From Planctomycetota bacterium (GTDB taxonomy: Bacteria; Planctomycetota; Planctomycetia; Pirellulales; PNKZ01), in NCBI GenBank assembly GCA_018242585.1, contig JAFEBQ010000033.1, forward strand, positions 62,001 to 126,000: 64,000 nt of DNA, in the 5' to 3' direction. The notes under the pieces are model-generated. The model saw only the letters and a program-made list of their open reading frames with translations. It was not told where the DNA came from and did not search any database. Positions 1 to 64,000 of this stretch are shown here, piece after piece (position 1 is the first letter of the stretch; each line of letters starts with the position of its first letter). The translations under genes and the position numbers were made by a program.

Positions 1-453
1 ATTCTGGCCAGCGCCCGAACCGGTGTCGGCATCGAACCGCTTCGTCGCCGGCTGGCGGGACGACAAACGGTTTTCTCTGGCCAAAGCGGCGTCGGCAAAT
101 CGTCGCTGTTGAATGCCATCGAGCCCGGGCTGGCGCTGCGGGTCTCGGCGGTCAGTCGCGAAACGGAGAAAGGGCGTCACACCACGACCACGGCCCAGGT
201 GATTCGCTTGCAACAAGGGGGCTGGGTCGTCGATACACCGGGCCTGCGGCAGTTTCAACTATGGGACGTCGTGCCCGAGGAGGTCGGCAACTGGTATCGC
301 GACTTACGACCACTGGTCGGCCTGTGCCGGTTTCCCGATTGTTCGCACACACACGAAGCGGACTGCGCCGTGAAGAATGGAGTGGCCGACGGCTGGCTCG
401 ACGCGCGGCGTTACGAAAGCTACTGCCAGATTCGGGAAGGGAATCTGGAGTAG
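1..453 (+). CDS. rsgA: Ribosome small-subunit-dependent GTPase RsgA, C-terminal part (5' truncated by window edge)
   Basis: This is the C-terminal half of a circularly permuted GTPase that acts in late 30S subunit maturation and stress control of ribosome assembly. The frame is open from base 1, so the OB-fold and the first G motifs lie upstream of the window. The P-loop SGQSGVGKSS is at about codons 27-36 of the visible part, and the DTPG G3 motif follows a histidine-rich switch region (GRHTTTT). The zinc-binding motif CRFPDCSHTHEADC near the C-terminus has the Cys-x4-Cys-x-His-x5-Cys spacing typical of RsgA. rnpB follows about 240 bases downstream on the same strand. The identification rests on these motifs and is firm. 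Confidence 0.96.
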   Translation: MLASARTGVGIEPLRRRLAGRQTVFSGQSGVGKSSLLNAIEPGLALRVSAVSRETEKGRHTTTTAQVIRLQQGGWVVDTPGLRQFQLWDVVPEEVGNWYRDLRPLVGLCRFPDCSHTHEADCAVKNGVADGWLDARRYESYCQIREGNLE

Positions 454-690
454 GAAATGATGAGTGTGCAGTGATGAGTGATGCATAGAGGGCGCTGGCG
501 CGCGGGCCTCTGGCCCTGCGGCTAAACCGCAAGCGTGCATCCCGCCACTTTCCACACTCCCCTCTCGTATCTCTTATTCCCCACCCCCACGTCCTCCCCG
601 TGGCTTCTGCGCCTTTGCGGTTCAAACCGCCCCTTCCGCCACGTCGTGTGGTCGTGGTTTGTCCGCTCTCGATTGAGTATGCTGGATCAA

Positions 691-1204
691 AGAGTCGGAG
701 TGGGCTGGGCGATCGCTGGCTCGGTTGGCAACAGCCGAGCGGGAGGAAAGTCCGGGCTCCCCAGGGCACTGTGGTGGATAACGTCCACCGGTCGCGAGAC
801 CCGGGAAAGTGCAACAGAAAGCAAACCGCCTCGACCGGCGACTCGCCAGAGTTGTCGGCCCGAGGTAAGGGTGAAACGGTGAGGTAAGAGCTCACCAGCA
901 GGTTGGGTGACCAGCTTGGCTAGGTAAACCCCACAGGGAGCAAAGCCAAACAGAAGGGAAGCCGCTGGGAAACCGCGCGGCGCCGATCGGCCCGATCGGT
1001 CACCACCTTCGGGTAGGCTGCTAAAGAAGCCGAGCAATCGGCTTCGTAGAGAAATGATCGTCGCCGCGGCCGATTGGTCTGCGCGGCAACGAAGGCCCAG
1101 GGTTCAGCGCCGTGGCAACATGCTAGCGGAGCAAGCCCCAGCTTTCAGCGCGCAAGCCAATCGGTCGCGGAACAGAACCCGGCTTACAGGCCCGCTCCGA
1201 CTCT
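691..1204 (+). ncRNA. rnpB: RNase P RNA, bacterial A-type, about 514 nt with an extra stem before J2/4
   Basis: This is the catalytic RNA that cleaves 5' leaders from pre-tRNAs. The ends pair as helix P1: 691-705 is complementary to 1190-1204. Conserved core blocks are present in order: GAGGAAAGTCCGGGCTCC near 741, the CAACAGAAAGCAAACCGCC block near 813, GGTAAGGGTGAAACGGTGAG near 864, the AGGTAAACCCCACAGGGAGC block near 921, GGGTAGGCTGCT near 1012 and ACAGAACCCGGCTTA near 1172. A 14-bp stem (1064-1077 with 1157-1170, one G-U pair) adds about 107 nt between P2 and J2/4, where helix P19 sits in some bacteria. The RNA is therefore much longer than the 377-nt E. coli RNA. A T-run follows at 1205-1211 and may terminate it. 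Confidence 0.95.
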
Positions 1205-1273
1205 CTTTTTTCGCAACCTGGCTGCTCTAGCGCAAGATGAAAATGCGCCGTCCATGGCGCGGTGGCCGATGGC

Positions 1274-1302
1274 GACCCCCGGCCGTCGGCCGGCCGGGGG
1301 TC
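1274..1302. terminator. Strong GC hairpin between rnpB and the convergent RHH gene
   Basis: An 11-bp perfect stem (GACCCCCGGCC with GGCCGGGGGTC) lies between two convergent genes. It has no clear T-run on either side, so it may be a bidirectional transcription or RNA-end barrier rather than a classical intrinsic terminator. Confidence 0.45.
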
Positions 1303-1378
1303 AGGACCACGGCTCATTGAACCAAGCCCCACAGGGCCCGGTAATAGCAGACCCCCCGAGAGGAGCCCGCCGACATCC

Positions 1379-1753
1379 TTATTCGACCGGCACCAGTTGA
1401 TTGTCGATCAACTGGAGCAACTTCGAAATGCACAGCTTGTTCATGCTGGTGCGGCGCTCGTGGGCCTCGAGCCGGAGCGATTCGTGCAAGCTTTGTGGCA
1501 GCCGGACGGTAATGACGCGGGTCGGCTCCTTGCTCGACGCATCGTCACCCCGCTCGCGCAGCCGGGCCATCATGAGCTGCAGCTCGGCATACTCAGTGGT
1601 CCGCTCGAACGTGGCCAGCTCTTCCGGGGTTTTGAAGGTCTCGCGCACCACTCCGCCGACACCCAACACCGACCGGAAAAAAGTCACCCAGTCAGGCGAT
1701 TGTTGGCACAGCTCTTGAGCCTTGCGCATGACCTCTTGTTCCCGTTCACCCAT
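1379..1753 (-). CDS. Ribbon-helix-helix (HicB/CopG-like) small protein of unknown role
   Basis: This 124-residue protein has a C-terminal segment ITVRLPQSLHESLRLEAHE followed by RRTSMNKLCISKL. That pattern matches a ribbon-helix-helix DNA-binding fold as found in HicB C-terminal domains and CopG/Arc regulators. The N-terminal 75 residues are helical and charged and I do not recognise them. The start is the ATG at 1753, because GGAGGAGGA ends a few bases upstream; an upstream in-frame ATG at 1774 lies before that site. No toxin gene is adjacent, so an orphan antitoxin or a transcription regulator is possible. The fold is likely and the function is inference. Confidence 0.75.
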   Translation of the reverse strand: MGEREQEVMRKAQELCQQSPDWVTFFRSVLGVGGVVRETFKTPEELATFERTTEYAELQLMMARLRERGDDASSKEPTRVITVRLPQSLHESLRLEAHERRTSMNKLCISKLLQLIDNQLVPVE

Positions 1754-2318
1754 GATCTCCTCCTCCAATTTCAATAGCCGAAGTCCTTTTCGACGACACC
1801 ACGGTCGCCGTCATATACGTTGATCTTTGCAATCAAGTCAAGGGCAGCATCGATATCGTTGCAAGCTTGAGACTTACAGCGATTTTGCCAGCGTGCTTAA
1901 AAAATGCACGGTCCTGCCCGAATTGGGGCACGAGATCGATTGCCTGTTCGCTAGGCAATAGCCAAAAGTAAACTTTCCCAAGTGTCCATTGGCTGGCCCC
2001 GTTGGGGCTGGACTGGGGCTTTGGTAAAGTTTGTCGACCGCGCCGAGTTTTCTTGGCGTTGCGCCAAGTCTGGACACGATAAGCGTTAGCGCGCTTAATG
2101 TGGCCTTGCTCGCGTGCGCGAAATGAGGAGCGAGCTAAAAACTTCTCGGCTTTTTGGGGCGAAAAACTGGCGGGCAAATCCAGCCGGTTCTCCCCATGAC
2201 GGGTCACCGCTGGTCGTCGTCTCACCGGCGACGCTGTCACCGGTGGGCCGGCCTCGCAGGACGCTCCGAGAAGCCACCGAAACCGGAGTATTGGACCGAA
2301 CATCAAGGTGTGAGTCGC
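1754..2318. other. 565-bp intergenic region with short palindromes, no gene seen
   Basis: I found no convincing coding frame or RNA gene here. Small inverted repeats are visible, for example ATTGCCTGTTCGCTAGGCAA near 1938 and TTGGCGTTGCGCCAA near 2053. The region separates divergently transcribed genes, so it should hold promoters for both, but I see no clear consensus boxes. Confidence 0.5.
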
Positions 2319-4139
2319 ATGGACGTACTATTCGCCGCAGGCGATTTGGAATGGAAGGCCCTGGTGACCCTGGCCGTGGTGGGGGGCGTGCTGGTTCTGC
2401 TGATGTCACCCCGGGCCAAGGCCGACATCGTCCTAATCGGCGCGGTCACCGTGCTGCTAGCTCTGGGCATCCTCACCAGCCAGCAAGCCCTTGACGGGTT
2501 GGCCAACGAAGGGATGGTGACCGTCGCGGTTCTGTACATCGTCAGTGCCGCGGTGCGCGAAACCGGCGGCATCGACTGGATCGCCCATCGCACCTTGGGG
2601 CGTCCTAAAACTTCGACCGAGGCCGTCGCCCGGCTGGTGGTGCCGACCACGGTGATGAGCGCCTTTGTCAACAATACGCCCCTGGTGGCCATGCTCATTC
2701 CAGTGGTCAGCGACTGGTGCAAGAAAAATCGGGTCTCGCCGTCCAAACTGATGATCCCGTTGAGCTACGCCGCCATCCTGGGGGGGACTTGCACCCTGAT
2801 CGGCACCAGCACCAACTTGGTCGTCGAAGGATTGCTGCGGAAGCATAACGACAGTCTTCCCGAGGCGGCCCGGGCCGGGGCCCACTACCTGGGCATGTTC
2901 GATATCACTTGGGTCGGCGTGCCGGCCGCACTCATCGGTGGCGTCTTCCTGATTCTCGGCTCCAAGATTCTTCCCGATCGCCAACCCGCGTTGAGCGAAC
3001 TGGACGACCCGCGGCAGTACACCATCGAAATGATGGTCCCGCAGGACAGCCCCTTGATTGGCCAGACGATCGAACAAGCCGGCCTGCGTCACTTGCCGGG
3101 AGTGTTCTTGGCCGAGATCGATCGCGGTGGGCGCATCCTGCCTGCCGTCTCGCCCGACGAGACGCTATACGGTGGCGACCGGCTGGTGTTTGTGGGCATC
3201 GTCGAGTCGGTGGTCGATCTGCAGCGCCTGCGCGGCTTGCAGCCCGCCACTGACCAGGTGTTCAAGCTGAGCGAGCCACGCAGCAGTCGGTGTTTGACTG
3301 AGGCGGTGGTGTCGGACACCTGCCCTCTGGTGGGCCAGACGATTCGCGACGGCCGGTTTCGCTCGCGCTATAACGCGGCCATTCTGGCCGTGGCTCGCAA
3401 TGGTGAGCGCCTGAAGCAAAAGGTCGGCGACATCGTCCTGCAACCGGGTGACACCTTGCTGATGGAAAGCTCGCCGTCATTCGTCGAAGAGCATAAGAAC
3501 CGGCGCGACTTCTTCCTGGTCAGCCGATTGGAGGATTCCAACCCGCCGCGGCACGATCGGGCGCCCCTCGCGCTGGCCATCCTGGTGGCGATGGTGGTCG
3601 TCGTCGGGCTGGGCTGGATGAGCATGTTGAAGGCGGGCCTACTGGCTTCGGCCCTGATGATCCTGACGCGGTGCTGCTCGATCAGCGCGGCGCGGCGGAG
3701 CATCGACCTGGAAACGCTGCTGGCGATTGCCGCCTCGTTCGCCTTGGGCAAGGCACTCGATACGACGAACGCCGCCGAGATCATCGCCACGCGGATGATC
3801 GACCTGGCCGGCGAACAGCCTTGGGTAACGCTGGGGATCGTCTACCTGATCACGCTAGTCGTTACCGAGCTAATCACCAACAACGCCGCGGCGGCGCTGA
3901 TGTTTCCGTTCGCGATGGCCACGGCCGAGAAATTGAACGTCAGTCCAATGCCGTTTGTGATCGTAATCATGATGGCCGCCAGCGCCGGGTTCGCCACGCC
4001 GATCGGGTATCAGACGAACCTGATGGTCTACGGTCCCGGCGGTTATCGCTTCAGCGACTACGTGAAGATTGGCGTGCCGCTTGACATTTTGATCATGATC
4101 GTCACCGTGGCCGTCACGCCATTCGTTTGGCCATTCTAG
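2319..4139 (+). CDS. SLC13/DASS-type anion or Na+-coupled permease with two TrkA-C (RCK_C) domains
   Basis: This 606-residue inner-membrane transporter has N-terminal membrane segments from about residue 13, a family-typical re-entrant motif with SAFVNNTPLVAMLIPVV and a GTSTNL motif, two soluble TrkA-C domains in the middle (about residues 220-380) and a second membrane half with ELITNNAAAALMFPFAMA. This is the arrangement of SLC13/DASS proteins with regulatory RCK_C domains. The substrate (dicarboxylate, sulfate or another anion) cannot be read from sequence. The ATG at 2319 is chosen because upstream in-frame sequence from 2154 is Arg/Pro-rich and not membrane-like. The gene is monocistronic and convergent with the ABC ATPase gene. 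Confidence 0.9.
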   Translation: MDVLFAAGDLEWKALVTLAVVGGVLVLLMSPRAKADIVLIGAVTVLLALGILTSQQALDGLANEGMVTVAVLYIVSAAVRETGGIDWIAHRTLGRPKTSTEAVARLVVPTTVMSAFVNNTPLVAMLIPVVSDWCKKNRVSPSKLMIPLSYAAILGGTCTLIGTSTNLVVEGLLRKHNDSLPEAARAGAHYLGMFDITWVGVPAALIGGVFLILGSKILPDRQPALSELDDPRQYTIEMMVPQDSPLIGQTIEQAGLRHLPGVFLAEIDRGGRILPAVSPDETLYGGDRLVFVGIVESVVDLQRLRGLQPATDQVFKLSEPRSSRCLTEAVVSDTCPLVGQTIRDGRFRSRYNAAILAVARNGERLKQKVGDIVLQPGDTLLMESSPSFVEEHKNRRDFFLVSRLEDSNPPRHDRAPLALAILVAMVVVVGLGWMSMLKAGLLASALMILTRCCSISAARRSIDLETLLAIAASFALGKALDTTNAAEIIATRMIDLAGEQPWVTLGIVYLITLVVTELITNNAAAALMFPFAMATAEKLNVSPMPFVIVIMMAASAGFATPIGYQTNLMVYGPGGYRFSDYVKIGVPLDILIMIVTVAVTPFVWPF

Positions 4140-4145
4140 CCACAA

Positions 4146-4172
4146 AGCCTCCGGTCATTGACCGGGGGCTAA
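4146..4172. terminator. Bidirectional hairpin between convergent genes
   Basis: The stem AGCCTCCGGTCA / TTGACCGGGGGCT lies in the 43-bp gap between the SLC13 gene and the convergent ABC ATPase gene. It lacks a long T-run, so it is a weak bidirectional terminator candidate. Confidence 0.5.
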
Positions 4173-4182
4173 AGGCAAGTCA

Positions 4183-4950
4183 TTACGCCAGCACGTTGCG
4201 CAAGAACTCTTGCGTCCGTTGGGCACGCGGGGCGTCGATCACGTCGCAAGGCGGACCTTCTTCGATCACACGACCGCCGCACAGGACGAACACCCGATCG
4301 GCCGCGCGCCGGGCAAAGCCGATCTCGTGGGTCACCACAACTAGCGTCATCCCTTCGCGCTTTAGATTGGTGAGCACTTCGAGTACTTCGTACTTCAGCT
4401 CGGGGTCCAGGGCGCTGGTAATCTCGTCGCAAAGCAGTGCCTGGGGCTGCATGGCCAGCGCTCGGGCAATCGCCACCCGTTGCTTCTGGCCGCCTGACAG
4501 TTGCTGCGGATAAGCATCACAACGGTCCCCCAGCCCCACGCGGTCGAGCAGTTGCTGGCCGGCCCTGCGGGCCTCGGCATTGGAACGCCCCAGCACGCGC
4601 ATTGGCCCCAGCACCACGTTCTCGATCGCCGTCAAATGTGGGAACAACTGGAAATCCTGGAACACCATGCCGACCAGCCGGCGGACATCACGAGTGGCGC
4701 GGCCGTTGCCCCGGCCCGAGCCATTCGGCGCGAGCGAGTGCGGTCCAACGCGGACCTCGCCTTGGTCGAGCGTGTTCAGTCCGTTGATGCAGCGTAGCAG
4801 CGTGCTCTTGCCGCCGCCGCTGGGGCCAATCAGGGCCACGGTCTCGCCTTGCCGGATCGACAGGCTGACATCGTCCAAGATGACGCGCGGGCCAAACCGC
4901 TTGCAGACGCCCCGAATGTCGATCAGCACGTCGTTCGCATTATCGCTCAT
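4183..4950 (-). CDS. Polar amino-acid ABC transporter ATP-binding protein (GlnQ-like)
   Basis: This 255-residue cytoplasmic ATPase would power import of a polar amino acid. It has Walker A GPSGGGKST at residues 42-50, a Q-loop VFQDFQLFPH near 97-105, the signature LSGGQKQR at 151-158, Walker B ALLCDE at 171-176 and the switch His in VVVTHE near 208. The pattern QLFPHLTAIENV and the 255-residue length are typical of the GlnQ/HisP family. No permease or binding protein is adjacent. The only matching partner in this window is the binding-protein/permease fusion at 61028-62686, which lacks its own ATPase. The family is certain; the pairing is inferred. Confidence 0.93.
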   Translation of the reverse strand: MSDNANDVLIDIRGVCKRFGPRVILDDVSLSIRQGETVALIGPSGGGKSTLLRCINGLNTLDQGEVRVGPHSLAPNGSGRGNGRATRDVRRLVGMVFQDFQLFPHLTAIENVVLGPMRVLGRSNAEARRAGQQLLDRVGLGDRCDAYPQQLSGGQKQRVAIARALAMQPQALLCDEITSALDPELKYEVLEVLTNLKREGMTLVVVTHEIGFARRAADRVFVLCGGRVIEEGPPCDVIDAPRAQRTQEFLRNVLA

Positions 4951-4973
4951 TGGGCCTCAAGCTCCCGAATGTT

Positions 4974-5684
4974 TTACGAGGTGCGCGGAATCTCGAGCAA
5001 TTCGTAAATCCGGTGATCGGCCAGACTGTCGGCCACCAGCATCGCGCCGGCGAAATCATGCCGCAGACTGTGCCCGCCGGGCACCGCGACGGCCACCGCT
5101 CCGGCTGCCACGGCGGCGCGACAGCCATTTTGACTGTCTTCGAGGACCATCATCTGGTGCGGCGCGATTTGCAGTCGATGGGCGGCTTTCAGGTAAATCT
5201 CCGGGTGCGGCTTGCCGTCGGTGACATCTTCGGAGGTCATCACAAAACTGAATCGCGGCTCGAGCGTGAACTTGCCCAGCACGTTGGTAGCGAAGCGGCG
5301 GCCGCTGCTGGTGGCGATCGCTTTGGGGATGCCCACCGCTTCAAGCGACGCCAGCAACTCGATCAAGCCGGGCATGGTGGCGAGCTTGGTGTCGAGGATC
5401 CCCTCGAAGATTTGCTCGGTCTCCAACTGCAACTGTTCGACGGTGTCCGTAAGCTGATGCCAGTCGATCATGATCTGCAGCGACACGCGCCCTGGCCGCC
5501 CCATCATCCGGTCGAGCAGCTCGGGCGGAAAGTCGCGATCGCGGCGGCGCAGCAACTCGGTCCCGACCCCCTGGTACAAATCCTCGGTATTGAACATCAA
5601 GCCGTCGAGGTCGAAGACCACGGCGCGAATCCGACGCGGCCGCGAACCAATTGGCGAATCGTTGACCGTCATGCGAACCAGCAT
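4974..5684 (-). CDS. HAD-superfamily hydrolase, beta-phosphoglucomutase/phosphatase-like
   Basis: This 236-residue cytosolic protein carries HAD motif I FDLDGLMFNTED (nucleophile Asp25, acid/base Asp27), motif II ATSSG near residue 125 and motif IV VLEDSQNG near residue 182 with a preceding KPHPEIY segment. The cap insertion after motif I is helical, as in subclass IA enzymes such as phosphoglycolate phosphatase and beta-phosphoglucomutase. The substrate is probably a small sugar or glycolytic phosphate but cannot be decided. The gene may start at ATG 5684 or at the in-frame ATG 5672; a GAGG-like site fits 5672 slightly better. It lies between the ABC ATPase and the Nudix gene on the same strand. 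Confidence 0.9.
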   Translation of the reverse strand: MLVRMTVNDSPIGSRPRRIRAVVFDLDGLMFNTEDLYQGVGTELLRRRDRDFPPELLDRMMGRPGRVSLQIMIDWHQLTDTVEQLQLETEQIFEGILDTKLATMPGLIELLASLEAVGIPKAIATSSGRRFATNVLGKFTLEPRFSFVMTSEDVTDGKPHPEIYLKAAHRLQIAPHQMMVLEDSQNGCRAAVAAGAVAVAVPGGHSLRHDFAGAMLVADSLADHRIYELLEIPRTS

Positions 5685-5708
5685 TTCCTCGTGAGGACAG
5701 AAGTGTGA

Positions 5709-6380
5709 TCAAACCGGCGATAACAGATCGTCGCAAATCGCCGCCAATTCGCCAAGGACCAGCAGCGTGGCCCCCCAGATGTGGTCCTGCTGCCACGACA
5801 AATGAGGCACGGTGAAACCAAATTCGCCCCGTCGGCGCTCGTGGCTGCCATAGTTGCCCCGGTCGAGCAGCGCCGCCAGCGGCAATTCGATCAGCCGCGA
5901 AACCTCGCTCGGCTCGGGACGCATGTCGATCCGTCGATCGACCACGGCCAGCCAGGGCTGCATGTCGAAGTTGCTCGAAAAGACATACACCGGCGACAGC
6001 GGCCCAAGCAGCTTGACCTCGGCGCGCGGCACGCCGAGTTCTTCTTCGAGTTCTCTCAGCGCCGCCTGATCGCTCGTCTCGCCCGGCTCGATATGTCCGC
6101 CGGGCAGGCTCACCTGGCCGGCATGGTGCGCGAGCGTTTCGGCGCGGACCACCAGCGGCAAATGCCAGGCCCCCAGGTGCGGATACAACAGCGCGACGAC
6201 GGCCGCGCGGCGCGCATCGTGCGCCGGCCTGTCAAAGTGTCGGCCATAACTCATCGTCGGCGCATACGCCGCTTGGACCGCTGGCCCGGGCAGTCCGGCC
6301 GCGATTCGACGCGCAAGTTCCGCCGGCAGATCGTTGGGCAAGGCAACTCGCTTTGCAACAAAGTAGCGTGCCGAGCCCAA
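5709..6380 (-). CDS. Nudix hydrolase, CoA pyrophosphatase (NudL)-like
   Basis: The Nudix box spans residues 95-117, beginning GHIEPGE and continuing RELEEELGV, with every consensus residue in place. The preceding segment LAHHAGQVSLPGG resembles the extra motif of the CoA pyrophosphatase subfamily, which hydrolyses CoA to phosphopantetheine and 3',5'-ADP. The protein has 223 residues, a usual length. The longest frame begins with TTG directly after the TAA of the upstream membrane-protein gene, so the true start is uncertain, but homology-like sequence (LPAELARRIAAG) begins early and favours a start near 6380. It is probably co-transcribed with the genes on either side. Confidence 0.88.
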   Translation of the reverse strand: MGSARYFVAKRVALPNDLPAELARRIAAGLPGPAVQAAYAPTMSYGRHFDRPAHDARRAAVVALLYPHLGAWHLPLVVRAETLAHHAGQVSLPGGHIEPGETSDQAALRELEEELGVPRAEVKLLGPLSPVYVFSSNFDMQPWLAVVDRRIDMRPEPSEVSRLIELPLAALLDRGNYGSHERRRGEFGFTVPHLSWQQDHIWGATLLVLGELAAICDDLLSPV

Positions 6381-7973
6381 TTACTTGGCAGACTCGGCGC
6401 GCCGCAGATCGTAAATCGCGTAGGAATTATTCTGATACACGCACGGCAGAGCAAGGGGCGGCTCGGCCGCGGTCAACACGTAGTCGGCCCCGTAATGCCG
6501 AGCCACGCGCTGGACGTGGGCCGCGCTGGTGTCGGCCAGCGCCGAATAGAACCGCGGACCTGACGTGTTGCCGGTGCCAAACACGTCGAGCATTCGCTGC
6601 CACCAGGCGATGATCTCGCCGGCGTGCTGGGGCACGTCTTTCCAAGTGACCACCTCGCCGCGCTCCGCGTACCACTTGAACGTCTGCGACGCGCGCGGCG
6701 TCAGGAACAACGCCGTCGGCGCGGTGTTCTGTTTGGCCCAAGCGCAGGCCTCGCGCCAATCGCCATAGTCCCACACCTTGCCCGGGCCATCGGCCCGCGG
6801 GACGCCCAGCGCTCGGCGATCGCGCGACAGCAGGCCAAAGTGCAACACCACCAGCACGACGATCAACGCCACGGCCCATTGGGTGCGCGAGCGTAGCGCC
6901 GCGATCCGCCGTCCACGCGCCAGCCACGACACCGCCGTGATCGACACGCCGACTGGAATCGCCACGTCGGCCAGTCGGAACCAGTAATAACGCAGCATGT
7001 TCGCCGCTTGGGCTGGATGGGACGGAGCAATCAGGCTGATCAACCCGCCGATCACGGCAATCAGCAGCGCGCCGAATACAAACCGGCGCAGCACGCGCTC
7101 GCCGGGCCCCACTCGCAGCAATGCCGCCGTCGCCAGCCAGACACAACTCAAGAGTGCGAATCGTTCGAGACCGTGCGGCGTGAAGCCGGCCGGCCACAAG
7201 TGGTGGGGCAGCCGCTGATAGACGTAAATCTCGCTCGCTTGTGCCAGCAAGCCGGCACCGACACCACGGCTCAACCAGACGCCCGAGATCACTCCCGGCA
7301 GCGAAAAGATTCCACCGCCGATCAGGCCGGGCATGATTTCGCGCAGTCGCGGCGCGGTCGGTGTTATTACCCAAGCGAACATCAACGCCAGCGTCGCCCA
7401 GCCACCGACCAGGACGTGGACGCCCGCCGCCGCGCCCGAGAGCAAGAACGCCAGGTTCCATTGTCCGCGCACGCCGCGGGCCAGCGACGAGAAAACGAGT
7501 GCGTACGCGAAGCTCTTGGCCTCGAAGCCGCCGACGAACCATTCGCCCGCTTCGTGAAATCGCGAGTTGAGCGCCACGGCCCCCCCCGCGGCCAGCACCG
7601 TCCACAGGGGTCGGCGAAACAGGGCGTGACCCAGCCGCTGCCAGCCCCAGGCCAGCGCCAGCCAGGTGAGCAATCGCCCGGTCCACGCCGCCTGTTCCAA
7701 CGACATCAACGTCGTCAGCCAGCCAAGGGTGAAATAAAACGTGGCATGCGAATCGGACGAGTCGAGAAAGAAATCACGCCCGCACCAGTCGGGCTGCCAG
7801 AAGTGCCGGGCCTTACAAAGATAATGCGCTTCGTTCGGGTCCGGCGGCAGCCAGCTTGCTTCGAGCGCGAACACCCCGACCAACAGGACAAATTCCAGCA
7901 ACGAACGCCAACAGATTCGCGACGCGCGCCGGGGCCGCGGCGCAGCATCGGCGCCGCTCGGCGGGCCGCTCAT
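6381..7973 (-). CDS. Large multi-pass membrane protein, possible GT-C-type enzyme, unknown
   Basis: This 530-residue protein has roughly ten hydrophobic segments and a soluble C-terminal region of about 130 residues. The N-terminal pattern, a membrane anchor followed by a loop with NEAHYLCKARHF and CGRDFFLDSSDSHATFYFTL, recalls the first periplasmic loop of GT-C glycosyltransferases and other large planctomycete membrane proteins. I cannot identify a family with confidence. The start codon overlaps the stop of the upstream 118-residue gene by four bases (7970-7973), so translation is probably coupled. The Nudix gene follows immediately downstream. The gene is certain and the function is not. 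Confidence 0.8.
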   Translation of the reverse strand: MSGPPSGADAAPRPRRASRICWRSLLEFVLLVGVFALEASWLPPDPNEAHYLCKARHFWQPDWCGRDFFLDSSDSHATFYFTLGWLTTLMSLEQAAWTGRLLTWLALAWGWQRLGHALFRRPLWTVLAAGGAVALNSRFHEAGEWFVGGFEAKSFAYALVFSSLARGVRGQWNLAFLLSGAAAGVHVLVGGWATLALMFAWVITPTAPRLREIMPGLIGGGIFSLPGVISGVWLSRGVGAGLLAQASEIYVYQRLPHHLWPAGFTPHGLERFALLSCVWLATAALLRVGPGERVLRRFVFGALLIAVIGGLISLIAPSHPAQAANMLRYYWFRLADVAIPVGVSITAVSWLARGRRIAALRSRTQWAVALIVVLVVLHFGLLSRDRRALGVPRADGPGKVWDYGDWREACAWAKQNTAPTALFLTPRASQTFKWYAERGEVVTWKDVPQHAGEIIAWWQRMLDVFGTGNTSGPRFYSALADTSAAHVQRVARHYGADYVLTAAEPPLALPCVYQNNSYAIYDLRRAESAK

Positions 7974-8326
7974 GGGACGGCCGGCGCTGGGGCCAGCAGC
8001 CGGGCGATTTCTTCAACGGCCACGCGCAGCGACTGGAGCGCCATCTTGAAATTGGTGTGGGTCGAAACATTCGGCAGGATTTCTTCGTATTGCTCAACCG
8101 AGCGTTGCAAGCGGCTGAGCTTCTTGCGGGCCACCTTCAGGTATTCGACGGGGTCGTTGTTCTTGAGCGCCGGTCCCACCGCCAGGCAATAGTCGTATAG
8201 CTCGCGCACCACCTCGGGTAGCTCATCGCTCTCTTCCATCTCTTCCGAATGCTTCAGGAAGGTGCGCACCAGCCAGACATGGCTGAGCTGCCGGTCGAGC
8301 GCTTGCATCAGTTCGAGATCGGTCAT
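7970..8326 (-). CDS. Conserved-looking helical 118-residue protein of unknown function
   Basis: The protein is soluble, predicted all-helical and charged (for example HSEEMEESDELPEVVRELYD and KKLSRLQRSVEQYEEIL). It has no signal peptide and no catalytic motif I recognise. It is the first gene of a coupled pair: its TGA overlaps the ATG of the 530-residue membrane protein. It could be a small accessory or regulatory partner of that membrane protein, but nothing in the sequence proves it. Confidence 0.75.
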   Translation of the reverse strand: MTDLELMQALDRQLSHVWLVRTFLKHSEEMEESDELPEVVRELYDYCLAVGPALKNNDPVEYLKVARKKLSRLQRSVEQYEEILPNVSTHTNFKMALQSLRVAVEEIARLLAPAPAVP

Positions 8327-8369
8327 GGCGTGCTACCCACCGACACGAGCAAAACGACGGAACTGGCTA

Positions 8370-9395
8370 TTACTTGGCCAACGACGGACTTGGCGCAGGC
8401 GTCGGCGCGGGGCCGTGGCCACCCTTGGGCTTGGGTGCAAAGACCAGCACCGTGACGGCGCCGGCCACGACGACCACCAGGCCGGCACAGAACCAGGTCG
8501 AAAGCGTGACTGGCGTGGACGACGCCAGCGTTGACGTCAATGTATTGACCACGGGTGCGCATCCAAACACCACCGGCATGACGACGACCGGCTTGCCGCC
8601 GTAGTTGAACGCCAGGATGATCCCCAGCGCACCGAGCGCGCCGGCCGCGCCGCCGCCCAAGCTCCAGAAGATCGCCGGCCAGAAGCCGGGCTGGTCGCTG
8701 GCGAACGACTCGTGCGAGATGCCGGTGCTCATCATGATCACCGGCACGATCACCGCGACCAGAAAATACGCGATCCCCACGCACAGCAGCGGCCGCAGTC
8801 GGCTGCCAGCCATGGCGGCCTGACCCTTGTGCAACACCGGGCCATAAGCGCCCCAGCACAGGCCGGTGAGTGCGATGCTGGCCAGCACCTTGATCTGGTC
8901 CAAGGAGAAGATCGATTTCGCCGCCGCGTTCGGATTGGCGGCCGGGTTGAACAACAGCACCAGGCTGGCCCCGGCGATCACCAGGATGATGCCGGCGTAG
9001 AAGATCGGATTTGCGTCGCGAAATGTTTTGGACATGCCCATCGAGACGATCGTATTTACCACCGGCGCGGTGCCAAACACCAGCGGCATGACATAGAACG
9101 GGCTGCCGCCGGCCTCGAACGCCAGAATCACTCCTAGCGCACCGACCGCGCCGGCCATGCCACCGGCCAGGCTCCAAATCAGCCCGCTGGCCGTCCACGT
9201 TCCTTTTTCGCCGCGCGTTTGCAATAGCGCCAACGGAACGATGACCGCGATGATAAAGTAGGCCAGGCCGACGCAGATGAATTGCACCAGGTGTCCGCCC
9301 ACCCCATCACGCCCTTGCCGCAGCAACGGGCCGTAGACGCCCCACGAGAAAGCGGTGAGCGCAATCGCGGCAAGCCTTAAAAAGAAATTGGCCAT
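8370..9395 (-). CDS. Ten-segment membrane protein with two near-identical halves (DMT/RhaT-like architecture)
   Basis: This 341-residue integral membrane protein is built from a strong internal duplication. Half one (about residues 1-165) and half two (about 170-325) both contain WGxYGPxLxxG, GALGxILAF and VMPxVFGxAPVVNT. Each half has about five hydrophobic segments, which fits the inverted-repeat fold of drug/metabolite transporters or RhaT-like permeases. The C-terminal tail is Pro/Ala/Lys-rich. The ATG at 9395 is chosen because GAGGAG lies about ten bases upstream; the frame could extend to 9431. The substrate is unknown. It is transcribed with the downstream minus-strand genes. Confidence 0.85.
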   Translation of the reverse strand: MANFFLRLAAIALTAFSWGVYGPLLRQGRDGVGGHLVQFICVGLAYFIIAVIVPLALLQTRGEKGTWTASGLIWSLAGGMAGAVGALGVILAFEAGGSPFYVMPLVFGTAPVVNTIVSMGMSKTFRDANPIFYAGIILVIAGASLVLLFNPAANPNAAAKSIFSLDQIKVLASIALTGLCWGAYGPVLHKGQAAMAGSRLRPLLCVGIAYFLVAVIVPVIMMSTGISHESFASDQPGFWPAIFWSLGGGAAGALGALGIILAFNYGGKPVVVMPVVFGCAPVVNTLTSTLASSTPVTLSTWFCAGLVVVVAGAVTVLVFAPKPKGGHGPAPTPAPSPSLAK

Positions 9396-9669
9396 CGGGT
9401 CGTTGCTCCTCGGCGGGCGTTCATCGGGCACGTTGCGGTAGATCGGCAGTATAGTCGCCCAGCCCGGCGGTGTTGAGGGCCTGGGGATTCACCGGAGAAG
9501 ACTTGCCACGGAAGCACGGAGACGCGGAGGTAAGCACGGAGAAGACCCGGAAGAAGACGCGATGAGAGGGGGTTTAGGGGGAAGTAGATCAGTGCTGATA
9601 AAGGGTGCGTTCGGCCCTAGATTTCTCAGTACCGGGCGCAAAGTGAACGGCGCGACTAGCTTTAGCTTG

Positions 9670-10068
9670 CTACGGCAGCGACGCCAGATCCACGATGAAA
9701 GTAAAATGGCCGCGCAAACTGTTCAAGAGTTTCTGGTCAGCCGTCACCAGTTGGCATTGTTCGCGCTCGGCGAGGGCGACATACAGCGAATCGTAGATGC
9801 TGCGACGAAACTGGGTGGCAATTTCCAACGACCGTGTTAGCAAGTCGGCCGACGAATGCAGGATTGGCATCCGTGGGATCAGATCATCCAATAGCAACTG
9901 AGCGTCGACTACTCGGCCACGAAGTGCCGAAACGTGGATGGCGTTCGTGACCTCAACGGGGAAAAAGTCGGGCGCGTGAAGTTCTTCGGCTTGCAGCGAG
10001 AATGCCTTGTCAGAGTCTTGCTCAGGCACGAGCCATTTGAAGCCGACGCTGGCGTCTACGATTTTCAT
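9670..10068 (-). CDS. PIN-domain ribonuclease toxin (VapC-like)
   Basis: This 132-residue protein has the four acidic PIN-domain residues at expected places: Asp5 in IVDASV, Glu39 in PVEVTNAI, Asp93 in IYDSLYVALA and Asp111 in LVTADQKL. VapC proteins are Mg-dependent ribonucleases that cleave tRNA or rRNA when freed from their antitoxin. The start overlaps the stop of the upstream antitoxin gene by four bases, the standard layout for a toxin-antitoxin pair. The length is normal and the catalytic set is complete, so the module is probably functional. Confidence 0.92.
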   Translation of the reverse strand: MKIVDASVGFKWLVPEQDSDKAFSLQAEELHAPDFFPVEVTNAIHVSALRGRVVDAQLLLDDLIPRMPILHSSADLLTRSLEIATQFRRSIYDSLYVALAEREQCQLVTADQKLLNSLRGHFTFIVDLASLP

Positions 10069-10274
10069 ACGTCAGCAGGCAGTTCGGCGTCACGAAACTC
10101 GCGGATGATGTCCGTGCCAATGTTTTGGACTCCGTGAAGGCGCAGGATTTCCTCACGGACTTTCTCGGCGCGCTCGTGAACACGCCGCGCAACTTCGGGA
10201 TCGGGACGGCGATGCTCACGGATAGCTCGGTAAAGCTCTTCGCGATCGGATTCAATATCAGATGCAGTTGCCAT
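10065..10274 (-). CDS. Antitoxin partner of the VapC-like toxin
   Basis: This 69-residue charged, helical protein (many Arg, Glu and Asp) is encoded directly upstream of the PIN toxin with a four-base overlap. The middle REHRRPDPEVARRVHERAEKV and the C-terminal IGTDIIREFRDAEL could form the toxin-binding helices. I do not see an obvious AbrB or RHH DNA-binding motif, so autoregulation cannot be read from sequence. The antitoxin role is inferred from position and size. Confidence 0.82.
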   Translation of the reverse strand: MATASDIESDREELYRAIREHRRPDPEVARRVHERAEKVREEILRLHGVQNIGTDIIREFRDAELPADV

Positions 10275-10357
10275 GTCTCCATTATCGGCTATGGGTTGCA
10301 GAAATCAACATATCAGCACGTACGTCACTAACAAATCAGACCTTTGTCGCATTTCCC

Positions 10358-13300
10358 TCATTCCGCCCTTAACCCATCCAGCACAGGTGTGACCAGCACC
10401 GCTCGCACCGCTGACAGACTGGCCAAGGTGCCGACGGCTAGAACGCCTCCGATGGTGACGGCCATCGACTGCCAGGGGACACCTGCCGCGCCGACGGCGC
10501 CGTGCCCCACGCCCAGGTGTGGCAAGAACGCCACCAGGGCCGCCAAGGTTCCGACCAGCAACCCCGTGACCAACAGCGCGGTGTTCTCGAACAGGACCAT
10601 CTGGGCCAGCCGACCGCGCGCGAACCCGACGGCCTGCATCAACGCCAGTTCGCGTCGCCGTTCCAAAATGCTGCGCAACTGCACAACCGCCATACCGAAC
10701 GTGCCAAGCAGCAACCCCAGGCCACCCAGGCTGCGAAATGTTTCCAAGTAAGTGTTCTGCACGGCAAAGAACTCGGCCAGCACGTCGGCCGTCGGCCGCA
10801 CGTCAAAGCCATAGTCGCCCAGCCGTCGGTTCAACAAGTCGGACACCGATTTGAGATCGGCCGCGTCGACGTCGATCAGGAAATACTTGTAGCCCGAGAC
10901 ATCGGGAAAGTGTCGCAGCAGATTCTCTTCGCTCATCACCAGCGAGCCCTGCAGCAAGCTGTTTTGCAGCAACCCGACGACGACCAGATCGAGCGGCTGG
11001 CCGCGACCGTCGGTAATGGTCAGCCGGTCGCCGATGCTGCCACTGAGGTGCAGGCTGTAAATCGCCGTGGCCTGGTCCAGTACCACCGGCACGGCGTGTT
11101 TCGGGTCGTCCGTCGCCGCCAGGGCCAGCCAAGGGTTTTCGCCGCCGCTTGCGGCCCAAGAAAACCCGCCCTGCTCGCGCAGCGCCACCGGCGCGCCCAG
11201 CACGCGCGGCTGGCGTACCTGGTAAAGGTTCAAGCAACTGGCGTCGTCGCCGGCGTTGACGCGCAGTGGGAAGAACCGGGTGTGAGCCTTGTCGAGTAGT
11301 TGATCGTCCCGGTCGGAGAACGCCAGTTCGATCCGCTCGTCAGCGTCGTTCAGGTTCTGGTAGATCGGCTGGTCACTTTCGGCCAGCAGGGCAAAGCCCC
11401 CGGAGCCGGTGTGCTTGTCGCTCGTTACCGTTGGTGGATCGAGCCGAAAGGCGCTGATCGCCAGGATGAGGAAACTAGCCGATGCCATCAATCCGATCGT
11501 CAGAGCGCTCCGGCTGGGAAAGCGCGTCCCGTTGCGCAGCGCCAAGCGAACCATCGCCATCGGCCCCGTGCCGGTCAGTACGCCGGTGGTTCCGGCCACC
11601 AGCCGCGCCCACAACAGCGCCAGCGCCGCCACCAGGATCAGAAATCCAGCGCCAAAGAACGCGCCGGCCTGCGCCGGCCCCGAGAGCTTGCCGGCAAACA
11701 CCGACAACGCGATCGCCCCGGCGCCGGCGACGAGCGCCATCACCATTGACCAGCGGCTTCGCCGCGCAATAAGTCCTGACTGATCGACGACGATCCCAGC
11801 CAGCAGTTGCCGGGCCGTGGTATGTCGCAACTGCCACAACCCCCACAGAATCGCCACCAGCGACGCGATCACGCCGCACAGGTAGCCCACGGCCAAGCTC
11901 TGGTTCGTCACGTGCAGTTGCAAGAACGGCTCGCGCACCGCCGCCACCCACCAATTGCGCAAGCCCGCCAACATCAGCCAGGCGTGTCCCAGCCCGAGCC
12001 CAATGCCCAAGAAACCGCCGAGCATCGCCACGGCCAGTCCCTCGACCAGCAGCCAGCGGCGCACGCGCCCGCGCGTCCAGCCGATCGACAACAGAATGCC
12101 AATCTCGGCGGCGCGCTGCTCGACTCCCAATCGGAACAGCAACGCCACCAGCATCACGGCCGAGATAATCAGGAACATGCTGAAGCCGAGAAACAGTCCT
12201 TCAAACGGCGTGGTGCCGCTCGACGCGGCCAACCCTTCGGCCCGGATCGGTTGAAAGGCCAGCCCGGCGGCCACCGGGTCGGGCTTCCACGCTTCGGCCA
12301 ACTTTTCGGCAGCCGCGTCGTTTGCCATTTCCCCCTTGGCCGGGGCGACGCGCACGCTCGTCGTATCGCCGAAGCGGCTACCCCACAGTTTGCGCCCCGC
12401 CGCCAGCGACACGAACGCCTTGGGCGTGGTGCGGTACTGCTTCCAATAGCGCTCGTCCTTGGGGCGAACTCGCTCGTTGTCGAACGGAAACGGCGGATCC
12501 CAATTTCGCAGCGACTCTTTATCTGTCACGCCGGGAAGTTCCGGCGTCAAGCTGCGGTCAGCCGCCCGCCCCGCCAACGCGACAATCCCCGTCAGGCGAA
12601 ACATCGCGCTGCGCTCACGCGGCAGGCCGTGCGTGCTCTCGGGCTCGAAATAGTCGATCCGAATCGAGTCGCCGACCGCGACCTGCAAGTCGCGAGCGGC
12701 CCAGTCGTTGAGGACGATTTCATCGTCGGCCAACGGCGCGATGGCCAGACCTTCGACATCGATCAGCGGTCCCAGTGGCGGCTTGGGCGGGAAGTCGATC
12801 GCCGAGATCGTCGAGTAAGGCGTTTCCCCTTGCGGGAAGATTGCCGCGTTCATTGCGAGCAATTGCCAGCGCGAGAGCTTCGACGACCAGAGATTGAACG
12901 CTCGCACTGGCGCAATCGTGTTGGCCAAGTAGGTCAGCGCAGGCTGCGTCGCTCGCTCACCCGCCGCACGGACAGCGGCGGTCTCGACCGGCGGCGCGAG
13001 CATCATCCGCCGGCTCGACATCACGAAGAACCCTAGCGGATTGGCCGTGACTTCCAGTTCAAAGTCCTCGATCGTCGGTCGCAGTGCCGCCTGCAAGGCG
13101 TTGTGAGCCACCGGCGTGGGGACGCTGTTTGGGTTGTCCCCCGCGACCAGCAACATGTTGATCCGATTCGGCCGCTTCAACTCGGCCTGTAAGTCGGCCA
13201 AATTCATGTAGGCGTTCAGCGGCGTCGATTGATCGGGCCGCAGGCTGAATCGCCCCAGCCCCTCGGCGGCGATCACGGCGCGCACGCGCAGGCGCATTTC

Positions 13301-13879
13301 TCTCAGCGTGCCGGTCTTACGCCCCAGCGCGCTGTCGCGCGGTACATCGCTGGGGGGCGTCAGTCGCACCAACACATCATCTCCCGCTTTCACACGCAGC
13401 CGATCGGCCAGCGGGCGGTTGAGCAGGATCTCCTTGGGCGCGAGGGCTCGGCTGGCCGCGTCGTGGGGCGCGAGGTCGCACTGCCAGAATCGGCGGTCAA
13501 CGGCGAAAAGCGAGACACGATTCGCCCGCAGCACGCCCTCGCTCGCCGCGTCGCGCGGCTGAGCCAAGCTGGCTTCCATCATCAGCCCCGGTGCGATCAC
13601 TCGATACTCGCTGGGCAATTGACCCCGGTGGGCCAGTTCGTCGGCCAGGTCTTGGCGAAACAGCAGTGGCGCCACCAACGCCGCGTCGACGCGCCCCAAT
13701 CGATCGAGCGTCAGCCGACGCAAGCTGCCGCGCACCGAGTCGCCGACCAACAGCGCGCCGACCAGCACGGCGGTTCCCACCGCGGCGCCGAGCGCCACGG
13801 CCAGTTGAGTGCGCCAGTGATAGCGCAAGCTGTCGAACACCAGTCGCGCGAACGTGGGCGGGCGCGCGCCATGGCTCAT
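10358..13879 (-). CDS. Giant FtsX/LolE-type ABC permease (1173 residues)
   Basis: This is the membrane subunit of a MacB/LolCDE-type ABC system. It has an N-terminal membrane helix (LAVALGAAVGTAVLVGALLVG), a large extracytoplasmic domain of about 500 residues, a first FtsX core (from about residue 560, with EQRAAEIGILLSIGWTRGRV), a second soluble loop and a final FtsX core (LERRRELALMQAVGFARGRL). It is much longer than LolC or LolE (about 400 residues) and has two FtsX modules, so it may act without a second permease. Its ATG overlaps the TGA of the upstream ATPase gene. Such systems move lipoproteins, lipids or peptides out of the inner membrane by mechanotransmission. The substrate is unknown. 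Confidence 0.92.
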   Translation of the reverse strand: MSHGARPPTFARLVFDSLRYHWRTQLAVALGAAVGTAVLVGALLVGDSVRGSLRRLTLDRLGRVDAALVAPLLFRQDLADELAHRGQLPSEYRVIAPGLMMEASLAQPRDAASEGVLRANRVSLFAVDRRFWQCDLAPHDAASRALAPKEILLNRPLADRLRVKAGDDVLVRLTPPSDVPRDSALGRKTGTLREMRLRVRAVIAAEGLGRFSLRPDQSTPLNAYMNLADLQAELKRPNRINMLLVAGDNPNSVPTPVAHNALQAALRPTIEDFELEVTANPLGFFVMSSRRMMLAPPVETAAVRAAGERATQPALTYLANTIAPVRAFNLWSSKLSRWQLLAMNAAIFPQGETPYSTISAIDFPPKPPLGPLIDVEGLAIAPLADDEIVLNDWAARDLQVAVGDSIRIDYFEPESTHGLPRERSAMFRLTGIVALAGRAADRSLTPELPGVTDKESLRNWDPPFPFDNERVRPKDERYWKQYRTTPKAFVSLAAGRKLWGSRFGDTTSVRVAPAKGEMANDAAAEKLAEAWKPDPVAAGLAFQPIRAEGLAASSGTTPFEGLFLGFSMFLIISAVMLVALLFRLGVEQRAAEIGILLSIGWTRGRVRRWLLVEGLAVAMLGGFLGIGLGLGHAWLMLAGLRNWWVAAVREPFLQLHVTNQSLAVGYLCGVIASLVAILWGLWQLRHTTARQLLAGIVVDQSGLIARRSRWSMVMALVAGAGAIALSVFAGKLSGPAQAGAFFGAGFLILVAALALLWARLVAGTTGVLTGTGPMAMVRLALRNGTRFPSRSALTIGLMASASFLILAISAFRLDPPTVTSDKHTGSGGFALLAESDQPIYQNLNDADERIELAFSDRDDQLLDKAHTRFFPLRVNAGDDASCLNLYQVRQPRVLGAPVALREQGGFSWAASGGENPWLALAATDDPKHAVPVVLDQATAIYSLHLSGSIGDRLTITDGRGQPLDLVVVGLLQNSLLQGSLVMSEENLLRHFPDVSGYKYFLIDVDAADLKSVSDLLNRRLGDYGFDVRPTADVLAEFFAVQNTYLETFRSLGGLGLLLGTFGMAVVQLRSILERRRELALMQAVGFARGRLAQMVLFENTALLVTGLLVGTLAALVAFLPHLGVGHGAVGAAGVPWQSMAVTIGGVLAVGTLASLSAVRAVLVTPVLDGLRAE

Positions 13880-14589
13880 CGCGCCGTCTCCGTCGCCGCT
13901 CCGGCCTGATGACGCTCAACAAGCCGGCCTTGATCGAGCTCTACCGAGCGCTGGAATCGCGTAGCCAGTTCCAGGCTGTGCGTCACGACGATCAGCATCG
14001 TCTGCTCCTCATGCTGCAACGTAAACAGCAGGTCGGCCACTGCCTGGGCCGTCGAGTGATCCAAGTTGCCGGTCGGCTCGTCCGCCAATAGCAACAGGGG
14101 TTTGCAGATCAGCGCCCGGGCGATGGCCGCGCGCTGGCGCTCGCCCCCCGAGAGTTCCCCGGGCCGATGGTCGCGCCGCGCCGACAGCCCCACTCGCTCG
14201 ATCAACATATCGGCGTGCCGGCACGCTTCGAGCGTGGCCCCCGACGACGCCAAGGTGGGAAGCAGCACGTTCTCGTACACCGTGCATTGCGGCAACAGGT
14301 GATGATCCTGAAACACGAAGCCGATCCGATGGTTGCGGAAATTGGCCAGGTCGGTCGGGTCGAGCGAGAACGGGTCTTCCCCCGCCAACCGCACCGTGCC
14401 CGATGTAGGAGTATCGAGCGTGCCGATGATTTGCAACAGCGTGCTCTTGCCCGAGCCGCTGGGGCCCAGGATGGCCAGGTTTTCGCCCCGCGCCAGTTTC
14501 AACGAGCACCCGCGCAGCACCTCGAGCGGTTCGGCCCGGGTGACGTATTGCTTGGTGATTTTATCGACAACAAGTTCCGACATATTCAT
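13876..14589 (-). CDS. LolD/MacB-family ABC ATPase
   Basis: This 237-residue ATPase has Walker A GPSGSGKST at 42-50, Q-loop FVFQDHHLLPQCTVYENVLLP from about 91, signature ELSGGERQRAAIARAL from 145 and Walker B LLLLADEPTGNLD from about 165. The last motif is typical of the LolD/MacB/FtsE group that partners FtsX-fold permeases. Its start overlaps the stop of the prenyltransferase-fold gene and its stop overlaps the start of the FtsX permease gene, each by four bases, so the three proteins should be made in matched amounts. It drives the permease at 10358-13879. Confidence 0.95.
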   Translation of the reverse strand: MNMSELVVDKITKQYVTRAEPLEVLRGCSLKLARGENLAILGPSGSGKSTLLQIIGTLDTPTSGTVRLAGEDPFSLDPTDLANFRNHRIGFVFQDHHLLPQCTVYENVLLPTLASSGATLEACRHADMLIERVGLSARRDHRPGELSGGERQRAAIARALICKPLLLLADEPTGNLDHSTAQAVADLLFTLQHEEQTMLIVVTHSLELATRFQRSVELDQGRLVERHQAGAATETAR

Positions 14590-15593
14590 CCAGCGTTGGC
14601 GTCAAGGGTTTTCAGTAGCGCCAGCGCGCCCAGGCCATAGAACGCATATTCCACATCGGTCCCCGAGTCCCACTCAGCCCCCAAGAAGCCACCGGTCTCG
14701 ACTTCGAGCGATTGAACATATCGTGCCACCTCGGCCAGGTCGATCGTTTCGGTCGCCTGCAAGTCGACCAGTGTCAATAGCCCAGTGAATGTGCTCAGCA
14801 GATCAGCGATGGGAATTCGGGTGTTAGCTCTCAGACCCCCTTCGTCGGTCTGCATTTCAGCCAAGAAATCGATCACGCAGTTCCGCATCGAAGGTTCGAG
14901 CGCCCCCAGCGCCAGTTGCAACCCCACGGCGGCCGCGGTCGGGTTGGTGCCGCTCCGCTGCATCGGTCCCAACTCGACAAACCCGCCGTCGAGCCGCTGG
15001 CGGCCGCGGACAAAGCCGAGCAACTTGTCGGGCTCGACAACCGGCTGGCCGATCAACTGCAAGCACAGCACCATTAGGAACGAATAGTAGGTGCTGCTCG
15101 ATTGCCCCTCGTCGGCCTTGGCATAGCCGCCGTCGGCGCGACGAAACCGCTCGAGCGCGCCGGCCACGTTCCTGCGCCATTCGGACGCGGCGTCTGCGAA
15201 GACGTCGACGCCCGCGGCCAATTCCAACAGCCGACCGCTGTAGACCAGCGACAGGAAGTCGATGATTGGTACTTGCGCGTGCAACTGTTTGGCCAGGAAC
15301 GTAGCGGCGCGCTGGGCCACCGGGCCGTCAAGCTGACCCAGGATCGCCAGGCTGCGCAGCGCAAAGCCGGTGTAGTAGAGATCGCTCGGGCCTTCGCGCC
15401 CCGCGAAGCCACCATCATCGCGCTGGGCCGCCAGCAAAAACTGCGCGTGCCGTTGTCGCGTGCGCTCGTCTAGTTGGGCCACGCCCGTGGCCAGGCGCAC
15501 GGTCAGCCGTTCCAGGTAAGGGAGAGGCGCTGCTTGTGGAGCGGAGGTCTGCTCAGGTTCAGTCGATTCGGTCAATCGCCACCTCCGCCGCAT
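14586..15593 (-). CDS. Prenyltransferase beta-subunit-like alpha/alpha-toroid protein lacking zinc ligands
   Basis: This 335-residue protein has repeated GG-motif units (DDGGFAGREG, ADGGYAKADE, LDGGFVELGP, DEGGLRANTR, ETGGFLGAEW) separated by about 50 helical residues. This is the barrel of RabGGTase/FTase beta subunits and squalene-cyclase-like domains. In real prenyltransferases the zinc is held by Asp-x-Cys and a His. Here the first site reads ADLLST (Asp kept near residue 264, Cys replaced by Leu), and the His site reads DVEYAF (His replaced by Tyr near 316), so zinc-dependent prenyl transfer is unlikely. The ATG at 15593 is preceded by GGGTGCGGGGG and overlaps the end of the upstream gene by 22 bases; a longer frame would begin with Arg/Trp-rich shadow sequence. 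Confidence 0.85.
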   Translation of the reverse strand: MRRRWRLTESTEPEQTSAPQAAPLPYLERLTVRLATGVAQLDERTRQRHAQFLLAAQRDDGGFAGREGPSDLYYTGFALRSLAILGQLDGPVAQRAATFLAKQLHAQVPIIDFLSLVYSGRLLELAAGVDVFADAASEWRRNVAGALERFRRADGGYAKADEGQSSSTYYSFLMVLCLQLIGQPVVEPDKLLGFVRGRQRLDGGFVELGPMQRSGTNPTAAAVGLQLALGALEPSMRNCVIDFLAEMQTDEGGLRANTRIPIADLLSTFTGLLTLVDLQATETIDLAEVARYVQSLEVETGGFLGAEWDSGTDVEYAFYGLGALALLKTLDANAG

Positions 15594-17056
15594 CCCCCGC
15601 ACCCGCCACCGCCACAACCACCGCCGCCGCAGCCTCCGCCACCACAGCCACTTGCAGCTCCGCTGCCACAACCTCCGCCGGTTCCCCACATTCCTTTTCG
15701 AGGATCAACTCCCAGCGCGGTGTGCAGCGAGCCGAACATCGTCGTGGGCAAAACCGCCACGCCGAACAAGGCGACGGCCATCGCCAAGTCGGGCGTCGCC
15801 AGGTTGGGCGACCCGCCGGTGGTGGAGTGCTTCAGATCCTCGCGCTCCTTGCGGCGCTCGTCGAGCAGTTTCTCGCCCGCCACCGTACGGCGATTGAATG
15901 AACAGAAAGCCAATAGCAACCCAATGGTCAACGCGAGCAGCATCACCAGAAACCCGATCGGCTTGTGATGATCGAGGCCGACGAAGCACTTGGTCACGCC
16001 GAACGCGATCAGGCCCAAGAACAGCACGACGGGAATCCAACGTCCCATGCTGATGTTGCCAGACCGCACCAGCAGGCCGTCGTCTTCGAGTCGTTGCGAA
16101 ATCGGTTCGACGCTCGGCTCCAAATCTTGCCAGAGTTGCTTGGCATCGGCTTCGCCATGGCGAATGACCGATTGTTGCACGGTCGCTTCGATGGGGTCGC
16201 GCGACGTGTCGTGGTTGCCGCCGGGTTTGAACTTTCGCGCGGTCGCTTTGTCGGCTGGGTCGCCCGTGGTGACGGCGTTTCGATGGACCAGCGCCGCCAG
16301 GGCCGTCGCCAGAATCGCCCGGGGCCCGCCGTTCAGCAGGGCGAGTTCGTACGGCGAAAGCTCGCGATTATGTTCCAATGTCTTGGGCATCCGATAGCTG
16401 TAGCGCCAATACACGCAGAATGCCGTCAACGCGACCAGCAGCACGATGTACAGCGCCAAGAATTGGGGGCCCGTCAGATCGAACGGCGAGGCGAAGGCCG
16501 CCACCAGCACACCCGAGCCAAGTACTGCGGCGGCGGGCACCAGGGCATTCTGGCGGAGCGACCGCAGCCAGCGCGGCTTGGGAACCAGCCAATATTCGCC
16601 CCGGTTCACTCGCTCGGCATGCAGGTCGGCCCCAAACCGCACGTGGGCCGGTGGCCAGATATCGGCCGGGGCCGGCGCGCCGAACACTTCGCGGTAATCG
16701 GCCAGCGTCTGTTCGTACATTGCGAAGTGCTTGTCGTTCTCGGCCGGCCCGCCGCGCGTGGGGTGGTGATGCAGTTTGGTTTGCAACGCGTCGCGGCAGA
16801 AACGGCCCCAGTAGTTTTGCGTGTACGTCAGATGCAAGTGCCAGGCTTGGTCGACTTGCTCCGAGGGGGCGGCCACGCGGGGCAACGACACCGCCAACAA
16901 GCAATAGCGTTTGTATTCCTCGATCACCCGGCGTGCAAAGCACAGCGACCAGCGATTCTCGCGGGCCAGGCGTCGGGCAAAGGTCAGCACCGAGCCCGGC
17001 TCGTCGAACTCGAACGACTGCAGGCGCTGCCAAAGTTCGGCTTGAGCGGGAGTCAT
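15572..17056 (-). CDS. Membrane protein with Gly/Cys-rich C-terminal tail (TIGR04222-like)
   Basis: This 494-residue protein has a soluble N-terminal domain (about residues 1-160) with DQAWHLHLTYTQNYW, a pattern resembling glycine-rich-domain (DUF1399-like) proteins. About five hydrophobic segments follow, then a tail at 458-494 made almost only of Gly and six Cys (repeats of GGGGC). The architecture matches what I recall as the TIGR04222 family; that name needs a profile search. The ATG at 17056 has GGAG eight bases upstream; the frame could extend to 17107. It is the first gene of the overlapping operon with the prenyltransferase-fold protein and the ABC transporter. The tail may be modified, bind metal or self-associate; none of this is shown. 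Confidence 0.85.
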   Translation of the reverse strand: MTPAQAELWQRLQSFEFDEPGSVLTFARRLARENRWSLCFARRVIEEYKRYCLLAVSLPRVAAPSEQVDQAWHLHLTYTQNYWGRFCRDALQTKLHHHPTRGGPAENDKHFAMYEQTLADYREVFGAPAPADIWPPAHVRFGADLHAERVNRGEYWLVPKPRWLRSLRQNALVPAAAVLGSGVLVAAFASPFDLTGPQFLALYIVLLVALTAFCVYWRYSYRMPKTLEHNRELSPYELALLNGGPRAILATALAALVHRNAVTTGDPADKATARKFKPGGNHDTSRDPIEATVQQSVIRHGEADAKQLWQDLEPSVEPISQRLEDDGLLVRSGNISMGRWIPVVLFLGLIAFGVTKCFVGLDHHKPIGFLVMLLALTIGLLLAFCSFNRRTVAGEKLLDERRKEREDLKHSTTGGSPNLATPDLAMAVALFGVAVLPTTMFGSLHTALGVDPRKGMWGTGGGCGSGAASGCGGGGCGGGGCGGGGCGGCGGGGD

Positions 17057-17122
17057 ATGTCTGTCTCCGTTCACTCCGAAAGCTCGAGGCACGATGGTAG
17101 GGAGCACAGCAATGGCGGACTG

Positions 17123-17566
17123 TTACGCGCTGGCTGCTGGGGCCGGCGGGCCGACCAGCCGCGCGCGATACCAATCGGGGATCGGCGCCGAATGAAAGCC
17201 GCCGGTCTGGTCATCGCGACAGCATACCACGGTGTGCGACCCCTCGGCTACGATCACCCCGCGCAGGAGAAACTGCGTGGCATAAGTGATGCTCTTTTCG
17301 CCCAGTCGCGAGATGGACAGGGTCACTTCCAGCAAATCTTCAAACCGAACCGGCCCGCGAAAGTCGCAATTGGCCGAGACGCGCGGCCAATGGATCGCCC
17401 CGTGCTCGTCGCTACTGATCACGCTCAGCCCGCGGCTGCGCAGGAACTCGTGCTCGGCTTCTTCCATGTAGACGAGGAAGGCCGAGAAGTGGACGATGCC
17501 CGCCATGTCGGTATCGCGGAACTCAACGCGCCGCTGGGTGCGATAGGTAACGTCGGTTTTGGTCAT
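17123..17566 (-). CDS. Hot-dog acyl-CoA thioesterase (4-hydroxybenzoyl-CoA thioesterase/YbgC-like)
   Basis: This 147-residue protein begins TYRTQRRVEFRDTDMAGIVHFSAF, the signature of the 4HBT/YbgC hot-dog family, with the catalytic Asp in RDTDMAG and the adjacent HF pair. A conserved MEEAEHEFLRSRGL helix follows. These enzymes hydrolyse acyl-CoA thioesters; the acyl group is not predictable. The ATG at 17566 aligns with family starts, and the longer frame to 17662 overlaps the end of the glycosyltransferase gene. It stands 66 bases upstream of the Gly/Cys-tail gene and may be in the same transcript. Confidence 0.9.
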   Translation of the reverse strand: MTKTDVTYRTQRRVEFRDTDMAGIVHFSAFLVYMEEAEHEFLRSRGLSVISSDEHGAIHWPRVSANCDFRGPVRFEDLLEVTLSISRLGEKSITYATQFLLRGVIVAEGSHTVVCCRDDQTGGFHSAPIPDWYRARLVGPPAPAASA

Positions 17567-17606
17567 GGGGGTGTCGCTCTGTAGAGATTCTTTGCGTCGT
17601 CGTCGG

Positions 17607-18932
17607 CTAAGTCGACTGTGCTGCTGGGGACGCCCGGTAGCGGTATTCGTGGATGACTTCACGATACATCGCCTGGTGCCGCTCGGCCATCAGTTGGTCA
17701 TGGTAGCGGGCGTGAATGGCCGCCTGGCCGTGTTGGCCCAGGGCTTCGCGCAGCTCGGGATTGACGATCAGGCGTTGCAACTGCTCCGCCAGATCGTGGG
17801 GATCGTGCGGCTGGAACAAGACGCCTCCTTGCGTGTCTTCGATCAATTCCGGGTACGTGCCGTGCCGCGGCAGCACGACGGGGACAGCGTTAGCCAGCGC
17901 TTCGAGGATCGAGATTCCTTTGCTTTCACGGTAATCGGCCGGCACGCTCATCACGTCGAGCGATTGCAGAAAGGCGATCTTCTCGTCACGCGTTAGATCG
18001 CTTTTCAGTGTGACGCGCTCGCCCAGGCCGGCTTGCGTCCAACGCTGCTTCAAGTCTTCGACGTAGCGCCGGTCGCCGGCGCTCAGGTAGCCGGCGATGG
18101 CCAGCCGCAGCGGTGGTAAGGACTGATCTTGTGACAGCTCGATGAAGGCGTCGACCAAGTGGTGCAGCCCTTTGGCGGGGCACAAGCGCGCGAAGTAGCC
18201 GATCCGCACTTCGCCATCGTCGCGCTCGACGCGCGAGCCGTGCCCCTTCAGCTTGAGCCCGTGGGGAATGACGCTGGTCCGCTCGCGTGGTACGCCCAGG
18301 TACTCGACCACGAAATCGGCGTAATAATGATTCAGGGCCACGAACCGATCGACGTCACTGATCCGCTCGCGTATCTCACGGAACGTCGCGTCGCGGAACT
18401 TGGGCGATAGACCGTCCAGGAAGATGTCTTCGCCCGCCAGCGAGCAAACGACCGGCACTTGCAAGGCTTGTTTGATTTGCCGGGCCATGCCGATCATCAG
18501 CGCGTTCGATAAATGGACGACGTCGGGCCGGGCTTCGCGGCGGAGCCATTCGATCAGGTGATCCAGTTCTTTGCGCTGGTTGCCATGTTCGCCCCGGACC
18601 ATCGACAGGGTCATCGCCCCCAGCTTCTCGGCACGGACGGAAAGGTCCATTCGGCTGAGCAGCCCCAGCAGCCAGGGGGCGTCGAACGCACTACTCAGCC
18701 GCTTGGGCAACCAGCGCCAGGGCGGGAACTTTTCTTCGAGAAAGACGTTGATCCCGCCAAAGAAGACGCGCTGCTGGCTGGCGCTCGGCTCGTCAACGCG
18801 CAGGGGTGTGTACGTTGGCACCAGGAGAATGTCCTCTCCCAGTCGGCCAAGTGCCGCGCCGAGCGTGTTGTCGTGCAGGCAAGCGCCGCAGTACATGCCT
18901 GCGGCACCGGCAGCCAGATAGACAATTCTCAT
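17607..18932 (-). CDS. GT4-family glycosyltransferase
   Basis: This 441-residue cytosolic or membrane-associated GT-B enzyme has an N-terminal Rossmann start MRIVYLAAGAAGMYCGACLHDN, acceptor-binding residues around PDVVHLSNALMIGMA, the hinge HGLKLKG near 225, and a nucleotide-sugar domain with GYFARLCPAKGLHHLVDAF and the E-x7-E-like element ESKGISILEALANAVP. The donor and acceptor are unknown. It is the most upstream gene of the minus-strand run that includes the thioesterase and the Gly/Cys-tail operon, divergent from prpB. Confidence 0.92.
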   Translation of the reverse strand: MRIVYLAAGAAGMYCGACLHDNTLGAALGRLGEDILLVPTYTPLRVDEPSASQQRVFFGGINVFLEEKFPPWRWLPKRLSSAFDAPWLLGLLSRMDLSVRAEKLGAMTLSMVRGEHGNQRKELDHLIEWLRREARPDVVHLSNALMIGMARQIKQALQVPVVCSLAGEDIFLDGLSPKFRDATFREIRERISDVDRFVALNHYYADFVVEYLGVPRERTSVIPHGLKLKGHGSRVERDDGEVRIGYFARLCPAKGLHHLVDAFIELSQDQSLPPLRLAIAGYLSAGDRRYVEDLKQRWTQAGLGERVTLKSDLTRDEKIAFLQSLDVMSVPADYRESKGISILEALANAVPVVLPRHGTYPELIEDTQGGVLFQPHDPHDLAEQLQRLIVNPELREALGQHGQAAIHARYHDQLMAERHQAMYREVIHEYRYRASPAAQST

Positions 18933-19142
18933 CGCGTGGGACCGACGTTTAGGACGAGTGGACTGAAAGCGCGTCGCGGCAGCTATAGGGTGAAGCAGCT
19001 ACGGTCCAACCTAATCGTTGCCTCGCACACTGACCAGTATGGCGGGTCGGTCAAGCCACGCCCTTGCGTGGCGGCGCAGGGCAGCCCTATATTGCGGCAT
19101 AGCGCGACAGTTGCGACTTTCCGCCTGGGAGCATCCCCTCAA

Positions 19143-20033
19143 GTGACTACTTCGGCCGGCGAGCGATTGCGTCAGGCAGTCGCCGAGCAAACGATTTTGA
19201 TCCCCGGTGCGTTCAACGCGCTGGTCGGCAAGCTGATCGAGCAGGCCGATTTCGCCGCCTGCTACTTGTCGGGGGCCGCGTTCTCGGCCGGCAGCTTGGC
19301 CATGCCCGACGTGGGGTTGTTCACGCTCAGCGAGTTGGTGCAACAGACCACCTGGCTGACCCGGCAGGTGTCGATTCCCGTGATCGTCGACGCCGACACC
19401 GGCTTTGGCGAGGCGATCAACGTCGAACGAACCGTGGTCGAGTTGGAAGCCGCCGGCGCGGCCGCGATTCAGCTCGAAGATCAGCAGTTGCCCAAACGCT
19501 GCGGCCACCTGTCGGGCAAGTCGCTGGTCGACACCGAAGCGATGTGCGCCAAAATCCGTGCGGCCGTTTCGGCGCGGCGCGACCCCGGCACGGTGATCAT
19601 CGCCCGAACCGATGCGCGGAGCGCCGAAGGTTTTGAGCCGGCGATCCAACGGGCCGAGCGATACCTGGCCGCCGGGGCCGATTGGATCTTTCCCGAAGCG
19701 TTGACCGACCGGACCGAGTTCGCCGCCTTTGCCGAGCGCATCGACGCGCCGCTATTGGCCAATATGACCGAGTTCGGACAGAGTCCGTTGCTGACGCTCG
19801 AGGAGCTGGCCGAGCTGGGCTACGCGGGCGTGCTGATGCCCGTCACGTTGATGCGCATCGCCATGAAAGCGGTCGAGGCAGCGCTGGCAGTGATTGCCGA
19901 TGAAGGAACGCAGCGCGAGCTGCTCGACTTGATGCAGACCCGGCAAGAGCTGTACGACCTGCTGGGCTATACGAACTATGAAAAACGAGACCGCAGCTAC
20001 TTTGGCGGCGCCGAAGGCCCGTCGCAGAATTGA
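19143..20033 (+). CDS. prpB: Isocitrate lyase/PEP mutase superfamily protein, probable 2-methylisocitrate lyase
   Basis: This 296-residue protein would cleave 2-methylisocitrate to pyruvate and succinate in the methylcitrate cycle of propionate use. It shows the Mg-binding VDADTGFG (Asp83, Asp85), the QLEDQ element (Glu112, Asp113) and the catalytic loop KRCGHLSGK (Cys120) of PrpB-type lyases. The start is a GTG at 19143, the first codon that begins family-like sequence; no in-frame ATG is well placed. The citrate-synthase-family gene 268 bases downstream supports the methylcitrate assignment over oxaloacetate hydrolase or phosphonopyruvate functions. No prpD or acnB-like dehydratase is in the window. 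Confidence 0.9.
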   Translation: MTTSAGERLRQAVAEQTILIPGAFNALVGKLIEQADFAACYLSGAAFSAGSLAMPDVGLFTLSELVQQTTWLTRQVSIPVIVDADTGFGEAINVERTVVELEAAGAAAIQLEDQQLPKRCGHLSGKSLVDTEAMCAKIRAAVSARRDPGTVIIARTDARSAEGFEPAIQRAERYLAAGADWIFPEALTDRTEFAAFAERIDAPLLANMTEFGQSPLLTLEELAELGYAGVLMPVTLMRIAMKAVEAALAVIADEGTQRELLDLMQTRQELYDLLGYTNYEKRDRSYFGGAEGPSQN

Positions 20034-20049
20034 CTTCGCCCGCTCTCTT

Positions 20050-20216
20050 ACACCTCTCCCTTTAAGGGAGAGGTCGTGAGCGCAGCGAGCGGGTGAGGGT
20101 AAAGACGTTGCAGGCCAGGTGACTTTGCGTTTGGGAGTCTTCGCCCTGAATGCAAAATCGTTTGGCTTGCGGCGCGTTTACCCTCCCCCCTGCCCCTCCC
20201 TGGAAGGGAGAGGTGT
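20050..20216. repeat. Family E intergenic palindromic element, copy 1
   Basis: The 167-bp element has inverted ends: ACACCTCTCCCTT at the left, the same word in reverse complement at the right, and internal GGGTAAA-type words. The left end folds as a hairpin (CCTCTCCCTT/AAGGGAGAGG). It lies between prpB and prpC. Related copies are at 34748 and 60843. Confidence 0.8.
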
Positions 20217-20301
20217 TTGTTTGAGGTTGATAGAACACACAATACGAGTCGCGCCCGCAGTTTTGACTTGAGAACGAGAAATCGCACGTGAAAGCAAGCC
20301 G

Positions 20302-21426
20302 ATGAACGAACCGATCTACAGCCCTGGTCTGGAAGGAGTGATCGCTGGCGAGACGGCGATCAGTAACATCGACGAAGGGCTGCACTACCGGGGCTACGCC
20401 GTCGAGGAACTGGCCCGCCACGGCACGTTTGAAGAGACGATCTACCTGTTGCTGTACGGCGAGTTGCCCACGGCCAAGCAGTTGGCCGAGTTGAGCAAGC
20501 GTTTGGCCGAGGCGGCCGACGATGTGCCCAAGCCGATCTACGACGCGCTCCGCGCCATTCCGCCCGGCGTGCCGATGATGGACATCGTGCGAACCGGGGC
20601 GAGCATGCTGGCCCATTGGGACGAGGAAGTCGGCGACAACAGCCACGAGGCGAACGTCCGCAAGGCCGAGCGATTGTTGGCCCAGTTGCCGGTGGTTCTG
20701 GCGGCGCGGCAGAGGCTGCTCGCGGGCAAAGAGCCCGTCGGGTCGAAAGGGGGCCGGGGGATCGCGGCCAACTTCCTGGGCATGCTCACGCGCAAGGAAG
20801 CGACCGAGCGGGCGATTCGCGCGCTGGACGTGTCGCTGGTGTTGTATGCCGAGCATGAGTTCAACGCTTCGACGTTCACGGCGCGGGTCGTCTGCTCGAC
20901 GATGGCGGACCTGCATTCGGCGATCGTGGCGGCGATTGGCGCGTTGAAAGGCCCGCTGCACGGCGGGGCCAACGAGCGCGTGTTGGAAGTGCTGCAAAGC
21001 GTTGGTTCGGCCGATAAGGCCGAAGCTTGGGTTCGCGACGCGCTGGCCAACAAGGTGCGGATCATGGGCTTTGGCCATCGGGTCTACAAGCACGGCGACC
21101 CGCGGGCCGCGTTCCTCAAGCCGTTGTGCGCCGAACTGGCTCAGGAAGTCGGCAAGACCGACATGGAGCAAATGGCCGAGACGATCGAAACGATTGTCCG
21201 CGCCGAGAAACAGTTGCCGCCGAACGCCGATTGGCCGAGCGCCCGGCTGTATCACTACCTGGGGCTGCCGGTCGAACTGTACACGCCGCTGTTCGTGATG
21301 TCGCGCGTGTCGGGCTGGTCGGCCCACATCATCGAGCAACTGGACCACAACCGCTTGATCCGCCCCCGCTCGCGCTACACCGGCCCCGGGGCTCGCGCGT
21401 GGGTGCCGGTCGAGAACCGCACGTAA
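20302..21426 (+). CDS. prpC: Citrate synthase family, probable 2-methylcitrate synthase
   Basis: This 374-residue short-type citrate synthase condenses an acyl-CoA (propionyl- or acetyl-CoA) with oxaloacetate. The catalytic triad is present: His220 in KGPLHGGANE, His259 in GFGHRVYK and Asp310 in PNADWPSARL. The length and N-terminus (IYSPGLEGVIAGETAIS) match PrpC/CitZ-type enzymes of Gram-positive and planctomycete style rather than the long allosteric GltA. Placement directly after prpB favours the methylcitrate role, but dual citrate activity is common in this family. The start is the ATG at 20302. Confidence 0.92.
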   Translation: MNEPIYSPGLEGVIAGETAISNIDEGLHYRGYAVEELARHGTFEETIYLLLYGELPTAKQLAELSKRLAEAADDVPKPIYDALRAIPPGVPMMDIVRTGASMLAHWDEEVGDNSHEANVRKAERLLAQLPVVLAARQRLLAGKEPVGSKGGRGIAANFLGMLTRKEATERAIRALDVSLVLYAEHEFNASTFTARVVCSTMADLHSAIVAAIGALKGPLHGGANERVLEVLQSVGSADKAEAWVRDALANKVRIMGFGHRVYKHGDPRAAFLKPLCAELAQEVGKTDMEQMAETIETIVRAEKQLPPNADWPSARLYHYLGLPVELYTPLFVMSRVSGWSAHIIEQLDHNRLIRPRSRYTGPGARAWVPVENRT

Positions 21427-21441
21427 ACACCATTGCGTTGA

Positions 21442-21855
21442 GTAGCCCAGGTTGCTCGTCAACCTGGGCGGGCGCAAGCCCGCAAGAGGTGGCGGACAGG
21501 CGATGACTTATCACGTGAGAACGCTTCGACAAACGCGGCTCTTGCCGCATCTAGACTCATAAGGGCCAACGGCCCGACCCATACCAGCCCAGGGCAACGC
21601 CCTGGGTAATGGTCCTCGATAGGGTCTTGAAGGGCTGAAGGCCCGACCCATTTGGTGGCGTCGATTCGATGGCCTGAATGGGGCGGGCTTACAGCCCTCA
21701 AATCGATGCGCACCGGCGTTACCTGGGGCGTTGCCCCAGGCTGGTATGGAGCGCACCTTTGGTGCTTAGAGAGGAACGCTTGTTGGCCGTGACGGCGACG
21801 CCCCGCGGCCTCTTGTTGCTGCGCAACACCGATTGGCAAGCAATCGGTGCTACCC
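21442..21855. repeat. Family B double-hairpin element, long copy carrying a nested family C element
   Basis: The left end is GTAGC, hairpin CCAGGTTG/CAACCTGG, hairpin CGGGC/GCCCG, then CAAGAGG. The right end, read inverted, is GTAGC, hairpin ACCGATTG/CAATCGGT, a short second hairpin, then CAAGAGG. The right 55 bases (21801-21855) closely match the right end of the family B copy at 32668-32826. A different element (21560-21768) sits inside, which explains the greater length (414 bp against 159 bp). Confidence 0.75.
21560..21768. repeat. Family C double-hairpin element (nested)
   Basis: This 209-bp element has inverted ends of about 50 bp. Left: TAAG, hairpin GGGCCAACGGCCC, spacer CCATACCAGCC, hairpin CAGGGCAACGCCCTG, GGTAA. 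Right, inverted: TAAG, hairpin CACCAAAGGTG, the same CCATACCAGCC spacer, hairpin TGGGGCAACGCCCCA, GGTAA. The unpaired words are identical while the first stem changes on both arms. Confidence 0.8.
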
Positions 21856-21891
21856 ATCAATGTGGCTCGTGCCAGTCAATGAAGCGCCGCG

Positions 21892-22443
21892 TCAATTCAT
21901 CGACGGATCAGGTGGGATGTGCTTGATCTTGAGCAAGTGGACCATGCGATCGGCCGAGACCTGGCGCACGACCTCGTCCCACAACGAAGGATCGCTCGAA
22001 AAGACATGGTCCGCCGACGCGGGCCAGACCAGCCAGGAATCCTCGGCCAACTCTCCTTCCAACTGGCCGCTGCTCCAGCCGGCGAACCCGGCGAAGAATT
22101 TCATCTCGCCTTCGTGCGTGACCAGCCGTTCCAGGTGATCGCGGTCGCTGCAGAAGAAGACTTCCGACGAGACCGACTTCTCGCAGCACGAGTATTCCTG
22201 GTGCAGCGCCATCAGTGGCCCTTCGACCGGGCCACCCATGTGTAGCTTGTCGTCACGGTCGCACGAAGATTGGCTGACATGGTGCCAGACTTCGCGCAGC
22301 GGCGCCGGCGTGGGCCGATTCAGGATCAGCCCGAACGCGCCGTCTTCGTTGTGCTGGATGATCAGCACGACGCTACGAGCAAAGTTCGGATCGCGCAGCT
22401 CCGGAGAAGCCGCTAACAGTTGTCCTGCAAGCGACTGGAACAT
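21892..22443 (-). CDS. YqgE/AlgH family protein
   Basis: This 183-residue soluble protein begins with SLAGQLLAASPELRDPNFARSVVLI, followed by the family pattern GAFGLILNRPTP and, further on, FAGFAGWSSGQLEGELAEDSWLVWPA. All are hallmarks of YqgE/AlgH (DUF179). The biochemical function of this family is unsettled; AlgH was linked to alginate regulation in Pseudomonas. It is preceded by a 36-residue basic protein gene with a 24-base gap on the same strand, so the two are probably co-transcribed. Confidence 0.93.
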   Translation of the reverse strand: MFQSLAGQLLAASPELRDPNFARSVVLIIQHNEDGAFGLILNRPTPAPLREVWHHVSQSSCDRDDKLHMGGPVEGPLMALHQEYSCCEKSVSSEVFFCSDRDHLERLVTHEGEMKFFAGFAGWSSGQLEGELAEDSWLVWPASADHVFSSDPSLWDEVVRQVSADRMVHLLKIKHIPPDPSMN

Positions 22444-22467
22444 GGCGTGAACGCTCCGAGGCAGATG

Positions 22468-22578
22468 CTATTTCGAGGCCGCAGCCGCCCGCTTGGCTTG
22501 CGCCTTTTGACGAGTGACTTCGTTCTTGATGGCGCGCTTCAGGCGCTTCTTGCGGCGCATGCCGGCGGGATTACCCAT
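22468..22578 (-). CDS. 36-residue highly basic small protein
   Basis: The frame encodes MGNPAGMRRKKRLKRAIKNE and 16 further residues ending ASK. Twelve of 36 residues are Arg or Lys and the rest is largely Ala and helix-forming. GAGGAAG lies about nine bases upstream of the ATG at 22578, which supports translation. The size and composition recall small ribosome-associated or nucleic-acid-binding proteins, but I do not recognise the family. The stop is 24 bases before the yqgE-like gene on the same strand. Confidence 0.7.
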   Translation of the reverse strand: MGNPAGMRRKKRLKRAIKNEVTRQKAQAKRAAAASK

Positions 22579-22754
22579 GATGACGCTTCTTCCTCTGCGA
22601 GGTGACAAATGTTCGACGTGACGAGTGTTCGGTGGTGTGTCGCGCGGCCGATGCTATCAGCGCGCTGCGACCCCAGCCCCATAAGATGCCATTTTCACCC
22701 GTCGCTCGGCAAGGGGAGAGGCCCCGAATGGCGACAATAAATCACGCCGCGCAA

Positions 22755-22787
22755 TAAAAAACCGCTCGGACCCGAAGGTCCGAGCGG
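22755..22787 (-). terminator. Rho-independent terminator of the 22846-24189 gene
   Basis: On the minus strand an 11-bp stem CCGCTCGGACC / GGTCCGAGCGG with a TTCG tetraloop is followed by TTTTTTA. This is a textbook intrinsic terminator 58 bases after the stop codon of the low-complexity secreted protein gene. Confidence 0.92.
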
Positions 22788-22845
22788 CGGCGTGGGTCTC
22801 CCCCTGGGAGTGTTTCGTGGGGCCGCTGGCGTGCGACCCGGCGGT

Positions 22846-24189
22846 TTATCGCGAGGCGGCTCGCCAGACCACTTCGTCGCTGGCTACCGCGTTACTGGCC
22901 GCGGCACGCACCGGAGTGGTGTCGACGGTGGTGTAGGTGACCGGCAAGCTGGCCAGTTGCGAGGCGTTCGCGCCGGCGTTCAGGGTGAGTCGGCTGTCGG
23001 CGTCGATCAGCCGCGGGCTCGAGGCCGGCTGGGTCGGCGCGGCCGGGCGATAGGTGTCGGGAATCGGCGACATCGGCACGCGGCCAGTCGTCGGAGCGCC
23101 CGAGCCTTCGAGGCTGGCCCCCGAGTTGTTCGTGTTCGGCACAAACGTCCGCGGAGCGCTATCGGCGGGAGTTGTCGTGGCTGCCGGGGCTTGCTGCGTG
23201 GCTGGCTGTTGCGTCGCGGGTGCGGTGGTCGTCGTGGCCGCTGGCGCGGTGGTCTGGTTGTAATAGATCACCGGAGCGGTCGTGCCGCTTGGCGCTGTCT
23301 GATACGTGGTCGCGGCACCATTGGTGATTACGGGCGAGGTCACGACGGTCGTGGTCCCGCTGGCCGGCGCCGTGGCCCCCGGCGCGCCTTGATAGGTGAC
23401 CGCAGGTTGGGCGTACGTGACCGTCGCGCCGCCAGCATAGGCCGGCGTCGTTGTGTACGAAGGGATCGTCGTCGCTCCGACGGCGTAGCTCGGGGCGTAA
23501 TTGCTCGACACCGGTGCGGGCGCGCCCGTAGCAAACGTGGTTCCTGGCATGGTCGTCATGGCGGGTGCAGTGGTCATCGCCGGCGCCGCGTAGGTCGGCA
23601 TGGCCGTGACGCCCCTCGTGGTCGGACAAGTCGCGCAACCTGCGGCGTAGCCAACCGCTGGCGCGGCACAGGCCGCTGGAGCACAGGTCGCGGCCGGCGC
23701 GGCATACGCCGTCGGCACGGCGTAGGCGGTGGTCGGCGCGTAGTACGCGCGGGTCGGAGCGGCCACCGTGTAGGGGCCGGCCGTGGTCACTGCTGCGGTC
23801 GGGGCGTAATAAGTTGTCGAGGCGGTGGCCACCACCGGTGCGGCGGGCACGGCATAGACCAGGCGATTCGTCGTGTACGGCAGCCAGCGCGTTTGCTGCG
23901 TCCAAGTGGTGACGGGACGTTGCGCGCTCACGCCGGTGGCCGATGGGCAAATCGAGCAGCCGGCGGGCTGCATCGTGGTGACCGGCGCGTAGACCGTCAC
24001 GGGGCGATAGTACGTCTGGGGCACGTACTGCACGAATTGCGGGCCGCTGACGGCATAGGTCGCCGGCAGGGGTGCCGCCGCTGACTTGTGCCAATTGAAC
24101 AACAGTTGGGCTTGAGCCGAACTTGGCGCCACCGCGGCCAATAGCAAACCTGCGAGCGACAACAACGGGACGCGAACGGCGGCGTTCAT
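22846..24189 (-). CDS. Secreted Thr/Ala/Pro/Tyr-rich low-complexity protein
   Basis: This 447-residue protein has a clear signal peptide (hydrophobic LLSLAGLLLAAVAPSSAQA, cleavage near residue 28). The mature part is built from irregular repeats rich in Thr, Ala, Pro, Val and Tyr (YAVPTAYAAPAATCAP, TTTTAPATQQPATQ). Two short CxxC islands, CSICPSATG and CATCPTTRG, break the pattern. There is no enzyme domain. It is probably an extended extracytoplasmic or wall-associated protein, possibly glycosylated on Thr, but that is inference. It is transcribed alone with its own strong terminator. The long open frame on the opposite strand (22792-24084) is a composition artefact. Confidence 0.85.
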   Translation of the reverse strand: MNAAVRVPLLSLAGLLLAAVAPSSAQAQLLFNWHKSAAAPLPATYAVSGPQFVQYVPQTYYRPVTVYAPVTTMQPAGCSICPSATGVSAQRPVTTWTQQTRWLPYTTNRLVYAVPAAPVVATASTTYYAPTAAVTTAGPYTVAAPTRAYYAPTTAYAVPTAYAAPAATCAPAACAAPAVGYAAGCATCPTTRGVTAMPTYAAPAMTTAPAMTTMPGTTFATGAPAPVSSNYAPSYAVGATTIPSYTTTPAYAGGATVTYAQPAVTYQGAPGATAPASGTTTVVTSPVITNGAATTYQTAPSGTTAPVIYYNQTTAPAATTTTAPATQQPATQQAPAATTTPADSAPRTFVPNTNNSGASLEGSGAPTTGRVPMSPIPDTYRPAAPTQPASSPRLIDADSRLTLNAGANASQLASLPVTYTTVDTTPVRAAASNAVASDEVVWRAASR

Positions 24190-24417
24190 GGCACTTTCCC
24201 CTGGTCAATGGTGAGCGAGCGCGGAAGTGCGCCGGCGCCGCTCATGGGCGAGCGGCACGGCGCGCAGTCGCGCTGCGAGGTCTCCATCTTTTATAGACCT
24301 CGCGCAGGCAAGGTTGTCAATGAATCTTGAGCTTTTCCGCGCGCTTGTCAGAAGATTAGGATCGCGCCGAGTTTGACGACTGTTTGGGTCGTAGCGGCGA
24401 TCGCGATCTGCGCGGAG

Positions 24418-25026
24418 CTAACCGCGGCGACGACGTTCGTAAAGCGAATGGAGCGCGAAGAACGTCTCGCGCACGTTGCCTGCGTGGCGATGAAACGCCT
24501 TCTCTACGTCGGTGGCACTTAAAAGGTTCTCTCCATCGGCTTGCAGCGACACCGCCAACGCTTGCGTGACTAGCAGTGACGGCGCGACGTGCAGTAACGT
24601 CGGCAATGGCGTTTCGTGGTGCGACGTGACCAATAAGCCCCAGCCACGATAAGTCGTGATCCGCCGCAGTCGCCAGGCCTGCCAGCGGCTCAGTTGCTCA
24701 TAACCGTCGACGGTCACGATGGTCGGTTGGTCCGCTGTTCGAGACGCCTCGGGCCAGGCCGGCAAACGCCGCTGGCCATCGTGCAGCTCGAAGCGAATCA
24801 CCTGCCAGCCCTGGTCCGCTAATGCCTGCTGTAAATCGGCCAGCAGGGTGCTCTTTCCCGCCCCGTGCGGCCCGACGATCGCGGCGCGATATTGGCAACG
24901 TGCAAGCTCGGCCAGCACGTCGCCCAGACTTTGCCCGTCGGCAAACCGATAGCGCAAGGCCCCCGGCCGCACATAGCGTGTGGCAAAGGGATTTCGCGTC
25001 GGCAGTGGCAACCCGGCGGTGTTCAT
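24418..25026 (-). CDS. P-loop NTPase of unknown function, third gene of the DUF3592 operon
   Basis: This 202-residue protein has Walker A AIVGPHGAGKSTLL (about residues 49-62) and a Walker-B-like TIVTVDGYEQLSRW (about 102-115). The C-terminal part contains TSHHETPLPTLLHV and SATDVEKAFHRHAGNVRETFF, a small helical lid. It lacks an ABC signature, so it belongs to AAA/STAND-like or KAP-like small ATPases. It follows the arrestin-like gene by 13 bases and is probably translated from the same mRNA. Its role is unknown; energising or gating the DUF3592/arrestin-like pair is one guess. Confidence 0.82.
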   Translation of the reverse strand: MNTAGLPLPTRNPFATRYVRPGALRYRFADGQSLGDVLAELARCQYRAAIVGPHGAGKSTLLADLQQALADQGWQVIRFELHDGQRRLPAWPEASRTADQPTIVTVDGYEQLSRWQAWRLRRITTYRGWGLLVTSHHETPLPTLLHVAPSLLVTQALAVSLQADGENLLSATDVEKAFHRHAGNVRETFFALHSLYERRRRG

Positions 25027-25039
25027 GGTCGAGCGGGCA

Positions 25040-25462
25040 TCACACCTCGTCGGCCTCGGGCAACGGCACGGCCGGCACGTTGCCCAGTCGGAACGGCTCC
25101 TCGACCACCAACTCTTTGCCGCGCCAACGGAAAATCCTAGCGCGCACGCACCAGAAGATTTTCATCAGCACCCCTTCATAGGTCAGCGGGCTTTGCGGCA
25201 GCAGGGTGTTGAACTGCATGCCCTCGCGCAATTGCCGCCGGCTTTGATCGTCGAAGTGGAGTCGCTCGAAAAAGTGGACCGCCATGTCCTCGTCACCTTG
25301 CCCCTCGGTCGTCCACACCACCGACAGCTCGATGGCGCGCGGCTCGTCGAGCGCGAACGAATTGCACTGCAACTGGCAGGTGAGCAACTCGCCCGGCAAG
25401 TAATGCCGGCGGTTCCCTTCCAGTGTTAGGTGGAACTCGATCTCGTTCATCACGGTCGACAT
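25040..25462 (-). CDS. Arrestin/Spo0M-like beta-sandwich protein, unknown
   Basis: This protein of about 140 residues contains HYLPGELLTCQLQC and AIELSVVWTTEGQGDED. The pattern of a Y-x-PGE turn followed by an alternating beta segment and a [IV]-x-[VL]-x-W strand resembles the N-terminal arrestin domain and Spo0M-type proteins. No signal peptide is present. The ATG at 25462 or 25450 is the likely start; the longer frame to 25531 runs into the end of the DUF3592 gene. The gene starts four bases after the stop of that gene. The fold assignment is tentative. Confidence 0.75.
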   Translation of the reverse strand: MSTVMNEIEFHLTLEGNRRHYLPGELLTCQLQCNSFALDEPRAIELSVVWTTEGQGDEDMAVHFFERLHFDDQSRRQLREGMQFNTLLPQSPLTYEGVLMKIFWCVRARIFRWRGKELVVEEPFRLGNVPAVPLPEADEV

Positions 25463-25466
25463 GGCT

Positions 25467-26795
25467 TTAAGCCGTTTGAGTGCGGAGGGCGTGCAATGGG
25501 GTCCGCCGCGCGGGGAACGCGGGGCTAACAATGATCGAATACTGCCGGGTCAAGTCAGGGCAACCCGCGGCATGGGCGCTGACGACCAGTTTCCAGACAA
25601 TGCGGTGGTGTCCGCTCTGGAACGAGTGCATGGCGCTCGGCGGGATTTCAAATTCGAGCTGGTCTTCCAGCCGGTTGTCGTGCGTGATCGACAAGGGTTC
25701 GTGCCGCGCGATCTCGTGTTCGTAGGTCCGGTGCGCGGCGGTTCGCAGATTGGTCCCTTGCAGGTATTTCACCTCTTCTTCGCAAACCAGCAGCAACCGG
25801 TAATCGTCGAACCGCAGTTGCCCCGATTGGGCCAGGAACAGCGAGTATTTGCCGCCAGGGACCAGCGGGTGATCGTCGATTTCGATGATCGTCTGCCCGA
25901 TCGCCGCCTTGCCGCGGACCTGTCGAATGGCCAGCGCGATCAGCACTCCTCCCACGGCCAGCAGCGGCAACAGCGTGAGCGTAAAGCCCCAGTCAGCCGC
26001 GCCGGCCCAATGCTTCTGAATGGCCATGCTGACAAACACCAGCGTCAAACCATTCCAAAAGATGCAAGCCGCGATCAGGCCGGCGAGGTGCAAACTGGGC
26101 ACCGCCAGTGGCAGCCGAAACGACATCCGCGTGCCGGGGCTGTTGGTGATATGGGCGTCGCTGGGCACGTTGGGAAACGACTGGGCGTCACCTTGCTGAT
26201 CAAAAGGATCGAACTCGGCGGCGCGTCGGGCAAAGGCGGCGCGTCGCTCGGCCGATTTGTTCCACGTGACCAGCGAGTAGGCCAGGCCCGCGCCGCCGAT
26301 GGCGATAAACGACGCCGGCATCACCAGCGCTAGCCACGCGAACCAACGGTGGCCGCGTTCGAGCACCACCACGCTGGGGTCGTCCTTGTCGTACCAGCAA
26401 GGATACGTCTTGCCGGTCTCGAACCGGGCGCGTATCTCGTCGGCCAGCGCGGGATCGGTCTGATAGATGCCGGCCACGTCGAACGCCCACCGCCGGTAGC
26501 GAGTGCCGGCTACCTCGTACTCGATTTCGATCTTGGGGCGGTACTCCGACTGACCATCGACGATTTGTTCGTCGCGACCGGTGTCGAGCACCGTGCAGGT
26601 CGTCTCTTGATAGTTCAGGTTCGCGTGCAAGTCGGGAAGGGTCAGCCCGCCGATGATCATCCCCAGCCAGATGCAACCGGCCAGAAAGAAGCCGGCAAAG
26701 AACACGCCCAGGCTGGCGCCCCCTAGTTTGTCGGAGCGCATATTGCGGCTGCCGCGCTTCTTGCCAAAAAATCGTTTGACGACAACTTGGGTCAC
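25467..26795 (-). CDS. DUF3592-type membrane protein with C-terminal beta-rich domain
   Basis: This 442-residue protein has an N-terminal membrane segment (GVFFAGFFLAGCIWLGMIIGG) and an extracytoplasmic DUF3592-like domain with ATCxV-type start (ETTCTVLDTGRDEQ), YRPKIEIEYEV and the family-typical YPCWYDKDDPSVVVLERG. A second membrane segment follows, then two more near residues 245-290. A soluble C-terminal domain contains FEIPPSAMHSFQSGHHRIVWKL, which looks like the second lobe of an arrestin-like fold. The start is GTG at 26795 and is not firmly supported. It is the first gene of a three-gene operon with the small arrestin-like protein and the P-loop protein. Confidence 0.85.
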   Translation of the reverse strand: MTQVVVKRFFGKKRGSRNMRSDKLGGASLGVFFAGFFLAGCIWLGMIIGGLTLPDLHANLNYQETTCTVLDTGRDEQIVDGQSEYRPKIEIEYEVAGTRYRRWAFDVAGIYQTDPALADEIRARFETGKTYPCWYDKDDPSVVVLERGHRWFAWLALVMPASFIAIGGAGLAYSLVTWNKSAERRAAFARRAAEFDPFDQQGDAQSFPNVPSDAHITNSPGTRMSFRLPLAVPSLHLAGLIAACIFWNGLTLVFVSMAIQKHWAGAADWGFTLTLLPLLAVGGVLIALAIRQVRGKAAIGQTIIEIDDHPLVPGGKYSLFLAQSGQLRFDDYRLLLVCEEEVKYLQGTNLRTAAHRTYEHEIARHEPLSITHDNRLEDQLEFEIPPSAMHSFQSGHHRIVWKLVVSAHAAGCPDLTRQYSIIVSPAFPARRTPLHALRTQTA

Positions 26796-27021
26796 AACGT
26801 ACTCACGATCGCAGCAGGTTCGGTCGCACTGGCCAGATAAAGGGCGATTGCCGACGAGATTTCCACGTTCGGCGGCCGAGACCTAATCCTTTGTCTTACC
26901 GGGGGCAGGCGATTATCGCAACCGGCGGCTGAGCCGGCGAGGAACCTGTGTTTCGGGCTGAAAGTGATACGGGGAACGTCTATACTGCGCGCCGCGAACT
27001 TGTTGACCCGAGAGATGTTCG

Positions 27022-28419
27022 ATGACTGGCTGGCGAATCGGTTTAGGACTGCGACTTGGCTGGGCGAGCCTGGCGATGTTGGGCGCTTTGTGCGCTGCGC
27101 CGACGGCCAGCGCCGCCAAGCCCGACCCGGCGGCTGAGGCCGCCAAGGAACTGGGTTTCGAGGCCGACGACGCGCCCCACATCTGGCCCCAGTGGCGCGG
27201 CCTGGGCGGTCGCGGCGTGACGGTCGACGCCAAGATTCCCGATCCGTTGCCTGACCAGGCGACGATGCGCTGGGAATGCCCGCTGGGCGTGGGGCTGTCG
27301 AGTCCGGTCGTCGCGCACTCTCGGGTCTTTGTTACCGATCGCCAGGGAATGACCGAGCGGGTCATTGCCATCGACGCCAACACCGGCAAGCCAGCCTGGA
27401 CGCGCGACCATCCGGTCGATTTCGACCCGCACATGGTCGGACGCCGGCATGGGAACGGCCCCAAGAGCACGCCGCTGGTCGATGCCGAGAGTGTATACAG
27501 CCTGGGGATCGCCGGCTGGTTGGTCTGCTGCGACGCCAAGACGGGCAAGGTCCGTTGGAGCGCCGACCTGGCGGCCGAGTATGGCCAGCAGCAACCGCTT
27601 CCCGAGGGGCGCGCGTACGTGGTGCGCGAAGAAGCGGTGATCGTCCCCACCGGGGCCGGCGTCGGCGCGCCGGTGCCGTTGTTCGGCTACACGGGCTCGC
27701 TGGTGGCGGTCGAGAACTTATTGATCTGTCCGGTCGGCGGCTCGCGCGGCGCGACGGTGATGGCCTTTGAGCGAGCAACTGGCAAAGTGGTTTGGAAGTC
27801 GTTGAACGATCATGTTTCGTACTCATCGCCGGTGGTCGCCACCTTGGCCGGCAAGCGGCAGATTGTTTATATGACCGGCTCACGCGTGGTTGGGCTCGAT
27901 CCGGCCAGCGGGAATCTGCTGTGGAGCTATCCGTTCCAGTTGCAATATGACGAAAGCATCACCACGCCCATCGTCCTGGGGAACCTGGTGGTGGTGGGTG
28001 GCACGGGCGCGCCGCTGACGGCGCTGGCCATTGGCGAGACCGGCGGTTCGTTCGGCGTGAAACTGGCTTGGGAGAATTTCGACCTGACCAGCTATCTATC
28101 GACCATGAGCGAACACGAAGGTTTTTTGTATGGCCTGAGCGACGGGGGCGAGTTCATGTGCGTGCGGCTGACCGACGGGGCGACGATTTGGAGCGGCGGC
28201 AAGACCGGCTACTACACGACCCCGGTTCGCGATCGAGATCGGCTGCTGTGCCTGACCGAGCGGGGAACATTGTTGGGCGTGCCGGCGCGGCCCGAGGCGT
28301 ATCGCAACCTGGGGCGCGTGCAGTTGAGCCCGAATGAGTGTTGGACGTCTCCGGCAGTGATCGGCGGGCGCATCTACGTGCGGGCGGTCGGCGCCGTGCG
28401 CTGTTTTGAGTTTAAGTGA
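27022..28419 (+). CDS. Secreted PQQ-type beta-propeller protein (BamB/quinoprotein-like)
   Basis: This 465-residue protein has a signal peptide (LGWASLAMLGALCAAPTASA, cleavage near 33) and repeated PQQ-type blades such as RVIAIDANTGKPAWTRDHP, GWLVCCDAKTGKVRWSADL and RVVGLDPASGNLLWSYPF. A leading HIWPQWRGLGGRGVT matches the PQW-RG opening of many planctomycete quinoprotein-like proteins. It has no dehydrogenase residues I can point to, so a structural or sugar/alcohol-binding role is as likely as an enzyme. GAGAG lies upstream of the ATG. The gene is followed by a family A repeat element. Confidence 0.9.
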   Translation: MTGWRIGLGLRLGWASLAMLGALCAAPTASAAKPDPAAEAAKELGFEADDAPHIWPQWRGLGGRGVTVDAKIPDPLPDQATMRWECPLGVGLSSPVVAHSRVFVTDRQGMTERVIAIDANTGKPAWTRDHPVDFDPHMVGRRHGNGPKSTPLVDAESVYSLGIAGWLVCCDAKTGKVRWSADLAAEYGQQQPLPEGRAYVVREEAVIVPTGAGVGAPVPLFGYTGSLVAVENLLICPVGGSRGATVMAFERATGKVVWKSLNDHVSYSSPVVATLAGKRQIVYMTGSRVVGLDPASGNLLWSYPFQLQYDESITTPIVLGNLVVVGGTGAPLTALAIGETGGSFGVKLAWENFDLTSYLSTMSEHEGFLYGLSDGGEFMCVRLTDGATIWSGGKTGYYTTPVRDRDRLLCLTERGTLLGVPARPEAYRNLGRVQLSPNECWTSPAVIGGRIYVRAVGAVRCFEFK

Positions 28420-28451
28420 CGCGCATACTTTCACGACCTTCCACAGGCGCT

Positions 28452-28536
28452 GGGTGCCATGCTCAAGCCCTTAAGGCTTGAGCATGCCTGAAGAACGCTT
28501 CGCATGCTCAAGTCTGCTGACTTGAACATGGCACCC
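28452..28536. repeat. Family A 85-bp inverted-end element, copy 1
   Basis: The ends are GGGTGCCATGCTCAAG and the inverted GGGTGCCATGTTCAAG. Inside, ATGCTCAAGCC pairs with GGCTTGAGCAT, and CATGCTCAAGTC pairs with GACTTGAACATG. A second copy is at 40190-40272. Both lie a few dozen bases after a stop codon. Confidence 0.88.
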
Positions 28537-28568
28537 ATTGGTTTCGGAGTGACGTGAAGACAGCGCAC

Positions 28569-28617
28569 AAAAAATGCCGTCCCGCGGCCTGGTTCTGTGC
28601 AGGCGGCAGGACGGCAT
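28569..28617 (-). terminator. Rho-independent terminator of the alpha-CTD-like gene
   Basis: On the minus strand a long stem (ATGCCGTCC...GGACGGCAT with inner pairing) is followed by six T residues, 31 bases after the stop codon at 28649. Confidence 0.85.
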
Positions 28618-28648
28618 GGCACTGGACGGTCGAATTGTTTTTGCTGGG

Positions 28649-28921
28649 CTACGCGCACTGCGTGTCGCGGCGGCGCTGCCGGAAGAAGCCGACGCTCTCG
28701 AGCGATTTGTAAACTTCTTCGAGCGTTTTTTCGCCAAAGTTGGAAATGCTGAGCAGATCGTCCGGCGTGCAATTCAGCAGATCGCTGACGCTAAAGATGC
28801 CGCGCTCTTCCAGGCAGTTAGTCGTGCGAACTGAAAGTCCGATCTCGGCGGTGCTCATTTCCAGCCGGCGGCTCAGGCTCTTTTCCTGTTCGTCGGCGAC
28901 ACTCAAACGAACGCGCGTCAT
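28649..28921 (-). CDS. Stand-alone RNA polymerase alpha C-terminal-domain-like protein
   Basis: This 90-residue protein is almost only an alpha-CTD: IGLSVRTTNCLEERGIFSVS, then LLNCTPDDLLSISNFGEKTLEEVYKSL. The residues that contact UP-element DNA in E. coli alpha have counterparts here (Arg265 as Arg32, Asn268 as Asn35, Lys298 as Lys65, Ser299 as Thr66), and the helix-hairpin-helix core is intact. No alpha N-terminal domain precedes it: the first 27 residues are a charged leader, and a strong GGAGG site sits before the ATG. It could bind promoter DNA or compete with RNA polymerase alpha. It has its own terminator and appears monocistronic. Confidence 0.9.
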   Translation of the reverse strand: MTRVRLSVADEQEKSLSRRLEMSTAEIGLSVRTTNCLEERGIFSVSDLLNCTPDDLLSISNFGEKTLEEVYKSLESVGFFRQRRRDTQCA

Positions 28922-29058
28922 GTTTCCCTCCTTAGAAACCAGAGAACAAGGTCCATCTTGTCGTCGCGCGCGGGCCTTCGTGTGGCCCAGGCGATCGCGA
29001 CGGCGGGAAGTATAACGCCAGAAGCTCGATTTGCGCTGGAAAAAGCTGGGAAGAAAAA

Positions 29059-29214
29059 GTTGCTGGTTGCTAGCGGCGAGTTGCTAGCAAGGAATGGTCC
29101 GTTGTCAGTGGTCAGTTGTCCGTTGAAAGGAATGCGGAAATCGAGCGTTCAACAACTGACTACGGACCACGGACGACTGACATCCGCGTCCCTAGCCCCT
29201 AGCCTCTAGCCCCT
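29059..29214. repeat. Quasi-periodic intergenic words (GTTGCTAG, GTCAGTTGTCCGT, CTAGCCCC)
   Basis: Three kinds of short irregular repeats sit side by side: GTTGCTGGTTGCTAG and GAGTTGCTAG at 29059-29088, GTC[A/C]GT-type words at 29097-29125 and inverted at 29150-29182, and CTAGCCCC repeats at 29191-29214 that enter the end of the rhomboid-like gene. Similar words recur at 30872-30936 and 46371-46403. Confidence 0.6.
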
Positions 29215-30004
29215 CCTCTTCCCCCTTCACATGCTCGTGCGCGTGGAGATGACGCGAACAATAGCCGCACGTGCCGGCGCACTGGCCGCAGTAGCGGAAC
29301 TCCATCTCGGGGTTCGTCAGGTTCGTCATGCCGCAGGTCGTGCAGCGGTGGAAGGCTTCGCGCTTGGGGACGGCGCGCTTGGCCTGGTTGACCATGTGCC
29401 GGCGACCTTGAACCATTCGGTTCTTGATGTCGCCGCCGAGGAACAACAGGTAGTTCAACAGCGACGCCAACATCGCCAGCCGCGCCGGCCAACTTCCCTC
29501 GACCAGCACGAACAAATAGCCAATCCAACTCAACAACGCCAGGTATTTAATCTTGACCGGAATGATGAAGAACAGCATCAGTTCAAAGTTGGGAAACAAC
29601 CAGGCGAACGCCAGAAAAATCGACGCCCCGATAAAGACGTTGTACGTCGGTTGGTCGGGGGTCAGGAACGCCACCCCCACGGTCGCGGCATAGCCAATCA
29701 GCAAGAACAAGTTGTAGCGCGGCGCCCCCCAAGTTTGTTCGAGCGCGGAACCCATCAGGTAGAACAGGTAAAACCCAAAGAACGCGAAGATTGGATGGAT
29801 CTTCGGCGGGTCGGCGATAAACGAGAGCAACCGCCACGGCTCGCCGTGCAAGACCAGCGTGGGCACGAGCGGCAGCGCGTTCAGCTTCGCCGGCTCGATC
29901 ATCCAAACGCCGTACGCCAAGACCTGGACGGCCAGAATGCCGAAGGTCAGATTCGGGATCGCCCAGCGGGCGAGCGATTGCTTGAGGCGGCGCCAGCGAT
30001 TCAT
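29192..30004 (-). CDS. Rhomboid-like membrane protein with C-terminal zinc ribbon
   Basis: This 270-residue protein has about six hydrophobic segments. It shows EPWRLLSF in the first loop, GSALEQTWG after the second segment and IGASIF where rhomboid proteases have the catalytic Ser motif (Ser128). The usual catalytic His in the last segment is not visible; Asn184 occupies a similar place. It is therefore probably an inactive, derlin-like rhomboid fold. The cytosolic tail carries three CxxC pairs (Cys221/224, 239/242, 246/249), followed by a His-rich RHLHAHEH. It starts 15 bases after the hisG stop, on the same strand. Confidence 0.8.
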   Translation of the reverse strand: MNRWRRLKQSLARWAIPNLTFGILAVQVLAYGVWMIEPAKLNALPLVPTLVLHGEPWRLLSFIADPPKIHPIFAFFGFYLFYLMGSALEQTWGAPRYNLFLLIGYAATVGVAFLTPDQPTYNVFIGASIFLAFAWLFPNFELMLFFIIPVKIKYLALLSWIGYLFVLVEGSWPARLAMLASLLNYLLFLGGDIKNRMVQGRRHMVNQAKRAVPKREAFHRCTTCGMTNLTNPEMEFRYCGQCAGTCGYCSRHLHAHEHVKGEEEGLEARG

Positions 30005-30018
30005 CGCCTTGTCGTATC

Positions 30019-30870
30019 CTAGAGGCGGCAGTTGGTGATCTGCGTTTCGAGAATGGCGCTGGCGCCGAGCGCCTCGAGCCGCTCCATGATCTCGATCACT
30101 TCGCCGCGGCGGACCATCACCCGCACCGCGCACCAGCCGGCGTCTTCCAGCGCGCTGACCGTCGGCGAGTTGAAGCCTGGCGTGATCTTTTCGGCCTCGG
30201 GCAGCTTGCCGCGCGGGACGTTGTATTCGAGCAGCGAATAGCTGCGCGCGATGACCACCCCTTCGAGCCGGCGGACCACACGGTCGGCCACGGCCGGTTC
30301 ACGCTGGGCCTTGTTCTGAATCAGGATCGTTTCATAGCGGCCGATGTCTTCGAGAATCCGCAGCCGATTGGCGGCCAGCGTGCTGCCTGTCTCGACCAGA
30401 TCGACAATCGCGTCGGCCACACCCAGGGCGATCATTACCTCGACGCTTCCCGATAGTTCGACGAGATGGACCTTGGCGCCGTGGCTGTTCAAGTAGGTCT
30501 GAGTGCAGTGCGGAAAGCTGGTGGCAATGCGGCTGCCGTCGAGCTGCGACGGCTTGGTAATAGGGCCGTCGTCGGGCACACAGATCGACAGCCGGCATTG
30601 GCCCACGCCCAGGCTCAAGCGATTGATGACAGCGGCGCCGCTTTCAGCGACCAGATCGCTGCCGGTGATGCCCATGTCGATGGCCCCTTCGGCGCACAGG
30701 ACGGGAATATCCTCGGTGCGCAGGAAGGTGACGTCGATCGGCATCTCGCGCACCCGGGCGAACAGGCTCCGCTCCTGGCGGCGAAAGCTCAGCCCGGCGT
30801 CCTTCAAAAGTTCCGCGGTCAATTCAGCCAGGCGTCCCTTGCTGGGAACGCCGATGCGAAGGTTGGTCAT
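30019..30870 (-). CDS. hisG: ATP phosphoribosyltransferase, long form
   Basis: This 283-residue enzyme catalyses the first step of histidine synthesis, joining ATP and PRPP. The signature E-V-M-I-A-L-G-V-A-D-A-I-V-D-L-V-E-T-G (about 144-162) is intact, as are the early ITGSDLVAE and RIATSFPHCTQTYL segments. The length and the C-terminal domain after about residue 215 identify the long HisG form with the ACT-like regulatory domain that gives histidine feedback control and does not need HisZ. hisE lies upstream on the same strand, separated by about 213 bases of repeat-rich DNA. Confidence 0.97.
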   Translation of the reverse strand: MTNLRIGVPSKGRLAELTAELLKDAGLSFRRQERSLFARVREMPIDVTFLRTEDIPVLCAEGAIDMGITGSDLVAESGAAVINRLSLGVGQCRLSICVPDDGPITKPSQLDGSRIATSFPHCTQTYLNSHGAKVHLVELSGSVEVMIALGVADAIVDLVETGSTLAANRLRILEDIGRYETILIQNKAQREPAVADRVVRRLEGVVIARSYSLLEYNVPRGKLPEAEKITPGFNSPTVSALEDAGWCAVRVMVRRGEVIEIMERLEALGASAILETQITNCRL

Positions 30871-30871
30871 G

Positions 30872-30936
30872 GGTTGGTCAGTTGTCCGTGGTCAGTTGCA
30901 GTGAAGCGATTAGCTGTTAGCAATTGGCGATTAGCC
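30872..30936. repeat. Quasi-periodic intergenic words between hisE and hisG
   Basis: The sequence runs GGTTGGTCAGTTGTCCGTGG then TCAGTTGC, followed by GCGATTAGCTGTTAGCAATT and GGCGATTAGCC. The words resemble those at 29097-29182 and make loose repeats of 7-9 bases with no coding potential. Confidence 0.55.
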
Positions 30937-31083
30937 AGATATGACATGTGATCAAAATAGAATCATTGGTCCCGATACACTCTCGTCTCTGCCCTCATTC
31001 TCCCTTGCTCCCCCTCGCACCTGCCCCCCTGCATATTCTTCTCCGTGCAAACCTCCGAGTCTCAGTGCCTCCGTGGCTAGTCT

Positions 31084-31431
31084 TCAAGACTTCGACGGGC
31101 GGGACGCCTTTTCTTCCAGGCCGGAAATGCCGAATCGCCGGGCCAGTTCGGTTTCGACCTCGCTCCAGTCGATGCCGCGCCAAGCGAGCATGACCAGCAG
31201 GTGATACATCACGTCGCCGGCTTCGTAGATCGTGTGTTTGCGACCCTCGTCCCCTGGTTCCAAGGCGGCTTCGACCACCTCGGCGGCCTCCTCGCTGATC
31301 TTGCGGCCGATCTTCTCGTGCCCGGCTGCCAATAACTTACAGGTGTACGACGAGTCCGCCGGGTTCGCCTTCCGGTCGTTGATCACACGCATCAACTGAG
31401 CCATCACGGGCAAGTCACCGGCCGAACTCAT
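31084..31431 (-). CDS. hisE: Phosphoribosyl-ATP pyrophosphatase
   Basis: This 115-residue all-alpha NTP pyrophosphohydrolase performs the second step of histidine synthesis. It has KLLAAGHEKIGRKISEEAAE with the metal-binding Glu cluster, then VEAALEPGDEGRKHTIYEAG and DVMYHLLVMLAWRGIDW. This is a monofunctional HisE, not fused to HisI. The C-terminus extends about ten residues past the usual end (EEKASRPSKS). The start is the ATG at 31431. Confidence 0.95.
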   Translation of the reverse strand: MSSAGDLPVMAQLMRVINDRKANPADSSYTCKLLAAGHEKIGRKISEEAAEVVEAALEPGDEGRKHTIYEAGDVMYHLLVMLAWRGIDWSEVETELARRFGISGLEEKASRPSKS

Positions 31432-31702
31432 ACGGGCCTTTTCCTATGCCGCCGGTCGCGGCACAATCAGGTTTCGCGAACAGGAGTAATCCTTTACTTT
31501 AGGCTCGAAAGCCCGGCGAAACAATCGGGTCGAACCCCTCCAGCGAGTCAAACGGTGTATTTCGCTACGTGGTGTTTGCACGGTCTTGGCAAGGTGACTC
31601 ATCGAGGCGACCCTCGCGGAGCTTCTTTTGCAATTGCTCCTACGTCGTGTTCGTCGTGTCGTCGTGGTTCTATTCTGTCTTTGTCAGTAGCTTGTTAGAC
31701 GC

Positions 31703-32650
31703 ATGCCGATCGATCCCGAAGATCCTCGCATCTGGTTTCTCACTGGTCCCACGGCCGGCGGCAAATCGGCCGTCAGCTTGGAACTGGCCGAGCGTCTGCG
31801 GGCCGAAATCATTTCGTTGGACTCGATGGCAGTCTACCGGCGCTTGGACATCGGCACCGCCAAGCCGGCGCCGGCCGAGCGTCAGCGCGTGCCGCATCAT
31901 CTGGTCGATATCATCGAGCCGAGCGAGTCGTTCAGCGTGGCCCAATACCTGGCCGTGGCCGAATTCGCAGTGGCGGACATTCTGACCCGCGGGCGGCAAG
32001 TCTTGTTTGTTGGTGGCACGCCGCTGTACCTGAAGGCGCTGCTGCGCGGCTTGTTCGAGGGCCCGCCTGCCGATTGGGAGTTTCGCCAACGGCTCGAGGC
32101 CGAAGCGGCATCGCGCGAAGAAAGCTGGCTGCACGCCGAGTTATCCAAGGTCGACACCACGGCGGCGGCGAAGCTTCACCCGCGCGACGCGCGGCGGATC
32201 ATCCGCGCCCTGGAAGTCTACGAACAGACCGGCGTGCCGATCAGCCAGTTGCAGCAAGAGTTCGAGCGCCAGCGCGACGCGAACCGCTGTCGCGTGTTCC
32301 TGCTCGATTGGCCGCGCGAGGCGATCGTCGAGCGGATCGATCGCCGCGTGGCCGAGATGATCGCGGCCGGACTGGTCGACGAGGTCCGCGCGCTGCTGGC
32401 CGAGGGTGTGGTGTTCAGCCGGACGGCGGCCAAGGCCGTCGGCTATCACGAGGTGCTCGAACATCTGGCCGGGGCGCGGTCATTGTCCGAGACGGTCGCC
32501 CTGATCGAACAAAGCACGCGCCAGTTTGCCAAGCGCCAGCAGACCTGGTTTCGCAGCCTGGCCGAATGTCGCCCCCTGCCGATGTGCGAAGACTTTTCCC
32601 CAGACGTCGTGGCCGAGGCCATTGTGCGCCTGGCCGCGCAAACGCCGTAA
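31703..32650 (+). CDS. miaA: tRNA dimethylallyltransferase
   Basis: This 315-residue enzyme adds a dimethylallyl group to A37 of tRNAs that read UNN codons. It has the P-loop GPTAGGKSAVSLELAERL at about residues 14-31, the DSMAVYRRLDIGTAKP motif with the catalytic Asp, the VGGTPLYLKALLRG motif near 100-113 and the late LPxxARRIIRALEVYEQTG-like helix (HPRDARRIIRALEVYEQTG). The ATG at 31703 gives a normal N-terminus. A family B repeat follows the stop by 18 bases. Confidence 0.97.
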   Translation: MPIDPEDPRIWFLTGPTAGGKSAVSLELAERLRAEIISLDSMAVYRRLDIGTAKPAPAERQRVPHHLVDIIEPSESFSVAQYLAVAEFAVADILTRGRQVLFVGGTPLYLKALLRGLFEGPPADWEFRQRLEAEAASREESWLHAELSKVDTTAAAKLHPRDARRIIRALEVYEQTGVPISQLQQEFERQRDANRCRVFLLDWPREAIVERIDRRVAEMIAAGLVDEVRALLAEGVVFSRTAAKAVGYHEVLEHLAGARSLSETVALIEQSTRQFAKRQQTWFRSLAECRPLPMCEDFSPDVVAEAIVRLAAQTP

Positions 32651-32667
32651 GCGCTCGCACCAGCGCC

Positions 32668-32826
32668 GGGTAGCAGCGGTTGCTGTGCAACCGGTGTGGC
32701 GAAGTCACCAGAGGCCGTTGTGAAGGCTGCGATAACCGGTTTTGCCGGACTAGCAGATTTCGAGCCTTTTCCCCGACGCCTCTTGTCGCTAGCGCGACAC
32801 CGGTTGGCGAGCAACCGGTGCTACCC
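32668..32826. repeat. Family B double-hairpin element between miaA and aspS
   Basis: This 159-bp element has about 50-bp inverted ends: GTAGC, hairpin (A/G)CGGTTG / CAACCGGT, a second short hairpin, then (C/A)AGAGGC. The outer 30 bases of the two ends agree at 26 positions. Reading frames cross it and would falsely lengthen aspS. Confidence 0.85.
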
Positions 32827-32949
32827 AAGGGACTTACCCGGCCTATGCGTTTGGGCCAGATGCCCCTAGAATGGCGGCTTTTCCGCTCGGCGAACCTGGC
32901 TGCCGCGGGCCGAGTCTTACTGAAACGGCGACCTTCGAGGATCCTGGCG

Positions 32950-34716
32950 TTGCTACGCACACATACTTGCGGCCAATTGCGGTCGGAACAGAACGGACAG
33001 ACCGTCACGCTTTGCGGTTGGATTGACAGCTACCGCGATCACGGCGGCGGGTTGTTCGTCGACCTGCGCGACCGTTACGGCAAGACGCAAATCGTTTTCA
33101 GTCCCGAAAGCGGCGCTGAAATCTTGGAAGCGGCCAAGTCATTGAGGTCTGAGGACGTGATCAGCGTCACCGGTCATGTCGCCCTGCGTCCCGAGGGGAC
33201 GGTCAACCCGAAGTTGCCGACGGGGACCGTCGAAGTCCGCGTCCGCCAGTTGAAAGTGCTGAACAAGAGCCTGGCACCGCCGTTCCTGCCGACCGTGGCC
33301 GAGTTGCCCGGCGAAGAGTTGCGACTGACGCACCGTTACTTGGACCTGCGGCGTCCGCGGCTGCAAGAGCTGCAAATCTTTCGGCATCGCATGACCAAAC
33401 TGGTGCGAGACTATTTCGACAAGCAAGGCTTCCTCGAAATTGAAACGCCAATCCTGGGTCGCAGCACGCCCGAAGGGGCGCGCGACTATTTGGTACCCAG
33501 CCGCGTGCATCAAGGCGCTTTCTATGCCTTGCCCCAATCGCCGCAAATCTACAAGCAGATTCTGATGGTGGCCGGCTTTGACCGGTACATGCAGATTGCC
33601 CGCTGCTTCCGCGATGAAGACCTACGCGCCGATCGCCAGCCCGAGTTCACCCAGGTCGACATCGAAATGTCGTTCGTCGAGCGCGAAGACATTTTGCAGA
33701 TGGTCGACGGGCTGGTGGCGTTCCTGATGCGCGACCTGCGCGGCGTTGAGCATCCGCTGCCGCTGCCTCGCTTGAGCTACGCCGAGGCAATGGAGAAATA
33801 CGGCAGCGACAAACCGGACCTGCGGTTCGGCATGCAACTGGTCGACATCGGCGACCTGGCCGCCAAGTGCGAGTTCGGCGTCTTCAAGACAACGATGGCC
33901 AATGGCGGTCGCGTGCGCGGCTTGTGTGCGCCGCAAGCGGCCGCGAAATACTCGCGCAAGACAATCGACGAGTTGACCGCGTTTGTTGGCGACTATAAAG
34001 CCAAGGGGCTGGCGTTCTTCCGCGTGACCGAGACGGGTCTCGACTCGCCGATCGCCAAGTTCTTCACGCCCGAGCAGCAGCAAGAAATCGTCGCCCGCAT
34101 GCAGGCCATGCCGGGAGACTTGCTGTTCTTCGTGGCCGACACGCCCAAGGTGACCAGCGCGGCGTTGGCGGCACTGCGCGTGCGTTTGGGGCGCGAGCTG
34201 CAGTTGTACGATCCACAGCAAATGCACTTTGCCTGGGTACTCGACTTCCCCTTGTTTACGTACAACGACGAGGAGAAGCGGTGGGACGCTGAACACCATC
34301 CGTTCTGCGATCCGGTGCCGGCCGACGTGCCCTACTTTGAAACCGACCCGGGCAAGATTCGCGCCCAGTCGTACGACTTGGTCATCAACGGCAACGAAGC
34401 CGCCAGCGGCAGCGTTCGTATCCACGACGCCGCGGTGCAGCAGCGCGTGTTCGACCTGTTGGGGATCAAATCCGAGGAAGCCGAGCAGCGGTTCGGCTGC
34501 TTGCTCGAAGCGTTGCGGTTTGGCGCGCCGCCGCACGCGGGCGTGGCGCTGGGTCTCGATCGTTGGGTGATGATGTTCACCGGTACCGACAGCATCCGCG
34601 ACGTGATCGCCTTCCCCAAGACGCAACGCGCGGCCGACCTGATGACCGGCGCGCCGAGCGAAGTCGACCTGAAGCAACTCCGCGACCTGCACATTCGCAC
34701 GGTGAAGACCGAGTAG
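32950..34716 (+). CDS. aspS: Aspartyl-tRNA synthetase (TTG start)
   Basis: This class II synthetase charges tRNA-Asp. It has the N-terminal OB fold ([19 protein letters not shown]), motif 1 around [20 protein letters not shown], motif 2 [19 protein letters not shown], the bacterial GAD insertion domain and motif 3 [16 protein letters not shown]. The frame is open from 32680, but the first 90 residues lie over a repeat element and have no synthetase character. The TTG at 32950, followed by [10 protein letters not shown], aligns with the usual start (M-R-T-x-x-C-G-x-L), has GAGG upstream and yields 588 residues, close to the 590 of E. coli. The assignment is certain and the start is well supported. 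Confidence 0.96.
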
Positions 34717-34747
34717 CTCTGAAGTGTCGAAAGCGGCCTGGCCCAAA

Positions 34748-34877
34748 CCCTTCTCCCCCGGGGAGAAGGTGACGGCGCTAGCCGGCGGATGAGGGTCGCG
34801 CGTCACTCTTGTGCGACTCAAGCTACGATGTTGACCCTCATCCGGCCTTTGGCCACCTTCTCCCGGAGGGAGAAGGG
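34748..34877. repeat. Family E palindromic element, copy 2
   Basis: This 130-bp element begins CCCTTCTCCC with hairpin to GGGAGAAGG, a second hairpin, then GGATGAGGGTC. The right end is the inverted form (GACCCTCATCCGG ... GGGAGAAGGG). The second hairpins differ in sequence between the two ends (ACGGCGCTAGCCG against GGCCAAAGGCC). Confidence 0.88.
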
Positions 34878-34922
34878 CTGCTTCACGCTCAGTGATGATG
34901 GTTGCGCGACAATTGTGCATCG

Positions 34923-36008
34923 CTATTTTGGCGCTGGCGGCGCTGGGATCGTGTGCTTCGCAAAGCCTGTCGACTCGCGGATGTGTTCTCCACCGTCGTC
35001 CACCCACGTAACGATTGCCGCCAACTCCGGGCGCGCTTCGATGAACTGCAAGCCGCGCTCGGGCCCCAGCACGCACACGGCGGTGGCCACGCTGTCGGCG
35101 GTCAGGCAATCGCGCGCAATCACCGTGGCCGACGCCCGCGTCGTCAGGCCCAAGCCCGTGCGCGGGTCGACGATGTGTGAATAGCGCTGGCCATTCAGTT
35201 CGACGAACTGGTAGGCATCGCCCGAGGTCGTGACGGCGGCGTTGGCCAGTTGCACCCAGCGCAAGGCTTCGCGCGTTTCGCCGCGCGGGGCGACGCCCAG
35301 TTTCCAGCCAGCGGCTCCTGGCGGCGGATCGCCGGCGCCAATGTCGCCGCTGGCGTCGACCAGCACGCGCGTTACACCCAAGGCCCGCGCCGCCGCCAAT
35401 CCTTGGTCGACGGCGTAGCCCATCGCGATCCCGCCCAGGTCGAGCCGTATGCCCGGGCGTTCGAGCCGGACGGTGTGCCGCTCGGCATCGAGGTGAATCG
35501 CCTGATAGCCGACCGCCGTTCGGGCTTCGGTCAACCGATCGGCTGAAGGAAACTCTTTCATCCGCCGCGCGCGCCGCCACAGTCGCACCAATGGTCCGAC
35601 CGTCACATCGAACGCCCCGTCGCTGTCGGCCGAGAGCTTTTGCGACGCGACCAGTACCCGCCACAGGTCGTCGCTGGCTCGGACCGATTGGCCCGAGCCG
35701 GCGGTGTCGCTCAGCCGCGAGAGCTCGCTCTTAGGGTCGTAATCGCTGAGGAGTGAATTCAGTTCGGCGAAGCGGCGATAAATGGCGTCGGCGGCACGGT
35801 TTGCAGTCGTTTCATCGGCAGCATACAATGTCACGTCAACTGGCACGCCCATGTGAATTTCGCGTCGGCGATAGCGCGCCAGCGCGGGTTCTTCTGCCAC
35901 GGCATGGCAGGGGGCCAATTGCCCAACGACGAAGCAGGCGAAAGCACAAGCCGCGACCAAGCGTCGCCGTACCCCGAGCTTGCTGTTTCGATTAGGGTGG
36001 GACGCCAT
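34923..36008 (-). CDS. FAD:protein FMN transferase (ApbE-like), secreted
   Basis: This 361-residue protein has a signal peptide ([22 protein letters not shown], ending near residue 38) and ApbE features: [64 protein letters not shown] and [12 protein letters not shown]. ApbE enzymes attach FMN to Thr or Ser of flavoproteins such as NqrB/C and RnfG in the periplasm. No flavoprotein substrate gene is nearby. The ATG at 36008 begins the signal peptide; it is divergent from the SUMF1-like gene with a gap of only about 41 bases. Confidence 0.9.
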
Positions 36009-36049
36009 GGTTGCCGGCCCGAATTTCTTCAGGACGAGGTTTGTTGAAC

Positions 36050-37183
36050 GTGACGAATTCAAACGATCTGATTTGCCAAGCGGGTGTTCAATCACGCCGC
36101 TTGTTTGCCGACCGGTGCAGCCTACTGACAAACTTTGCCGCGCGGCAAGCGGCGGGCGCGGCTTTGTTGGCAATTCTATTTGCCGGCGCTGGTGCGAGCG
36201 ACGCCCTGGCAGCCAAGCCGGTGCTGGACGTGCCCGACGCCAATGCGGCGACCGAAGCCGAGATGAAGCCCTATACCGACAAGATCAACAACACCTCGGC
36301 CACGTTCGAGATGGTGCCGATTCGCGGCGGGACGTTTCGCATGGGAAGTCCCGACAGCGAAGCCAAACGCAAGGCCGACGAAGGCCCGGTACACGAGGTG
36401 AAGATTTCGCCCTTCTGGATGGGTAAGTACGAAGTCACCTGGGACGAGTACGAGATATTCATGTTCCAACTGGACATCCACCAGCGGAACATTCGCCAAG
36501 AAGACCCCTCGCCGCTCGACAAGCTGGCCGATGCTTTGGTCCGCCCGACCAAGCCTTATACCGACATGACTTTCGGCATGGGCAAGGAGCGGAACCCCGC
36601 GATCAGCATGACCCAGCACGCGGCCAAAAAGTATTGCGAATGGCTCAGCGCCAAGACGGGCCGGTACTATCGCTTGCCGACCGAGGCCGAATGGGAATAC
36701 GCCTGTCGCGCCGGGACAACCACCAAGTATTCGTTCGGCGACGATGAATCGAAGCTAGGCGACTACGCCTGGTACTACGAAAATAGCGAGGAAAAGTACC
36801 AGAAAGTCGGTCAGAAGAAGCCCAATCCTTGGGGCTTGTACGACATGCACGGCAACGTGTGCGAGTGGTGCGCCGACGGTTACGACGCCAACTTCTACGC
36901 ACAGGGGGCCGGCAAGGTCGAGACCGACCCATTTGACGTTCCCAAGGTGATCGAGCCGTGCGTGGTGCGCGGCGGCTCGTGGGACGACGATCCCGAGCAA
37001 TTGCGCAGCGCGGCCCGTCGCGGTTCGCACAAAGATTGGAAGCAGCAGGATCCTCAGATTCCGCAAAGCGTCTGGTACTACACCGATGCCCAGTTCGTTG
37101 GCATCCGTGTCGTCCGGCCGTTGCAAGAACCGCCAGCCGACAAGAAAGCCCAATACGGCATGGACGACAAAACCCGCAACTAG
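36050..37183 (+). CDS. SUMF1/formylglycine-generating-enzyme-like protein, secreted, catalytic Cys pair absent
   Basis: This protein of about 377 residues has a hydrophobic export segment ([17 protein letters not shown]) and a full SUMF1 (C-type-lectin-like) domain: [69 protein letters not shown] and [21 protein letters not shown]. True formylglycine-generating enzymes carry two cysteines after the RGGS motif; here that stretch has Asp residues, so sulfatase activation is unlikely and a binding or other role is possible. The start is read as GTG at 36050. A Gfo-type oxidoreductase gene follows after 123 bases. Confidence 0.88.
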
Positions 37184-37306
37184 TGATTGGCGCTACGCGC
37201 GAGTCAGCCTTCTGCCCTTGGTCATTGAGACTTGGTCATCGGTCATTTGTTTGAAAGCATTACCCCCCCTCCGCTTTTCCATCATCCCGCCTTTGGAGAA
37301 TCGAAC

Positions 37307-38647
37307 ATGAGCAAGATCTGGACGCCCGGCGCTGTTCCTTCGCGCCGTGATTTCCTGCGCACGTCGTCGGTCGCGGTGGCCGGCGCTACGGCGCTTGGCG
37401 CGTTGTCGGCCCGCGCCGCCGACGAGAAGCCGTTGCCCAAGCCCCATGTCGGTGGCGGCGATCTGATCCGCATCGGGCTGATCGGCTGCGGCGGTCGTGG
37501 CACTGGCGCGGCGAACCAGGCCTTGCAGGCTGACCCGAACGTCAAGCTGGTGGCGGTGGGCGATGCGTTTCAGGATCGGCTCGACAGCGCGTTGAAGAGC
37601 ATCGAGAAACTTGGCGCGTCAAAAGTCGATGTGCCCCAGGAACGCCGCTTTGTCGGCTTTGACGCCTACAAGCAGGTGCTCACCTCGGGGGTCGACCTGG
37701 TGATCCTGGCCACGCCTCCGGGCTTCCGGCCGATTCACTTTTCGGCGGCTGTTGCGGCCGGCAAGCACGTGTTCATGGAAAAGCCGGTGGCGGTCGACGC
37801 CCCAGGCGTGCGGATGGTCATCGACTCGGCCCGCCAGGCCAAGGAAAAAGGGCTAGCCGTCGGCGTCGGCTTGCAACGCCGGCACCAGTTGACCTACCTG
37901 GAAACGATTAAGCGTATTCACGACGGCGCGATTGGCGACGTCGTGTCACAGCGCGTCTACTGGAACGGTGCTGGCGTGTGGGTCAAGAAGCGCGCCGATC
38001 TGGTCAAGGCCAAGCCGGACCTGACCGAAATGGAATACCAGATGCGCAACTGGTACTACTTCAACTGGCTGTGCGGCGATCACATCTGCGAGCAGCACAT
38101 CCACAACCTGGACGTCGGCTGTTGGGTCAAGAACGGCTGGCCGATCAAGGCCGAAGGGATGGGCGGTCGTCAGGTCCGCACCGGCGAAGACTATGGCGAG
38201 ATTTATGATCACCACGCCGTCGAATACGAATTCGAAGACGGTTCGCGGATGTTCAGCTACTGCCGTCACATTCCCAAGTGCTGGGACAGCGTGACCGAGC
38301 ACGCCCAAGGGACCAAGGGTGTGGCCGACGTCAGCGCCGCGTCGATCAAGACCGGCGAGGACCAATGGCGGTATCGCGGCGAGAAGAACAACCCGTACCA
38401 GACCGAGCACGACGACTTGATCGCCAGCATTCGATCGGGCGCTCCGATCAATGAAGGGGAACGGGGCGCGCTCAGCTCGATGGTGGCGGTGCTGGGCCGT
38501 ATGTGTACCTACTCGGGCCAGATGATCAAGTGGGAAGACGCGCTGAACTCGAACATCAGCCTGGCCCCGAGCGAGTACTCGTGGAGCGCCGAACCGCCCA
38601 AGGCGGCGGTCGCCGTCCCCGGCGTGACGCAGGTCTTGAAAGCCTAA
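37307..38647 (+). CDS. Tat-exported Gfo/Idh/MocA-family oxidoreductase
   Basis: This 446-residue NAD(P)-dependent dehydrogenase-like protein has a twin-arginine signal (SRRDFLRTSSVAVAGATALG) at about residues 12-31. The Rossmann fold IRIGLIGCGGRGTGAAN follows, then the family EKPVAVD motif (Lys of the catalytic EKP) and GDHICEQHIHNLDVGCWV in the C-terminal domain. Such exported oxidoreductases are expanded in planctomycetes and act on sugars or cyclitols, with unknown substrate here. GGAG precedes the ATG at 37307; upstream in-frame sequence lacks the Tat motif. A strong terminator follows the stop. Confidence 0.95.
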   Translation: MSKIWTPGAVPSRRDFLRTSSVAVAGATALGALSARAADEKPLPKPHVGGGDLIRIGLIGCGGRGTGAANQALQADPNVKLVAVGDAFQDRLDSALKSIEKLGASKVDVPQERRFVGFDAYKQVLTSGVDLVILATPPGFRPIHFSAAVAAGKHVFMEKPVAVDAPGVRMVIDSARQAKEKGLAVGVGLQRRHQLTYLETIKRIHDGAIGDVVSQRVYWNGAGVWVKKRADLVKAKPDLTEMEYQMRNWYYFNWLCGDHICEQHIHNLDVGCWVKNGWPIKAEGMGGRQVRTGEDYGEIYDHHAVEYEFEDGSRMFSYCRHIPKCWDSVTEHAQGTKGVADVSAASIKTGEDQWRYRGEKNNPYQTEHDDLIASIRSGAPINEGERGALSSMVAVLGRMCTYSGQMIKWEDALNSNISLAPSEYSWSAEPPKAAVAVPGVTQVLKA

Positions 38648-38683
38648 GGCCACGACGGTTCGCAAAACTTGATGTCGCAACGG

Positions 38684-38716
38684 AAAGCCGCGCTGGGCAA
38701 CCAGCGCGGCTTTTTT
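38684..38716 (+). terminator. Rho-independent terminator after the Gfo-family gene
   Basis: The stem AAGCCGCGCTGG / CCAGCGCGGCTT with loop GCAA runs into a T-run, 36 bases after the stop codon at 38647. Confidence 0.93.
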
Positions 38717-38730
38717 CATGGAAACAGTCC

Positions 38731-38883
38731 GGGTGGCCCGGCCGCTTGCGGCCGTGGTCGCGTCAGCGACGAGAAGAACGCGCGAGCGTACAATCGCTGC
38801 GTCGAAATCTTCAATGGCCATGAACCGAGCGAAACGTCTTTCTTGTTGCTTCGCAACCGCGGCCGCAAGCGGCCGGGCCATCC
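38731..38883. repeat. Family D double-hairpin element
   Basis: This 153-bp element has ends GG(G/A)TGGCCCGGCCGCTTGCGGCCG. Each end continues with a second hairpin that differs: GTCGC/GCGAC on the left and GTTGC/GCAAC on the right, both changed on both arms so that pairing is kept. The architecture is the same as family B. Confidence 0.85.
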
Positions 38884-39020
38884 GATAGTCAGTAAGTTGT
38901 GCTGCAAAAAATCTAAGCAGTGCTGTCAGTCCTTGCCAGCACGCCTGATCTTGGCGCACTGGGGCAAAGCGGGTCTCATGTCGCGGCTGTTCATCCATCG
39001 CCCTGCCGCGAGAGCTTGCC

Positions 39021-40175
39021 ATGCGCGTCTGCATGTTTACCGAGACGGCGCTGCCCAAGGTGGGCGGCCAGGAAGTGGTCGTCGACGCGCTGAGTCGCGC
39101 CCTCTCGGCTCGCGGACACCAGATCACGGTGTTGGCCCAGCGGCCGCGCTGGCGGTACAAGGTCGACGACGCGCGGTATCCCTATCCCGTCTTCCGGCAT
39201 CCGCGGTTCTGGTCGACGCACCGCTTCGTTGACTTTTATCGCCGCTACCTGGTGCAACACTACCGACGTCATCCATTTGACGTGCTGCATTGCCATAGCG
39301 TCTATCCGACCGGGTATTTGTCGTCGCTGGTCCGCGAGCAACTCGGCGTGCCGGTGGTCATCACCAGCCACGGTGGCGACGTGTACGCGGGCAACGCCCG
39401 GCTGCGCAAGCGCGGCCTGCCCGAGCGGTTCTCGCAGTCGCTGCGCGCCGCCGACGCCTTGGTGGCAATCAGCCGATTCAATGCCGCCGAGTTCGACAAG
39501 CTCGACGCGCGGCATGCACCCACGATTCAGATTCCCAACGGCGTCGATCTGGCCCCGTTCGCGATTCGGCCGCCGCGACCGGCGCAACTCGATGCGAGGG
39601 TTGAAGCTGGCAAGTATGTGCTCTTTCTCGGCCGTTTAAGCCGGCGAAAAGGCGTCGACTTGCTGATCGAAGCAATGGCCCAGTTGGCGGCGAAGCATCC
39701 AGGGTTGATCCTGGTCGTCGCCGGCGATGGTGACGAACGCGAAGAGTTGGAAGCCGTCGTCCGCGAGCGCGGCCTGGCACGGCAGATCGTCTTCACCGGC
39801 ACGGTGCGCGGCGAGGCCAAGACGTGGCTGCTGCAAAACGCCCTGACGCTAGTCGTGGCATCGCGCGGCTGGGAAGCGTTCGGCCTGGTCGTGGTCGAAG
39901 CCTACGCCGCCGGCCGACCGGCGATCGTCACGGACCTGCCGGGACTCGCCGACTTGATTGAACCCGAGCAAACGGGCCTGGTCGTGCCGGCTGAAAGTTC
40001 GGGCGCTCTCGCCGGGGCGATTGACCGGCTGGTGTCCGACCCGGCGCTGGCCGACCGCTGGGGCGTGCGAGCAGCGGCGCTGGCCCAACAGTATTCCTGG
40101 GCCCACGTCGCCCAGTGGCATGAAGCCCTCTACGGCGAGTTGCTAGCAAAGCATCGCCAGCGCGCGGCTGCCTAG
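39021..40175 (+). CDS. GT4-family glycosyltransferase
   Basis: This 384-residue GT-B enzyme starts MRVCMFTETALPKVGGQEVV and has DVLHCHSVYPTGYLSSL, a GGDVYAGNARLRKRGLPERF acceptor loop, IPNGVDLAPF at the domain junction, the donor-site LFLGRLSRRKGVDLLIEAMA and the E-x7-E motif EAFGLVVVEAYAAGRP. It probably adds a sugar to an envelope glycolipid or polysaccharide. It stands alone between two repeat elements. Confidence 0.94.
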   Translation: MRVCMFTETALPKVGGQEVVVDALSRALSARGHQITVLAQRPRWRYKVDDARYPYPVFRHPRFWSTHRFVDFYRRYLVQHYRRHPFDVLHCHSVYPTGYLSSLVREQLGVPVVITSHGGDVYAGNARLRKRGLPERFSQSLRAADALVAISRFNAAEFDKLDARHAPTIQIPNGVDLAPFAIRPPRPAQLDARVEAGKYVLFLGRLSRRKGVDLLIEAMAQLAAKHPGLILVVAGDGDEREELEAVVRERGLARQIVFTGTVRGEAKTWLLQNALTLVVASRGWEAFGLVVVEAYAAGRPAIVTDLPGLADLIEPEQTGLVVPAESSGALAGAIDRLVSDPALADRWGVRAAALAQQYSWAHVAQWHEALYGELLAKHRQRAAA

Positions 40176-40189
40176 TCGCAACTCGCGAG

Positions 40190-40272
40190 GGGTGCCATGC
40201 TCAAGCCCTCAAGGCTTGAGCATGCTGTATGATGCTTCACATGCTCAAACAAGAAGTTTGAGCATGGCACCC
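40190..40272. repeat. Family A 83-bp inverted-end element, copy 2
   Basis: The ends are GGGTGCCATGCTCAAGC and the inverted GGGTGCCATGCTCAAAC (15 identical bases). It begins 15 bases after the stop of the glycosyltransferase gene. The sequence between the two inner hairpins differs from copy 1. Confidence 0.9.
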
Positions 40273-40442
40273 GACGTTCAGGTGCAGCGGTCATTGGTCC
40301 ATGCTGGCAAGGCTTCCGCAGCGTGACTTTTCCGACTGGGGGAAATTTGCCGATTCTCCGGCCGCTCTCTGGCCGATGATAGATGAGTACGCTCCGTTAC
40401 TCGCCAATCATCGGTCTGAATTCCTTGCCGTGAGAGGTCGCT

Positions 40443-40739
40443 ATGGCTCGCCGCTCGCTTCTGTGGGGCTTGATCGTCGCTGGGTTCATCGGCACCGGCT
40501 GCTCGATGTGCCGCCACCCGTACGATTACTGCGGTGCGGTGATCGACGAAGATGGCCACGGTTATGGCTGGAACGAGCGTCGTGGTTCGATCCTGGGAAG
40601 CGACCCGCGGGCCGCTCAGAACGTCACCGACGAAGAGGTCGAGCCGCGCCAGGAGCCGACTCCGGCCGCCGAACCACTGCCCAATGACGAGGCCCCGCGT
40701 CCGCCGGCCCGGCTCTCGCGTCGGGCGATGCGCTCATAG
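40443..40739 (+). CDS. Small lipoprotein-like protein, unknown
   Basis: This 98-residue protein begins MARRSLLWGLIVAGFIGTGC, a short signal peptide ending at an imperfect lipobox (Cys20, with Gly instead of a branched residue at -3). The mature part is Cys/Tyr/Pro-rich near the N-terminus (CRHPYDYCGAVIDEDGHGYGW) and Pro/Glu-rich afterwards. I recognise no domain. It may be a small envelope lipoprotein. Confidence 0.75.
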   Translation: MARRSLLWGLIVAGFIGTGCSMCRHPYDYCGAVIDEDGHGYGWNERRGSILGSDPRAAQNVTDEEVEPRQEPTPAAEPLPNDEAPRPPARLSRRAMRS

Positions 40740-40802
40740 GCAACTTCTGACGCTCCCTTGTCGCCTACACGGCGACTCCTCGCAGGCCATCGGCTCTCTT
40801 TT

Positions 40803-40885
40803 GCCCGATCGCGCGCTGGACAGTGCTAGCGTGGCGTGTTGTAATCGCGGGGCACCATTTTCACGGTCAGCACGCGCGATCGGGG
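40803..40885. promoter_or_regulatory. Long inverted repeat upstream of the Nramp-like gene
   Basis: CCCGATCGCGCG at 40804-40815 is repeated in inverted form at about 40873-40884, with about 57 bases between. The repeat could make a leader hairpin or a protein-binding site for the transporter gene that starts at about 40956. It is unlike the double-hairpin elements elsewhere. Confidence 0.45.
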
Positions 40886-40955
40886 GCGATTCTTCGTCTC
40901 GTGTTCTGTCGCGATGCCGGCATGCCCAACCTACTCAGCGATTGCGACTCTGCTT

Positions 40956-42449
40956 ATGCCCGAACGACCTGTGCCGGCGGCTGCTGACGAAACTGGAACG
41001 CTGGCCGCACCGACCACGCCGTGGGGCATTCTCCAGCGACTGGGGCCGGGCCTGATCATTGCCGCCTCGATCGTCGGCTCGGGGGAACTGATCCTCACGA
41101 CCAAGACCGGGGCCGAAGCAGGCTACTCGCTGCTGTGGCTGATCCTGATCGGCTGCGTGGTCAAAGTTTTTGTCCAGGTCGAGATCGGCCGGTTCACCAT
41201 CGTCGAAGGTCGCTCGACGATGGAAGCCATGAACATGGTCCAGCCGAAGCTTGGTGTGAGCTGGATGGTCTGGTTCTGGCTGGCGATGTTCCTCACCTCG
41301 CTGGCGCAGTTGGGGGGCATTTGTGGCGGCGTCGGCCAGTCGTTGGCCATGACGTTTCCGCTGCGCGGCGACTTTATCGATCACCTGCAAACCGGCGCGG
41401 CCATGCCGGTCATCAACGGCTTCTCCGACATCTCCATCGCCAAGCTGCAGCAAGTGCTGACCTGTGACGACGTGGTCTGGAGCATCATCGTCGCCGTGGC
41501 CACTTCGGTCATGCTTGTCCTGGGCCGGTACAATCTGATTCAAACAGTCTCGACGATCCTCGTGGCCGGGTTCACGCTGGTCACGATGTTCGACGTCGCG
41601 GCCCTGCCATTCTTCAGCGACATCGAACTCTCGTGGGCCGATATTCGTCACGGGCTGTCGTTCCACTTGCCCGAGAAAGTCGGCAAGGACGACCCGCTGG
41701 TCACGGCCTTGGCGACGTTTGGCATCATTGGCGTGGGAGCCAACGAGCTGATCGCTTATCCGTATTGGTGCTTGGAAAAAGGCTACGCCAGTTTCGTCGG
41801 TGTGCGCAACGCGGGCGCTGACTGGGCCGAGCGAGCGCGGGGCTGGCTGCGGGTGATGCGTTGGGACTCGTGGTGCTCGATGGTGATCTACACCTTTGCC
41901 ACGATCGCCTTTTACATGCTCGGCGCGGCGGTGCTCAACAAGCGCGGACTGGACATGACCGGCTTCAAACTGGTCTACAACCTGGCGGCCATGTACACCG
42001 ACGTCTTCGGCCGGGCCGGACAGTACGTGTTTCTGATCGGCGCATTCGCGGTGCTATATTCGACGTTCTTCGTGGCGCTGGCTGGCCACTCGCGGGTGGT
42101 GGCCGATGCGCTGCGCGCGTTCCATCTGGGGGCGCGAACCGAGGCGGATCGCCAATGGTGGGTCAAGCTGCTGAGCGGTGCGTTCCCGATCATTTGCCTG
42201 CTCTGCTACATCTTTTGGCGCGATCCGGGCCGGCTGGTGGCCTGGAGCGGGTTCATGCAGACACTGATGCTGCCCATGCTGGGTGGAATGGCGATCTGGA
42301 ATCGCTACAAGCACTGCGACCCGCGCGTGGCGCCGGGGCGCTTGTGGGACGTGATGCTGTGGATCTCGATGGGAGCGATGGTGGTGGTGGGCGTGTGGGC
42401 GGTTTACGCCAACTTGCTCGCGCCCCATGCTCAACTGCTGGCCGATTAG
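40956..42449 (+). CDS. Nramp-related transporter lacking canonical metal-binding motifs
   Basis: This membrane protein of about 497 residues has eleven or so helices and the overall LeuT-type Nramp sequence pattern. In canonical Nramp proteins helix 1 holds DPGN and helix 6 holds MPHN, which bind Mn or Fe. Here helix 1 has GSGE (residues 41-44, IIAASIVGSGELILTTKTG) and helix 6 has VGANELIAYPYW, so the Asp and Met ligands are both missing. The substrate is therefore probably not Mn2+ or Fe2+; an Nramp-related Mg2+ or organic-solute role is possible. The start is taken at the ATG 40956; 40914 is an alternative. The stop codon overlaps the stop of the convergent VanZ gene. Confidence 0.88.
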   Translation: MPERPVPAAADETGTLAAPTTPWGILQRLGPGLIIAASIVGSGELILTTKTGAEAGYSLLWLILIGCVVKVFVQVEIGRFTIVEGRSTMEAMNMVQPKLGVSWMVWFWLAMFLTSLAQLGGICGGVGQSLAMTFPLRGDFIDHLQTGAAMPVINGFSDISIAKLQQVLTCDDVVWSIIVAVATSVMLVLGRYNLIQTVSTILVAGFTLVTMFDVAALPFFSDIELSWADIRHGLSFHLPEKVGKDDPLVTALATFGIIGVGANELIAYPYWCLEKGYASFVGVRNAGADWAERARGWLRVMRWDSWCSMVIYTFATIAFYMLGAAVLNKRGLDMTGFKLVYNLAAMYTDVFGRAGQYVFLIGAFAVLYSTFFVALAGHSRVVADALRAFHLGARTEADRQWWVKLLSGAFPIICLLCYIFWRDPGRLVAWSGFMQTLMLPMLGGMAIWNRYKHCDPRVAPGRLWDVMLWISMGAMVVVGVWAVYANLLAPHAQLLAD

Positions 42450-42853
42450 CGCGGCGGGAACCAGCGCGCACAGGCGATCGCTGCAATTGTCGCGCCCGCA
42501 AGATCGGCCACCCAGTCGTAGAAATCGGCGTCGCGTCGGAAGTAGGGTTGCGTCAGTTCGTCGAAGGCGGCATACGCGGCAACCGTGATGAACAATACTC
42601 CCCATCGCGCCAGCCAGGATCGCGCACCGTTGGCTAGATCCCCGCGCCTGGCTCGCTGAGCCACCACCAGCAGTACCATCAGCACGGCATACGCGCTGAA
42701 GTGGAAGATTTTATCGAGATGGGTGACGCGCTGCTCGGCGAAGCGCACGCTCGGCCAATGGGTGGCTGTGAACATCACCAACCAGTAAGCGGCCAGGCAA
42801 CCGTAAGCGAGTCGGCGTGGCATGGAAAGATTCGATTCGCCGGAGTTGGCCAT
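42446..42853 (-). CDS. VanZ-family membrane protein
   Basis: This 135-residue protein has four predicted membrane helices and VanZ-like features: a first-helix YWLVMFTATHWPS, HLDKIFHFSAYAVLMVLLV and the final AAFDELTQPYFRRDADFYDWVADLAGA. VanZ proteins are linked to glycopeptide tolerance in Gram-positives but are widespread with unknown roles. It is followed on the minus strand by no further gene before the convergent transporter, and preceded by the WecA-like gene. Confidence 0.9.
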   Translation of the reverse strand: MANSGESNLSMPRRLAYGCLAAYWLVMFTATHWPSVRFAEQRVTHLDKIFHFSAYAVLMVLLVVAQRARRGDLANGARSWLARWGVLFITVAAYAAFDELTQPYFRRDADFYDWVADLAGATIAAIACARWFPPR

Positions 42854-42915
42854 CGCAACTTGAATCAACAAGCCGAGGGACGGTTAGCGTCGAGAACGCA
42901 TATCGCCAGCTTAGC

Positions 42916-44424
42916 TTACGCGGCGTCGCGGCGTCGCTCGTCGGTCTCGGATTTCGAGACAAAGACGTGCAGCGGCAGGACATCGGCGTCGTCCAGCCGA
43001 CTGACCCAGGCTCGGCCAAAGCGGTGCAGCGCGGTCGAAAGCTGCGCCAGATACCAGGGTTCGGTACTCAGCTTGTCGCTTCCTGACACGATCAATTCAT
43101 AGTGCGCGTCGGTCGCGAGAGCGAATGTCATCGCCATGCGCCATTGATAGGCTTCTTCGTGCGTGTGACCAGGATTCGACCACTGGCGCGAAGCGGCGGA
43201 CAATCGTGGGTGGTGCAAATGAAATTCCAGTCGCTCGGCCCGCCACCGACCAACATCACTAGTCAATTGCTGCCAGGCCTGGTCGAAACTTTGTTGAGGG
43301 AATGGCTGCTGGGCGGCCAATTCTCGGGCTGTCGTCGGCGAGTTCAGCGAGCTGGCCAGGTTGCCGAGTTGAGCGGCGGCGAACAGTTTGACGAGCCCCA
43401 ACTCGTAGTTGCCGAAGTATCGCAATTGGGCCATGCCGACAATCACCAGCAGCGCCGCCACCCAGGCCAGCGGCTCGCTATTGAGCCACGCCGCCACGGT
43501 CGCCGCCACGCCAGTAATCAGGCACAAGCTGGCCATCAGCCCTAGCGCCTGCCAGGTGTTCATCCCGCGCTCGAGCAGCCGGTGATGAATGTGCCCGCGG
43601 TCGCCAGCGTCGAACGGTCGCCCGGTGAGCCGACGTCGCACCACGGCCAGCGTCGTATCGAGAATCGGGATCGTCATGATCACGACGGGCACTGCCACGC
43701 GGACGGCGCCGGTGGAGAGCATGGCCCCTTCGACGCACAACACCGCCAGCAGCAAGCCGATCACCGTGCTGCCGCAGTCACCCAGATAAATTGTGGCCGG
43801 AGGACGGTTGTAGAACAGAAACCCGGCCAGCGATCCGGCCAGCGCCAACGCCACCAGCGAGACGTGCTCGTGGCCGTGGTGCCAACCAATCACGGCCACC
43901 GCAATGGTGCCGACCAGCCCAATGACACTGGCGTTGCCGTCCATGCCATCGAGTAAGTTCAGTGCGTTGATGCAGCCGACGTACCAGAGCATGGTCAGTG
44001 GTACGCCGAGCAAGCCCAGGTCGAACTCATGGGTAAAGATGGCAATGTGCTGGACGTAGTGCCCGGCGGCAATTAGTGGCAGTACCGCCGTGATCTGCAG
44101 CAGCAGTTTCAAACGACCGCGCAGCTCGTAACAATCGTCGATGAAGCCAACGGCGAAAATCAGCGTCGTCGAAACCAGCAATGAGATGACCAGTTGGTCG
44201 AAGGTTTCCAGGTGAGCGAACGAGCCCTCGCGGGCTACGAGCAAACCGACCAACAGCGCGCCAAACGTCGCGACCCCGCCCCACAGGGGCACGGCCCGAG
44301 CTTGCAGCTTGCGCTGGCCGTCGGGGGCGTCGACCATGTTCCAGCGCGCCGCCAACACGCGGACCACGCGCGTCAGCAACACCGACGCCACTAGTCCAGC
44401 GATGAAGGGCCAAAATCGATCCAC
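42916..44424 (-). CDS. MraY/WecA-family polyprenyl-phosphate sugar-1-P transferase with C-terminal extension
   Basis: This 502-residue membrane enzyme would start lipid-linked glycan synthesis by moving a HexNAc-1-phosphate to undecaprenyl phosphate. It has VDAPDGQRKLQARAVPLWGG, the Asp-rich FIDDCYELRGRLKLLLQ, CINALNLLDGMDGNAS and the basic GDRGHIHHRLLERGM loop, all diagnostic of the WecA/TagO branch. About 150 residues after the last membrane helix form a soluble tail (PTTARELAAQQPFPQQSF, then LHHPRLSAASRQW) that ordinary WecA lacks. It lies opposite a GT2 gene and near the VanZ gene. Confidence 0.94.
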   Translation of the reverse strand: MDRFWPFIAGLVASVLLTRVVRVLAARWNMVDAPDGQRKLQARAVPLWGGVATFGALLVGLLVAREGSFAHLETFDQLVISLLVSTTLIFAVGFIDDCYELRGRLKLLLQITAVLPLIAAGHYVQHIAIFTHEFDLGLLGVPLTMLWYVGCINALNLLDGMDGNASVIGLVGTIAVAVIGWHHGHEHVSLVALALAGSLAGFLFYNRPPATIYLGDCGSTVIGLLLAVLCVEGAMLSTGAVRVAVPVVIMTIPILDTTLAVVRRRLTGRPFDAGDRGHIHHRLLERGMNTWQALGLMASLCLITGVAATVAAWLNSEPLAWVAALLVIVGMAQLRYFGNYELGLVKLFAAAQLGNLASSLNSPTTARELAAQQPFPQQSFDQAWQQLTSDVGRWRAERLEFHLHHPRLSAASRQWSNPGHTHEEAYQWRMAMTFALATDAHYELIVSGSDKLSTEPWYLAQLSTALHRFGRAWVSRLDDADVLPLHVFVSKSETDERRRDAA

Positions 44425-44752
44425 GCAGTCGCTCCGTCAGGTGCTCGCCTGCGCGAGCACGCGTTGCCGCGCGAGCTTCCTTGCCCGGCGGCCCACCACC
44501 CCGTCGAGGGTGCGGCAGTTAGGGGGCGTATTGAAGCGATTTAGGCTGCTGGCGTCAATTCGGAAACCGCTGTCTGGGCGGCGACCTCGGCCACTTTTGA
44601 TGCGTCGCGACTCGCGATGCCAGCAGCGCTGGGAATGGCTGATCTTGTGACGTTTTGGAAGTCGCCGATAGAATCCGCGGCAATTGATGGCCCGTTACTG
44701 CTAGCAAGTCTCAACTTTGAAACCCCAAGGGGAACCATCCTTGGGCAGTGCG
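44425..44752. other. 328-bp divergent intergenic region
   Basis: This stretch separates the WecA-like and GT2 genes, which point away from each other, so both promoters should lie here. Open frames crossing it are short and biased, and I see no RNA gene or long repeat. The GT2 ribosome-binding site may be the purine-rich AAGGGGAACC near 44729. Confidence 0.5.
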
Positions 44753-45643
44753 ATGACCGATTCCTCAATCATCACGCTCCATCGTCCCGCGCCGGCGAAC
44801 GCTGCGCGGCCGCGCGATTTGGACATTGGAGTGATCTATACCCATGAGCGACAGTTCATGGGCCCGCTGGTCGAGTCCCTGGCCCGTTCGGGGGACGGCC
44901 TGCGGATGCGCCTGGTCCTGGTCGACAACGCCTCGGCCGACGGCGTGGACCGCTGGCGTAATCAGTTCGATGAATCGATCGTGGTGCGCAATAAATCGCG
45001 TCTGGGCTATGCGCCCAATTTGAATCGTATTCTCGCCGTGGCCGACGCCCGCTATGTCTTGCTACTGAACACCGACATGATGTTTGAACCCGATGAGCAA
45101 TGTCTGGTTCAGATGGTCCGCTTCATGGACGAGCACCCTCAATGTGGGCTGAGCGTTTGCCGCTTGTTCCACCCGACGGGGGAGTACGGGTTTCCAGCGC
45201 GGCAGTATCAACGCCTGAGGACCATCGCGGCGCGGCGGCTGCCCGGTGGGCGACGCCTGGCTGGCACGGTGCATCGCTATCTGAATCAACACCACAGCCA
45301 GTACACCGAGTTTGAATGCGATTGGGTCTCGGGCTGTTTCATGCTGCTGCGGCGCGAAGCGATCGAGCAGGTCGGGCACTTGGACACCGGCTTTGCCAAG
45401 TATTTTGAAGACGTCGACTATTGCACGCGCATCCGCGCGGCCGGCTGGCAGGTGATGTTCAACGGCGCGACGTACTGTTACCACTTCGAGCAACGGGCCA
45501 GCAAGCGTTTGCTTTCGCGCGACGCCTGGTTGCATCTGCGGTCCTATGGCCGCTGGCTGCGCAAATGGGGCCTTAATCCACCCGTCGCGCCGGCGGTTGC
45601 TTTACCGATCGAGCCAAAAGTGCCGCTCCGCCGTGCCGCCTGA
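44753..45643 (+). CDS. GT2-family glycosyltransferase (rhamnosyl/glycosyl transferase)
   Basis: This 296-residue GT-A enzyme has the family start IGVIYTHERQFMGPLVESL, the donor-binding VLVDNASADG, the DxD-like LLLNTDMMFEPD, the acceptor-side CDWVSGCFMLLRREA and the catalytic FEDVDYCTRIRAAGW. The ATG at 44753 (MTDSSI) is chosen over the longer frame. With the WecA-like gene on the other side it probably serves a surface glycan. The sugar is unknown. Confidence 0.93.
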   Translation: MTDSSIITLHRPAPANAARPRDLDIGVIYTHERQFMGPLVESLARSGDGLRMRLVLVDNASADGVDRWRNQFDESIVVRNKSRLGYAPNLNRILAVADARYVLLLNTDMMFEPDEQCLVQMVRFMDEHPQCGLSVCRLFHPTGEYGFPARQYQRLRTIAARRLPGGRRLAGTVHRYLNQHHSQYTEFECDWVSGCFMLLRREAIEQVGHLDTGFAKYFEDVDYCTRIRAAGWQVMFNGATYCYHFEQRASKRLLSRDAWLHLRSYGRWLRKWGLNPPVAPAVALPIEPKVPLRRAA

Positions 45644-45663
45644 TTCTTGGCGTCACCGGGCGC

Positions 45664-46365
45664 TTAGATGAGTCCTCGAAGTTGCTCGACGCCGATTGCT
45701 TCGCGGCTGGCAAAGGGCTCGCCATAGGCCCGATCGATGGCCCAGCCCCAGTAGGCCGCCTGATCGCGTAGTCGGTCCATGAACGTCGGCGGCGCCGTCG
45801 GGCGGCCCGTGATGAACTGGCTTTGATAACACTCGATCGCCGCTCTTTTGCGCTCCCAATAGGGGCTGATGTCGACGACGAACGCCGGCTGGGCGACCAC
45901 CCGCAGGTGGACGCAAAAGTAATACAACACGCGCGATGGATGGTGCGGCTCGCCCGGCAAATCGGTCTTGGTCAGCTTGGACCAGAAGCGGGCCGCTTCG
46001 ATCAGTTCGGTCGCCGCCACGTGATCGGGATGAGCGTCGACCCAATACGGCGCGAATAACGTCCGCGGTCGCGCGCGGCGGAACACGGCGGCCAGCTTGG
46101 CGCGATTTTCGAGCGTGGCCTCGAGTGAACGATTCGGCAGCCCCAGGTTCTCGCGCCAAGCCAGCCCCATCACCTTGGTCGCGGCCGCGGTCTCGCGGGC
46201 GCGAATCTCGGGTGAGCCGCGCGGCGTCGGCTCGCCGCTGGTCAAGTCGAGCACGCCGACGCGCAGGCCCTCGTCTTGCATCCGCATGATCGTGCCGGCC
46301 ATACCCAATTCGGCATCGTCGGGATGAGGTGCGATCACCAGGCAATCGAGTGGAGTGTCGGGCAT
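45664..46365 (-). CDS. PIG-L/LmbE-type deacetylase, BshB1-like
   Basis: This 233-residue zinc hydrolase has the AxHPDDxE motif (IAPHPDDAELGMAGTI) and the later HPDHV. It closely resembles BshB1, which deacetylates GlcNAc-malate in bacillithiol synthesis, including LDLTSGEPTPRGSPEIRARE and GLPNRSLEATLENRAKLA. No bshA or bshC gene is in the window, so another GlcNAc-type substrate is possible. The ATG at 46365 is preceded by the quasi-repeat at 46371-46403, which makes a start farther upstream unlikely. Confidence 0.88.
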   Translation of the reverse strand: MPDTPLDCLVIAPHPDDAELGMAGTIMRMQDEGLRVGVLDLTSGEPTPRGSPEIRARETAAATKVMGLAWRENLGLPNRSLEATLENRAKLAAVFRRARPRTLFAPYWVDAHPDHVAATELIEAARFWSKLTKTDLPGEPHHPSRVLYYFCVHLRVVAQPAFVVDISPYWERKRAAIECYQSQFITGRPTAPPTFMDRLRDQAAYWGWAIDRAYGEPFASREAIGVEQLRGLI

Positions 46366-46370
46366 GGGAG

Positions 46371-46403
46371 AAGTTGCTAGTTGCTGGTTGCGAGTTGCTA
46401 GTT
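46371..46403. repeat. Quasi-periodic GTTGCTAG repeat upstream of the deacetylase gene
   Basis: AGTTGCTAGTTGCTGGTTGC followed by GAGTTGCTAGTTGG. The same words in a similar order occur at 29059-29088. Confidence 0.6.
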
Positions 46404-46524
46404 GGCGCGAGAGCGGGACAACGATTAGCATCGGCTACGCGCCGCGTGGCGTCAATCTGTGCTAGAATGCCGCCGACATTGGAACGGATTCATCGCACGC
46501 CAAAGTCAGGGGAGAGTTACGCCG

Positions 46525-48042
46525 ATGGTTGCCAGGCACGAAGAGCTTTACGCGCAGGTGGTGGCTCATTGTCGCGAGACGGCGCTGCTGACGTCGATCG
46601 ACGCCCTGCTGGGGTGGGACGAGCGTTGTATGTTGCCCTCGGCCGGCGGCGATCACCGGGCCGAACAGATGACCCTGCTAGCCGGTCTGATTCACGAGCG
46701 GCAAACCGCTCTCAAGCTCGGCGACTGGCTGAACGAGTTGGCCAGCGGTCCTCTGGCAGCTGACAAGGAAAGCGACGCGGCCGCGAACATTCGCCAGTTG
46801 AAGTACCACTACGAAAAGCGAACCAAGCTCCCCAAGAAGTTGGTCGAAGAACTGGCACGAGCCGCGGTTCGCGGACAGCAAATCTGGCAAGAGGCTCGGG
46901 CGAAGAATGATTACCAGTTGTTCAAGCCGGCACTGGCCCAGATGTACGCCCTGAAGCGCGAGCAGGCCAAGGCGATCGGATATACCGAGCACATCTACGA
47001 CGCATTGTTGGACGATTACGAGCAAGGGGAGCGCACTCGCGAGCTGACCAGCGTGCTTGCCAAGTTGCGTGAGCAGTTGGTCCCGCTGGTCTCGGCCATC
47101 GGCGCTAGCCGGCACAAACCTGCCACCACCGTGCTCGAACGCACCTTTCCCGTCGCGGCACAGCAGCAGTTCGGTCAGGAGGCCGCGCGGCGCATTGGCT
47201 TTGACTTCGAGCGCGGGCGGCTGGACGTGACGGCCCATCCGTTCTGTACCACGCTGGGGCCTGGGGACATCCGGCTGACCACGCGGTATGACGAGAAGTT
47301 CTTCAACGCCGGCTTCTTTGGAATACTCCACGAAGCAGGGCACGGGCTGTACGAACAGGGGCTGCCGCGCGATCAATTCGGCTTGCCAATGGCCGAAGCG
47401 GTCTCACTGGGCATTCACGAATCGCAGTCGCGACTGTGGGAAAACCTGGTCGGGCGCAGTCGCCCGTTCTGGCAACACATGTTCCCGGCGGCGCAGCAGG
47501 CGTTTCCCGACGCCCTGGGCAACGTATCGCTCGATGCGTTCTACGCGGCGGTCAATGACGTGCAGCCGTCGCTGATCCGTGTCGAGGCGGACGAAGCGAC
47601 GTACAACTTGCACATTTTGATTCGCTTCGAGTTGGAGCAGGCGCTGCTGACCGACGACTTGCGAGTTGACGACTTGCCTCAGGCCTGGAACGAAAAGTAC
47701 CACAACTTCCTGGGCATCGTGCCGCCGAACGACGCCGATGGTGTGTTGCAAGATATTCACTGGAGCGCCGGACTGATTGGCTACTTCCCCACGTACACCT
47801 TGGGGAACTTGTACTCGGCGCAACTTTATGATCAGGCCGACAAGGACTTGGGAGGGCTGGGCGTCATGTTGGCGCGCGGAGAATTCGCGCCGCTGCTCGA
47901 ATGGTTGCGGACGAACATTCACCGCCACGGCCAGCGCTGGTCGGCCACCGAACTGGCTCGCCGCGCCACGAAGAAGCCGCTGGACCACGCGCCGCTGATG
48001 ACCTATTTGCGAAGCAAATACGAGCCGCTCTACCGCTTATAG
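46525..48042 (+). CDS. M32-family metallocarboxypeptidase
   Basis: This 505-residue cytosolic zinc peptidase has the active-site HEAGHG in GILHEAGHGLYEQGLPR, plus GIHESQSRLWENLVGRSRPF and the C-terminal GLIGYFPTYTLGNLYSAQLY, all typical of carboxypeptidase Taq (M32). It trims C-terminal residues from peptides. GGGGAGAG lies upstream of the ATG at 46525; an alternative frame to 46459 lacks a good site. The gene stands alone. Confidence 0.95.
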   Translation: MVARHEELYAQVVAHCRETALLTSIDALLGWDERCMLPSAGGDHRAEQMTLLAGLIHERQTALKLGDWLNELASGPLAADKESDAAANIRQLKYHYEKRTKLPKKLVEELARAAVRGQQIWQEARAKNDYQLFKPALAQMYALKREQAKAIGYTEHIYDALLDDYEQGERTRELTSVLAKLREQLVPLVSAIGASRHKPATTVLERTFPVAAQQQFGQEAARRIGFDFERGRLDVTAHPFCTTLGPGDIRLTTRYDEKFFNAGFFGILHEAGHGLYEQGLPRDQFGLPMAEAVSLGIHESQSRLWENLVGRSRPFWQHMFPAAQQAFPDALGNVSLDAFYAAVNDVQPSLIRVEADEATYNLHILIRFELEQALLTDDLRVDDLPQAWNEKYHNFLGIVPPNDADGVLQDIHWSAGLIGYFPTYTLGNLYSAQLYDQADKDLGGLGVMLARGEFAPLLEWLRTNIHRHGQRWSATELARRATKKPLDHAPLMTYLRSKYEPLYRL

Positions 48043-48352
48043 TCGCGGCCGGCTTCGGCCATTTCACGCCCCGTCGGCGTGGCACAAACTGGCGGTGTCG
48101 ATTGGCCCGGATTTGCCGCTTGGCCGGGGGAGTTAAACCGCGGGGAATGTCCCACCTGCGCCTAGGATTCGGATTTCGGGCTGTTAAACTGGGGTACGTG
48201 CCGCCGGTCTGCCGACTCATCGAAGCCCTGGCCGACGGGACGATGCCGCGCGCGACGGGGCAGCCTTGTCGTCGCGCGTCGATCGGTTCGATGGCGTCCG
48301 GCTATCGTGCCGCGACCGAACCCGCCGCCTTGTTTTCAGGTGACCGCTCCTG
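48043..48352. other. 310-bp intergenic region, no gene seen
   Basis: It contains short hairpins such as GCGGCCGGCTTCGGCC near 48045 that may help end the carboxypeptidase transcript. The short frames crossing it have no family features. Confidence 0.45.
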
Positions 48353-49507
48353 ATGTTCAGCATTTGCCAATGCCCTCACTGCCGAGGGAGCTTGTTGCTC
48401 GAATCGATTGCCGACATCACCCGGCGGCAACGCTGTGTTCATTGCACGGCCATTTTCGAGATTTCCGAAGTCGCGGGCCAGTGCGTGGCCGCGCCCCCTA
48501 TGGCCGTTGCCGCCGACGCTCCGGTCGAAGTGGCGACCGGTATGGTGACGACGACCTCGACGGCGTGCGCCGTTCCGGCGGTGGAAACCCACGCGGAACA
48601 TGCCTGGAGCGACGAGTCGGCCGCCGGCGAAGGGGCGGTGGCCCTGCAAGGCGTCGGCGCAGGTGCGGTCGAGCACCACGGCACGAACGGCTCGTACCCG
48701 ACCATGGACGGCTCGCCCAACGACGCCTGGTACGCGTCGCTCAGTGCGGCCGAAGGTTCCTCGACATTGGCCAGCGACTTTGACGATCCCGAGAGCGCCC
48801 GGCCGTATCACGAAGAACCCGAATACAATTCACACGCCATCGGCCCGGTCGAGTCGGTGATTGACGCAACGGGTAGTTTGACCCCCGAGGCGGCCGCCGA
48901 GGTGCTGAAGGCGTACGAAGACATCGTCGAGTACGAGGACGAACTCGACGAAGATGTCGAGCTTGGCAAGCCCACGGCCTGGGACGAGACCTCGGCCGCC
49001 ACTGGTTTTGCTCCGCCGGTTCAAGAACCAGCGCACGAGGCCCTCCGTGAACAGGACGGCTGGGGCAGCTACACCGAGCAAGGTGAGACTGCCTTCGAGA
49101 CCGAAGGGGAAGGCTACGGACTGGCGGCCGAAGGGGCCGCGATAGCCGAGCCATCCGAGGCCTACCGTTCGCCGCCGCCACGCCGCCGCAAGAAAAAGAA
49201 CAGCATCATGCCGATGGTCGTAATGATGACCGGCATCGTGCTGGGCGGAGCGGTTGGCATTCTGATTGCCGACGTGGCGTTGATCTGGCTGCGCGGCCGC
49301 CCGGCGGACTTTCTGGGCATCTACGACAAGCTGCCAGGCTTTATGGTCCCGTCGAGTGGCTCGTCGGCGCCCGATACGATGCCGACTACTGTTCCCCTAA
49401 GTAGGCCGCAACGTCCTGGCCCTCCGAAGAGGAAATCGCTCGCTGATCTGGCCAACGAGCCCGATCCGGTGACCGTGCCGAGCAATTCGGCACCTGCGCC
49501 GAAGTAA
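48353..49507 (+). CDS. Zinc-ribbon membrane protein with acidic low-complexity middle, unknown
   Basis: This 384-residue protein starts MFSICQCPHCRGSLLLESIA followed by RCVHCTAIFEISE, a zinc ribbon with two CxxC pairs. Residues about 50-275 are acidic and low-complexity (EDIVEYEDELDEDVELG). A basic stretch RRRKKKN precedes a single membrane helix (IMPMVVMMTGIVLGGAVGILIA), and the C-terminus is Pro/Ser-rich. The layout suggests a cytosolic sensor or scaffold with a C-terminal membrane anchor. I recognise no enzyme domain. Confidence 0.8.
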   Translation: MFSICQCPHCRGSLLLESIADITRRQRCVHCTAIFEISEVAGQCVAAPPMAVAADAPVEVATGMVTTTSTACAVPAVETHAEHAWSDESAAGEGAVALQGVGAGAVEHHGTNGSYPTMDGSPNDAWYASLSAAEGSSTLASDFDDPESARPYHEEPEYNSHAIGPVESVIDATGSLTPEAAAEVLKAYEDIVEYEDELDEDVELGKPTAWDETSAATGFAPPVQEPAHEALREQDGWGSYTEQGETAFETEGEGYGLAAEGAAIAEPSEAYRSPPPRRRKKKNSIMPMVVMMTGIVLGGAVGILIADVALIWLRGRPADFLGIYDKLPGFMVPSSGSSAPDTMPTTVPLSRPQRPGPPKRKSLADLANEPDPVTVPSNSAPAPK

Positions 49508-49548
49508 GGTTCCGGGGGTGAAAACCTTGGGCTTGCGTGCGCCGAGCT

Positions 49549-50493
49549 TTAGACGAACAGCCGGCTCACCGATTCGTTGCGGTGAATGCGTTTGATCGCC
49601 TCGCCGAGCAACTCGTCAACGCTCAACACGACGATCTTGTCCAGCTTCCGTTCCGGCGCTAGCGGAATCGTATCGGTCAGCACGACGTTCTTGATGGGCG
49701 CGTCGGCGATGTATTCGATTGCCCGGCCGCACAGCACGCCGTGCGTGGCGGCCACGTAGATTTCCTTGGCCCCGGCTTCGGCCACCTTTTTGGCCGCGCC
49801 GCAAATACTGCCGCCGGTGCTGATCATGTCGTCGAACATCAGCGCGGTCTTGCCGACCACGCTCGAACCGATGATGTTTTCCTGGCGAGTGTTCTCGGCG
49901 CTGCTGCGGCGCTTGTCGACCACGGCGATCCGGGCGTTAAGGCGTTTGGCGTGCCCTAGGGCGCGCTTGATGCTTCCTTCGTCGGGGCTGACCACGACAA
50001 TGTCGTCTTCGTGGTAGTTCATCGCCTTGAAGTAGTTGTTCAAGACCGGCGCGGCGTACAAGTGATCGACTGGCACGTCGAAGAAACCTTGAATCTGCGG
50101 CGCGTGCAAGTCCATGGTCAGCACGCGATCGGCGCCGGCTCGCACCATCAAGTTGGCCACCAGCTTGGCCGTGATCGGCACACGTCCTTCATCCTTGCGA
50201 TCCTGCCTCGCGTAGCCGTAGTACGGCACCACGGCGGTCACGCGCTCGGCGCTGGCCCGCTTGCAACTCTCGATCATGATCAAGAGTTCCATCAGGTTTT
50301 CATTCACGGGGGGACACGTGGGTTGAATCAGGAACACGTCGCGGCCGCGCACGTCTTCCTCGATTTTGCACTGGATTTCCCCGTCGGGGAAATTGCCCAT
50401 GGTGATCGCGCCGATGGGCAAGTTCAGATAGTTGCAGATGCGCCGAGCCAAGGGGGGGTTGGCGCGTCCACTAAAGATTTTCAGATCGTTCAT
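49549..50493 (-). CDS. prs: Ribose-phosphate pyrophosphokinase
   Basis: This 314-residue enzyme makes PRPP from ribose 5-phosphate and ATP, feeding histidine, purine, pyrimidine and NAD synthesis. It has LKIFSGRANPPLARRICNYL at the N-terminus, GYARQDRKDEGRVPITAKL and VLTMDLHAPQIQGFFDVPVD (class I PRPP synthetase signature), the VVVSPDEGS loop and the PRPP-binding DDMISTGGSI near residue 216. Class I enzymes usually read VSPDxGG at the loop; the Glu-Gly-Ser variant is a small oddity. The start is the ATG at 50493. HisG and HisE elsewhere in the window use its product. Confidence 0.97.
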   Translation of the reverse strand: MNDLKIFSGRANPPLARRICNYLNLPIGAITMGNFPDGEIQCKIEEDVRGRDVFLIQPTCPPVNENLMELLIMIESCKRASAERVTAVVPYYGYARQDRKDEGRVPITAKLVANLMVRAGADRVLTMDLHAPQIQGFFDVPVDHLYAAPVLNNYFKAMNYHEDDIVVVSPDEGSIKRALGHAKRLNARIAVVDKRRSSAENTRQENIIGSSVVGKTALMFDDMISTGGSICGAAKKVAEAGAKEIYVAATHGVLCGRAIEYIADAPIKNVVLTDTIPLAPERKLDKIVVLSVDELLGEAIKRIHRNESVSRLFV

Positions 50494-50706
50494 GGAAGCC
50501 GGGGAGTGAGCAAGTGCAGGGATGCCGCGGGCCAGATTGCGCTGGCCCAGCGATCCGAGCGGCGGCCAGCGGTGAATCCCGATTGTAACAAGAAAACTCT
50601 CGGGCTGCGTGCGGCGGAGAAAAAATCACGCGGGAATTACGCCCGAATATCAGCTCCCCAGCCACCGCGCCCGCGGTAGATTCGTAAAATCGCGCGAACC
50701 TTTCGG

Positions 50707-51456
50707 TTAGCTGGCCCCTCGGAGGGCCTCTTCGACCACGCGCAACTCGTCGACGGTATTGATGCTCAGCGCCTCGCGCGCCGTTAGCACCGCTCGCGCT
50801 TCGACCGCCTGGCCGGCGCGCTGTAGCAAACCTGGGCAGTCGGTCAGGTAATACTCGCGCTGGGCGTTGTCGGCTTTCAGTTGGTCCAACGTCGCCAGCA
50901 GCGCGCGGCTGTCAAAGACGTAGCAGCTTAGGTTTACTTCGGTAATCTGGCGCTGTTCGGGCGTGGCGTCCTTCTCTTCGACAATGCCCACGAACTTGCC
51001 CGCCGCGTCGCGAACCACGCGACCGAGTCCTTGCGGATTGTCCTTGTGCGCGGTTCCCAGCAAACAGGCTGGGCGCGTGCGCTGGTATTCATCGAGCAAA
51101 GCTCCCACCGAGCGCGCCGTGAGCATGGGTGAATCGCCCGCCACGATCAGCACGGGGCCATCGTGCGCCGCCAGCGCCTGGCGGCACATCATCACGGCGT
51201 GGCCAGTGCCAAGCTGTTCGGCCTGCAGCGCTGTCCTGACGCGCGGGCGGCGTTCGACCAGCTCGCGCACTAGCTCGGCCCGATAGCCGACAACCACGAC
51301 GGTCTGGTCGATGCCGGCCGTATCGAGCGTGTCGAGCACATATTCGATCATGGGGCGACCAAGGACCGGAATCAGAACCTTGGGCAGGTCCGATTTCATC
51401 CGCGTCCCTTTGCCGGCGGCCAGGACAATGGCCAAAGTTTGCGTCATGTCGGGCAT
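50707..51456 (-). CDS. Sugar nucleotidyltransferase, GlmU N-terminal-domain-like
   Basis: This 249-residue protein has LAIVLAAGKGTRMKSDLPKVL, the GlmU-type pyrophosphorylase signature, then the Gln/Gly pair QLGTGHAVM, AGDSPML (metal-binding Asp) and NPQGLGRVVRD. The later EVNLSCYVFDSRALLATL and NAQREYYLTDCPGLL also match GlmU. The left-handed beta-helix acetyltransferase domain of full GlmU is missing and the frame ends cleanly, so it is a stand-alone uridyltransferase-type enzyme. It probably makes UDP-GlcNAc from GlcNAc-1-P, supported by a separate acetyltransferase elsewhere. Confidence 0.93.
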   Translation of the reverse strand: MPDMTQTLAIVLAAGKGTRMKSDLPKVLIPVLGRPMIEYVLDTLDTAGIDQTVVVVGYRAELVRELVERRPRVRTALQAEQLGTGHAVMMCRQALAAHDGPVLIVAGDSPMLTARSVGALLDEYQRTRPACLLGTAHKDNPQGLGRVVRDAAGKFVGIVEEKDATPEQRQITEVNLSCYVFDSRALLATLDQLKADNAQREYYLTDCPGLLQRAGQAVEARAVLTAREALSINTVDELRVVEEALRGAS

Positions 51457-51658
51457 CGATAGTCAGGGGCCGTGGTCGAACAAAATCGAAACAGAGGACG
51501 AGCCCGACCAATGTGACAAATCGGGCCGTTTTCGGCCAGTCCCGGTGCTATCGGCCCACTAGCAACCCCCCGGGGCCATTTCTACAATGGGTGGTTTGCT
51601 ACCTGCGCCACGGGTCACACCTGACCGGGCGCGAACGATTTGCCGAGGTTCAACGCCG

Positions 51659-52594
51659 ATGGTCGCCAGCGATGCTGCCGGTTCCAAGCCGGCACGTCCG
51701 ATCAAAACCGAAACCGCCATTCGCAAGGCCGATGTACTGATCGAGGCCATGGAATGGATCCGCAAGTTTCGCGACAAAATCACGGTCATCAAGCTCGGCG
51801 GCAGCGTGCTGGAAGATGAAAACGCATTGCGGCACTTGCTGCTCGACGTGATCTTCATGGAGACCGTCGGCATGCGCCCCGTGATGATTCACGGCGGCGG
51901 CGCGGCGATTAGTCGGGCGATGAAAGAGGCCGGCTTGCAGCCCCACTTTATCCAGGGGCGGCGGTTCACCGACGCCGCCACGCGCGACATCGTCGAACGG
52001 GTGCTGACCCACGAAACCAACGAGATGATCGCCACCCGCATCGAAGAGCTGAGCGGGCTGGCCGCGCCGTTGAACTTTCATCGCATGCTGAACGTGTTGC
52101 ACGGCGAGCGGATCACGCTGCCGGGCGAGAATGGCGAGCGGATCGACTTGGGCTACGTCGGCCAGGTGACGCGCGTCGACAAGTCGATCATCCAGAACTA
52201 TCTCTTCGCCGGCCGCGTGCCGGTGATTCCGTCGATGTGCATCGACGACAGCGGACAGAAGCTGAACGTCAATGCCGACACGGCCGCCATGGAAGTAGCC
52301 GTCGCGCTGGGGGCCGACAAGTTGATCTTTCTGAGCGACGTCAGCGGAGTCTGTCGCGACAAGGACGATCCCGAGACCTTGATCCAGTCGCTGACCATCG
52401 CCGAGGCCCGCGAGTTGATACGTACGGGGGTCGTGGCCGGCGGCATGATTCCCAAGGTCGAAGCTTGCCTCGAACCGCTGGAACGTGGGATCAAGAAAGT
52501 CCACATCATCGACGGGCGACAGCGGCATTCGCTGTTGTTGGAAATCTACACCAGCCGCGGGGTGGGGACCGAAATCGTCAAAAGCCGTGGGTAG
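51659..52594 (+). CDS. argB: Acetylglutamate kinase
   Basis: This 311-residue enzyme phosphorylates N-acetylglutamate in arginine synthesis. It has [16 protein letters not shown] (ATP-binding Lys and glycines), [15 protein letters not shown], the [17 protein letters not shown] segment and [17 protein letters not shown] (catalytic Lys). The long N-terminal helix (about residues 15-40, [18 protein letters not shown]) resembles the arginine-sensitive hexameric type, so feedback inhibition is plausible. GAGG sits upstream of the ATG at 51659. It starts an argB-argD-argF run. Confidence 0.96.
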
Positions 52595-52748
52595 CTGCCG
52601 CAGTCCGAAAGTTTTCACGCTTTAGCAAGATCACGTTTTTTGCATCACGATCGCGAACCCGACGGCCGGAAGGGTGTCTTAGCCTCTTTCCGCCACTGAA
52701 CAAGTCACGTCCGACACACGCCGACCCGGTCGGCACGAGGGTAACGAG

Positions 52749-53948
52749 ATGGCCACTGTGGAATCGCTGAGTTCGGCCGAGACGGTCAAGCTGTTTCAGC
52801 AATACGTGATTGGCAACTACACGCGCTATCCGGTGTCGCTGGTTCGCGGCGAGAACTCGTATGTCTGGGACAGCGAAGGGAATCGGTACCTCGATTTCTT
52901 CCCTGGTTGGGGCTGCAATCTGTTGGGGCATTGCCCCGAGCCGGTCGTCCGCGCCGTGCAAGAACAAGTGGCCACGCTGATTCATGTGCCCAACACCTGG
53001 CACATGGAAGTGCAGGGACAATGGGCCAAAGCGCTCAGCGAGCGGAGCTTTGGCGGCCAGGCGTTCTTCTGCAACTCGGGCACCGAGGCCAACGAAGCGG
53101 CGATCAAGCTGGCTCGGCTGCAATCAGCGGGCAAGCGGTACAAGATCATCACCTTCACCAACGGCTTTCATGGCCGGACGATGGGGGCGATTACCGCTAC
53201 GGCACAGCCCAAGTACCACGAAGGGATCGGGCCGCTGTTGCCTGGTTTCCGTTATGCGCCGTATGGCGACCTGGCCGCGGCGGAGAAGCTGATCGACGAC
53301 GAGACGTGCGCGTTTCTGGTTGAACCCGTGCAAGGGGAAGGCGGCGTCAATATTCCTCCGGCTGACTTCTTGCCGGGGCTGCGGCGACTGGCCGATCAGC
53401 ACAAGCTGCTGTTGATGTTTGACGAGGTGCAAACCGGCTGCGGTCGCACCGGGCATTGGTTCGCCTACCAGCATTTTGGCGTCACGCCCGACGTGATGAC
53501 GCTGGCCAAATCGTTGTGCGGTGGTGTGGCCGGCGGCGCGATGCTGGCTCGGCCGGAAGTAGCGGCGTATCTGAAACCGGGCACGCACGCGGCCACGTTC
53601 GGCGGCAATCCGCTGGCGGCGCGGGCCGGGATCGCGGCTTTGGAAATGATCGAACAGGAAGGGCTGCTCGAGCGCGGCAAGGCGTTGGGCGAAATCTTCC
53701 GCAGCCGGTTCACCGAGTTGCAAGCCCAGTGCGACGTGATTCGCGAAGTCCGCGTGTTGGGCGTGATGGTGGGCGTGGAATTGGCCGTTGACGGCGCGCC
53801 GGTGGTGCGCCGCTGTCTGGAACGGCGACTGTTGATCAATTGTACGCACGGCACGGTGATTCGGCTGTTGCCGGCGTTGACTCTTTCGGACCAGCAAGCG
53901 CACGAAGGCTGCGACATCATCGCGGCCGCGCTGAAAGAGCTGGTCTAA
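52749..53948 (+). CDS. argD: Acetylornithine aminotransferase
   Basis: This 399-residue fold-type I PLP enzyme transfers an amino group from glutamate to N-acetylglutamate semialdehyde. It has the phosphate-binding SGTEANEAAIK (110-120), NGFHGRTMG, EPVQGEGGVN, the PLP-Asp motif FDEVQTGCGRTG (Asp225) and the Schiff-base Lys254 in LAKSLCGG. It lies between argB and argF on the same strand with gaps of about 110-155 bases. Succinyl-diaminopimelate aminotransferase activity is common in ArgD. Confidence 0.96.
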   Translation: MATVESLSSAETVKLFQQYVIGNYTRYPVSLVRGENSYVWDSEGNRYLDFFPGWGCNLLGHCPEPVVRAVQEQVATLIHVPNTWHMEVQGQWAKALSERSFGGQAFFCNSGTEANEAAIKLARLQSAGKRYKIITFTNGFHGRTMGAITATAQPKYHEGIGPLLPGFRYAPYGDLAAAEKLIDDETCAFLVEPVQGEGGVNIPPADFLPGLRRLADQHKLLLMFDEVQTGCGRTGHWFAYQHFGVTPDVMTLAKSLCGGVAGGAMLARPEVAAYLKPGTHAATFGGNPLAARAGIAALEMIEQEGLLERGKALGEIFRSRFTELQAQCDVIREVRVLGVMVGVELAVDGAPVVRRCLERRLLINCTHGTVIRLLPALTLSDQQAHEGCDIIAAALKELV

Positions 53949-54057
53949 CCTGGGCCGACACCAATGACCGGCGCCGCGCCGCCCGCCCGGCGACGCCCCG
54001 CGATTTGTTTTGTCGGCCCCTGGGGCACCGACGTTTGACACGTTCGTTGATTTATTT

Positions 54058-54978
54058 ATGCGACATTTAATCACTCTGGCTGATGTGACCGCCGCGGAAA
54101 TCGAGCGGGTGTTTTCGATCACGGCCGATCTGAAGAGCAAGTTCGAGGATGGTCTGCGCGAGCCGCTGTTGCCGGGTCGCGTGATGGCCCTGCTGTTCGA
54201 GAAGCCCAGCTTGCGGACGCGCGTCAGCTTCGAGGCTGGCATCACGCACCTGGGGGGCAACAGCCTGTTTCTGGGCGAAGACGTCGGTTGGGGCGGGCGA
54301 GAATCGATTGCCGACTTTGCCCGAGTGCTCGGCGAGTATGCCGACGTGATCGTGGTCCGGGCTCGCGAGCATCGCAAGGCCGAAGAACTGGCCAAGTACA
54401 GCGGCTGCTCGGTGATCAACGGCCTGACCGATCTTGAGCATCCGTGTCAGGCGCTGGCCGATCTTTTCACGCTGCAAGAGCTGCACGGCACGCTGGCGGG
54501 TCTGACGCTAGCCTATGTTGGCGACGGCAATAACGTCGCCCGTAGCCTGGCGCGTGGTTGTGGCAAGCTGGGCATGCGGTTCGTGCTGGCCGGCCCCGCC
54601 GAGTATCACTTCGATAAGAAGTTCCTCGGTCAATTGAAGGCCGAGTCGCCGCAGCTTGACCTGACCATGACCACCGACGCCAAGGCGGCGGTGCGCAGCG
54701 CCGCGGCGGTGTACACCGACGTGTGGACCAGCATGGGGCAGGAAGCCGAGAAGGAAAAGCGGCGCCAGGCGTTCGCTCCGTATCAGGTGAACGCGGCGCT
54801 GATGAAGCACGCTCCCACGGACGCGGCCTATTTCATGCACTGCCTGCCGGCCCAGCGCGGCCAGGAAGTGACCGACGAAGTGATCGACGGCCCGGCCAGC
54901 GTGGTCATCCAGCAAGCCGCCAACCGTCTGCATGTGCAGAAGGGGATTCTGGTGTGGCTGCTGGGAGCGAAGGCGTAG
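54058..54978 (+). CDS. argF: Ornithine carbamoyltransferase
   Basis: This 306-residue enzyme makes citrulline from ornithine and carbamoyl phosphate. It shows the carbamoyl-phosphate loop EKPSLRTRVSFE (residues about 49-60), HPCQALADLFT, the LAYVGDGNNVARSL segment, the MHCLPAQRGQEV loop and the MGQEAEKEKR motif. The ATG at 54058 begins with MRHLITLADV, the usual N-terminus. It ends the arginine run argB-argD-argF. argC, argJ, argG and argH are not in the window. Confidence 0.97.
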   Translation: MRHLITLADVTAAEIERVFSITADLKSKFEDGLREPLLPGRVMALLFEKPSLRTRVSFEAGITHLGGNSLFLGEDVGWGGRESIADFARVLGEYADVIVVRAREHRKAEELAKYSGCSVINGLTDLEHPCQALADLFTLQELHGTLAGLTLAYVGDGNNVARSLARGCGKLGMRFVLAGPAEYHFDKKFLGQLKAESPQLDLTMTTDAKAAVRSAAAVYTDVWTSMGQEAEKEKRRQAFAPYQVNAALMKHAPTDAAYFMHCLPAQRGQEVTDEVIDGPASVVIQQAANRLHVQKGILVWLLGAKA

Positions 54979-55003
54979 GCGAATGCGTCCTAACGCCCCA
55001 ATC

Positions 55004-57457
55004 TTATCCGTCGTCGCGGTTGTAATCGGTTGACGGGCGTTGCCACTGGAGTTGAATCCGCTTGAGCCAGGCGTTGCGCCAACGCAGGGCCGCTTGCTGC
55101 TGGGCCACGCGCAAGCCCGGCGAGTATTCGTTGGTCTTGTCGGCCGCGAACAGCTCGCGCAGCGCCGAGTCGGGCTTTTCTTGCGACGTGATTCGCACGA
55201 TGTACTGGTAGGTGTGCGGCTGGTTCTCGGCGACGCCGATGTCGCCGACCTTCAGGTCGAACACCGACTGCATGAAATCGTTGCCGGCGTCGATCACGCC
55301 GTCGACCTCGCTCACCTCGGGCAGGGTTTCACGGTCGGCCATGCCGGCCGAACCGCCGGTCAGCCACGAGAAGGGATGGCTCTCGGTCACCTCGTAGCCC
55401 TTGTCGGCGAAGAACTCCTTGAGCGACTTCTTGCTCGCGGTGGCCTCGTCGGCCAATTGCTTGGCCTTGGCCTGGGCCAGCTTGCGAGCGGCCATGAACT
55501 TCCAGGCCTTCTCGACCTCGGGGCGCGCCTCTTCAAAGCTAAGCACGTGCTCGGGTACGTCCTCGGTCTTCCAGAACACGTACCGGTTGCCCGCGTCGTC
55601 GTCGATGTTCATGGCCTGGAACGTGTTGAGCGAGCGATAGGCGTAATCGACGAACGGCCGATTGACGATCGTGGTCGAACCCAGTCCCTGGGTGCGATCG
55701 ACCTTCACGGCGCTGGTCATGGCCAAGGCGCCCGAGGTGACTCCCTCGACCTTCGGCACGTTGTCAAAGGTGGGCAACGGCGGCAACGGAGCCGGAGTCG
55801 ACGCCTTCATGTTCTTGACTTCCGTGTCGGTTCGATTGCGCGCGTAGCGTTGCATCTCGAGCTTGAATTTGCCCAGCGCGGCGTCCATCTTGGCACCCGC
55901 TTTCTGGACAGCCAACTCGCGACGAATCCGGTCGCGCACCTTCCACAGCGGGTCGTGGGTGGGCGTGGCCCCTTCGCGCACGTCGCGCGGCAACTCGAAC
56001 TTGTCGACCAACAATGGGGCTTTCACGGCAGGCGGGGGCACAGTGCCCGGCGCGTTGAGCGCCGGCGGCGTGACGGCCGGAGCTTCGCCAGCGGGAACCG
56101 CCGACGGCGTCAAAGCGGGAGTTGCCGCGGCGGGTGGAGTTGTCGCCGGCGCGGCTTCCTTGGCGGCCGGAACATCGCCGGCCGGTTTAGCTTCCGGCTT
56201 GGTATCTTCCTTGGCCGGTTCATCGGCTGCGGCTGAATAGCTTGCGAAGCGGATGGTGGTGGAGCGGCGAGTACGGTCCAGGCCGCTCTTGGCTTCCGGC
56301 TTGGGTTCGGTCTTGGCCGGCGCAGGTTCGGCGCCGGTCTTCGGCGCTTCGGCGGCCGGCTTCTTGTCTTCCGCGGGCTTCTTCTCGCCGGCAGGTTGCT
56401 TGGCGGCCTCGGGCCGCTTGGTGTCGGCCTTCTTCTCGTCCGCCGGCTTCTCTTCTTTTTTGTCGTCGGCTTTCTTTTCTTCCGTTCCGGCGGCGGGTTC
56501 CTCGTCATCGAGCGACGTGAAGCTGAACCGGGTGTCCTTGTTCTTTTCGTAGTACGCGGCGATCTCGTCGTCGGTGATCGACTTCTCATCGACGAACTTC
56601 TCGAACTCGGCGCGGAAGTATTGGAACGCCGCCTCGTGTGGCACCTTGAAGCCCGGCTCGGCCGAGCCGGGCACCGGCTCGTCGTTCTTGTATTCGTTGT
56701 ACAGCTTGCGCAGCTCGACTTCGCTTGGCGCCGAGGTCTCGGCCAGCAGGCTGCTGACCGGCACGGCGACGATCTCGGCCGTCACGCGACGCTTGAGCCG
56801 GGCATAGTACTCCCAACGCTCGAGCGGCGATTGGCGAGGCTCGGCTAGTTCCAACTCCTGCATCTTGTGAGCCAACAACTCGATGCGCAGCGCTTCAAAC
56901 AATTGATTGCTCTGCAGTGCGCGCTCGCCGTATCGCAATTGGCCCAGGATGATTCTCAGCCGGTCATCGGTCAGTTGGTCGCCGGTCTGGGCATTGATAT
57001 AAGCGCGAATCGCGTCGTCGTCGAAGACCACGCCGCGGCGCGACGCTTCGTCGGCCATCAGCTTGTTTTCAATGACGGGCCGGTCTTCCAATGGGCCGGT
57101 GACCTGGTACACCTCGTTCGAGATGCGCGGCACCATGAACCGTTCGAGCAATTGCAGGTCTTGCTGGCCGAGCGCATCGATCGGCTTTTGGAACAGTTGA
57201 ATCGCGAACGATTCGAGCTTGACGCGGAACAAAAACTGCTGCGCCGCGCGGCGCAATTGGACTAGCCGGACGGCGTCGCTGGCGTAGAAGTTGCCCCGCG
57301 CGCTGGTGGCGATCAGGGGGTCGCCGCGGCGCGGCGCGATGATGTCTTCCAGGCCTCCCGCGAAGCCGGTCACCAGGAATGCGATCATCAACAGCACGCC
57401 GAACACAGCCATTAGCGCGCGCTGGTTCTTTCGAAACATCGAAAGAGCAGAGGGCAT
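55004..57457 (-). CDS. PpiD/SurA-like envelope folding protein with Lys/Glu/Pro/Ala-rich insert
   Basis: This 817-residue protein has one N-terminal membrane helix (ALMAVFGVLLMIAFLVTGF) after a short cytosolic start MFRKNQR, as in PpiD, so it is anchored in the inner membrane and faces the periplasm. SurA-type helices follow (LAEPRQSPLERWEYYARLKR and nearby). Residues about 325-500 are a low-complexity charged stretch (EEKKADDKKEEKPADEKK), then a C-terminal folded part. I cannot locate a clear parvulin catalytic motif. AAGGA lies nine bases upstream of the ATG at 57457. It is probably a chaperone. Confidence 0.85.
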   Translation of the reverse strand: MPSALSMFRKNQRALMAVFGVLLMIAFLVTGFAGGLEDIIAPRRGDPLIATSARGNFYASDAVRLVQLRRAAQQFLFRVKLESFAIQLFQKPIDALGQQDLQLLERFMVPRISNEVYQVTGPLEDRPVIENKLMADEASRRGVVFDDDAIRAYINAQTGDQLTDDRLRIILGQLRYGERALQSNQLFEALRIELLAHKMQELELAEPRQSPLERWEYYARLKRRVTAEIVAVPVSSLLAETSAPSEVELRKLYNEYKNDEPVPGSAEPGFKVPHEAAFQYFRAEFEKFVDEKSITDDEIAAYYEKNKDTRFSFTSLDDEEPAAGTEEKKADDKKEEKPADEKKADTKRPEAAKQPAGEKKPAEDKKPAAEAPKTGAEPAPAKTEPKPEAKSGLDRTRRSTTIRFASYSAAADEPAKEDTKPEAKPAGDVPAAKEAAPATTPPAAATPALTPSAVPAGEAPAVTPPALNAPGTVPPPAVKAPLLVDKFELPRDVREGATPTHDPLWKVRDRIRRELAVQKAGAKMDAALGKFKLEMQRYARNRTDTEVKNMKASTPAPLPPLPTFDNVPKVEGVTSGALAMTSAVKVDRTQGLGSTTIVNRPFVDYAYRSLNTFQAMNIDDDAGNRYVFWKTEDVPEHVLSFEEARPEVEKAWKFMAARKLAQAKAKQLADEATASKKSLKEFFADKGYEVTESHPFSWLTGGSAGMADRETLPEVSEVDGVIDAGNDFMQSVFDLKVGDIGVAENQPHTYQYIVRITSQEKPDSALRELFAADKTNEYSPGLRVAQQQAALRWRNAWLKRIQLQWQRPSTDYNRDDG

Positions 57458-58094
57458 ACAAACACCGTCCTTGTCTCAAAAAACTGCTCGGACAAAAAAT
57501 TTTCGTATTAAATATCGCCACGTCTGGCGGGGGTCTTACTACTCACTCCAAACCGCTGTCGCTTCGTAAGCGGCCGAGGTTTTGCGCGGTTGGCGCCCTG
57601 GTTCGATCTTGGGCAATCGAGCCCCGCCGACCGGCAGCTGCGCCACGCATCGGACGACAATAACCCTTGACAGCCGATATAGCGGCGGATTATTGGTCTG
57701 AGCGCCTGTTGTATCAGTTTGGCGACCAAAGCCGAGCCCGTTACGCCGGGTCGGCGAGCGTGAATGCCAGTTGGCACTGCCACTGTAATGTGGTGTGTGT
57801 CAAGACGTTACGATCGCAAACAACCGTCGGATGGCCGCTTGGCCGCGTGCCGCAGTCCCGGCCGCAGTGGTCTGGAACTTCGGTCGGGCGACTGCCTCGG
57901 ACGGCCCGATTGTAAGATTGAGCCCTTGAATTGCAATCCCAATCGAGTCGGCTGCAACGTCGTAAATCGTTTGCCCATTGGAATGTGCCGCTTCGACGCT
58001 CCGAGTCGAAGCAGTGCTGCTGAGAGCGATTGGTTCTGGTAATACCGCACCGCGAGTAACACCCGTCGAACGGCCCGGATGTTGAGAGCACGCC
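57458..58094. other. 637-bp divergent intergenic region with promoter signals
   Basis: This region separates the divergent ppiD-like and topA genes. An AT-rich tract near 57487-57520 (AAAAAATTTTCGTATTAAAT) sits in front of the ppiD-like gene and may hold its -10 region. A TTGACA box at 57667-57672 is followed 18 bases later by TATTGG, a possible topA promoter with a leader of nearly 400 bases. No gene or known RNA family was seen. Confidence 0.45.
57667..57696 (+). promoter_or_regulatory. Candidate sigma-70-type promoter for topA
   Basis: TTGACA matches the -35 consensus exactly; the -10 partner TATTGG at a spacing of 18 is weak. The call rests on one good box only. Confidence 0.3.
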
Positions 58095-60794
58095 ATGGCG
58101 AAGAAGGCAGCGAAATCCAAAGCGGCGAAATCAACCGAGGAGTCGGCCGCCAAATCGAGTGGCGCGGCGCGTAAGGCACCTAAGCCGGCCAAAGGTGGTG
58201 GACACGCGCTGGTGATTGTCGAGTCGCCGGCCAAGGCCCGTACGATTAGCAAGTTCCTGGGCCCCGGTTACGCCGTCGAGGCCAGCATCGGCCACGTCCG
58301 CGATCTGCCCGAAGGGGCCAAGGCGGTCCCGGCCGAATTCAAGAAAGAGGAATGGGCCCACCTGGGGGTGAACGTCAACCAGGAGTTCACACCGATCTAT
58401 GTCATTCCCGCCGGCAAGTCGGAACAGGTCCGCAAGCTGAAGGGGCTGGTCAAGGACGCGAGCCAGCTCTATCTGGCGACGGACGAAGACCGCGAAGGGG
58501 AAGCCATCAGTTGGCACCTGCGCGAGATCTTGAAGCCCAAGATTCCCACGCACCGATTGGTATTTCACGAAATCACCGAAGAGGCGATCAAGGCCGCGCT
58601 CGAAACGCCGCGCGACATCGACACCTCGCTGGTCCGCGCGCAAGAAACGCGCCGCATTGTCGATCGCCTATACGGCTATGAAGTGTCGCCCCTGTTGTGG
58701 CGGAAGGTCCGCCCCAAGCTTTCGGCTGGCCGCGTGCAAAGCGTGGCGGTGCGGTTGATCGTCGAGCGCGAACGAGACCGGATGGCGTTCGTCTCGGCCA
58801 CCTATTGGGATCTGGTGGCGACGTTCAGTGTCAATGGCCAGTCGTTCCAGGCCACGTTGGTGAGTTATGAGGGACGCGACATCCCGAGCACGCGCGACTT
58901 TGACTCGGCCACCGGCAAGCTAAAAGATCCAAAGTTGCTGCTGTTGGACGAAGCGGCCGCCCACAAGCTGGCCCAGAATTTGCGCAGCGCGAAGTTCGAA
59001 GTCACTTCGCTCGAAGACAAGCCGTACACGACGCGCCCTTATCCGCCGTTCACGACCAGCACGTTGCAGCAGGAAGCCAACCGCAAGCTCGGCTTCACGG
59101 CTCGGCGCACGATGCAGGTGGCCCAAAGCCTGTACGAAAACGGCCACATTACTTACATGCGTACCGACTCGACCAACCTGGCCAGTGTGGCCGTCGGAGC
59201 GGCCCGCGATCTGGTCAAGGCGGAATACGGCGCGGAGTATTTGCCGGGCGAAGCGCGACAATACAAAACCAAGGTCAAGAACGCCCAGGAAGCTCACGAA
59301 GCCATTCGCCCGGCGGGTCACCCGTTTGAACTGCCCGAGAAGCTGCGCGACGTGCTGCAGAACGACGAGTTCCGGCTGTTCGAGTTGATCTGGAAGCGGA
59401 CCATCGCCAGCCAGATGGCCGACGCTCGCGGCCGCAGGATCAGTATCAAGATCGGCGGCGCCGAAGCGGTCTTTTCGGCCAGTGGCAAGACGATCGACTT
59501 CCCTGGTTACCTGCGGGCATACGTTGAAGGTTCCGACGACCCGGACGCCGAGTTGGCCGATCGCGAGACAGTTCTGCCACCGGTCGATTTGCACCAGCAA
59601 CTGGCCTGCGGCGAATTGGAGTCGAAGGACCACACCACCCAGCCGCCGTCGCGATTCAACGAAGCGACGCTGACCAAAACGCTGGAAGAGTTGGGCATCG
59701 GCCGGCCGAGCACGTATGCCACGATCATCGACACAATTCTGGCGCGCGAGTACGTGGTGAAGCGAGCCAACGCCCTGGTGCCGACCTGGACGGCTTTTGC
59801 CGTTTCGCAATTGCTCGAAGGGCACTTGCCCGAGTTGGTCGATTATCGCTTTACCGCTCAGATGGAAGACGACCTCGACGCCATCAGCCGTGGCGAGACG
59901 TCGTCGGTTGACTATTTGAAATCGTTCTACTTTGGTAACGAGCGGCCGGGGTTGAAGCCCCTGCTGGCCGATAAAGCCACGACAGTCGACGCCGCCGAGG
60001 TAAATCGAATCGCGCTGCCCAGGCACGGCCAGACAGATGGCGAAGACATTGTGGTCCGCGTTGGCCGGTTTGGTCCGTTCCTGCAACGGGGGGACCGCCG
60101 GGCGAGCATTCCCGAGGACATGCCTCCGGATGAGCTGACCATTGCCAAGGCCGAGGAGTTGCTGGCCCAGGCGGCGCAAGGGGACGAACCGCTTGGCGTC
60201 TGTCCCGACACCGGCAAGCCGATCTTCATCAAGACCGGCCGCTTTGGACCCTACGTACAGCGCGGCTTGCCCGACGACGAAGATAAGCCGCAGAACGCTT
60301 CGCTGATGAAAGGGATGAAGGTCGAGGACATCGATCTGGCGATGGCGGTCAAGCTGTTGTCGCTGCCGCGCAAGCTGGGGGTCGATCCCAAGACGGGCGA
60401 GGAAGTCGTGGCGCACAACGGTCGCTTCGGGCCGTACGTGAAAAGCGGTGCCGAGACGCGCAGTCTGCCGGCCGACATTTCGCCGCTGGATGTGACGCTG
60501 GAAAAGTCGCTCGAGCTGCTGGCCGAGCCCAAGAAAGCCCGGCGCGGTTTTGGCGCGCCGCGCGAGCCGCTGAAGGTCGTCGGCGAGTCGCCCGTGACGA
60601 AGAAGCCGATTCAACTGTTCGAAGGTCGCTATGGCATGTACGTGACTGACGGCACGACAAACGCATCGCTGCCCAAGGGGGTGACCACCGAAGAGTTGAC
60701 CCTGAACCAGGCGGTCGACCTGCTGGCCGAGCGCGCCGCCAAGGGGCCGGCCAAGCCCAAGCGCGGCGGTCGCCGTGGGGCGCGCTCGAAGTAA
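58095..60794 (+). CDS. topA: DNA topoisomerase I with C-terminal Topo_C repeats
   Basis: This 899-residue type IA topoisomerase relaxes negative supercoils. The N-terminus is a Lys/Ala/Ser-rich leader, then the TOPRIM domain (ALVIVESPAKARTISKFLG and YLATDEDREGEAISWHL), the active-site Tyr354 in HITYMRTDSTN and the RTMQVAQSLYENG segment. The last 220 residues hold three or four Topo_C repeats (KTGRFGPYVQRG, HNGRFGPYVKSG, FEGRYGMYVTDG) instead of the four-Cys zinc fingers of E. coli TopA. The tail is Lys/Arg/Gly-rich and probably binds DNA. The start is the ATG at 58095. Confidence 0.97.
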   Translation: MAKKAAKSKAAKSTEESAAKSSGAARKAPKPAKGGGHALVIVESPAKARTISKFLGPGYAVEASIGHVRDLPEGAKAVPAEFKKEEWAHLGVNVNQEFTPIYVIPAGKSEQVRKLKGLVKDASQLYLATDEDREGEAISWHLREILKPKIPTHRLVFHEITEEAIKAALETPRDIDTSLVRAQETRRIVDRLYGYEVSPLLWRKVRPKLSAGRVQSVAVRLIVERERDRMAFVSATYWDLVATFSVNGQSFQATLVSYEGRDIPSTRDFDSATGKLKDPKLLLLDEAAAHKLAQNLRSAKFEVTSLEDKPYTTRPYPPFTTSTLQQEANRKLGFTARRTMQVAQSLYENGHITYMRTDSTNLASVAVGAARDLVKAEYGAEYLPGEARQYKTKVKNAQEAHEAIRPAGHPFELPEKLRDVLQNDEFRLFELIWKRTIASQMADARGRRISIKIGGAEAVFSASGKTIDFPGYLRAYVEGSDDPDAELADRETVLPPVDLHQQLACGELESKDHTTQPPSRFNEATLTKTLEELGIGRPSTYATIIDTILAREYVVKRANALVPTWTAFAVSQLLEGHLPELVDYRFTAQMEDDLDAISRGETSSVDYLKSFYFGNERPGLKPLLADKATTVDAAEVNRIALPRHGQTDGEDIVVRVGRFGPFLQRGDRRASIPEDMPPDELTIAKAEELLAQAAQGDEPLGVCPDTGKPIFIKTGRFGPYVQRGLPDDEDKPQNASLMKGMKVEDIDLAMAVKLLSLPRKLGVDPKTGEEVVAHNGRFGPYVKSGAETRSLPADISPLDVTLEKSLELLAEPKKARRGFGAPREPLKVVGESPVTKKPIQLFEGRYGMYVTDGTTNASLPKGVTTEELTLNQAVDLLAERAAKGPAKPKRGGRRGARSK

Positions 60795-60842
60795 AGCGCG
60801 TCGCAAGGCAAATCTTTCCATCATCACAGAGCGCGCGCATGT

Positions 60843-60974
60843 CCTTCTCCCCTTGTGGGAGAAGGTGGCCGACAGGCCGGATGAGGGGTAGTGAAGTTGT
60901 GAGTCGCGCAAGCCTGTGGCTTACCCCTCACCCCGCTCGCTACGCGAGCGACCCTCTCCCACAGGGGGCGAGGG
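60843..60974. repeat. Family E palindromic element, copy 3
   Basis: The left end has CCTTCTCCCC and GGGAGAAGG, a second hairpin GGCCGACAGGCC and GGATGAGGGGTA. The right end is inverted with CCCTCTCCCACAGGGGGCGA and hairpin GCTCGCTACGCGAGC in the second position. It lies between topA and the convergent ABC fusion gene. Confidence 0.85.
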
Positions 60975-61027
60975 TTGGGAGTGCCGCCGCGGTGCGGCGT
61001 GAAAACGTCTCGCGAGTTGCGTGCGCG

Positions 61028-62686
61028 TTAGTGACCCTGGCCCCAGCGGCGTTCGAGCGCGCGCGATAAGTAACCCAGCGGTAGCGACATCGCCAGATAG
61101 AGCGCCGCCGTCAGCAAGCCCAGCTCGACGAACTTCAAGCTCGACCGGGATAGCACGCGGTATTCCTCGGTCAGTTCGTGGACGGCGATTGCGCTGACCA
61201 GACTGGTGTCCTTGAACAGCGCAACCATGTCGTTGGTCATCGGCCCCAGGGCGGTGCGAATGGCCTGGGGGAAGATGATCCGGCGAAAGACGGACGTGTC
61301 GTCCATGCCCAAGGCCCGGCCCGCTTCCCATTGGCCGGGGCTGACCGATTGAATGGCGCTGCGGTAAATCTCCGATTCATAAGCGGCATAGTTCATGCCA
61401 AAGGCCAGGATCGCCGTCGCCACGGCCGGCAACTGCAAGCCGTAGTGGGTCAGCCCGAAGTACATGAAGAACAGCACCAGCAACAGCGGCACACCGCGAA
61501 AGAACTCGACATAGCCGAGTGCCAGGTAGCGCAACGGCGCGGGGCCGTAGAGTCGGGCCAGGGTGAGGACCAGCCCGATCGTCATCGCCAGCGCCATGCT
61601 GGTGAAGGTGAGAAAGATGGTCATCACCGCGCCGGCCCCCAACAGCGGCGCGTACTTGTCGAACGTCCAGTCATCGGCCGAGGCGGCCAGCAAGTTCCGG
61701 TCGACTTGTTTCACTGTCGGGAATTGTGACTCAGGCAGCGGCTTGCGCTCGGCCGTGAAGCCGAGCCCGGCCAGTTCGGCGTTCCGGTCGGCGCCATTGG
61801 CCAAGCCCGACTGGTCGGCGTTCCAGAGGTGCCAGCGGCGGTAAATGTCGCGCAACTGGCCGCTGACCATCAGCTCGTGCAGGCCGGCGTCGATTGCCTC
61901 GGCCAGCACCGCGTCCTCCTGGCGCATGCCGATGCCGTACTCGCCGCGACCGAGCGTTGGTCCGGTGAGCTTCAGCTTGGGATTCGGCTCGGCGAAGAAC
62001 GTGGTGATCGTGTTGTCGAGCAGCACGGCGTCGAGTCGGCCGATCTCCAGGTCGAGGAACGGCTCGATCTGCCCGTCGAAGCCGACGATCTGGCGAATGC
62101 CGCGCGACTTGAGCAAGCGATCGGCGGCGCTCCCCGACAGGGTGCCGACCGTCATGTTCAGGCAGTCTTCGAGCGACGTGATCCGCTGTTCATCGCGGCG
62201 GACGGCGAGTTGTTGGCGATAGATGTAATAGGGACGTGAGAAGCGTAGCTGGGCGCGGCGCTCGGGTGTGATTTCAAGCCCGGCCAGGATCATGTCGAAA
62301 TCACGCTTGTCCAGTCCCGGGACCAGCGAGCCCCATTCGTATTGCATGAACTCGGCGCGGATCGGTTTGCCGAGTTGCTTGCCGAGCGCGTTGGCGAGTC
62401 CGTCGGCGATTTCAACCTCGAAGCCGATGACACGTCGCGGGTCCAAGGGATCGCGCAACTGAAACGGCGCGCCCCCTTCAGCATCGCCTCCCCAACGCAA
62501 CACACCCGAGGCCAATCGCTCGGCCAAGGCCGTGTTGTCGGCTGCGCGAGTTGACGAGACAACGCTGCCGGCAAGTACCAGGACGACCGCGACCAGAGTC
62601 AGCATCTTGCGCTGACGGGGCGCCAAATCGGCTGCTTGTGAATTCAAAATGCGCGTCCTCGCACGGGCTGTCAGGGGCTGCGCCAC
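61028..62686 (-). CDS. Amino-acid ABC transporter binding-protein/permease fusion
   Basis: This single chain joins a periplasmic substrate-binding protein to an inner-membrane permease. The N-terminal half has an export signal (TLVAVVLVLAGSVVSSTRA) and a type II binding domain with VIGFEVEIADGLANALG and GLEITPERRAQLRFSRPYY. The C-terminal half (from about residue 340) is a HisM/GlnP-type permease with the EAA loop EAGRALGMDDTSVFRRIIFPQ. Fusions of this kind exist for glutamine-type importers. There is no ATPase gene nearby; the GlnQ-like gene at 4183-4950 is the only candidate here. The start is uncertain: GTG 62686, TTG 62647 (with GAGG upstream) or ATG 62605. Confidence 0.93.
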   Translation of the reverse strand: MAQPLTARARTRILNSQAADLAPRQRKMLTLVAVVLVLAGSVVSSTRAADNTALAERLASGVLRWGGDAEGGAPFQLRDPLDPRRVIGFEVEIADGLANALGKQLGKPIRAEFMQYEWGSLVPGLDKRDFDMILAGLEITPERRAQLRFSRPYYIYRQQLAVRRDEQRITSLEDCLNMTVGTLSGSAADRLLKSRGIRQIVGFDGQIEPFLDLEIGRLDAVLLDNTITTFFAEPNPKLKLTGPTLGRGEYGIGMRQEDAVLAEAIDAGLHELMVSGQLRDIYRRWHLWNADQSGLANGADRNAELAGLGFTAERKPLPESQFPTVKQVDRNLLAASADDWTFDKYAPLLGAGAVMTIFLTFTSMALAMTIGLVLTLARLYGPAPLRYLALGYVEFFRGVPLLLVLFFMYFGLTHYGLQLPAVATAILAFGMNYAAYESEIYRSAIQSVSPGQWEAGRALGMDDTSVFRRIIFPQAIRTALGPMTNDMVALFKDTSLVSAIAVHELTEEYRVLSRSSLKFVELGLLTAALYLAMSLPLGYLSRALERRWGQGH

Positions 62687-62864
62687 AGCATAACAAAGTC
62701 GCGGCGTGGGCGACTAGCGCCGACGCGCTGGCCACGTTTAGGTGCGGCCAATCGCGAGTGTTAGCCGTCGATTGGCGTCGGTCGCGCGCGGGGATTACAA
62801 TCGCGGTCACGCGCCGGCGGCGGCCGCGTCGCACCACGTCAGCACCCAGGAAGCAGCGGCACCC

Positions 62865-64000
62865 ATGAGCGTTTTTCTCGGCATCGACATTGGCACCTCG
62901 GGGACCAAGACGCTGGCCATTGACGAGCGAGGCAAGGTGCTCGCCTCGGCTGCCGAAGAATACTCGTTCGATGTGCCGCGACCGATGTGGAGCGAGCAGA
63001 ATCCGCAATACTGGTGGGACGCCACGGTCAAGACCGTGCAACGCGTCGTCAAGCAAGCCAAGTTGAAGCCCGCCGACGTGCGGGCGATCGGGCTGTCGGG
63101 ACAGATGCATGGCTCGGTCTTCCTCGACAAGCGTGGGCAAGTGATTCGACCGGCGTTGCTCTGGAACGATCAACGTACGGCCGCCGAGTGTGCCGAGATC
63201 GAACAGCGCGCCGGTGGCCGGGCCAAGCTGATCAAGCTGGTTGCCAACCCGGCGCTTACCGGGTTTCAGGCTCCCAAGATTCTCTGGCTGCGCAATCACG
63301 AGCCGCGACATTTCGACAAGCTCGACAAAGTGCTGTTACCCAAGGATGACGTGCGCCGTCGATTGACGGGCGAGTTGGCCACCGAGGTGAGCGACGCGAG
63401 CGGCACGCTGCTGTTGGACGTGGCCAAGCGCGCCTGGTCCAAGCCGCTGTTGAGCAAGCTGGAACTTGACGCCGCGCTGTTGCCGCGCTGTTATGAAAGT
63501 GAGCAGGTGACCGGCCGGCTGACGCGCGAGGTGGCGGAGTTGCTGGGGCTGTCGACCGATTGCCTGGTGGTGGGCGGGGCAGGGGACTGCGCCGCCGGGG
63601 CGGTGGGTAACGGCGTGGTCAATGCCGGCGTGCTGTCAACCAGCATCGGCACCTCGGGCGTGATGTTTGTCCACAGCGACCAGATGAAGCTCGATCCGCA
63701 AGGGCGCGTCCACACATTTTGCCACGCCGTGAACGGCAAGTGGCACATGATGGGGGTCACGCTGTCGGCCGGCGGGTCGTTGCAATGGTTCCGCGACGCG
63801 CTGTGCGCGACCGACGCCGCGGCGGCCAAGGCAGCGGGCAAAAAGATCTACGACCTGCTCAATGCCGAGGCCGAAGGAGTGCCCGCCGGCAGCGAGGGGC
63901 TGTTCTTCCTGCCGTACCTGACCGGGGAGCGAACGCCGCACGCCGATCCCGACGCGCGGGGAAGCTTTATTGGGCTGACCTTGGCGCATCGCCGGGCCCA
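62865..64000 (+). CDS. xylB: Xylulokinase (FGGY family), 3' truncated by window edge
   Basis: The first 378 codons of an FGGY sugar kinase are visible. It begins [20 protein letters not shown] (phosphate-1 loop), then [52 protein letters not shown] and [14 protein letters not shown], which carries the catalytic Asp. These match xylulokinase, which makes xylulose 5-phosphate, more closely than glycerol or gluconate kinase. The ATG at 62865 is the clear start. The frame runs on past base 64000. Confidence 0.93.

Follow-up and report, generated by a model that had tools for sequence, protein, structure and literature searches.

We found that a short gene in the window (the whole 64,000-nucleotide stretch of Pirellulales DNA analysed here) encodes a stand-alone C-terminal domain of the RNA polymerase alpha subunit (alpha-CTD); we refer to this free alpha-CTD as sCTD (Table 1). 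Residues 11–75 of the product match Pfam PF03118, RNA_pol_A_CTD (E 1.2e-18; 67 bits, cut-off 23.8), and no other Pfam family scored above its cut-off. NCBIfam RpoA models matched sCTD through their CTD only, at 38–59 bits against cut-offs of 228–523, and the score against NF005841, a model of a small hypothetical protein of 95 amino acids, was 14.5 bits, below the cut-off of 115. At 90 amino acids, the ORF lacks the N-terminal assembly and dimerization domain of RpoA, and no dimerization module was found in sCTD. The closest solved structures are the Bacillus subtilis alpha-CTDs in the Spx complex (3gfk and 1z3e; E 3.5e-16 and 1.8e-15, respectively). In a structure model built with RpoA and TPR-CTD rows (pLDDT 72), the top 20 structural matches were all RNA polymerase alpha chains (Z 10.2–8.9; Foldseek agreed on the alpha-CTD fold). 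A model from sCTD rows alone, without RpoA rows, was poor (pLDDT 52) and was not used. The initial annotation had described the protein as essentially the alpha-CTD alone, and both the Pfam score and the fold of the model agree with this description. sCTD is a real, conserved gene coding for a stand-alone alpha-CTD.

Table 1. Features at the sCTD locus (positions in the window)
Feature	Position	Strand	Basis or remark
Free alpha-CTD gene (sCTD), 90 aa	28649..28921	-	ORF, ATG start; orthologues in 39/40 relatives
Shine-Dalgarno GGAGGG	28926..28931	-	4 nt before ATG
-10-like TATACT, G at -2 (extended -10 type)	29009..29014	-	Promoter alignment
UP-element-like A/T tracts, TTTTT at 29040-29044 and 29054-29058	29040..29058	-	Sequence and profile of 56 orthologous promoters
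Two GCTAGC sites (29069-29074, 29083-29088)	29069..29088		Place of the orthologues' upstream palindrome TGCTAGCA
GC-rich, terminator-like hairpin with UUUUUU after it, 3' of sCTD	28569..28617	-	RNA fold

sCTD lies outside the S4–rpoA–L17 cluster. Its neighbours are a 313-aa ORF on one side and, on the other, a gene for a PQQ-type beta-propeller protein. Elsewhere in the window, positions 22846–24189 (minus strand) hold a 447-aa ORF that is very rich in Ala, Pro and Thr. The genome from which the window comes (5.57 Mb, 99.9% complete) holds four PF03118 matches: one in rpoA, two in a TPR protein and one that is sCTD itself. Its rpoA encodes 330 amino acids, has its CTD and is placed in the S4–rpoA–L17 cluster. 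Because this rpoA is full length with its own CTD, sCTD is not a split subunit, and an origin from a split or degraded rpoA is ruled out. The circumstance that the initial annotation named as refuting its proposal, a genomic rpoA without its CTD, is thereby excluded. The TPR protein (L001:1207-2538 on contig C31) has 443 amino acids, with TPR repeats and two alpha-CTDs in tandem (PF03118, 149.7 bits). It seems to be phylum-wide, as at least three PF03118 matches were present in 56 of 59 planctomycete genomes, so that alpha-CTDs in proteins other than RNA polymerase are common across the phylum.

Orthologues of sCTD with 63–79% identity were found in 39 of 40 relatives, the genome's own copy being among the 39. 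In an order-wide search with a 35-row sCTD alignment and a threshold of E ≤ 1e-23, sCTD was present in 187 of the 197 Pirellulales genomes sampled, and 186 of these 187 carried a single copy. Three of the ten genomes without a match at this threshold (G447, G467 and G469) carry a diverged match in a short frame; the other seven gave RpoA matches only, plus TPR-protein matches in six. All 51 matching genomes in a class sample of 198 came from the same order. In a phylum sample of 294 genomes, 16 genomes of the order matched at E ≤ 7.3e-38, and the best match outside the order was 2.2e-22, in RpoA-length frames; no sCTD was found in the other planctomycete orders sampled. The order is identified as Pirellulales by the titles of named records; carriers among these include Blastopirellula marina, Botrimarina, Aeoliella and many metagenome-assembled genomes (MAGs), one of which is titled Alphaproteobacteria and is probably mis-binned. 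sCTD is a core gene of the planctomycete order Pirellulales. A chance ORF is ruled out by the orthologues in relatives and across the order, together with the strong purifying selection described below. One genome (G032) has a second, degenerate sCTD-like copy at L197:573-830, with Tyr at 269 and Ala at 296, in an open frame of 222 amino acids.

Outside these genomes, 60 plasmid records matched sCTD. We rejected plasmid-borne free copies: three of the best hits were full rpoA genes in ribosomal clusters, in records filed as plasmids. Fourteen phage records, all unannotated, also matched, and the one that we inspected held no features. A search of the open-licence PMC literature, with subscription papers outside its scope, returned no paper on a natural free alpha-CTD. 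sCTD is apparently undescribed; the domain itself is already known, and its order-wide, free, core-gene form appears to be new.

In a tree of CTDs (129 rows, 58 columns), sCTD formed a single clade (SH-aLRT 100) on a long branch, nested within a clan (SH-aLRT 99) made up of the RpoA CTDs of its class. Both CTDs of the TPR protein formed separate groups of their own. The tree, whose few columns do not fix the exact sister, points most readily to a single duplication of the RpoA CTD within the lineage.

To gauge constraint on sCTD relative to the CTD of RpoA, we compared 58 core positions in the 29 genomes having both rows. Mean pairwise identity was 84.8% for sCTD and 73.7% for the RpoA CTD, and in 374 of 406 genome pairs sCTD showed the higher conservation; within one genome, the two domains share 48% identity. 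The pN/pS values were 0.101/0.666 for sCTD and 0.182/0.680 for the RpoA CTD, indicating strong purifying selection on sCTD with about equal pS. That sCTD is held more tightly than RNA polymerase's own domain is the strongest sign that it has a role of its own. Across the 35 rows, 38 of the 90 positions are invariant.

The conserved positions include the whole DNA face of the domain. The numbering of sCTD is offset by 233 from that of E. coli alpha, in agreement with the structural alignment to 8y5t_A2 (model residues 17–83 on 250–316), so that Arg32, Asn35, Asn61, Gly63, Lys65 and Glu69 correspond to R265, N268, N294, G296, K298 and E302, and Thr66 stands in place of S299. According to passages in PMC7822876 and PMC5101437, R265 and N294 of the E. 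coli alpha-CTD enter the minor groove, and K298 (through a salt bridge) together with K291 contacts phosphates. In sCTD, R265, N268, C269, N294, G296, K298 and E302, along with T for S299, are present in 35 of 35 rows and in 80 of 80 named loci, which bears out the original identification of Arg32, Asn35 and Lys65 as UP-element-binding residues. By contrast, position 298 is K in all 35 sCTD rows and T in all 34 RpoA rows of the order. T also occupies this position in the RpoA at L003:736-1728, in the RpoA rows listed from other members of the class and phylum and, mostly, in the two CTDs of the TPR protein. Of the CTDs found in these genomes, sCTD alone thus carries the complete E. coli set at these positions. 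At position 293, the RpoA CTDs of the order have R and sCTD has S; R293 could offset the lack of K298 in RpoA.

The surfaces that presumably serve protein contact look different. At position 273, which along with 285–288 we take to be a protein-contact position of E. coli alpha, sCTD has Arg or Lys in 35 of 35 rows, compared with Glu in 33 of 34 RpoA rows; at 288 it has Asp in 34 of 35, RpoA having mostly Gln. Position 261 is Gly in all 35 sCTD rows, and the RpoA of the order is non-acidic there too (Lys, Asn, Gln, His or Ser); position 259, which with 261 forms the acidic sigma contact of alpha-CTD (D259/E261), is Glu in 35 of 35. In E. coli, E261 helps to contact R603 of sigma (PMC5511352). 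Residues that are invariant in, and specific to, sCTD are T266, T267, G274, I292, Y304 and F312 (E. coli numbering), and sCTD ends in GF(Y/F)R where the RpoA of its own genome has GLRLGM.

The sCTD gene has expression signals of its own. GGAGG lies at most 25 nt upstream of the start in 31 of 35 orthologues. The RNA fold of positions 28562–28625 (minus strand), spanning the terminator-like hairpin, has an energy of -37.4 kcal/mol (z -5.82; 0 of 200 shuffles equally stable); a simple terminator scan, whose loop limit is 8, missed this hairpin. An Rfam search of 28300–29600 gave no match. Upstream of the gene, a scan for sigma-70 pairs returned none, and no -35 hexamer was found. Across the 35 discovery loci, TATAYT recurs upstream of sCTD, in most cases 80 to 117 nt ahead of the start codon, with GCTAGC further up. 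Among 80 named loci, which share some contigs with the discovery set and are therefore not fully independent of it, TATAYT occurred between -140 and -50 in 56; a control stretch had it in 4 of 80. GCTAGC was found upstream in 53 (expected 2.8% per locus) and the palindrome TGCTAGCA in 33.

When the 56 promoters were aligned on the -10 element, G stood at -2 in 84% and there was no -35 consensus. The same alignment revealed a T tract at -39 to -36 and an A run at -31 to -26 from the start of the hexamer, or about -51 to -48 and -43 to -38 from the predicted transcription start. These are the places of the E. coli UP element. An A/T tract occupied this zone in 46 of 56 promoters; the two control stretches gave 8 of 56 and 14 of 56, and 24% of random stretches had such a tract. 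UP scoring left out 22 of the 80 loci, which had no usable -10; the remaining 58 had a mean score of 8.07 of 14, compared with 5.35 at 37 other GNTATAYT sites in the same loci (p 1.5e-7), and shifted frames scored 4.6 and 4.3. We also applied a strict rule (AAA 26–28 nt before the -10), which 15% of E. coli -10 promoters and 3.2% of those in Mycobacterium tuberculosis satisfy, according to PMC5511352. AAA was in this place in 19 of 58 sCTD promoters and 5 of 114 controls (Fisher p 1.1e-6), and in 7 of 25 in the discovery set; as sCTD promoters share ancestry, these promoter counts are not independent. The window's own promoter scored 10 of 14. Its two T5 tracts sit 26–30 and 40–44 nt upstream of the -10 hexamer, so that it has T tracts, rather than AAA, at the strict-rule place.

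In the orthologous promoters, the distance from TGCTAGCA down to the -10 is often about 57 or 68 nt. The spacing between palindrome and -10 showed helical phasing (Rayleigh p 5.5e-5 for a 10.5-bp period, with similar values between 10 and 11 bp; 46 sites with near-copies removed), which is suggestive only because the sites share ancestry. GCTAGC by itself is not rare in the window (15 found, 10.07 expected), and some Pirellula-like loci have GCCGGC doublets in the stretch where TGCTAGCA lies elsewhere. A regulon pattern search of 40 genomes returned 54 places, 7 of them before sCTD; the other 47 yielded no clear second target, and a reversed control pattern matched more often than the real one. 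Next to the promoter region, positions 29090–29205 (plus strand) form a low-complexity intergenic stretch with variants of GTCAGTGGTCAGTTGTC that resembles a dispersed repeat.

In 18 of 29 genomes examined, sCTD is divergent to a gene for a UvrD/PcrA-type helicase (Pfam UvrD-helicase, 283 bits, with a weak Tudor domain), 205–691 nt separating the two matches in the six genomes measured. In the other 11, among them the window's genome, which has the helicase on another contig, the genes are apart; GCTAGC then precedes sCTD in five genomes and uvrD in one. Where the genes are apart, the palindrome is thus not supported as a uvrD element. Downstream of sCTD there are often genes for a DUF3592 protein (16 of 21), a small protein (13 of 21) and an ATPase (14 of 21). 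Despite this frequently kept order, we did not adopt an operon with these genes because an opposite-strand PQQ-type gene intervenes in several genomes.

The unfailing DNA face, the changed protein faces, the missing tether to RNA polymerase and the UP-like promoter of the gene itself together suggest a minor-groove binder that acts in trans. Our preferred reading, held tentatively at a little less than an even chance, is that sCTD is a dedicated regulator, independent of RNA polymerase, that binds UP-type sites, those of its own promoter included. The RpoA CTD would have been duplicated without the N-terminal assembly domain in an ancestor of Pirellulales to become this regulator. Its retained helix-hairpin-helix DNA face is expected to recognize minor grooves rich in A/T, as in UP elements, and several positions that alpha-CTDs use for contact with sigma or activators appear to have changed. 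sCTD would most likely occupy UP-type sites, either competing there with the CTDs tethered to RNA polymerase or offering a platform to a dedicated partner, perhaps a reader of TGCTAGCA. Competition, with feedback on the sCTD gene, is the simplest consequence, and a partner is equally plausible. Through its occupancy, sCTD could tune UP-dependent promoters, and the first predicted target is its own promoter, where an extended -10 without a -35, UP-like tracts and a palindrome at activator distance would allow feedback. PMC2801614 describes the isolated B. subtilis alpha-CTD as shifting a promoter fragment at 5 uM, with a UP-bearing promoter binding better and competing, and describes Spx as joining this domain on DNA. 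Since a lone alpha-CTD binds DNA weakly, in the micromolar range, and sCTD has no dimerization module, a partner or high abundance would be needed. The initial annotation proposed that a free alpha-CTD could occupy UP elements or meet activators; the A/T tracts of the sCTD promoter favour the former, and the latter is less supported because the protein-contact positions 261 and 273 differ from those of RpoA. A wider proposal, possible but rather unlikely in our estimation, is an order-wide layer of UP occupancy, in which sCTD competes in trans and also regulates its UP-dependent, -35-less promoter by feedback, in a lineage whose RpoA lacks the K298 contact. The UP element may also serve only the strong transcription of the sCTD gene by RNA polymerase, with no role for sCTD.

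Several other roles deserve consideration. sCTD might act off DNA as a protein decoy or adaptor: by binding activators, NusA-like factors or sigma region 4, which normally meet the alpha-CTD, it would serve as a co-regulator or anti-activator, in a manner converse to that of Spx, which masks the alpha-CTD. Conservation that extends beyond the DNA face to the many other invariant positions, including the six sCTD-specific residues from T266 to F312, fits such a role. However, the Gly at 261, in place of the E. coli residue that contacts sigma R603 (PMC5511352), the basic residue at 273 where RpoA has Glu, and a DNA face kept without exception make us regard it as unlikely. That invariant DNA face would suit an abundant, nucleoid-associated protein that binds A/T-tract minor grooves chromosome-wide and affects transcription secondarily, and the strong Shine-Dalgarno sequence and UP-bearing promoter fit high expression. 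Against such an architectural protein, sCTD is a single domain in which no oligomerization segment was recognized, and we assign this possibility a distinctly low probability.

A function tied to the neighbouring helicase, as an accessory factor in repair or transcription–repair coupling, is suggested by the divergent gene pairs, but sCTD is still conserved in the 11 genomes, the window's included, in which the genes are apart, and the palindrome there tracks sCTD and not uvrD; we hold this role to be very improbable. That the 90-aa ORF holds the domain alone might also be expected of a split rpoA subunit, a pseudogene or a chance ORF. Against these stand the intact rpoA with its CTD, the presence of sCTD in 190 of 197 genomes of the order when the three diverged matches are included, a pN/pS of about 0.15, and the gene's own promoter elements and terminator, which together leave them almost no probability.

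The preferred reading of sCTD as a free binder of UP-type sites can be set against known relatives of the domain. With the alpha-CTD of RNA polymerase, sCTD shares the fold, the domain length and all DNA-contact positions, with structural Z up to 10.2. Unlike sCTD, alpha has an N-terminal assembly domain and, in this order, T rather than K at 298; Gly at 261 and Arg or Lys at 273 also set sCTD apart, as does its GF(Y/F)R ending in comparison with the RpoA of its own genome. The planctomycete TPR protein likewise gives this genome alpha-CTDs that are not part of RNA polymerase, but it has 443 amino acids, a TPR region and T at 298, and its CTDs form separate tree groups. In IMG/VR, 65 viral contigs (L285–L349) encode alpha-CTD-like domains, in proteins of at most 110 amino acids in 11 cases and of 111–200 in 44, with K at 298 in 59 of 65. 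Like sCTD, these proteins are small and hold an alpha-CTD-like domain; unlike it, most have extra segments, and with 27–53% identity to sCTD they are not orthologous. Viruses may use free alpha-CTDs too. Francisella alpha1 and alpha2 also represent a lineage-specific duplication of alpha, but both are full subunits assembled into RNA polymerase (PMC3294249). The Spx–alpha-CTD complex of B. subtilis comes close in that an alpha-CTD taken on its own binds promoter DNA in vitro and forms a complex with a partner, but the domain there is a laboratory fragment of RpoA and not a natural free protein (PMC2801614).

The use of UP elements is normally ascribed to the DNA sequence and to the pair of CTDs that every RNA polymerase carries. 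A conserved free alpha-CTD would let the cell tune this use in trans through one small protein, and would make sCTD a natural tool for titrating alpha-CTD sites. The proposal is easily tested with one 10-kDa protein and one promoter fragment. sCTD adds a core transcription gene to Pirellulales, an order in which little is known of gene regulation.
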